Positions 1-27,469 of a stretch of 27,469 nt of DNA are shown in pieces. A program made the translations under genes and the position numbers. Source of the stretch: a virus. The stretch is from positions 1-27,469 of the IMG/VR virus record IMGVR_UViG_3300017763_000137. One strand, given 5' to 3'. How positions within the stretch are numbered: position 1 is the first letter of the stretch; the number at the start of each line of letters is the position of its first letter. A model generated the notes under the pieces. The model did no database searches and was not told where the DNA came from. It saw only the letters and a program-made list of their open reading frames with translations.

Positions 1-1145
1 GCACGGTTATATCTGGAAGCCACCTGAATCACTCGGTGTGCCCACGCAGCAGGTGTGGTCTGGTTGCACCGCTCGGTGAACACCGGCTGCATTGTTGCCA
101 CCGACACCACACACAGGGCGCTGTAGTCCCCGCCGACACCGCCAGAGATATCCACGCCGACCACGTAGCGATCCTCGGGGTGCGGTGCTTCGATCTCGCG
201 GCCTTTGCGGGTGCCGTGCAGGGCGAAGTCCATCACCTGCACACCCTGAAGCACCTCCTCGCCGTAGTAGCCACCCTGACGGCCAAGGAAGGCGTCGTCC
301 ATGTTGGCGGGGTATTCGCGGCGGAACTTGTGCTCGCCTATCGTGAGCACCTTCCGTCGTCTCCAGTGCAACTGATTTCGCGTGAGGCCGTACTGCTCCT
401 GAAGCTGTTTTTCCCCGTCGTTGAGCACGAAGTCGTCTGGTATCATTGCGTCAGAATCGCGATAGCTGGGGTGTTCCCACCAGTACAGCGTAATGATTTT
501 CCAGCCGTTGTCCGGTGCCCCGGCGATGATCTGGCTGAAGTGGTCACCGGGCACGTTGGCGGTTGACTCCAACATGAGCAGACCCTCGCCTACAGCAGCG
601 TCTGCCTGTGCGATTGTCTCTGCGAGATCAGGGGCGTAGGCCGCCTCGGACACCACACAGGCCACAGGGCCGAAGCTCCGCAGACCTGTCTTGGACCGGC
701 TGGTGAAGCTTTTGATACAGGCGCCGGTGTCACCGTAGACAATCCGGTTGCGGGCCTTGGTCTTGATAGGTCGCTGTAGCAGACGGGGTAGGTCGTCCAG
801 CCACCGCTTGTTGTCGTCCAGCAGAGCAGACGCACTGTCTTCCCGCATGGACAGCAGGGCGAACATCGCTTCGTTCGGCGTGGTGTAGCAGAGGTGGTGG
901 AGCACCATCTTTGCCCCAGTGGTCGCCGCCACCTGCCTCGCCTTGAACACGGCGATCCGGTTGTAGCCCGCCTCTATTGCCTTAAATATCTTGGTCTGCA
1001 TGGGCAGGGGGTCGAACGGTATGAGCTTTTTGCTCTCCTTGTCCTGCACCCGGTGCAGCTTGGCAAAGGTCTGGACCGGCCCTATGAGCTTCGCCACCTT
1101 GGCGTGCAGCTTGACGGGAACCGTGCCGGGGATGAAGACGGTCAA
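1..1145 (-). CDS. Terminase large subunit (partial, C-terminus off left edge)
   Basis: This is the ATP-driven DNA packaging motor and headful/terminus nuclease that docks on the portal. I translated 381 codons from a TTG at 1145 without a stop. The ATPase part shows a deviant Walker A, FKARQVAATT (residues 67-76), a Walker B region VACVVSEAAY (161-170), and the coupling motif ESTA (193-196). The nuclease domain begins with VVGVDISGGVGGDYSAL, giving acidic residues D332 and D340. The TTG start overlaps the stop of the upstream small gene in a TTGA arrangement, which argues for translational coupling. The C-terminal part of the nuclease domain lies outside the window. The Walker B aspartate appears to be replaced by serine (SE instead of DE). 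The family call is secure; the exact start is slightly less so. Confidence 0.93.
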   Translation of the reverse strand, partial: MTVFIPGTVPVKLHAKVAKLIGPVQTFAKLHRVQDKESKKLIPFDPLPMQTKIFKAIEAGYNRIAVFKARQVAATTGAKMVLHHLCYTTPNEAMFALLSMREDSASALLDDNKRWLDDLPRLLQRPIKTKARNRIVYGDTGACIKSFTSRSKTGLRSFGPVACVVSEAAYAPDLAETIAQADAAVGEGLLMLESTANVPGDHFSQIIAGAPDNGWKIITLYWWEHPSYRDSDAMIPDDFVLNDGEKQLQEQYGLTRNQLHWRRRKVLTIGEHKFRREYPANMDDAFLGRQGGYYGEEVLQGVQVMDFALHGTRKGREIEAPHPEDRYVVGVDISGGVGGDYSALCVVSVATMQPVFTERCNQTTPAAWAHRVIQVASRYNR

Positions 1146-1411
1146 CCCAGCAGCCTCAACGCAGCAGCCTCAAGCTCGGCAACACTGGCGTCACCCTGCT
1201 CTGGCTTGTCAGCGGACACCCGTTTCTTGTGCAGGCTGGCGAGGTGGTCCAGCGCGAGCCGGAACAGCCCCGGGGACAGGTGAGACTTTTCACCCGCCAG
1301 CAACACCCCTTCGTGCTCCTTCACAATCCACCAGAACAGGGCCTCAACGTCCTGCTTTTTTAGGGCTGCTCGGAGCCTCGCCTCACGCACTTTGACGTAC
1401 TTCGTAGGCAC
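1142..1411 (-). CDS. Probable terminase small subunit
   Basis: The gene encodes 89 residues that are helical and charged throughout. It starts at a GTG with a strong AGGAGG Shine-Dalgarno about five nucleotides upstream. No motif is diagnostic by eye. The small-terminase role (recognising the packaging site and delivering DNA to TerL) is inferred from position: it lies immediately upstream of TerL, overlaps it by four bases, and is the first gene of that leftward transcript. The size is at the short end for TerS proteins, so a different small packaging or regulatory protein is possible. Confidence 0.5.
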   Translation of the reverse strand: MPTKYVKVREARLRAALKKQDVEALFWWIVKEHEGVLLAGEKSHLSPGLFRLALDHLASLHKKRVSADKPEQGDASVAELEAAALRLLG

Positions 1412-1485
1412 TTTGACCTCCTATTGTCAATATAGCCCCTTATCGCGAGGTTTTACACCCCTTCCTGTGGGTGAGTCTACCCCCC

Positions 1486-1591
1486 GTGAACAGCACATTC
1501 TCTATAGTACTATACGTCAGTGTGCTGCTCACACTTTATTAGGCGTTGCCCCTTGCCTTTGGGAAGAAAAACACGTTTATCTCGACACAGA
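1486..1591 (+). promoter_or_regulatory. Bipartite dyad element, copy 1 (upstream of the replication block)
   Basis: The copy starts with a 12-nt arm GTGAACAGCACA (1486-1497), a 23-nt centre, and the near-complementary arm TGTGCTGCTCAC (1521-1532; 11 of 12 pairs). The centre holds a perfect 12-bp palindrome, TATAGTACTATA (1503-1514), almost concentric with the arms. After 46 nt comes ATCTCGACACAGA (1579-1591). The same layout recurs inverted at 19450-19555. It lies in the 254-bp divergent gap between the terminase genes and the RHH gene. An operator, a promoter or an origin-type site are all compatible. I found no convincing -35 box next to the TATAGT sequence. The rest of the gap (1412-1485 and 1592-1665) shows only the ribosome-binding sites of the two flanking genes. 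Confidence 0.75.
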
Positions 1592-1665
1592 ATATCATCC
1601 CACCCTTTGTGAGTGACATTTTTGTAGGACGGGTTACATGCAATACAGCACAACAAGGAGTTGCT

Positions 1666-2160
1666 ATGGCTCAGAAGAAGAACATCTCGATCCGGTTCAG
1701 CGCCAGAGCGTTGGAGATCGCACAGGAGCACGCAGACGCTTCAGGCTTGACACGGAGCGCCTACATCAATGAACTGGTGCTCCAGTCAAGCGGCCCTGTG
1801 TTGTCCCGTGAGGATAGGCTGGGTCTGCTGACAGACCTGCTGGCGGAAGGCCGCAAGCTTGAGCACCAAGGGGTGCCTGCCAGTGCTTGCGATATGAGAG
1901 TCACCGACCGCTACTCGCAGCGGTTTGACCCCCACTTGGCTCACCTGATGAGCGAGTTGAACGACGTGCACCGGATCGCAAAGACGTTTGCCCAGCTTCA
2001 CTACGGCTACGACGTGAGCGCAGACGTGGTGACCTCCTACTTCACCCTGCTTTGTGGTCGGCTTGAAAAGCAGCGGGCACCGTCCCTCTACCTCAAGGGG
2101 CACGTGTCGAACCGCGACCTTGGGCTTCCTCTGACGACACCAGACGCAGACCTCGGTTAG
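1666..2160 (+). CDS. Ribbon-helix-helix DNA-binding protein
   Basis: The first 40 residues read as an RHH (Arc/CopG/MobC-like) fold: a short basic strand (KKNISIRFS), helix A (ARALEIAQEHADASG), then the turn and helix B (LTRSAYINELVLQ). The remaining 120 residues are mostly helical and unrecognised, and could serve oligomerisation or partner binding. I chose the ATG at 1666, giving 164 aa, because AAGGAG sits five bases upstream and the RHH strand begins directly after it; the frame is open further upstream, but that stretch covers part of element copy 1. It is the first gene of the plus-strand block, just ahead of the replication helicase, so a transcriptional or copy-number regulator acting on the adjacent dyad is likely. 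This role is inference. Confidence 0.8.
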   Translation: MAQKKNISIRFSARALEIAQEHADASGLTRSAYINELVLQSSGPVLSREDRLGLLTDLLAEGRKLEHQGVPASACDMRVTDRYSQRFDPHLAHLMSELNDVHRIAKTFAQLHYGYDVSADVVTSYFTLLCGRLEKQRAPSLYLKGHVSNRDLGLPLTTPDADLG

Positions 2161-2183
2161 AGTCTGAACGCCACAACAAAGGC

Positions 2184-2214
2184 GACCCCCGCCAGCCGAA
2201 CAACTGCGGGGGTC
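2184..2214 (+). promoter_or_regulatory. Intercistronic stem-loop before the primase-helicase ribosome-binding site
   Basis: There is a perfect 9-bp GC-rich stem, GACCCCCGC (2184-2192) with GCGGGGGTC (2206-2214), around a 13-nt loop. It has no T-run after it. Instead, AAAGGA (2215-2220), the Shine-Dalgarno of the next gene, follows immediately. It is more likely a translation- or mRNA-stability element, or a partial attenuator, than a full terminator. Confidence 0.6.
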
Positions 2215-2229
2215 AAAGGAACCTTCAAT

Positions 2230-5202
2230 ATGCACTACGAATCTATCGCACAACAACTGCTTCCGCCAGTACCAAACGGCCACAAACTGGGGGTCAGGTC
2301 ACTGCCCGGACACCGGAGGGTGCAGCACTTTGTGGCCGGTGGTTTCTTCAAGGCTGACGCGCCGAAGCAGGACTTCAAGAACCTCGCCAAGACTGCTCTG
2401 CTGTCTCTGGATATCGACGGCTGTGACTGCCCTGCTGTTCAGGTTGCCCTCGGCTTTGAAGACGTGAGCACAGACGAAGACCGCAAGGCCGTCAAGCAGG
2501 CCCTCTACGCGATGGAGGAGGAGGAGGTCCATGAGTGCTTCGACAACGTGGGCTTCGTCCAGTGGGCGCTCAAGCTGTGTGTCGAAGACGGTCTGCCGGA
2601 TAACCCGAATCGCGTGTTGTTCTCCGGTCACGGCTACCAGCTTATCTGGTGGCTCACGGACAACATGGGGTGGTCAGACTCGGACTGGAACCAAAAGCGG
2701 CTCAAGAACGTCCTGAGCAACTATATCAAGGTGGCCCAGCCTGTTCATGTTGACGCTGGGGCGAAGGATATTGGCACCCGGATCATGCCCATCCCGGGCT
2801 TCAGCCACCGCAACGCCGACAAAATGGTCTGTATTGTTGGCGACCGCCACGACGAACCGCACGACCTGTCCGACTGGTTTGCTGCATTGGAAGCCAAATA
2901 CCCTTCCGCACGTAAGGCGGGCAAGCGTCGTCGGCAGGCACCTCGACAGAAGGGTCAGCCCTCTACCGGCCAGTGGAGCAGCACCCTGTGGCTCAAGGGT
3001 CAGCACCCAGAGCTTCCAGAGGGTGACCGAGACACCTGTCCGCTGTGCGGTGGGTCTGGCTACAAGCGTATGGACGAACGGACCTACGCCTGCTTTTCCT
3101 GCAACACGCACTTCAAGGTGCCGGTGCTTCCCTCGCCACCCCCTGCTGTGGTCAACGGTGTCCGAAAGATAGACCTCGACGCGAACGGGCGTATGATTCT
3201 TCCACCAGAGCGCCCCAACTACGTGGTGCTCAAGACAGCAACAGCCTCGGGCAAGACCCACTTCATGGCAGAGATAGCGAGGAAGCACGACAAAGGCTGG
3301 GCGCCTCACAAGAAAGTGCTGGCGATCTCACCGTTCAAGTCACTGGCACAGCAGCAGGCGGGTCGCTTCAACATTCAGTGGGCCTCCTCAGGCTCGGACA
3401 ACAGCCTTCGGCAGTCTTCCTGTGCAATGACAATGGCCGCGCTGGAGAGCAAAGCCAACGTCTATAAGACCGACCAGTGCGAGCACCTGTGCGTCATGTT
3501 TGATGAGTCAGAGACAGTCTTGTCGCAGCTTGGCTCTATGTTGACCAACGGCAAAGACCGTGACGCCTACAACTCCGCGCTGCGGATCTGCCTCCGAGCA
3601 GCGCGGGTGGTTCTCGCAGACCAGAACGCCGGTCCAGCGACCGCGCAGTTTATCGCTCACCTGAACGCCGCCAGAGCGAGCAACGGCCTGCCCGCCCGTG
3701 ACTTTGAGTGGTGGGTCAGTGACCACTACCGGCACACCTTCCTTGAGATTCAGCCTGTGCTGCGGACGAACCGCCGTGGTGAGGAGGTAGTCCAGCAGAG
3801 CAGCACCTCGGTCCACGAAGACCTGATCATGAGCCAGATTGATGCAGAACTGAAGGTCGCAGTCTATCGCTGGGGGCACAGCAAGTGTATCGCCCAAGCC
3901 GCTGTGATCCGGGCGGCCCACCCTGCCTTGGACGTTCGTGTGGTGGTGGGCACCAAAAGCAAGGACAGCGAGAACGACCTGTCACAGGCTGCGCTCACGG
4001 CCGACGTGCTGATCTACAACAACGCGATGAGCACCGGTGTTTCGATCGACGCCCTTGACCACTACGACCACGTGCACGTGCTGTGTGAGAACCACAACTC
4101 GCTGTCCGGTGACCACGTTGAGCAGGCGTGCCACCGTGTTCGCAACCCGAAAAGCCGTGAGATCTTCATCAGCGGTGCAGACCGAGCTATTGTCAATGAC
4201 TGGCGCTGTGACCCCCAGCAGGTGCTTGACAGGAAGCTGGCCGAGCTTGACCGCGAAGACGCCACTTGCCAGCGAATCATGAGGGACAAGACCTTCACGC
4301 TGCGGGGTGACTACCACGTGAGTGCCGACGCCCAGCGGTTGACGTGGCTTCAGGCTGTGGTGGTGGCCTCGGAGCACCGGCGCGGGAAGGGCTGGCCGCT
4401 GGAATACCTCCGCAGCAGGCACACCTTCAAGACGTTCACCGCTGCCACCCACGCTGATGATATCGCCGGTGCAGTCAAGGCTGCTGTAGAGCAGGTCAAG
4501 CTCGCGGACGCACAGGCTGTGGCACTGTCCACGCCGTTGAGCGACACCGCCCTCGACCGGGTGACCAAAAGCGGGGCAGACACGGATCAGGAAGCAGACG
4601 AAGCACAGGCCGCCCGTATGTGTAAGCGGTACGGTGACGCCTACGCTGCGGTCAACGGCGAAGAAAAGACCCGGTTGGTGCTTGAGCACAAGAAAGGTCT
4701 GTACAAGCAGGTGGCGGTCTTCGCCCAGTACCGCTGCTGGGGTGACTTGGCCCACGCTCACGCCAGCCTGCGCAACCTCAAGAAGTCTATGAAGCACCGC
4801 ACGGCGATGACTTCCGAGATCCCCGTCAACAAGGCCGTGCTGTTCTACGCGCTTATGCTTGAACTGGAGGCTCTCAGGGTGTCTGGGGCAACCGAGATCC
4901 AGATCAGCAGGGCGCAGGCCCTTGTCGTCTGCACGGCGCTCCAGAGACGGGCCAGAACCGCCGGACTTCCCATGCGCCGTGGGTGGCAGGCCAACCCCGT
5001 CCAGCAGTTGGGTGCTTGGCTCAAGCTGGCCGGTCTGTCTTGGGATGCTCGGCAGGTAGGCCCGAGAGGGGCACGGACACGGGAATACTGGCTGACAGAC
5101 GCTTGCGTTACACGTATGGAACGCCTTAGTGAAAAAAGATTCAACGACGTAAACACCGTGACAGTCGACAAGTACGCAGCAGGTGAGGCCGAGTGGCGGT
5201 AG
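2230..5202 (+). CDS. Primase / zinc-ribbon / SF2 helicase fusion (replication initiator-type)
   Basis: This 990-residue protein has three recognisable parts. Residues 1-220 look like an archaeo-eukaryotic-type primase: SLDIDGCDC with D61 and D63, FSGHGYQLIWWL (131-142) in place of the family's SxH loop, and VDAGAKDIGTRIMPIPG (174-190). A zinc ribbon follows with C270, C273, C288 and C291. Residues 330-650 are an SF2 helicase: Walker A TATASGKT (336-343), motif II FDESE (424-428), motif V-like NNAMSTGVSID (597-607) and motif VI QACHRVRNP (632-640). The helicase motifs resemble the herpes UL9/origin-binding group and cyanobacterial plasmid CyRepA-type proteins. The last 300 residues are helical and unassigned. 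AAAGGA nine bases upstream supports the start. It probably opens and primes the phage origin. No polymerase gene was seen beside it. Confidence 0.82.
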   Translation: MHYESIAQQLLPPVPNGHKLGVRSLPGHRRVQHFVAGGFFKADAPKQDFKNLAKTALLSLDIDGCDCPAVQVALGFEDVSTDEDRKAVKQALYAMEEEEVHECFDNVGFVQWALKLCVEDGLPDNPNRVLFSGHGYQLIWWLTDNMGWSDSDWNQKRLKNVLSNYIKVAQPVHVDAGAKDIGTRIMPIPGFSHRNADKMVCIVGDRHDEPHDLSDWFAALEAKYPSARKAGKRRRQAPRQKGQPSTGQWSSTLWLKGQHPELPEGDRDTCPLCGGSGYKRMDERTYACFSCNTHFKVPVLPSPPPAVVNGVRKIDLDANGRMILPPERPNYVVLKTATASGKTHFMAEIARKHDKGWAPHKKVLAISPFKSLAQQQAGRFNIQWASSGSDNSLRQSSCAMTMAALESKANVYKTDQCEHLCVMFDESETVLSQLGSMLTNGKDRDAYNSALRICLRAARVVLADQNAGPATAQFIAHLNAARASNGLPARDFEWWVSDHYRHTFLEIQPVLRTNRRGEEVVQQSSTSVHEDLIMSQIDAELKVAVYRWGHSKCIAQAAVIRAAHPALDVRVVVGTKSKDSENDLSQAALTADVLIYNNAMSTGVSIDALDHYDHVHVLCENHNSLSGDHVEQACHRVRNPKSREIFISGADRAIVNDWRCDPQQVLDRKLAELDREDATCQRIMRDKTFTLRGDYHVSADAQRLTWLQAVVVASEHRRGKGWPLEYLRSRHTFKTFTAATHADDIAGAVKAAVEQVKLADAQAVALSTPLSDTALDRVTKSGADTDQEADEAQAARMCKRYGDAYAAVNGEEKTRLVLEHKKGLYKQVAVFAQYRCWGDLAHAHASLRNLKKSMKHRTAMTSEIPVNKAVLFYALMLELEALRVSGATEIQISRAQALVVCTALQRRARTAGLPMRRGWQANPVQQLGAWLKLAGLSWDARQVGPRGARTREYWLTDACVTRMERLSEKRFNDVNTVTVDKYAAGEAEWR

Positions 5203-5210
5203 AAAAGTAC

Positions 5211-5239
5211 TTGACCGGATTACACTACTGGCCTACATA
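5211..5239 (+). promoter_or_regulatory. Candidate sigma70-type promoter
   Basis: TTGACC (5211-5216, five of six consensus bases) is separated by 17 nt from TACATA (5234-5239, three of six). It lies in the 87-bp gap after the helicase gene and would drive the two small genes at 5290-6050. A GC-rich imperfect hairpin (about 5246-5272) follows and would fall in the leader. The -10 match is weak. Confidence 0.4.
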
Positions 5240-5289
5240 TAAAGGGCGGGAGGGAACAAACCCCTCCGCACAAACAAAGAGCCGAACAA

Positions 5290-5781
5290 ATGTCCAACAG
5301 CTACTTCCACAACGGCGTTCTCAAGCACGCAGGCCACCGCGAGCAGATCACCGACCACCTCATGAACAGCTACCCCCGGTGGGTTTCGACCTCCGAACTG
5401 ACCGACCTCACGAAGTCCATGAACACGCAGGCCCGTCTTCATCAGGTCCGCGAGATGTACGCGAGCCAGTTGAAGTGCCAGCACCGTCTGATGGAGGCTT
5501 ACTACCGCCTCTGCCCCACCAGCGTCAAGAAGGGCTTCAACAAGGACCGGAAGCGTATGATGGTGCCCTGCCTCGGTCTGAACGCCGCCGACAAGGATCT
5601 CATCAAAGACTTCGCGAAGCTGATCATGGACTGCCGCGAGCAGGGCTTCAACAAGGATGAGATGCTGATGGTGCTCGACGCTGCCCGCTCTGGTGTTCAG
5701 CAGGTCGTTGACCTCAACGCAGTGCCGGACGACGGCGCAGACTGGTTCGCTACCCTTTCCTCTGAACTGGAGCAGTGCTGA
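5290..5781 (+). CDS. Probable winged-helix protein, function unknown
   Basis: The gene encodes 163 residues. Positions about 19-60 look like a winged-helix domain: a helix (REQITDHLMNSYP), then RWVSTSELTDLTK, then NTQARLHQVREMYA as recognition helix and wing. This follows the pattern of small phage wHTH proteins in which a WVST-type segment precedes an ARLHxxR helix. The C-terminal half is acidic and helical. The Shine-Dalgarno is weak (AAGAG before 5290). It ends in a one-base TGATG overlap with the next gene, so the two are translationally coupled. The location after the primase-helicase suggests a replication accessory or regulatory role; this is inference. Confidence 0.6.
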   Translation: MSNSYFHNGVLKHAGHREQITDHLMNSYPRWVSTSELTDLTKSMNTQARLHQVREMYASQLKCQHRLMEAYYRLCPTSVKKGFNKDRKRMMVPCLGLNAADKDLIKDFAKLIMDCREQGFNKDEMLMVLDAARSGVQQVVDLNAVPDDGADWFATLSSELEQC

Positions 5782-6050
5782 TGACCGTGACTACCGCGAT
5801 ATACGGCATTGTACTTGCTGTATGCTGTATTATGCCCTCAGTTATCCTCATGGTCTTTGACCGCCCTGACACCAAGACGATGCGCGAAGCCCGGGTGCTC
5901 ATCACGGTGCTCCAGAAGTACGCGGAGGACAATGAGTCTATGAAAGCCCACCTTGAAGCCCGTGTTGCAGACCTTGACCGGCAGGTGGTCGAACTGTCAA
6001 ACACCGCTCGGCGCCTTCGCGAAGCAGCCTTTGCTGCCAAGTTCGACTGA
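5781..6050 (+). CDS. Small membrane-anchored coiled-coil protein
   Basis: The gene encodes 89 residues. I took the ATG at 5781, which overlaps the previous stop in TGATG and has GGAG eight bases upstream; a GTG two codons earlier is less likely. A hydrophobic segment (IYGIVLAVCCIMPSVILMVF, about residues 6-25) is followed by a long heptad-like helix that includes ESMKAHLEARVADLDRQVVE. One transmembrane segment plus a coiled coil fits an inner-membrane spanin-like subunit or a membrane tether for replication. The first is unusual here because the lysis genes are on the other strand. It is the last plus-strand gene before the convergent terminator. Function is unassigned. Confidence 0.65.
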   Translation: MTVTTAIYGIVLAVCCIMPSVILMVFDRPDTKTMREARVLITVLQKYAEDNESMKAHLEARVADLDRQVVELSNTARRLREAAFAAKFD

Positions 6051-6070
6051 CCGGGATATATAGACAGGGT

Positions 6071-6108
6071 GAGTGAGGTACTGATTCATCAGGCGGGGAG
6101 CCTCACTT
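6071..6108 (+). other. Stem-loop in convergent intergenic gap
   Basis: GAGTGAGG (6071-6078) pairs with CCTCACTT (6101-6108), with one G-U pair, around a 22-nt loop that includes CTGATTCATCAG, itself a short hairpin. It precedes the stronger terminator hairpin. It may be part of a 3' UTR structure or a small RNA; no function can be shown. Confidence 0.35.
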
Positions 6109-6120
6109 ATATGCAGACAC

Positions 6121-6158
6121 AGCCCTCATCGGATAGTCCGGTGGGGGCTTCCTGCTTT
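6121..6158 (+). terminator. Rho-independent-type terminator between convergent blocks
   Basis: A 13-bp stem (AGCCCTCATCGGA, 6121-6133, with TCCGGTGGGGGCT, 6137-6149; two G-U pairs) closes a three-base loop and is followed by TCCTGCTTT. It ends the plus-strand replication transcript. The same hairpin begins about seven bases after the endolysin stop codon on the minus strand, so it may act in both directions, although the minus-strand tail is not T-rich. Confidence 0.7.
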
Positions 6159-6651
6159 AGAACCGCTCAATATCCCAGATACGCTCAAGGGTGAGCTTTT
6201 CGTAGCCGCCTCGCCGTGGCTTGTAGAGAAACTGCTTCCGGGTGCGTCCGGTGCTGATCCCAAGGTGCACCCAACCGCCCTCATACACAATGCACTGGTC
6301 GAAGGGCAGACGAAGGTGGTCCACCTGTCGAGCGATGTGCCAAGTGGTGAAGTCACCCCGGTAGCTTTTCACGTCCGCAGCACAGCCCCTCATGTGAGCA
6401 CTGGTCTTGCTTCCGCCGACCTTGGTGTTGACCGCCAGCGACCGGAAGCCAGACGTGACCCTGATTGGCCCCAGAGCCTCTCTCAGCGGGTCAAGAATGT
6501 ACTTACACACCAGACGTAGGTTGGTCCGGTCGCTTGTCGCAGGCACGTTCAGGAGGCCCGTGCTGGTAGTGGTCAACTCGGCCCACGTGAAGTACTTCCC
6601 GGGCTTCCCGTCTTCCCGGGGTGGGTCGAGGATCCACGTGGTTGCGCTCAT
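6157..6651 (-). CDS. M15-type zinc peptidase, probable endolysin
   Basis: The 164 residues match the peptidase M15_3 pattern of phage murein peptidases: FTWAEL near the N-terminus, ILDPLREALGPIRVTSGFRS (52-71), KVGGSKTSAHMRGCAADV (77-94) and WVHLG (127-131). The expected zinc ligands are present as H86, D93 and H129. The protein would cleave peptide cross-links of peptidoglycan at lysis. It lacks a signal peptide, so it needs a holin; a candidate lies four genes upstream in the same transcript. Its ATG overlaps the preceding stop in ATGA and has no strong Shine-Dalgarno, which points to coupled translation. It is the last gene of the leftward transcript. Confidence 0.9.
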   Translation of the reverse strand: MSATTWILDPPREDGKPGKYFTWAELTTTSTGLLNVPATSDRTNLRLVCKYILDPLREALGPIRVTSGFRSLAVNTKVGGSKTSAHMRGCAADVKSYRGDFTTWHIARQVDHLRLPFDQCIVYEGGWVHLGISTGRTRKQFLYKPRRGGYEKLTLERIWDIERF

Positions 6652-6824
6652 AGGTCGTTCACCAGTGGCACCTGTGCTTCCTTGTCCGCAAGCTCGTCTG
6701 CGATATCCGCAGCCAAAGCCAGCAGGTCCGCGATCAGGATCCGCTTTTCAGTTGCGGTAAAGCCCCCAGCCGAAAACCTCACCGCCTTGGCGACCAGTCT
6801 GGTGATCCGTCTTACTTCCCTCAC
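6648..6824 (-). CDS. Small hypothetical protein (58 aa)
   Basis: A GTG at 6824 (overlapping the previous stop in GTGA) is preceded five bases upstream by a full AAGGAGG. The reading frame gives 58 residues: a basic first helix (REVRRITRLVAKAVRF), a short linker (SAGGFTATEKR) and an Ala/Leu/Asp-rich second helix (ILIADLLALAADIADELADK). The stop overlaps the endolysin start in ATGA. The tight overlaps on both sides and the ribosome-binding site are the evidence that it is real. It could be a lysis regulator or a helical adaptor; nothing identifies it. Confidence 0.65.
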   Translation of the reverse strand: MREVRRITRLVAKAVRFSAGGFTATEKRILIADLLALAADIADELADKEAQVPLVNDL

Positions 6825-7171
6825 GTGTACCTCCTTGGTGTTTTTCTTGACGGTGCCCGTTTGCCCGCCCGCTTGCGGAACAGCGCCTCCTGCGTCTGCT
6901 TCTTCGACGGTCGGGTCGTTGGGGTCTTCTTCTTGCTGACCACCTTGGTCGGTCGGCAGTACTGGGCCTTGTTGGTCTTGGCCCCGCACGCCTTGCCTGT
7001 TCGCTTGTCCACCCACTTCTCCTTCGCCCACCTGCGCAGGCTTTTGCCCTTCTTGGTCTTGCGGACCTGCCCCTTGCTTTTGCGGCACTTGGCCACAGCC
7101 TGACTGGCGCGAGCCGAAGGCCAGACCTTGTACTGGCTTTTGACTTTCTTGGTGCAGGCGTCGTCAGGCAT
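6821..7171 (-). CDS. Small basic Cys-containing phage protein (KVKxxYxVWPSA family)
   Basis: The gene encodes 116 very basic residues. The N-terminus carries CTKKVKSQYKVWPSARAS followed by KCRK, a motif I recall from small proteins of environmental phages and some large DNA viruses. A middle segment, KEKWVDKRTGKACG, with cysteines 62 and 72, is a second recurring motif in such proteins. The tail is a run of Lys/Arg/Thr/Ser. Four cysteines (6, 29, 62, 72) could bind a metal. The strong positive charge suggests contact with DNA or with the negatively charged capsid interior. All three minus-strand frames are open here because of the base composition; this one carries the recognised motifs. Biochemical function is unknown. 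Confidence 0.72.
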   Translation of the reverse strand: MPDDACTKKVKSQYKVWPSARASQAVAKCRKSKGQVRKTKKGKSLRRWAKEKWVDKRTGKACGAKTNKAQYCRPTKVVSKKKTPTTRPSKKQTQEALFRKRAGKRAPSRKTPRRYT

Positions 7172-7174
7172 AGG

Positions 7175-7432
7175 TCACTTCGCGATCTTTGAGACTGGCT
7201 TTTTGGACCAGAGACGGCAAGCATGGAACCGAGCCTTGTTCGGCGGTCCGGGGTTGGAGCAGTTGTGGCGATCCCTGAACGCCTTCCGGCGCTTTACGTT
7301 GTCGCGCTTGATCTCGGCCTTGGCGTCACCGAACCGGACGGTGTAGGGTTTGCCCTTGTGCGTGCCGGTGGCGACGAACTTTTTCACGCCGTAGCTCGGC
7401 TCTCCTTTCTTGATTCGTCTGACCTTGGGCAC
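7175..7432 (-). CDS. Small basic phage protein with FRxRHNC motif
   Basis: From a GTG at 7432 (overlapping the holin-like stop as TAGTG, with GGAAGGG upstream) the gene encodes 85 residues; an ATG 20 codons earlier would extend it 60 nt into the upstream gene and is less likely. It contains YTVRFGDAKAEIKRDN (30-45), KRRKAFRDRHNC (47-58) and KARFHACRLW (66-75). This FGD, then RR-FR-RHNC, then C-W pattern recurs in small conserved proteins of many marine phages, whose role I do not know. Cys58, His56 and Cys72 could bind metal. It pairs with the next basic gene, three bases downstream. Confidence 0.75.
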   Translation of the reverse strand: MPKVRRIKKGEPSYGVKKFVATGTHKGKPYTVRFGDAKAEIKRDNVKRRKAFRDRHNCSNPGPPNKARFHACRLWSKKPVSKIAK

Positions 7433-7713
7433 TACTTTGCCCTTCCGTTGACGATGCCGGGGCTTGTGACCTCCGTCTTGATCTCGGTGCACAGGGTGAT
7501 GATCTTGTCGTGCTGCGCCTCACGCTTTGCGTCAGTGGCGTCCCACCGGGCCTGCATGTCGTCGATTTGCTGTAGGTGGCGGTTCACGGTGGCCTCGGCC
7601 AAAGGCATGATTTTCGTAGCCATAAAGCGGTACCACCCGTAGCCTATCAAGACGCAGATCAGCAGCCCTGCCCCCGGTCCAGCGAGGTAGGGGGCGAGTG
7701 TTTCGAGGCTCAT
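7432..7713 (-). CDS. Probable holin (one TM segment plus coiled coil)
   Basis: The gene encodes 93 residues. A short N-terminus is followed by a glycine-rich hydrophobic segment (PGAGLLICVLIGYGWYRFM, about 13-31) and then a charged helix (PLAEATVNRHLQQIDDMQAR) that continues as a coiled coil. Small phage holins of the single-TM type have this plan, and it shares a transcript with the M15 endolysin. The start ATG overlaps the previous stop in ATGA and has GAAGGGGGG upstream. A spanin-like or other membrane protein is the main alternative. Confidence 0.6.
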   Translation of the reverse strand: MSLETLAPYLAGPGAGLLICVLIGYGWYRFMATKIMPLAEATVNRHLQQIDDMQARWDATDAKREAQHDKIITLCTEIKTEVTSPGIVNGRAK

Positions 7714-7952
7714 CGGTTCCCCCCTTCGACGTAAGACTTGAGGTTGTCCAGAACGGCGCGAGCGATGGGCCGTGAGTAGGCCACAAGGGGCGAGGTGCTG
7801 CTGGAGGGGTCGTAGGCCCCAAGCAGTTCGTCTATGTGCTCCTCTGGAACCACGACCCGGACACAGACCCCCGTCGTCGAGAACGGTCCATCGGCGTCCT
7901 CTGACTCCACGGTCACACGGATAGTCTCAGAAGGTGTAGTGTAAATCTTCAT
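7710..7952 (-). CDS. Small hypothetical protein (80 aa)
   Basis: The gene encodes 80 acidic residues beginning with a beta-rich part (KIYTTPSETIRVTVES, then GVCVRVVVPEEH) and ending in a helix (RPIARAVLDNLKSYVEGG). There is no recognisable domain. GAGG lies a few bases before the ATG; the gene starts three bases after the upstream virion-type gene and overlaps the holin-like gene by four. It belongs to the lysis/late transcript, but its job is unknown. Confidence 0.65.
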   Translation of the reverse strand: MKIYTTPSETIRVTVESEDADGPFSTTGVCVRVVVPEEHIDELLGAYDPSSSTSPLVAYSRPIARAVLDNLKSYVEGGNR

Positions 7953-7955
7953 TGT

Positions 7956-8741
7956 CTACCTCAAACGTATGATCTGGTAGTCCATCTTGACGGCAAAGGT
8001 TTCTCCCGCCGTGATAGTCCCAGAGGTGGTGGCTGTGGTGACGGCGACGAACAGGCTCAGGTTGGTGGTGGCCGCAAGCTCGACGGTCGAGGTGCTGTCC
8101 GTGTAGCTGTTTGCTGGCATCTGACCTGATGTTTCACCGTAGGCCAGAATGACCGGGAGCTTCCTCGCGGAGCGTATGATCTGACCGTAGGTGAAGTCGT
8201 TCCCCGAGCCAGAGACGGTGGACAGGAAGCCGCTTCCGCTGTCGAGCTTGACGATTCCGGGCTTCCGTGAACCGCTGACCGTCCGCAGCGTGACACCGTA
8301 GCCGTCGAAGTCTCCAGTCGTGGTCGCGGTCGGGTCAATGCAAAGCCCTACAGCGAACCTCAGATCCGCGTTGGCCGGGACCGTGGTGTCGTAGAGGCTG
8401 AACCGCACGTTCATGATGAAGCTGTCGGCGGTCGTCATCGTCGTGCCCGCGCTGTCCACCAAAAGCTGGCTACTACGGGGGTATTCAGCGCCTGTCCCTG
8501 TGAAACTGAACTTCGCGTTCCCAGTTCCCAAAACGTCCATAGTGAACGTGCTAACTCCAGTACCGGCGTCGTGGGCCACCTCGTAGCCCATCACGTCTGG
8601 CTCCAGTTTGGTGAAGCCGGTGCTGGGGTTGATGTTGATGTAGTCCAGCGGCAGAATGTTGACCCCGGTTCCGCCGCCGCCGCCAGACGAAGCCCCGCCT
8701 GACGCACCTGTGGTGGGGTCAAAGCACGGTGTGACTGGCAT
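7956..8741 (-). CDS. Virion-surface-like protein (261 aa), function unknown
   Basis: The N-terminus has a Gly/Ser-rich linker (GASGGASSGGGGGTG, about residues 12-26), followed by a long Thr/Ser/Gly-rich beta region with segments such as STFTMDVLGTGNAKFSFTG and LSLFVAVTTATTSG, ending in FAVKMDYQIIRLR. This composition is usual for phage fibre, head-fibre or decoration proteins with a short anchor and a beta-sandwich head. GGAG eight bases before the ATG supports the start. It follows a 145-aa beta-rich gene and the ejection proteins, a place where T7-like phages keep fibre or adhesin genes. No catalytic motif is visible. Confidence 0.55.
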   Translation of the reverse strand: MPVTPCFDPTTGASGGASSGGGGGTGVNILPLDYININPSTGFTKLEPDVMGYEVAHDAGTGVSTFTMDVLGTGNAKFSFTGTGAEYPRSSQLLVDSAGTTMTTADSFIMNVRFSLYDTTVPANADLRFAVGLCIDPTATTTGDFDGYGVTLRTVSGSRKPGIVKLDSGSGFLSTVSGSGNDFTYGQIIRSARKLPVILAYGETSGQMPANSYTDSTSTVELAATTNLSLFVAVTTATTSGTITAGETFAVKMDYQIIRLR

Positions 8742-8744
8742 TGC

Positions 8745-9182
8745 TCACTCCATCCACGTGAGGATCGTGGAAGCGAAGTTGGGGGTGCCTGCGTTGACCT
8801 TGGCGAAGACGTAAAAGTTGGCGTCACCCTTCGCGACAGGCTGCTCAACCGGCAGGTCGATCTTGAAGGTGGCGGTGCCCACCGACGCCGTGGTCAGGCC
8901 GAAGACCAGATCCGCCTGTGTGTCAGGAATGATAACGATGTCACCGGCGGCGTCCGCACAGATACGGATTGTCACGTTCGCGCTGCCTGCTGCGTTGGTC
9001 AACTGGACCACAAGCCCGCCGAGAATCCCGTACCACTTGGAAGCAGCAGCCAAGATCCGTGGCTGTGCCGCTGTGAGGTCGTGAACATGCACGTCGGCAG
9101 TGGCAAAGGCTGTGCCCAGCACTGGGGGTGACCCCGGTACAACCTCGCTCCGGTGTATGAAGTGATTGATTCGTGTAGCCAA
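8745..9182 (-). CDS. Beta-rich virion-type protein (145 aa)
   Basis: The start is a TTG with AAGGAAGG seven bases upstream. The 145 residues begin with MATRINHFIHRSEVV and consist of alternating hydrophobic strands (SKWYGILGGLVVQLTN, NVTIRICADAAGDIVI, ANFYVFAKVN), compatible with a beta-sandwich. Size and position between the largest ejection protein and the 261-aa surface-like protein suggest a structural accessory such as a fibre or decoration subunit. I do not recognise a family. Confidence 0.6.
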   Translation of the reverse strand: MATRINHFIHRSEVVPGSPPVLGTAFATADVHVHDLTAAQPRILAAASKWYGILGGLVVQLTNAAGSANVTIRICADAAGDIVIIPDTQADLVFGLTTASVGTATFKIDLPVEQPVAKGDANFYVFAKVNAGTPNFASTILTWME

Positions 9183-9199
9183 AACCCACCTTCCTTAGT

Positions 9200-12100
9200 T
9201 CATTCTGGGGTTAACGGTGTCCGTGCTCGAAGTAGCTCTCTCGCCTGTGTGGCTCGCGCTTCCTCTGGTCTACTGTAGTCTATCCCGGTCGGGTTGAAGA
9301 ACAGATTTAGTGCTTCCTGTTGACCTGTTTCGTCAACGAACCGCTCGGCGTTGACCCTTTTGATACCGCCTATACCGGCTTGGTTGCCGTAGGCTGTGTC
9401 CCCGGTGTAGGTGGCCACCACGGTGGGGAAGAACCGTCGAAGGTCCGCTGGGTCTATCGCCCGGACAATACCAAGGTTCCTTTTACCCACCGGCCCCATC
9501 TCTATTCCTTCGTAGATGGGCAGACCCGCAGGGTTGCGCTCTGTGGGTGCTGTGCGCCCTCGGAAGACGTAGGGCATACCCTCGGGCCTCTCAGCCCAGT
9601 ATTTAGGCATTTGGGGGTGTGCACGCTCTGGAGGAGGCTGCACCGTCTTCACGTCGTAGAACCGTCTGAAGTCTTCATAGGCGCCGTCCAAGCCAGTAGG
9701 GTCTTGGTTGACGGCGTAGAGCGCAGCGGCCCAGAAGATCTTTTCGTCGCTCACGTCACGGGCCTGACCCGCAGTGGGGTAGGGGTCTGCCCCCTCAAAG
9801 GCTTCAAAGGAGTCAAGCACAGGGCCAATCGCAGCGTCCACCACGGTGTAGACGAAGGGCAGACCGGCCAGAATACCCACCTCGCTCATCGCAGTGTAGG
9901 GGTCTTTGGCGGCAACCGCTTTGCGTGCTGCTCTCATACCGGCCACAAGGTTGTCGGCGTGTCTCGCCGCGATAACGGTGCGGCCTATCACGGCACTGCC
10001 CGGAACCGGCTGATACAGGTTGGTGCCGGGGATCCGCAGGTTCAGCAGAGCAGCGTCACCCTCAAGACCAAGGGGGTCTTGGTTCTTCCTGTTGATATCC
10101 AGTGCGCGCATATATTTGCCCATCGCACGGGGGTTTTTGAGCGCCAGCAGTGCCATCTCGGACGTGATTTTGTAGCTACCTGCGGCACCCTGAAAGATCT
10201 GCGGCAAAACACCCGCCCTCAGTAGCTCAGGCACTTCGTCGTAGTCAAAAAGTGACTTTCTTGCAGCTTCGCCTGCCGCCCTCACGGTGTCGCCCATCGC
10301 CAGACGGGCCTCAAACACGCCGGTGCGGAAGGACCGCTCCATTGCCTCTGCTGTGCGGATCCAAAAGGTCTTGGTCACCGGGTTGAGGGTGTCGAGCAGC
10401 TTGTCCCCCCGGGTGCCCAGCCTGCGCTTCAGGTCAGACAGCATATCCGTCAAGGCAAGGCTCACCCGCTCTGACTCCACGGCTGTGTAGCCAAGGCCCT
10501 CCTGCTCCGCGAGCTTGGCGAGGTCGCTGGGGGTGTAGTAGACCCCGTCAACAGTGGTCAGACCCCCGCCGGTAGTGTTGCGCCGCCCGAGAGCGTTCTT
10601 GGCGTACCGCACTGTGTCGGAGGCGACGTTTGCCAGACCTTTGGCTGCGGTTGCGATCCCCACCTGTGACGCGGCGACGAAGGGCGCCTCCAGCCCCTTG
10701 TAGGCAAGGAAGGGAATGTTTGGAATAGCGTAGCCGTACTTGGCCGCCTGTCTGATCCCCATTTGACCCTGCTGGGCCAAGTAAGACGCCGCCTGTGTGA
10801 AAAGCTCAAGCAACCCCGGCCGGTGCTGGGGCGCAACATAGTTCAGCACCTCAAGAAACTCGCCCCCACCGTCTGCAATCACCTTTTCAAACTCTGTGTC
10901 AACACCGGACAGCAGTCTGGTGGTGCCGAGCGGGCGTTCTACAGGGAATATCAAGCCCAACTGGCGAGATTCTTCCGCCACCTTGGCCTGAACCGCTGGG
11001 TCGAAGATCAAGGTCGTGAGGTCTGCCGAGTTGTCGCTCATCATTTTCTGAATGTACGGTGTCAGGTTCATCTTCCGCGACAGTTCTCGGGTGATAATCC
11101 CTCGCGCCGCAGCGTCACGCACAGGGCCTTCCAACATCGCCGCCAGCAGGTGCTTGAGGGCGTCGTCGCTGAACGGCACGGTTCTACCGGCCCACCGGAT
11201 CGCTGGCAGTTCTTGTGCCGCCCTCGCGATAGCGTTGATACTGGCAACCGTGGGGTAAAGGTCCAGCTTGTCCGCGAAGCCTGCGTCGTCAAGCACGTCG
11301 GCAAGCACCCTTCGGTTGAGCTTCGGGTTGAACATTGTACTGAACACCTGTTCCCACATTTGCCTCGGAGCGATACCCGAAACCCTGCCCGCACGCGCAG
11401 CCAGCATTTCGACCGCGACAGCGGCAGACTCACCTGCGTCAAGCCTCGCCTTGAGCGCCTGACCCTTCGGTGAAAACGTGCCCCTTTCTTTGAGGGCGGC
11501 CTTGAGCACCGTGTTCACGTCTCGGATCTGCTCCTCCAACATGCCGACCAGCTTACGTGTCCGGCCTCGCCCAGCCCTCCGAATCGCGTTCGCCATGTCC
11601 ACGCTGAACTTGGTGGTGTCGTCCAGCTTCCCGCCGAACAGGGCCAACATGTTGCGGGTGAACGGGGTGTTGAGCAGCTTGAAGTCGAGCAGGCTGCTGA
11701 TCCCCTTGATAGACCGGTCAAGGTAGATCTGCATCGCACCCACGTCCATTGTGTTGCGGGCCAGACCCCCTGCATTCTTGACGACCCAAGTCTCCTTCAG
11801 TGCCTCAACCAGCCGCTTTTTGGTGCTGGGCTCAAGGTCTGCAAAGACCCTCACGTTGACCGGGATCTCGGACCTGAGCACTTCCGGCAACGTCTGCTTG
11901 ATTTCATTCATTGGCTTGGTGCGGAAGTTGCCCACCACGTCTGCTTTCTTGGCGTCAGGCACCGTCTTGGCGACCTGCTGTAGTGCCAGCACAATCTGCT
12001 TGTCCAGACGGGCAATCTCACGCGCGTCTGTGAGCGCCTCAAGCCGAGCAGCCTGCTGCGCCAGCGCACTTCGTAGCGCCGGTGACAGTTGCTCCGTGTA

Positions 12101-14050
12101 CCGGGCAACCACTCGGCCCACAAAAGCAGCTTTGCTGGACTGGTCGCGGGCTATCTGGCTGCGGACGAAGGCGTTCGCCCCCTCCTTCAGCCGGTTGGCG
12201 ATGGACCGGGGCGCGGCGATATCCTCGGTTATCATCACGAAGTCGTCCGGCACACCGAGCTTTAGGCCACGCTGAATGTTTTCCAGTTGCTCGGCAGACA
12301 CGCCCGAGATCCGCACACCGGGCTGGCCTTCGGCGGCAGGTCTGCTCAAGCCCTTTACCACGTCCTCAAAGGCGTCACCCCAGTTGCTCACCGTGGGCCT
12401 CAAGGCGGCGACGGCCTTGGCCGCAAGTTCAGGCTCTACCCCAGCAGCTTTGAGCACACGCTCGGTGACCTTCCTTATGATCAGCGGGTCGGTCTTGCCC
12501 TGCGAGGCACGGTACACTGCTCGGGTGTAGTCGCCTGTGACCTCTGCTGCCTGCACAGCAGCCGCCCGAGCACGCTGGAAGGGTGCAGACACCTTGGCGG
12601 CGTCAAGGAGGGTGTCAGACACCCCAACCTCCCGCATAGTGGTGCGTGCTGCGGCCTCGCCTACTGCTTTCACGTCCTGAACCAAAGACCTGACAGCTTT
12701 CGGGGCGGCGGCTGCTGCTGCCCCCGCTGTGCCTGTGACCACCGGCTTGACGCCACGGTAGACAAAGCCCGGTCCAATAGGAAGTGAAGCCTCACCGGCC
12801 AGACCAACGTAGTAGGCTGCGTCAGGGTCGCCCCACACAGCGTCGTAGTAGCCGGACAGCAGGGGTAGATCCCGGTATTCGTCGCCTATAGTGCGGCCTG
12901 CGGAGATATTGCGTGCCAGACGGACTGTTTCAGCCTGCGCGAAGCCCGCCGGGTCTTCCAAGAACGACGGCACCTCAACGTCCGAAGCTGTGCGTCTGCC
13001 CTCGGGGTCAACGTCGTAGGCGGTGCGGGGCTGTGCCACACGGGCCTGACCGGGCAGTGGGATCGCCAGACCTTGCAGGTACGGGTGGGTGAAGGCCGAA
13101 GGCACACGAAGGGCTGACCGCAAAGACGCCAGCTTGTAGCCGGGGTCAGTCGTGTCCACGTCGGGGGCGTTGAGCAGCACCTGCTCGGCCTGACGGTTCT
13201 TGTCCATGTACGTGCGGAGGCTGGCGAGGTAGCCTTCGTCGCTTTCCGTCAACGCCTTGAACGCTTCCGAGCGAAGCTGTTCGGCCTGCTCTGCTGCCTC
13301 GGCGGGCACTTCGTAGGTGAGTGGGCCTCTGATGATCTCACCCAGCGCGTTGCCGAACAGACCAAGGGTGCTGCGTGCTGCTGCTGTGACCGGTCCCTCA
13401 AACACACCGAAGCCCGGTTCGACTGTCTGTAGCGCGCCGAAGCCTTCCTCCGGTGCCCTTCCCGCGAGCGCAGCCTGCTGTGCCTGCTGCTCCGTCATGA
13501 TCTGCTGCTGGGCAAAAGCCTCAGTAAACTCCTCGCCCGGGGTCGGTGCACGCAGGCGGTCTGGGTCGTCTCGCTCCTTGGTGGGGTCGGCGTAGAGCCG
13601 GGTGCCGTCCGTCTGAACCGAGATCCGTGACGGGCGGAAAAAGGGCACAATCCCGCCTGTCTGGGGTGACACAAGCCCCGGGCCACCAGCCTGAAAGACC
13701 TGTCCGTAAGACCGCTCGACCGTGGGTCGGATCGCAACCTCAAGACGTTCCCGTTCAGCAGCACGGGCTTCTTCGCTCTGATCAGCACCGGGGCTGACCC
13801 GCTCCAACTCGGCGTCCACCCTGCGCTGGACTTCCTGCTCAATCCGGTCACGGACAACAGGTCGCTGCTCCTCAAACGGGGGCACCGGATCCGGTCGGGC
13901 GACAACAGGAAGCTCAGGCTGCTCAGACGCAACCGGTTGCGCGGGTGCCTCTGGCGCCGGGAACAGCGTCCGCAGTGCCGTCTGAATCTCTTCGTCCGTC
14001 ATGGAGTCAGGGAATCTGATAGTCTGGTCGCCAACTCGGATATCAGGCAT
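9200..14050 (-). CDS. Giant internal virion/ejection protein (1616 aa, T7 gp16-like position)
   Basis: At 1616 residues this is the largest gene in the window. It opens with MPDIRVGDQTIRFPDSMTDE, a start motif often seen on large phage internal virion proteins, then a Pro/Glu-rich linker. Long Ala-rich helical stretches follow, with scattered hydrophobic patches such as GILAGLPFVYTVVDAAIGPV near residue 1440. Order and size (205, 803, then 1616 aa) parallel T7 gp14, gp15 and gp16, which form the trans-envelope DNA ejection channel. No lytic transglycosylase motif was seen, unlike T7 gp16. The start has GGAG seven bases upstream, and the gene begins at the base after the preceding stop codon. 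Confidence 0.75.
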   Translation of the reverse strand: MPDIRVGDQTIRFPDSMTDEEIQTALRTLFPAPEAPAQPVASEQPELPVVARPDPVPPFEEQRPVVRDRIEQEVQRRVDAELERVSPGADQSEEARAAERERLEVAIRPTVERSYGQVFQAGGPGLVSPQTGGIVPFFRPSRISVQTDGTRLYADPTKERDDPDRLRAPTPGEEFTEAFAQQQIMTEQQAQQAALAGRAPEEGFGALQTVEPGFGVFEGPVTAAARSTLGLFGNALGEIIRGPLTYEVPAEAAEQAEQLRSEAFKALTESDEGYLASLRTYMDKNRQAEQVLLNAPDVDTTDPGYKLASLRSALRVPSAFTHPYLQGLAIPLPGQARVAQPRTAYDVDPEGRRTASDVEVPSFLEDPAGFAQAETVRLARNISAGRTIGDEYRDLPLLSGYYDAVWGDPDAAYYVGLAGEASLPIGPGFVYRGVKPVVTGTAGAAAAAAPKAVRSLVQDVKAVGEAAARTTMREVGVSDTLLDAAKVSAPFQRARAAAVQAAEVTGDYTRAVYRASQGKTDPLIIRKVTERVLKAAGVEPELAAKAVAALRPTVSNWGDAFEDVVKGLSRPAAEGQPGVRISGVSAEQLENIQRGLKLGVPDDFVMITEDIAAPRSIANRLKEGANAFVRSQIARDQSSKAAFVGRVVARYTEQLSPALRSALAQQAARLEALTDAREIARLDKQIVLALQQVAKTVPDAKKADVVGNFRTKPMNEIKQTLPEVLRSEIPVNVRVFADLEPSTKKRLVEALKETWVVKNAGGLARNTMDVGAMQIYLDRSIKGISSLLDFKLLNTPFTRNMLALFGGKLDDTTKFSVDMANAIRRAGRGRTRKLVGMLEEQIRDVNTVLKAALKERGTFSPKGQALKARLDAGESAAVAVEMLAARAGRVSGIAPRQMWEQVFSTMFNPKLNRRVLADVLDDAGFADKLDLYPTVASINAIARAAQELPAIRWAGRTVPFSDDALKHLLAAMLEGPVRDAAARGIITRELSRKMNLTPYIQKMMSDNSADLTTLIFDPAVQAKVAEESRQLGLIFPVERPLGTTRLLSGVDTEFEKVIADGGGEFLEVLNYVAPQHRPGLLELFTQAASYLAQQGQMGIRQAAKYGYAIPNIPFLAYKGLEAPFVAASQVGIATAAKGLANVASDTVRYAKNALGRRNTTGGGLTTVDGVYYTPSDLAKLAEQEGLGYTAVESERVSLALTDMLSDLKRRLGTRGDKLLDTLNPVTKTFWIRTAEAMERSFRTGVFEARLAMGDTVRAAGEAARKSLFDYDEVPELLRAGVLPQIFQGAAGSYKITSEMALLALKNPRAMGKYMRALDINRKNQDPLGLEGDAALLNLRIPGTNLYQPVPGSAVIGRTVIAARHADNLVAGMRAARKAVAAKDPYTAMSEVGILAGLPFVYTVVDAAIGPVLDSFEAFEGADPYPTAGQARDVSDEKIFWAAALYAVNQDPTGLDGAYEDFRRFYDVKTVQPPPERAHPQMPKYWAERPEGMPYVFRGRTAPTERNPAGLPIYEGIEMGPVGKRNLGIVRAIDPADLRRFFPTVVATYTGDTAYGNQAGIGGIKRVNAERFVDETGQQEALNLFFNPTGIDYSRPEEARATQARELLRARTPLTPE

Positions 14051-16462
14051 CTACGGCTCCAGTCGTCCGGTCGCGACGTTGTAGGTTCTTACCGGCTGCT
14101 GCGGCGGCTGCTGCTGGCGCGGGGGAAGCGGCTGACCCCCAGACAAGACTCTCTGGATACTGTCGAACGCACGTGACCCGGGGAGCGCGTCGTCAAGCCG
14201 GTTGCCGTCTTCGTAGATCTCAAACCCACCCTCGGCGGGTAGCGCCCTGTACTGGTAGCGGTCGTTGGACGGGTCAGTCACAAGCGGTGGGGCTTCGGGC
14301 GCCTGCACCTTGGCCGCAACCACCTGTGGCTTCCTCGCGGCCAGTTCAGCAGCAGCAAAGGGTGAGCGGTCTGCCAGCCCCTTGAGGGTTTCGTCGTCCA
14401 GCCCCTCAAACACCGCACGCTGTGCCGCCGTCAACTGTGGCCCACGGCTCTGGTTCGCCGGGATACCCGGTGACGGTGACTGCCCTGTCTGGGCTGCTCG
14501 CTGAAGGTAGTCCGGTGACCGTTCGTTGCGCTCAAGGATAGCCTCGGTGGGATCCACAGCAGGCATGTTCTGGGTCTGTGAGCCGGGTGCTGTGACTTCC
14601 TGTGCGACCACAGGGGGCAGTGGTGCTTCGATCTCGGAAGGGGCGCTGACGCCTACCTCCATGCCCTCTACCAGACGACGCCGCTGCTCCTCGGTGCGCA
14701 TCGTTGCAGCCCGAAGGGTAGGTGCGTCGATGAAGACCTTCAGGTACGGGTTGCGTGAGTAGCCCTGAATCTCAAGGGGTGAGGCGTTGCGCACCCGGTC
14801 GCGCATTTGTGGACCGTAGGCGGAAGCCAGCACCGGGATATCAGCCTCGCGGAAGCCAAGGTTCGACAGCAACTCGGCGCGGGTGTCTTCCTCCAGTGAG
14901 GGGTTGACCAGTACCTCAAAGCCTTGATTCATCGCCCGGTTGATAGCTTCCCGCTCCATACCGCTCACGCGCAGACGGGTGTAAAGGTCGCGTGCTGCCT
15001 TCGGTGCCTGTGCCAGTTGCTCACGGGCGCCAGACACGGCCGCAACCTGTTCGTCTTCCATACGCTGGGTCAGTTCTTCCGCCTCCTCCAGCTTCCGCTG
15101 GGCCTCACGGGCAGACACCTGCAACTGCTCACGCTGTTCGGTCGCCGCCCTGATCTGGGCCATCTCACGCTCGGCGTCGTCCGGTGTTTCTACGTTCTGG
15201 TTCAGCCCCCGGTTGTAGGCGTGGGCGAAGGCCAGTGCGTCGTCCAGTTCTTGACCGGAAAGTACCTTTTTCAACTGCCTGCGGGCCTCGCCCATGCTCA
15301 AAGTGCGGTCACCGTTGGCGAACCGCTGTGCCACGTAGTCTCTGGCAAGGGTCTGGGCCTCATTGTCGGGCGTCAACATCACCACGTAGCCCTGCGGGAC
15401 CACAAAACGCTCTGGGTCTTCCTCAAACAGCCTGCGGGAAGCCTCAAGACCCGACTCATAGAGCCTGTCACCTTCGACAAGGTGCTTGTAGTACCACTCC
15501 TGCTGCTGGGCGATGTAAGGGGCGTCAAAATCATAGCCCCGTGCCGTCCAGTACCGCTTCATGACCTCATCTTGCCGTGTCACACCCGCCGGACGGGCGA
15601 TTTCTTCGGCCTGACTGCGCAAAACAGAGATTCTGGCTTTTGAGTCAAGAAAAGACTGCTCAAAGAACCGGCGCTGGTCGTTGCGGTAGGCTCCGGTGGC
15701 CTTGGCTCGGTCGTAGATCCGTGCAGCGTCCGCCAGACGTGCGGCGTCACCCCCGAAGTCTTCCAGTGTGGCCGCGCCGTCGTTGTCCACGGCGCTCATG
15801 TATTCTTCAAGGAGGGCGTCACCCTCGGCACCACGCCGGTCGATCTCTGCCTGACCGCGATCCTGACCGAACACACCTGCTCGGCCAGCCTGCCCCAGTG
15901 CCGTGATAGCCTGCTGAAGCGCCCGCTCTTCTTTTTGCAGGGTGCTCATTGCCTCGCCGCCGCCTACCTCGGCGGGGTCACCCGACGCTACCTGCGAAAC
16001 CTGTGTGCGGATCGCAGCCGCACCGGAGGCGTCCGAGGCGTCGATCAGCCCCAAGACCGTCTCTTTCTGACTCGGGTTGAGCGAAGGAACAAGCCCTTTA
16101 AGCTCATCTATCGCTACGCTCACAGGCTTGGCAAGGGCTTCCGCCACAGTTCTTTTCTGCGCGTCAGTCAACTGCCCGCCAGCCAGAGCAGCGGCACGCC
16201 CCTGTTCGGTGGACAGGTCTGCCTGTCGTGCACGGTTGCGGTTGAAGTCAACCAGCAGGGTCTTGAGTGTCGCGGTGTCCTGCGGGGCGACAGCAAGCTG
16301 CTGCTCAAGCAGACGAAGGTTCTGCTGCTCCTGTGCGATCAGCCCGTCGATGTACCGGCGCTCGTCCTCTATCCCGGTGATATCCCGCGAGATCTGGCTG
16401 TACATCGCAGGGTAAGCCAGACTGGCCATGTAGGTGTTGAGGTAGTCGTTCAAGCGTGGCAC
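14051..16462 (-). CDS. Internal virion/ejection protein (803 aa, T7 gp15-like position)
   Basis: I chose the GTG at 16462 (VPRLNDYLNTYMASLAY), 803 aa, because AGGGGG lies eight bases upstream and the upstream stop codon is only one base away. An ATG 32 codons earlier would overlap the previous gene by 95 bases with a Pro/Ser/Lys-rich lead. The sequence is almost entirely helical, with coiled-coil segments such as QREQLQVSAREAQRKLEEAE and a Pro/Gln-rich C-terminal tail (GGQPLPPRQQQPPQQPV). It resembles the middle ejection protein of T7-like phages in length and order. No enzyme motif was seen. Confidence 0.75.
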   Translation of the reverse strand: MPRLNDYLNTYMASLAYPAMYSQISRDITGIEDERRYIDGLIAQEQQNLRLLEQQLAVAPQDTATLKTLLVDFNRNRARQADLSTEQGRAAALAGGQLTDAQKRTVAEALAKPVSVAIDELKGLVPSLNPSQKETVLGLIDASDASGAAAIRTQVSQVASGDPAEVGGGEAMSTLQKEERALQQAITALGQAGRAGVFGQDRGQAEIDRRGAEGDALLEEYMSAVDNDGAATLEDFGGDAARLADAARIYDRAKATGAYRNDQRRFFEQSFLDSKARISVLRSQAEEIARPAGVTRQDEVMKRYWTARGYDFDAPYIAQQQEWYYKHLVEGDRLYESGLEASRRLFEEDPERFVVPQGYVVMLTPDNEAQTLARDYVAQRFANGDRTLSMGEARRQLKKVLSGQELDDALAFAHAYNRGLNQNVETPDDAEREMAQIRAATEQREQLQVSAREAQRKLEEAEELTQRMEDEQVAAVSGAREQLAQAPKAARDLYTRLRVSGMEREAINRAMNQGFEVLVNPSLEEDTRAELLSNLGFREADIPVLASAYGPQMRDRVRNASPLEIQGYSRNPYLKVFIDAPTLRAATMRTEEQRRRLVEGMEVGVSAPSEIEAPLPPVVAQEVTAPGSQTQNMPAVDPTEAILERNERSPDYLQRAAQTGQSPSPGIPANQSRGPQLTAAQRAVFEGLDDETLKGLADRSPFAAAELAARKPQVVAAKVQAPEAPPLVTDPSNDRYQYRALPAEGGFEIYEDGNRLDDALPGSRAFDSIQRVLSGGQPLPPRQQQPPQQPVRTYNVATGRLEP

Positions 16463-16463
16463 G

Positions 16464-17081
16464 TCAGCCCCCTGTGGTTGCGGAGGAGGAGTTTTGGACT
16501 TTGTCGATGAGGGCCTGTAGCCAAGCGTCACCTTCGCCCCCGAAGGCGTTCGGGTCAATCTTACCGGCGGCGCTCATCATACCAAGCTCACCCGCCTGCG
16601 ACAGCACGTTGCCTACGGTGTCGCCAATAGCGGCGCGGGTCGCGGCCTTGGTCTGCATCTGCTGACCCCGAAGGGCCTGCATACGGGCCTGCTGTGAGGC
16701 CGCAGCCGCTTCGTCTGCCTGCATACGGAGGGTGTTTTCCTGCTGCAAAAGCTCCTGTTGCCCCCGCTGTGTGGCCTGTTCACGCAGGAAGATATCACGA
16801 CCGGACAGCGGACGGCCAGACGACGCCTGCTGCTGAAGGGTCTGCTGCTGCTGCTCACGAAGCAGCCCGCCCCGCTGGCCAAGCAGGGTCTGGTCGAGCT
16901 TGCCTGCCTGTTCTTCGGTGAGGCCCAACTGCCCACGCTCGCGAAGGCGTTGCAGATCCTTCAGTTCGTCTTTTTCCTCGCGTGACAGCTTTGTCGCCCG
17001 AGCGGCGCTGATCTGACCGGCACCTTTGGCGAGGGCGCCAGCCGCTCCGAGCGCGAGGAATGTTGCTGTTCCAATAGGCAC
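16464..17081 (-). CDS. Internal virion protein (205 aa, T7 gp14-like position)
   Basis: From the GTG at 17081, with AGGGGG six bases upstream, the protein has 205 residues; an upstream ATG would overlap the preceding gene by 73 bases. It begins with a hydrophobic Gly/Ala helix (ATFLALGAAGALAKGAGQIS), which suits membrane insertion. A Gln-rich helical body follows (REQQQQTLQQQ, ATQRGQQELLQQ) and a Gly-rich helix with GDTVGNVLSQAGELGMMSAA near the end. Small size, N-terminal membrane helix and position first in the ejection trio match T7 gp14, which forms the outer-membrane pore. The assignment rests on layout, not on clear sequence similarity. Confidence 0.65.
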   Translation of the reverse strand: MPIGTATFLALGAAGALAKGAGQISAARATKLSREEKDELKDLQRLRERGQLGLTEEQAGKLDQTLLGQRGGLLREQQQQTLQQQASSGRPLSGRDIFLREQATQRGQQELLQQENTLRMQADEAAAASQQARMQALRGQQMQTKAATRAAIGDTVGNVLSQAGELGMMSAAGKIDPNAFGGEGDAWLQALIDKVQNSSSATTGG

Positions 17082-17089
17082 TGTGCCCC

Positions 17090-17833
17090 CTAAAGGTAGT
17101 GTGTCTCGACCGCCACTGACCAGTTTATGATAGCAGCCCGGTCCACGGTGGAGTAGGCGCAAAGCCCAATAGTGAACTGACCCACAGGGCGGGCGAAGGT
17201 TTCACTGCCGCCAGACCCGTCTATGATCTTGGTGCCCGACACTTGAGCGTAGCCTCGCCCGGTGGTGTAGGGGATAGGCGCCCCAATGGGGTTGGTGCCA
17301 AAGGCCGCAGAGGGCTGGTTGGACGCCTGCTGGGTGTTGCTGGACAGCACAAACCCCGGCTGCACGTCACCGGCGAGGTCGTAGGGCGCGATCCAGATCT
17401 GCCTGTCCGCAATCGCTACCTGACCCCCAGCAGTAGAGCAGTCTGGCCCTACCTCGACCTCATAGCTGTAGTGGTACAGCACGAAGGCGGGTGATCTCAA
17501 GCTCAAGGTGAAGGCCGTGTTGGGGATCCGGTGCCACGCTGTTGAGCCTTGCGCACCCTGCCCCGTCAGGTACTTCGTGGCGAACGTGAGCCGTGCGATG
17601 GAGCCACCGGACCACTGACCGCCCTGATGCCCGCTCACGCCGTGCTGTAGGCCAGAGAACGGGTCGTTGATGGGGGGCTGAATGTGTCTGGTGTCAATCC
17701 ACTGAGCAGTCTCAACGTCACCGGCTGCGATAGCCCCGTGCAGGTACACCCGCAGGGCCTCATTGTTGCCCTCAAGGTTTGCCGCTGTGAGAACGGTGCC
17801 TGCGGAAAAGCTATTCGGTGGTGAGAAACTCAT
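17090..17833 (-). CDS. Fibre/adhesin-like structural protein 3 of 3 (247 aa)
   Basis: The N-terminus (NSFSAGTVLTAANLEGNNEA) has the pattern G-T-hydrophobic-xx-A-xx-L-xx-N, found at the start of many phage structural proteins and weakly shared with its two upstream neighbours. After a helical neck (LRVYLHGAIAAGD), the body is beta-rich with aromatic and Gly-rich loops, ending in AAIINWSVAVETHYL. It is probably a trimeric or appendage protein of the virion. It starts three bases after the previous stop. Confidence 0.6.
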   Translation of the reverse strand: MSFSPPNSFSAGTVLTAANLEGNNEALRVYLHGAIAAGDVETAQWIDTRHIQPPINDPFSGLQHGVSGHQGGQWSGGSIARLTFATKYLTGQGAQGSTAWHRIPNTAFTLSLRSPAFVLYHYSYEVEVGPDCSTAGGQVAIADRQIWIAPYDLAGDVQPGFVLSSNTQQASNQPSAAFGTNPIGAPIPYTTGRGYAQVSGTKIIDGSGGSETFARPVGQFTIGLCAYSTVDRAAIINWSVAVETHYL

Positions 17834-17836
17834 GAT

Positions 17837-18766
17837 TCAGCCAAGCCTCTGTAGAATGAAGCCGAGGCGCCCGTCTGTGTGCTCCAACTGTACGTCAGTG
17901 CCGTTCTGCCCCGGAATCGCCGTCTGGTGGACAAGGTAGTTGGTGGTGCCGTTGTGGTAGGGGTGCATAGGGCCTTTGGCGACAAGCCTGAAGCCGTAGA
18001 CGGTGCCTACTGTCCCGGCCATGCTGGCGTCGTAGTAGTAGCTTCCTGACACCGAGCGCCACCCCGGCTGCACAGCGGTTTCGTTGCCGATCGCCACCCT
18101 GTCCGTCGCGCTGCGGTGGCTGATGAAGCAGGGCACCACAGACGTGGCTGCGGTAGCCTGAAGCGGATCCCCGGTCACACCACCTGTGATAGAGGTTCTA
18201 AAGTCACCTTGAAAGGGCACTTCAGTGAAGTTGCTCAAAGACGCGGAGGTGATATCCCACTGAAGGTAGATGACCCAGCACGACCCCCACGTGCAGGTGT
18301 CAAGCCCTACACCGCCCCCAGACTTCGGAAGAACGTACTTTGCCGAGGGTGTGTCTGCGGTCGTCCACGGAGTGCCGGTGAACTTTGGCTTGACGTTGAG
18401 GTTCCAGTACACCCGCAGCACGTCGTCTGCGGTGATGTTGACCAGACCTATACCGAACGGGCCAAGCTGGCTGGCCGCGCCCGCTGCGTTCCCTATCACG
18501 TAGGGGCTGGCCGGTGCCGAGGTCTGGCCGTTGAGGGTGACCGAGGTGGTGTGCTTCAGGCTGACCTCGCCTATCTCCTTGTCCGTTGCCACTGGCGCGA
18601 GGAAGCCCCGCTGGCTGGTCCGCTTGAACTGGGGCAGGTCGATAGCGGCGTCACGGGTGTTGAAGGCGTTGAGGTCCGTCTGCGTGAAGTCCGTGAACCT
18701 GCTGTTCAGGTCTGCTGCGGCGATAGTGTCGCCGTCTTTGACTGGGGCGCGGTTGATCCTACTCAT
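17837..18766 (-). CDS. Fibre/adhesin-like structural protein 2 of 3 (309 aa)
   Basis: The N-terminus (PVKDGDTIAAADLNSRFTDF) again shows the G-D/T-xx-xA-x-L-N pattern, followed by a short helix (QTDLNAFNTRDAAID) and a long beta-rich body (VLRVYWNLNVKPKFTG, YYYDASMAGTVGTVYGFRLV). The C-terminus is GRLGFILQRLG. Its ATG overlaps the stop of the preceding gene by one base (TAATG). Together with its neighbours it forms a three-gene cassette downstream of element copy 2. Receptor binding or virion decoration is a reasonable guess, not shown. Confidence 0.6.
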   Translation of the reverse strand: MSRINRAPVKDGDTIAAADLNSRFTDFTQTDLNAFNTRDAAIDLPQFKRTSQRGFLAPVATDKEIGEVSLKHTTSVTLNGQTSAPASPYVIGNAAGAASQLGPFGIGLVNITADDVLRVYWNLNVKPKFTGTPWTTADTPSAKYVLPKSGGGVGLDTCTWGSCWVIYLQWDITSASLSNFTEVPFQGDFRTSITGGVTGDPLQATAATSVVPCFISHRSATDRVAIGNETAVQPGWRSVSGSYYYDASMAGTVGTVYGFRLVAKGPMHPYHNGTTNYLVHQTAIPGQNGTDVQLEHTDGRLGFILQRLG

Positions 18767-19440
18767 TAGCGGAATCTCCCTGTGGCGAAGTACCTGTTGC
18801 TGTAGCAGTGGGCCTGCGGCAGATCCTTCGGCGTGGTGTCGTTAAGCGGTTCGTCTGGCCCTACCGAGGTGACCCGCAACTGGAAGTTCAGCGTGAGGTC
18901 ACCGGGCGGGAAGGTTCCGTTGCCGAAGATTCTGAATGATTCGTGGTACGCCGGACCACGGTGCTCGACCACAAGCACGCTGTTGCACAGGATCCGCAGA
19001 CCGAGAAACTTCGGCAGCTTAGGGAAGGCGAGGTTGGTGGTGTCCGCAAACAGCCCATACACGTAGGCGTTGCCGGACCACTCGGCGTACAGGTTGCCGC
19101 CCTTGAAGCCGGTGAGGGTGACACCCCCGGATCCGTAGTCCACGTCGAACCAGCCACCCACGTCCTTCGGCGGGGTCACGGACAGCCAGCCGTTGGTCGG
19201 GGTGTTTGCTGTCACGCTCCGAAGCTGCTGCTCGCCGTTGGTCGAGGGGTGTCTTGCGGAGTGGTACACCCGGTGGATTGCAAACTGCTTGACGTAGGAT
19301 TCGGTCACAAAGTCTGCGTCAAACTGCTCACGGTCCAGTGTGGTGATGGACGATTGCTGTGCCCGTAGCTCGTCGTTGACGGAAGCAGGCTCGACAGTGC
19401 CTCCGGCAAGGGCTTGACGTTTGGTCCATTTTTTAGACAA
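18766..19440 (-). CDS. Fibre/adhesin-like structural protein 1 of 3 (224 aa)
   Basis: Translation starts at a TTG with GAGGAG eight bases upstream. That Shine-Dalgarno directly abuts the conserved 13-mer of element copy 2. The N-terminus (KRQALAGGTVEPASVNDELR) carries the G-T-xx-xA-xx-N pattern shared with the next two genes, then a helix (QQSSITTLDREQFDADFV). The body is beta-rich (LGLRILCNSVLVVEHRGPAY, LTLNFQLRVTSVG), in keeping with a jelly-roll-like virion protein. As first gene after the element it is probably the start of a separate transcript for fibre and ejection genes. Confidence 0.6.
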   Translation of the reverse strand: MSKKWTKRQALAGGTVEPASVNDELRAQQSSITTLDREQFDADFVTESYVKQFAIHRVYHSARHPSTNGEQQLRSVTANTPTNGWLSVTPPKDVGGWFDVDYGSGGVTLTGFKGGNLYAEWSGNAYVYGLFADTTNLAFPKLPKFLGLRILCNSVLVVEHRGPAYHESFRIFGNGTFPPGDLTLNFQLRVTSVGPDEPLNDTTPKDLPQAHCYSNRYFATGRFR

Positions 19441-19449
19441 GACCGCTCC

Positions 19450-19555
19450 TCTGTGTCGAGATTTTGCTCATTTTCTCCCCAGAAGTCGGGTATCTCGTGC
19501 CTTTTCGTGTGAGCAGCACAATGACGTTTAGTACTATAGAGAATGTGCTGCTCAC
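19450..19555 (-). promoter_or_regulatory. Bipartite dyad element, copy 2 (upstream of the fibre/ejection block)
   Basis: Read on the minus strand, this is GTGAGCAGCACA, a 23-nt centre, and TGTGCTGCTCAC (perfect 12-bp arms, 19555-19544 and 19520-19509). Then come 46 nt and ATCTCGACACAGA (19462-19450). The 47-bp dyad differs from copy 1 at three positions only. The central palindrome is reduced to TAGTACTA. Within the 46-nt gap, a patch CxTxTGGGxAGAAAA is also shared. The element begins at the base after the tail-nozzle stop codon and ends at the ribosome-binding site of the TTG-started gene. Confidence 0.78.
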
Positions 19556-21772
19556 CTAAGCCCTCTTGCCCATGGCAACACGGGTGCCTTTCGTCGAATA
19601 TTCCAGTTCGTAACCCACCATTATCAAATCGTCTTGTGTCACCCACTCAAAGCAGAACCAAGAACAGGACTGCTGGTGCAGGGAAAACCGCAGGGGGACC
19701 AGACGGTGGTCCTGATACGTGTTGCCTGAATCAAGAACCACCTTGTCAAACACCGGAAGGTCTTTCTGGTCAGGGGGCTGTGCCCTGTAGGTGCGCTCGG
19801 TCACTACCTTGAGGCTGAAGTCCTTGTAGTGCCGCAGGGTGATCAGCGGCTCACCCGTGGTCAACATCCACAGAGTGACGTAGCTCACCTGTTTCTTGAC
19901 CTGTGCGTCACCGAAGTCGAACCACGCGCTGCGGTAGGCGGACGTAGGCGGTGAGCCGTAGACCAGCTTTTGCGTGCTTCCGTCGTAGATATAGCCCATG
20001 CTCCGGTGACCCGAGATCACGAACAGACCCCGGTGGACCTCTGGCCCGGGGCTTCCGTTGCTTTCTGTGCCGGTGTTGTGCCCGAAGACTATAGTGCCGT
20101 CGTGCCGTGTTGCGACAGCCCCGACAGGGAAGCCAAGGCGCTCGGTCCACGGTGACAACTGGGTGCGGGCAAGCCGGTCTATATGGAGCACAAGCCCGTG
20201 GTTTGGTCTGTCACTGCCGTCGTAGGGCACGTACAGGTGGTATTCGCGGTGCTCGGCGCTGTAGCAGGCGACGGCCTTGTTGAAGCAGTCCAGCGTTATC
20301 CGCTCAATAATCTGGTCCTGTGCCGGGGTGAGCGGGATAATATCGTTGACTGCGCCGCCCTGTAGCCCCCCTGTGATGGCATACACCCCGTCCAGCGCAA
20401 GGAACACCACCCCAAGCCCGGGAATCGCCTTGACGGTGTGCGGAGAGCGGCAGGTGATACCGTTGCTGATCGTGCCCACCTGAAAGCCGTTCACGAAGTC
20501 ACCCGTCACCACATCAATCGCGTTCTCGCGGAAGACCACCAGTGTGGTGTAGTTGCTATAGAGGCCGGTGATATCCCCGCCTTCAGACGACAGGGGAATG
20601 AAGTTGCTGGCGTCGAACTGCTCTATCAAACCGGGTGCACTGTAGAACAGCGTGGTTCCTTCGGTGATCCCTCCGTCGAGAAAAAAGCAGCCCTTGAACA
20701 GCGCACTGAACCGGGCCTTTGGCGCGGGAAGTGTTCCTGTAGGTATCGCCGGTGCCACCGACCCGAGGTTGGCCGTCCGAACAGCGTCGAAGAATACGTT
20801 GTCTACGTTGTTGCGGATAAGGTCTATGAAGTACAACCGGGTGTCACCCGCAGCGGTGTAGTCGTCGCTGAAGTTGGTCGTCCGGTACAGCTTGCGGGCC
20901 ACCGTGCCCTCTGGGCCGAGCGGAACATCCAGTGCGATTGCGTGGCGGAAGCCGTCGGCGTCTGGGCCAAGGATCCAAGACGCTGTGGACAGGGGTGACT
21001 TCGGCCCCTCGCTACCCGTGGTGCTGATAAAGGCGACGGACCAGCCGAACAGGGCCTCCTTGTCTGGGTCGCTTGTGCCGTTCTTGGCGAAGCCCAGACC
21101 CCAGCGTGCTCCGTCCGTGATTGCTCTGCTGTCCGAGGGCGTCCACAAAGTGGTGCGGCCACCACCCGGAGGTGCGGGGGTGATCAGCGGCGAGTCGTCT
21201 GGGAAGGGCACGTTCTGGTGTGGCTCAACAGGTGCCGGTGGCCCGTCGAAGCCAAAGTCGCGGATTGTGTTGGTCGCCATCGCAGCAGCACTGGTCTGCG
21301 GAGCACCCTGCCCGAGTGGCCAAGGCTGAATCAGAACAGGGCGGTCCACCCCGTTGGTCACCACAGTGCCGTGCGGCGTGTCTGTGTACCAAGAAGCGGC
21401 TTCTGTGGGCGTAGGAATGTGTCGGCCCGTTGCCAGCGTCAGGAGGGTCGTGGGGGCACCTGACGCCTCATACAGCAGGTACAGCGATCCGTCGGCCTCA
21501 AACATCGTGTGCTGGCGTGCACCACCCGACAAGCCCTGCGCCACGTGAAGCGAGTAGACCGGCCCCATGTTGATACTGGAAGACATCGCGCTGTCGAACG
21601 GGCGCCAGTCAGAGCGGTTCGGGAAGTACTTTTCGTAGCCCAGACGGGTGCTCCAGCCCCCGGTCTTTTTGTCCGAGATCAGGTTCTCTGCCCGCCCAGC
21701 GTTTTCAGGCACCTGCGGCAGACGGGTTTCTACGCCACCTGCAACTGGGACTTCATAGGTTTCCTGATTCAT
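19556..21772 (-). CDS. Tail nozzle / tail tubular protein B-like
   Basis: The gene encodes 738 residues beginning MNQETYEVPVAGGVETRLPQ, followed by NLISDKKTGGWSTRLGYEKY, a typical opening of podovirus tail-tube (gp12-type) proteins that lists viewed-from-outside repeats. An Fn3-like insertion is suggested by WSVAFISTTGSEGPKSPLS, and a beta-propeller-like stretch by IPGLGVVFLALDGVYAITGG. The protein would form the distal tail nozzle that closes the DNA channel. It directly follows the adaptor gene, as in T7 (gp11, gp12). AGAAGG seven bases before the ATG supports the start. Length is close to the T7 counterpart (about 790 aa). Confidence 0.72.
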   Translation of the reverse strand: MNQETYEVPVAGGVETRLPQVPENAGRAENLISDKKTGGWSTRLGYEKYFPNRSDWRPFDSAMSSSINMGPVYSLHVAQGLSGGARQHTMFEADGSLYLLYEASGAPTTLLTLATGRHIPTPTEAASWYTDTPHGTVVTNGVDRPVLIQPWPLGQGAPQTSAAAMATNTIRDFGFDGPPAPVEPHQNVPFPDDSPLITPAPPGGGRTTLWTPSDSRAITDGARWGLGFAKNGTSDPDKEALFGWSVAFISTTGSEGPKSPLSTASWILGPDADGFRHAIALDVPLGPEGTVARKLYRTTNFSDDYTAAGDTRLYFIDLIRNNVDNVFFDAVRTANLGSVAPAIPTGTLPAPKARFSALFKGCFFLDGGITEGTTLFYSAPGLIEQFDASNFIPLSSEGGDITGLYSNYTTLVVFRENAIDVVTGDFVNGFQVGTISNGITCRSPHTVKAIPGLGVVFLALDGVYAITGGLQGGAVNDIIPLTPAQDQIIERITLDCFNKAVACYSAEHREYHLYVPYDGSDRPNHGLVLHIDRLARTQLSPWTERLGFPVGAVATRHDGTIVFGHNTGTESNGSPGPEVHRGLFVISGHRSMGYIYDGSTQKLVYGSPPTSAYRSAWFDFGDAQVKKQVSYVTLWMLTTGEPLITLRHYKDFSLKVVTERTYRAQPPDQKDLPVFDKVVLDSGNTYQDHRLVPLRFSLHQQSCSWFCFEWVTQDDLIMVGYELEYSTKGTRVAMGKRA

Positions 21773-21782
21773 AGTGGGCCTT

Positions 21783-23162
21783 CTAAGGGGTAAACGTCAG
21801 TTTTCCGAAGGGATTTGTCATGTACCGGAAGCCCGCCGAAGGCGTGCCTTTGATGATCCGCCTCGGTACTTCGCCAAGGTACTTGGCCTCCATACCCCGG
21901 ATAAGCAGCGTCTTTTTCCGCTCATATACGGAAGACAAGGCCGCGTTGTCCACCTTCAGGGTCAACTGCTCCAGCGCAGCGTAGGCAATCACCTGCGCGT
22001 AGGCGGCTGGGATCAGCGGGCTGTCTTGGTCTTCCTGCATACGGCGCGGTGCCGTCAACACCCGGACAGTGAGGTCTTGGTCTGCGCCGGGGTGGGGGTA
22101 GAGGTTTATCGCCCGGTAGGCGGCGGACTGGTTCCACTGATAGCGGACAGCCTCAGACTGAAAAGCCTGCCCTTCGAGGTGCGACAGGGCCAGATTTGGC
22201 TTCAGAGTCATGGAGCCAGTAGGCGGCACGGTGTCGGTGTTGATCGCTGGGCCAGAGCCTTGATTGTCGTTGGCGTTGCGGATCCGAACCGGGGCAAGAA
22301 TGTTGGCCTCTGGGCAGGTGAAGTAGTACCTGCGGTACAGCCCTGTCTGGCTGTTGAGCGTCTCGGGGGTGAACTGAAGGGTCTGGCTGTCCGTGAGCAC
22401 GAAGGTGGCGACCTTGCTGAAGCTCGACTCAAAGCCAGCAGACACGTTGCCCCTGTACAGGCTGTGGTTCTGGCTGCGAGGCCCCATCACGTTGACCATG
22501 TAGACGTTGACCGTGCGTGCACCCTGCGAAGACCCAGCCACCGTGACAACCCCTCTCGGTGAAGTAGGCGCCGGAATGTTGCGGCTCTCGGAGGGCAGGT
22601 ACGCCTCTATTGTGCCGAGCAGGTCGGGGTCAAGCTCTACGTCGTCACGCTCAAACTTCGACAGGAAAAGTGACTTTCTTGGGATCCCAATGCTGGGGTC
22701 GGCCACGTTCATCACGTTGGTGGAGTCAGCGGGCAGGTAGATCTCACGCCACTTGAACACGCAGTCGTAGGCACCTGTGGTGCCGTCAAAGTCGCGGTCA
22801 AGAATCGCCTGTGAGGCGTTGTTCATGTACCGGACTTCGTAGGTCTGGGCTTCGGTGGTCGTGGTCGCGGGGACAAACACCTCGCTCAGTTCAAAAATAG
22901 AACCGGGCAGCACGGTGTCTGTGGAAAAGGGGTAGGGCGCGGTTGCCACGGAGGAGCCGTTGACCAGACCCACGTTGACCTTGGTCACGTCCGTGTAGGT
23001 CTTGAGGGTGCGCTCTTTTTGGGCAAAGGACCAGTGACGGTCTGTGAGGAGCCGGGTCTGCGAGTCGTTTAGCAGGGCGACAAGCTGCTCACGGTAGGTG
23101 TCGTTGACAGGATCGTAGTCCAGCAGGTTGCCGCAAAAGTCAAGGAGGGCGTGAAGGTTCAT
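21783..23162 (-). CDS. Head-tail adaptor / tail tubular protein A-like
   Basis: The N-terminal 50 residues match the adaptor fold: LLDFCGNLLDYDP, then YREQLVALLNDSQTRLLTDR followed by HWSF, as in gp11/gp4-type proteins that attach below the portal. The remainder (459 aa in total) is beta-rich and larger than T7 gp11 (about 200 aa), so extra domains are inserted or fused. These include VTVAGSSQGARTVNVYMVNV, which looks like a beta-sandwich, and a helical C-terminus (AYAQVIAYAALEQLTLKV). It lies between the decoration-like gene and the nozzle gene, consistent with tail assembly. Confidence 0.68.
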   Translation of the reverse strand: MNLHALLDFCGNLLDYDPVNDTYREQLVALLNDSQTRLLTDRHWSFAQKERTLKTYTDVTKVNVGLVNGSSVATAPYPFSTDTVLPGSIFELSEVFVPATTTTEAQTYEVRYMNNASQAILDRDFDGTTGAYDCVFKWREIYLPADSTNVMNVADPSIGIPRKSLFLSKFERDDVELDPDLLGTIEAYLPSESRNIPAPTSPRGVVTVAGSSQGARTVNVYMVNVMGPRSQNHSLYRGNVSAGFESSFSKVATFVLTDSQTLQFTPETLNSQTGLYRRYYFTCPEANILAPVRIRNANDNQGSGPAINTDTVPPTGSMTLKPNLALSHLEGQAFQSEAVRYQWNQSAAYRAINLYPHPGADQDLTVRVLTAPRRMQEDQDSPLIPAAYAQVIAYAALEQLTLKVDNAALSSVYERKKTLLIRGMEAKYLGEVPRRIIKGTPSAGFRYMTNPFGKLTFTP

Positions 23163-23176
23163 TGCTGGGAATCCCT

Positions 23177-23202
23177 TGTCTGGAAGAAGCCCCCTCCAGA
23201 CA
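23177..23202 (-). other. Intergenic stem-loop before the adaptor gene
   Basis: TGTCTGGA (23177-23184) pairs perfectly with TCCAGACA (23195-23202) around a 10-nt loop. It lies in the 97-bp gap between the decoration-like gene and the adaptor gene. Neither side has a T-run, so an mRNA-processing or stability hairpin is more likely than a terminator. The rest of the gap holds nothing recognisable beyond AAGGGA before the adaptor ATG. Confidence 0.5.
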
Positions 23203-23259
23203 CCACACCGACAAGGAGCGAAACGGCGTGGGCTGAAAGGGGCAGTGCGGCGGCGCTGA

Positions 23260-23703
23260 TCAGAAGTTCTTGTAGACCATCACGTCGCAGAAGTTGCCAG
23301 CAGCAGCCTCAAGCGAGATACCGCAGGGCGGTGCGAGGTCGCCTGCTGCAATAGCGACGGCCTGACCGGGCGAGGTGGCGTCAACCACCAGCGGTACAGC
23401 CGCGCCAGCCACGGCGTTGGCTACCGAAGCGCCCTCGACGTAGCCCTGAATGACGACCTCGACCTGAGCGCCAGACGCGACGGTGGACAGTGCGACACCC
23501 ACAACAAGGCCGTTGCCGGTGGCGTTGCCGCCCGCCTCGACGACGAACAGCGTCCGGTCCGCACCGGTCTTGCTGGCGTCAACCTGCACCCAGTCGCCCT
23601 TGGTGATAGCACCGTTGGCGAGGAAGGTTTCGGTCTGACGCCGGTTGCTGGTGTCGCCTTCCTGACCTGCGTCAAGAAACTGAATGAGAGTAGAGGTTGC
23701 CAT
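23260..23703 (-). CDS. Capsid decoration-like protein
   Basis: The 147 residues are beta-rich, Gly/Ala/Val-rich and without catalytic motifs: FLANGAITKGDWVQVDASKT, NGLVVGVALSTVASGAQVEV, and QGYVEGASVANAVAGAAVPL. This is the pattern of small capsid-decoration or DUF2190-like proteins, which bind the outside of the capsid lattice. It starts three bases after the major capsid stop codon is passed on the minus strand, with GGAGG eight bases before the ATG, and so is co-translated with the capsid protein. Confidence 0.68.
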   Translation of the reverse strand: MATSTLIQFLDAGQEGDTSNRRQTETFLANGAITKGDWVQVDASKTGADRTLFVVEAGGNATGNGLVVGVALSTVASGAQVEVVIQGYVEGASVANAVAGAAVPLVVDATSPGQAVAIAAGDLAPPCGISLEAAAGNFCDVMVYKNF

Positions 23704-23706
23704 TTT

Positions 23707-24729
23707 CTATGCCTCCGCGTTGAGGAAGACGCCGTGTGAGGCGAGGTGACCGGTGCAAATCTGCATCCGGTTGAAGACCGAGGCGACCGAGGTGGCCGTA
23801 CCGGGCACGTCCTGCATATCACCGATAGTCATGTAGCCTTCGGTGTCAGCGTACAGGCTCATCTGGTCGTGCGTGATCGCGTAGCCAGACACAGTCTGCC
23901 CAGCAGCGTTGGCGAAGCCGAGGTTCGGGTCAACGTGGATAGTCGCACCGCGCCACATGCCCGCGAAGGAGCGGTCAAGGCCGTCACGGTCGCCGGTGCT
24001 CACGTAGCGGACAGCGGACTGCTGGAGCGCCATGAAAGCGGCGAACATGTTGGGCGACATGAGCAACATTCCGGGGCGGTCACCGGAAGGGTTGTAGATC
24101 TGTGCCTGAATCATGAGGGTGTCAAGGTGCTCAAGCGACAGGGTGCCCGCCGAGTTGAACACCTGATTCTGCCAGTTCTGCGCAGCAAAGGTGCCCTTGG
24201 ACAGCCCACCGACCGTGTTGGTCTGCGCGCCGAAGGCGCCTGCCTCAAACCACCCGTTGGTGTTGGCTGCGGTCGTCGCGGTGCCCATACCGTTGAGGGT
24301 CTGAAGGGTGGTCAGCACAGGGGAGTCACCGCGAATGATCTGCCGCGAGACTTCCTTCTTGAGCGACAGGAAGGTGTTCTTGACCTTGCTCTCCAAGATG
24401 TTAACAACGGCGAGATCGCCCTTGTTAGCTACCTTTTCGACCTGTGACAGAACAATGGGCTGGACGAAGTTGGAGTATTCGTACAGCGCGGTGTGGAACG
24501 GATCCTTGACCGCGAGGCTCACCGGCTCGAAGCCGTTGCGGAGCAGGCTGATGCTGCTGTGGTCACCGAAGACCAGCGGGATCTCGACGCGAGCACCGCC
24601 ACTGACCTTGATGATCGACCCCCCGGCGTCCAGCGCGGCAAGCAGGGGGTGGGCGATGTAGGAGTTGTCAACCAGCTTGTCGCGAAGTAGCTGAAGCGTG
24701 GTTGAAAGAATGGACTGTGTAACAGGCAC
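23707..24729 (-). CDS. Major capsid protein
   Basis: The gene encodes 340 residues from a GTG with GGAGGG four bases upstream. Features typical of HK97-fold capsid proteins include an N-terminal helix (ILSTTLQLLRDKLVDNSYIA), an early beta region (GGARVEIPLVFGDH), the helical spine (NKGDLAVVNILESKVKNTFL), and late A-domain segments (HLDTLMIQAQIYNPSG, PGMLLMSPNMFAAFMALQQ). It lies between the scaffold and decoration genes, exactly where this protein belongs. Transcription seems to have its own promoter and a structured leader. No delta-domain or protease cleavage site could be defined by eye. Confidence 0.88.
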   Translation of the reverse strand: MPVTQSILSTTLQLLRDKLVDNSYIAHPLLAALDAGGSIIKVSGGARVEIPLVFGDHSSISLLRNGFEPVSLAVKDPFHTALYEYSNFVQPIVLSQVEKVANKGDLAVVNILESKVKNTFLSLKKEVSRQIIRGDSPVLTTLQTLNGMGTATTAANTNGWFEAGAFGAQTNTVGGLSKGTFAAQNWQNQVFNSAGTLSLEHLDTLMIQAQIYNPSGDRPGMLLMSPNMFAAFMALQQSAVRYVSTGDRDGLDRSFAGMWRGATIHVDPNLGFANAAGQTVSGYAITHDQMSLYADTEGYMTIGDMQDVPGTATSVASVFNRMQICTGHLASHGVFLNAEA

Positions 24730-24736
24730 AGTGCCC

Positions 24737-24792
24737 TCCGGTACGGAGTTTTGTTAGATTGGAACGTGTTTCTGGGCGTGTTCCGTACCGGA
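24737..24792 (-). promoter_or_regulatory. Leader stem that contains the capsid Shine-Dalgarno
   Basis: On the minus strand, TCCGGTACGGA (24792-24782) pairs perfectly with TCCGTACCGGA (24747-24737); one more C-G pair (24793 with 24736) makes 12 bp around a 34-nt loop. The GGAG of the Shine-Dalgarno GGAGGG, a few bases before the GTG, lies in the 3' arm. A closed stem would hide the ribosome-binding site. Confidence 0.7.
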
Positions 24793-24804
24793 GTGCCATC
24801 GCGT

Positions 24805-24833
24805 GGCCCGAATCCAATAAGGGTGTTCGGGCC
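24805..24833 (-). other. Second stem-loop in the capsid leader
   Basis: GGCCCGAA (24805-24812) and TTCGGGCC (24826-24833) form a perfect 8-bp stem around a 13-nt loop. Read on the plus strand, it is followed by an AT-rich run (TGTACTATTTATTTA), so it could stop antisense transcription. On the minus strand it lies just after the expected capsid transcript start and would be the 5' end structure of that mRNA. Confidence 0.55.
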
Positions 24834-24842
24834 TGTACTATT

Positions 24843-24872
24843 TATTTAGCCGCTTTTCCCCGGCTGTGTCAA
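24843..24872 (-). promoter_or_regulatory. Sigma70-like promoter for the major capsid gene
   Basis: A consensus -35 TTGACA (24872-24867) is followed by an 18-nt spacer and TAAATA (24848-24843), in an AT-rich patch (TAAATAAATAG) unlike the GC-rich surroundings. The -35 box overlaps the stop codon of the scaffold gene. It would give a leader of roughly 105 nt before the capsid start codon. Confidence 0.6.
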
Positions 24873-25684
24873 GATTTGCGGTGCATAGACTCGGCCAGCC
24901 GGTAGATATCTGCCGCGCTCATGCTCTTGAGATCCTTAGCGGCGGGCGTCACCACCCCCGACACCCGGCGAGGTGCCTTGGTGCCCTTCATCGCAGCTTC
25001 CTTCTGAGCACGGCGACGGGCAGACCGGCTCTGGCTTTCCTGCTGTGTCTTTTGGCGGCTGCGGCGACCCTGCACAGCGTAGTAGGCTGTCTCAAGGTCA
25101 AGGTTGCTGTTGGCCTCAAGCGCGGACTGCACTTCGTCGCGAAGACCCTGATCAGACTTGAAGTCAGGGTGCTCTGACACGAAGGAGCGGTAGCTATCTT
25201 CCGCAGCCATTGTCTGGTATTCCTGCTCCATAGGTGCCAGCACTTCAGACAGTCGGCGGGTGACCTCGGCCTCGATCCGTGCGTTGATGGACTGTTCGTT
25301 GAACGGGTCATACTCGGGCAGGGCCTCTGGCTCCTTCAACTGCTGCTTGCCCCTCATAAGGGCCTCACGCTCGCGAAGAAACTCCTTCCGGCTTTCGGAA
25401 AGCTCCTGTGTCTTCCGGGTGTAGTCGCCCTGCATTTGCTTCATCAGCGCACGGATATCCTTGGGCACCCGGCGCATCGCGTCGTTCCAAGACAGGTTTT
25501 CCGTGCTGCCGTCTGTTTCGATCTCAACTTCACCGGGGGCCTCCTCAAAGGAAGCCTCACCCGTGGCCTCGGCGGTGTCTGTGGTCGCCTCTACGGCCTC
25601 GGTCTGGGTGGCGGCTGGCTCACCGCTCTGGATCGCCTGTGCTTCAGCGAGCACCGTCTGGGCGAGGGAAGGACTGTCACTCAT
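24869..25684 (-). CDS. Capsid scaffolding protein
   Basis: The gene encodes 271 residues with a scaffold-type layout: an acidic, low-complexity N-terminus rich in Glu/Ala/Thr, a long coiled coil (ALMKQMQGDYTRKTQELSES and on), and a basic C-terminal end (SRQKTQQESQSRSARRRAQK, then SAADIYRLAESMHRKS) that would contact the capsid protein. It directly precedes the major capsid gene. AAGGAG five bases upstream supports the ATG. Scaffolds diverge fast, so the call rests on composition, size and position. Confidence 0.8.
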   Translation of the reverse strand: MSDSPSLAQTVLAEAQAIQSGEPAATQTEAVEATTDTAEATGEASFEEAPGEVEIETDGSTENLSWNDAMRRVPKDIRALMKQMQGDYTRKTQELSESRKEFLREREALMRGKQQLKEPEALPEYDPFNEQSINARIEAEVTRRLSEVLAPMEQEYQTMAAEDSYRSFVSEHPDFKSDQGLRDEVQSALEANSNLDLETAYYAVQGRRSRQKTQQESQSRSARRRAQKEAAMKGTKAPRRVSGVVTPAAKDLKSMSAADIYRLAESMHRKS

Positions 25685-25699
25685 TACAACTCCTTGTAG

Positions 25700-26170
25700 T
25701 TATACGCGAGCGATGAACCGGCCCCGCCGGAAGCGACGGTAGCCGGGGGCAATAGGAAACTGACGCAGGTTGCCCGCGAACTGCGCCTGTACCACAATCT
25801 GCGGGTTGCGGATCCGGTTCAAGATAAAGGTCCGCCAGCCCGGTAGCCTACGGCTGCGGCTGGAAGACGCCGGTGAAGTGTACATGAGCAGGTAGGTCAC
25901 CCCGCCGCGATTTATCAGGGCGTGGGGGTTGCCCGTCCGGCGCCCGTCGAGCTTCGCGGTCTTGTTGCTGTACCAGAAAGCAACTTCCTGTCGAAACTCT
26001 ATCGCGTCTTTCAGAATCCCTGTCCGGCCTGTCCAGCGGAAAGGTGACTCATTGCCTGCTACCTCAACGGCACCTGTTCTACTGCGGGTGGCAGACGCAC
26101 GTAGGGAAGCCCCCTTGTACTTCGACAGGAGGCCACGCGCTGCGTAGGCCGCTCGCAGTGGAACACTCAT
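25700..26170 (-). CDS. Basic hypothetical protein (156 aa), head-region
   Basis: The gene encodes 156 strongly basic residues with Arg-rich ends (PGYRRFRRGRFIARV at the C-terminus) and a central part with WYSNKTAKLDGRRTGNPHAL and GGVTYLLMYTSP. No known domain is recognised. The ATG overlaps the preceding stop as ATGA, so it is coupled to the acidic 162-aa gene. A DNA- or capsid-binding role in head assembly is possible from charge and place only. Confidence 0.6.
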   Translation of the reverse strand: MSVPLRAAYAARGLLSKYKGASLRASATRSRTGAVEVAGNESPFRWTGRTGILKDAIEFRQEVAFWYSNKTAKLDGRRTGNPHALINRGGVTYLLMYTSPASSSRSRRLPGWRTFILNRIRNPQIVVQAQFAGNLRQFPIAPGYRRFRRGRFIARV

Positions 26171-26658
26171 CAGCCCATTCGACCGGCGAAGTCAAACTCG
26201 GTGTCGTCGTCGTCCGGCTCCTCGGCGGTGACCTCAACGCTGACCTCGGCTTCGTCTTCGCCCGGACCGGCCAGAAACTCTCTGAAGCCAGTGTCACGGG
26301 CCAAGTCCATCAGGTGCGCGGTCACGGCTGTGATCTCGGTGTCGCCTCGGATCTCCTCCAGCTTGACCGGAAAAGGCTTGCCGTAGTCTTCGGACGCCGT
26401 GCTCATCATCATGAGGAACCGGGCTACGTCGTCGTCAAGCGTGGTGGCTTCGTCGTACTGCTCGACCTCGACCTCGATACCCATCATTTTGCTGACGGCG
26501 TTGATTGCCTTGCCCAGCGCGTTGAGCACCTTTGGGTTGAGCGGCTTGTCCATAATAGGCAACATACCGTCCATAGAGTCGTTCATCATCGCGTCACGCT
26601 CGGCACCGATCTCGGCAACCTCTTCGGGGGCTTCGGCCCCAATCATTTTGATAGGCAC
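26170..26658 (-). CDS. Acidic hypothetical protein (162 aa) after portal
   Basis: The gene encodes 162 acidic residues, Met-rich in the first half (RDAMMNDSMDGMLPIMDKP, FLMMMSTASEDYGKPFPVKL) with an Asp/Glu-rich C-terminus (EEPDDDDTEFDF). The GTG start has AGGAG six bases upstream; an internal ATG four codons later is an alternative. No family is recognised. Its place between portal and scaffold suggests a head-assembly accessory, perhaps a binding partner for the basic protein encoded next. Confidence 0.62.
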   Translation of the reverse strand: MPIKMIGAEAPEEVAEIGAERDAMMNDSMDGMLPIMDKPLNPKVLNALGKAINAVSKMMGIEVEVEQYDEATTLDDDVARFLMMMSTASEDYGKPFPVKLEEIRGDTEITAVTAHLMDLARDTGFREFLAGPGEDEAEVSVEVTAEEPDDDDTEFDFAGRMG

Positions 26659-26667
26659 TGCTGTCTC

Positions 26668-27469
26668 CTAAACCAGACCCGGAGGGCCTACAGGTGGTGC
26701 TGACCCTACAGGGGCGCCAGCGGTGGGTGTTGGGCCTGCCGGGGCGGCTGGACCGGGAGGGGGTGCCTCCATGCCCGGGGAAGGTGGACCTTCGGGAGTG
26801 GGCGGCGGGGGAGGCGCAATGAAGCTCTCGGGAAGCTGGAAGGTGCGGACCACCTCCTCAAGAATCGCCTCGGCGGGCACACCCAACTGGATCAGCAGCG
26901 GGGTCAACTGCTGGAGGGTGGCTTTCTTGGCGAGGTCGTTCATAGGGGTCGTGGCAGGGTCAACGGCGTGGTACTGGAAGTCGCCCGTGAGGTCGTCCGC
27001 AGACAAGATAGTCGGCCCGACCGGGTTGGGCAGGGCGAGTGGCTCGCCTTGGTCACCGAGCACAAGTGCCAACATAATGTTGTAGGTGAAGCAAATCTCA
27101 CTGATAGCAGCGTCACGGGTGCGTGCCATTCTACCGATTTCATTGGAAGTGTAGGTAGAAAGGAGGTTCTGCTCAGTAGCAGTTGACTTGGTGACCTCAC
27201 CCCGGCTGAAGGGCGCCAGCAGGCCAGCTTCCGCGATATCACTCTGAACCGTCTGGGCATACATCGCGATATCCGGCGGCATAGGTGCGTTCGGCACCGG
27301 AATCATGTTGCCCTCCAGCGGGTTGCCCGGGGGCAGGTCCACCTCAATAAACTCACCGTCAAGGCCAGCGGCCACCTTGGCTGCGCCGTCTTCGGACAGG
27401 AAGCCAGACCTGACCATCCACTGGCGTGCCATTCTCCGTATGCCGCTTGCTTGGTAGCTTCTCAGCAGA
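26668..27469 (-). CDS. Portal protein (partial, N-terminus off right edge)
   Basis: The frame is open to the right edge, so only the C-terminal 266 or so residues are present. The segment begins LLRSYQASGIRRMARQWMVR and contains helical portal-like blocks (PMPPDIAMYAQTVQSDIAEA, NEIGRMARTRDAAISEI), then a Pro/Gly/Ala-rich tail (APPPGPAAPAGPTPTAGAP). The ring-forming portal is the vertex through which DNA enters and leaves the head. Family assignment rests on the helical stem segments and on the position ahead of the scaffold and capsid genes. Confidence 0.72.
   Translation of the reverse strand, partial: LLRSYQASGIRRMARQWMVRSGFLSEDGAAKVAAGLDGEFIEVDLPPGNPLEGNMIPVPNAPMPPDIAMYAQTVQSDIAEAGLLAPFSRGEVTKSTATEQNLLSTYTSNEIGRMARTRDAAISEICFTYNIMLALVLGDQGEPLALPNPVGPTILSADDLTGDFQYHAVDPATTPMNDLAKKATLQQLTPLLIQLGVPAEAILEEVVRTFQLPESFIAPPPPPTPEGPPSPGMEAPPPGPAAPAGPTPTAGAPVGSAPPVGPPGLV

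Follow-up and report, generated by a model that had tools for sequence, protein, structure and literature searches.

Two copies of a palindromic DNA element in an uncultivated phage genome are, on balance, probably an initiator-binding replication origin and a second, relocatable copy of it. We analysed the whole of IMG/VR virus contig IMGVR_UViG_3300017763_000137 (27,469 bases; hereafter, the window). Its left end cuts the large terminase gene and its right end cuts the portal gene. Both genes are complete in a relative with 61% terminase identity (L004), showing that ~1.3 kb is missing, and the window is thus nearly the whole ~29-kb genome of a short-tailed-like phage. The minus strand carries the late genes, with terS and terL first and the portal-to-lysis series after them; the plus strand carries a short early block (1666-6050). 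Searches of the window for tRNA genes and for Rfam families were both negative. A genome-collection search gave one match, a phage segment (L178) in a candidate division WOR-3 MAG (CP070680.1) with at most 84% identity to the window capsid region. This segment sits in a bacterial MAG chromosome, which may be a host link or an assembly chimera.

The window carries two inverted copies of a two-part element

The initial annotation had described an inverted repeated dyad, a 46-nt gap, an identical 13-mer and a conserved patch in the spacer, and we confirmed each of these features. A near-palindrome of 49 bp at 1486-1534 (plus strand) recurs 18 kb away, inverted, at 19555-19507 (minus strand) with 46/49 positions identical; the three mismatches are the same as in the earlier count of 44/47. 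In both copies 46 nt separate the dyad end (1532 / 19509) from the start of the 13-mer (1579 / 19462). In the stretch from the 49-nt block to the 13-mer, 18/44 nt are identical, mostly in one patch, TGGGRAGAAAA, and outside the element the flanks are at background (14/60 and 15/60 identical). The parts of the two copies are as follows.

1486..1532, plus strand: early dyad, arms and 23-nt centre, between a divergent terS-like gene and the RHH/replication genes
1486-1497, plus strand: early left arm, GTGAACAGCACA
1498-1520, plus strand: early centre, 15/23 A/T
1521-1532, plus strand: early right arm, TGTGCTGCTCAC
1560..1570, plus strand: early spacer patch, conserved, TGGGAAGAAAA
1579..1591, plus strand: early accessory 13-mer, ATCTCGACACAGA, 46 nt after the dyad
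19509..19555, minus strand: late dyad, perfect 12-bp arms GTGAGCAGCACA / TGTGCTGCTCAC and 23-nt centre, 16/23 A/T
19471..19481, minus strand: late conserved patch, TGGGGAGAAAA
19450..19462, minus strand: late accessory 13-mer, ATCTCGACACAGA, directly before the next gene's start region

A chance origin of this pair is excluded. The dyads form the longest inverted repeat in the window, the next ones being 71-77% complementary, and self-BLAST returned the pair with E = 1.7e-14 and no further self-match. None of 100 shuffles produced a match to the 20-nt core. The window holds two AT-rich dyads of this class versus none in 6 block shuffles, and one turned up in 42 shuffles of seven genomes.

Could the element act in transcription, as the simplest reading of the initial annotation had it? 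A shared promoter or an mRNA leader, possibly with a hairpin that is processed, e.g. by RNase III, would suit the window itself: both copies point with transcription toward their downstream genes, the late 13-mer ends beside the Shine-Dalgarno sequence of the next gene, and the RNA hairpin of the element is more stable than shuffles (z about -3). However, scans for promoters and terminators found nothing at either copy, with 0 sigma-70-like sites (-35/-10 hexamers) in both regions, and the absence of an Rfam match speaks against a known leader. Moreover, a pure RNA hairpin would not need its arms to match between the two copies of a genome.

Another dyad, CTCCGGTACGGA...TCCGTACCGGAG (~57 nt, 24733-24796, minus strand), lies directly upstream of the major capsid gene. 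The closest relatives (L005-L010, L178) have kept it and others show partial conservation, so it is probably a capsid-gene leader or other protein-binding site.

The late copy is an insertion in a virion operon

Each copy had been placed before a gene block on its own strand. This holds for the early copy, on the plus strand; the late copy, on the minus strand, lies inside a single minus-strand virion operon, between two adjacent genes (a tail gene at 21772-19556 and a gene at 19440-18766). We compared this junction across 53 tail-gene loci with a readable junction, some of which share a contig. In the relatives the two genes overlap by 4 nt (usually ATGA) or abut directly, with no gap. Only in the window is the junction lengthened, by ~115 bases, and these bases are the element. 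The loci that lack them include L085, whose tail protein is 81% identical.

19441..19555, minus strand: lineage-specific insertion of ~115 bp holding the late copy

Relatives carry their own pairs of dyads

The window helicase as a single query found no relatives, and an alignment recovered some. The pattern sought by the initial annotation in related phages was found in part. Its exact sequence was not: the 20-nt core of the window dyad had no match in IMG/VR, the whole 106-nt element had none among phage records, and the window dyad sequence did not occur in the relatives. The class of dyad was found. By self-comparison of each genome (through the helicase search for L191), we identified genome-specific dyads of 45-53 bp, with arms of about 12 bp or more and an AT-rich centre (58-90% A/T in the relatives, 65-70% over 23 nt in the window). 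The arms agree within a genome and differ between genomes; the centres diverge even within a genome. The five types below have both an early and a late copy.

G010: dyads at 9038 and 25126, arms GTGGACAGGTGA
G003: dyads at 14490 and 20566, arms TACACCTCGGGT
G014/G013: dyads at 15411 and 26706, arms CGTTACGAGAAT
G020: dyads at about 12119-12161 and 17199
L191: dyads at 4779 and 9505, arms GTGGACAGGTG

Further fragments (L089, L011/L088/G018, L103, L104, L031 and L047) add a late dyad only. The third part of the pattern, a 13-mer at fixed spacing from the dyad, was confined to the window genome; G020, G003, G014 and L191 carry other flanking motifs, and elsewhere there are other motifs or none. 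The fixed spacing, the diverged filler and the presence of the same class in relatives argue, in line with the initial annotation, for a constrained and probably functional two-part site rather than plain descent.

TATAGA occurs in 9/16 dyad centres versus 0.55 expected from shuffles. A T7-like promoter was considered for this motif and rejected: neither its distance to the arms nor its direction relative to the genes is constant, and the scanned proteins include no recognisable RNA polymerase.

Most early copies precede the helicase match by 327-418 nt, in the interval that separates terS/terL from the replication gene, and most are followed by a small RHH-like ORF. In two genomes the early dyad is inside the replication ORF itself. 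It covers codons 468-485 of a continuous 733-aa ORF in G014, which has a Pfam Prim-Pol domain above cut-off, and codons 429-444 of an open 668-aa ORF in G003. These two placements rest on open frames, and two genes read through are possible in principle. Used as queries, the replication proteins of G014 and G003 matched only the phages they came from, so the in-gene position was seen in no further phage.

Late copies, by contrast with a single fixed site, occupy six different gene junctions that vary by lineage.

Junction tail / g224: the window
Junction g309 / g247: G010, L103, L104, L031
Junction g459 / tail: G018, L011, L088
Junction g162 / g156: G020, G003, L191, L047
Junction g232 / g835: G014
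Junction g247 / g232: L089

Such scatter would follow if the phages need the site somewhere, with no single position prescribed. A late dyad directly precedes a WYL-domain head-cluster gene in several relatives; the window's own WYL-domain gene is at 25700-26170 (minus strand; Pfam 33.4 bits vs a cut-off of 21.8).

Orientation, judged by the asymmetric centre or the accessory flank, was mixed with respect to transcription. Both window copies run with it, those of G010 and G014 are opposite to each other, and in G020 the accessory flank is on the upstream side. Such mixing is unlike a promoter, a leader or a terminator; a symmetric DNA-binding site may behave so. The distance from dyad to next start codon, about 22-26 nt in L011/L088 and L103/L104 (about 22 nt in L011 and L088), also leaves a promoter or leader little room, and the early copies of G003 and G014 fall inside a coding region. 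With nothing promoter-like at the window copies either, we regard the transcriptional reading as improbable.

The shifting position of the late copy, together with its insertion relative to the relatives, is also what a small mobile palindromic element (MITE- or REP-like) hopping between intergenic sites would produce. However, no transposase was recognised and no target duplication was seen by eye at the insertion edges. Seven of the examined genomes have only 1-3 dyads of this class each, their arms are genome-specific rather than family-wide, and the early location is consistent. We consider a mobile element very improbable. A packaging site is unlikely too: with a pac/cos site at each dyad the genome would be split, and the early copy of G003/G014 lies at a distance from terS.

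A simple pair is not detectable in every relative. In G002, L184 and L187-L190 types, CTATATATAG boxes or larger, weaker palindromes replace the simple dyad. Several CTATATATAG boxes with nested palindromes lie upstream of the RHH-like ORF in L184, L186-L190, L192, L193, L196 and G002 (L139); the early region of L190 has a larger nested palindrome, e.g. GGCATTGAACCATGCTAA...TTAGCATGGTTCAATGCC. Inverted pairs of ACCCTGCACT boxes cluster near terS/terL in G004, G005, G007 and G008 (L148, L150/L151, L152, L154), and the late operon of these genomes shows no clear second cluster.

The adjacent replication protein has a UL9-like predicted fold

Two genes that follow the early copy encode possible binders of the dyad.

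1666..2160, plus strand: RHH-like protein, NikA-like (25.7 bits vs a Pfam cut-off of 27), rival binder of the dyad
2230..5202, plus strand: 990-aa replication protein with primase-like N-terminus, zinc ribbon, UL9-like SF2 helicase and C-terminal winged-helix-like domain
4825..5097, plus strand: the C-terminal winged-helix-like part, candidate binder of the arms, with weak fold matches

The 990-aa protein has a PHROG replication match. Its primase-like N-terminus was read from conserved acidic motifs in the alignment, and its zinc ribbon has four cysteines. An AlphaFold model (pLDDT 82) gave as its best PDB match 9hgi, HSV-1 UL9 on OriS (E 5.9e-15); after all four top PDB places the next other fold was Mfd (2.0e-8). 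In a BFVD search, many of the named top matches were replication origin-binding proteins of herpes and giant viruses. We had noted the OriS likeness of the DNA site before the PDB structure search was made. In the model ~110 C-terminal residues fold as a winged-helix-like domain, whose database matches are weak (best E 0.08). The 990-aa protein is a candidate initiator. Because its helicase has only sub-threshold Pfam DEAD/ResIII matches and no match to Pfam Herpes_ori_bp, we do not assign the protein to the UL9 family. The similarity is one of predicted fold, and sequence similarity to any solved helicase is weak.

The RHH-like gene raises the other reading of note, and here the initial suggestion of a common operator or promoter divides: the promoter part is not supported, and the operator part is a live rival. 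The RHH protein would bind the dyads and autoregulate the RHH-replication operon in a CopG-like manner, and the late copy would bring the tail and ejection genes under its control. RHH operators are often inverted repeats. Directly after its early copy the window has the RHH-like gene, and small RHH-looking ORFs, recognised by motif, are at the same place in G001, G010, G020 and G002. In G012 (L162), analogous palindromic TTTACAnTGTAAA boxes are scattered over eight places (881, 3447, 8131, 8182, 8230, 8281, 13904 and 13933), with clusters upstream of terL and at the g162 / g156 junction, and look like a regulon or iteron set. However, no RHH gene was recognised in G003/G014, where the early dyad is inside the replication ORF. 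Among the relatives' small ORFs there was no significant RHH match, and a near-cut-off HicB match turned up in L148 alone. Late copies at so many junctions would also mean a different regulatory outcome in each lineage, and the scans showed nothing promoter-like at either window copy. We therefore judge operators to be a serious though unlikely explanation.

NrdR-like or related zinc-ribbon small proteins are encoded near terS in some relatives (L142:6250-6507, L143:12249-12512, L146:18567-19055, L162:8292-8555). Such a protein was rejected as the common binder, being absent from the window record and from G001.

Discussion

We favour the origin reading because inverted genome-specific boxes, an openable centre and one copy beside or in the initiator gene fit the pattern of OriS and pRN1. 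Each dyad would be an origin-type site, in which two inverted, phage-specific 12-bp initiator boxes surround an AT-rich centre that can open. In this scheme the 990-aa protein would act like the herpesvirus origin-binding protein at OriS, binding to the arms, opening the centre and then priming DNA synthesis. Positions 1486-1591 would hold the origin that lies beside its own initiator gene, and the window's 13-mer at +46, with the purine patch, may be a one-sided accessory site. The copy inserted in the virion operon, at 19450-19555, would be another origin or else a replication site resembling one, perhaps a helper like P4 crr. Two other measures gave no signal for this reading. GC skew has no clear switch at the dyads, its profile following gene composition, and, apart from close pairs, phages with similar replication proteins did not have more similar arms (Spearman 0.02, 28 pairs).

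At HSV OriS, UL9 binds two inverted boxes around an AT-rich spacer (PMC12543377). Like OriS/OriL, the window has inverted boxes of about 10-12 bp with an AT-rich spacer, more than one origin-type site per genome, and an SF2 helicase encoded by the same virus, the last by fold only; UL9, an SF2 helicase initiator, is the best PDB match of the window protein. The systems differ in that the window's host is presumably bacterial, the arms vary between phages, the phage protein is apparently a single chain with primase-like and winged-helix-like parts, and the third box of HSV is not seen in the phage dyads.

In pRN1, a repressor and primase-helicase operon is accompanied by a stem-loop origin that is conserved in structure, not sequence, and still works when displaced; its authors saw similar stem-loops in phages (PMC4234260). 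A pRN1-type origin has also been proposed for Bordetella phage BIP-1. The window shares with pRN1, whose repressor is CopG-type, a small repressor-like gene followed by a primase-helicase gene, and arms that differ between genomes at the same location beside the replication gene while the structure is kept. By contrast, the single stem-loop of pRN1 is ~100 nt long and follows its gene, and the pRN1 helicase belongs to SF3, whereas here there are two copies, with the early dyad upstream or inside, and a UL9-like SF2 helicase.

Phage P4 has two separated cis sites, ori and crr. The window resembles it in having two separated sites and one multifunctional replication protein, which in P4 is the alpha primase-helicase-origin-binding protein (PMC4234260). 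P4 ori, however, consists of iterons rather than an AT-centred palindrome, and P4 has a bacterial Toprim-type primase. Helicases of phages that resemble UL9 are already published: the available text of that work describes phage and plasmid proteins in which an AEP primase is joined to a UL9-like SF2 helicase (families All3500 and PrimQH), with primase, zinc-binding domain and helicase as in the window, and proposes winged-helix domains for origin recognition (PMC5862659). That text deals with proteins and gives no origin sequence; the present analysis locates candidate sites to go with them.

A wider proposal is plausible but somewhat doubtful: that a family of ~30-kb tailed phages uses herpesvirus-like palindromic origins with a UL9-like initiator, lineage-specific boxes and an obligatory, relocating second origin. 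Were the dyads operators instead, they would form an unusual regulon joining replication with an internal point of the virion operon. The replication origins of environmental phages are mostly unknown. If the dyads are origins, their shape would identify them: an AT-rich centre between inverted boxes particular to each genome, with one dyad close to the initiator gene and another in the late operon. Origins could then be predicted for a whole uncultivated family. A further question would be why these phages retain a second origin-like site that moves from place to place. If the reading is true, phage initiators would be linked to the herpesvirus origin-binding protein by both the DNA site and the protein fold.
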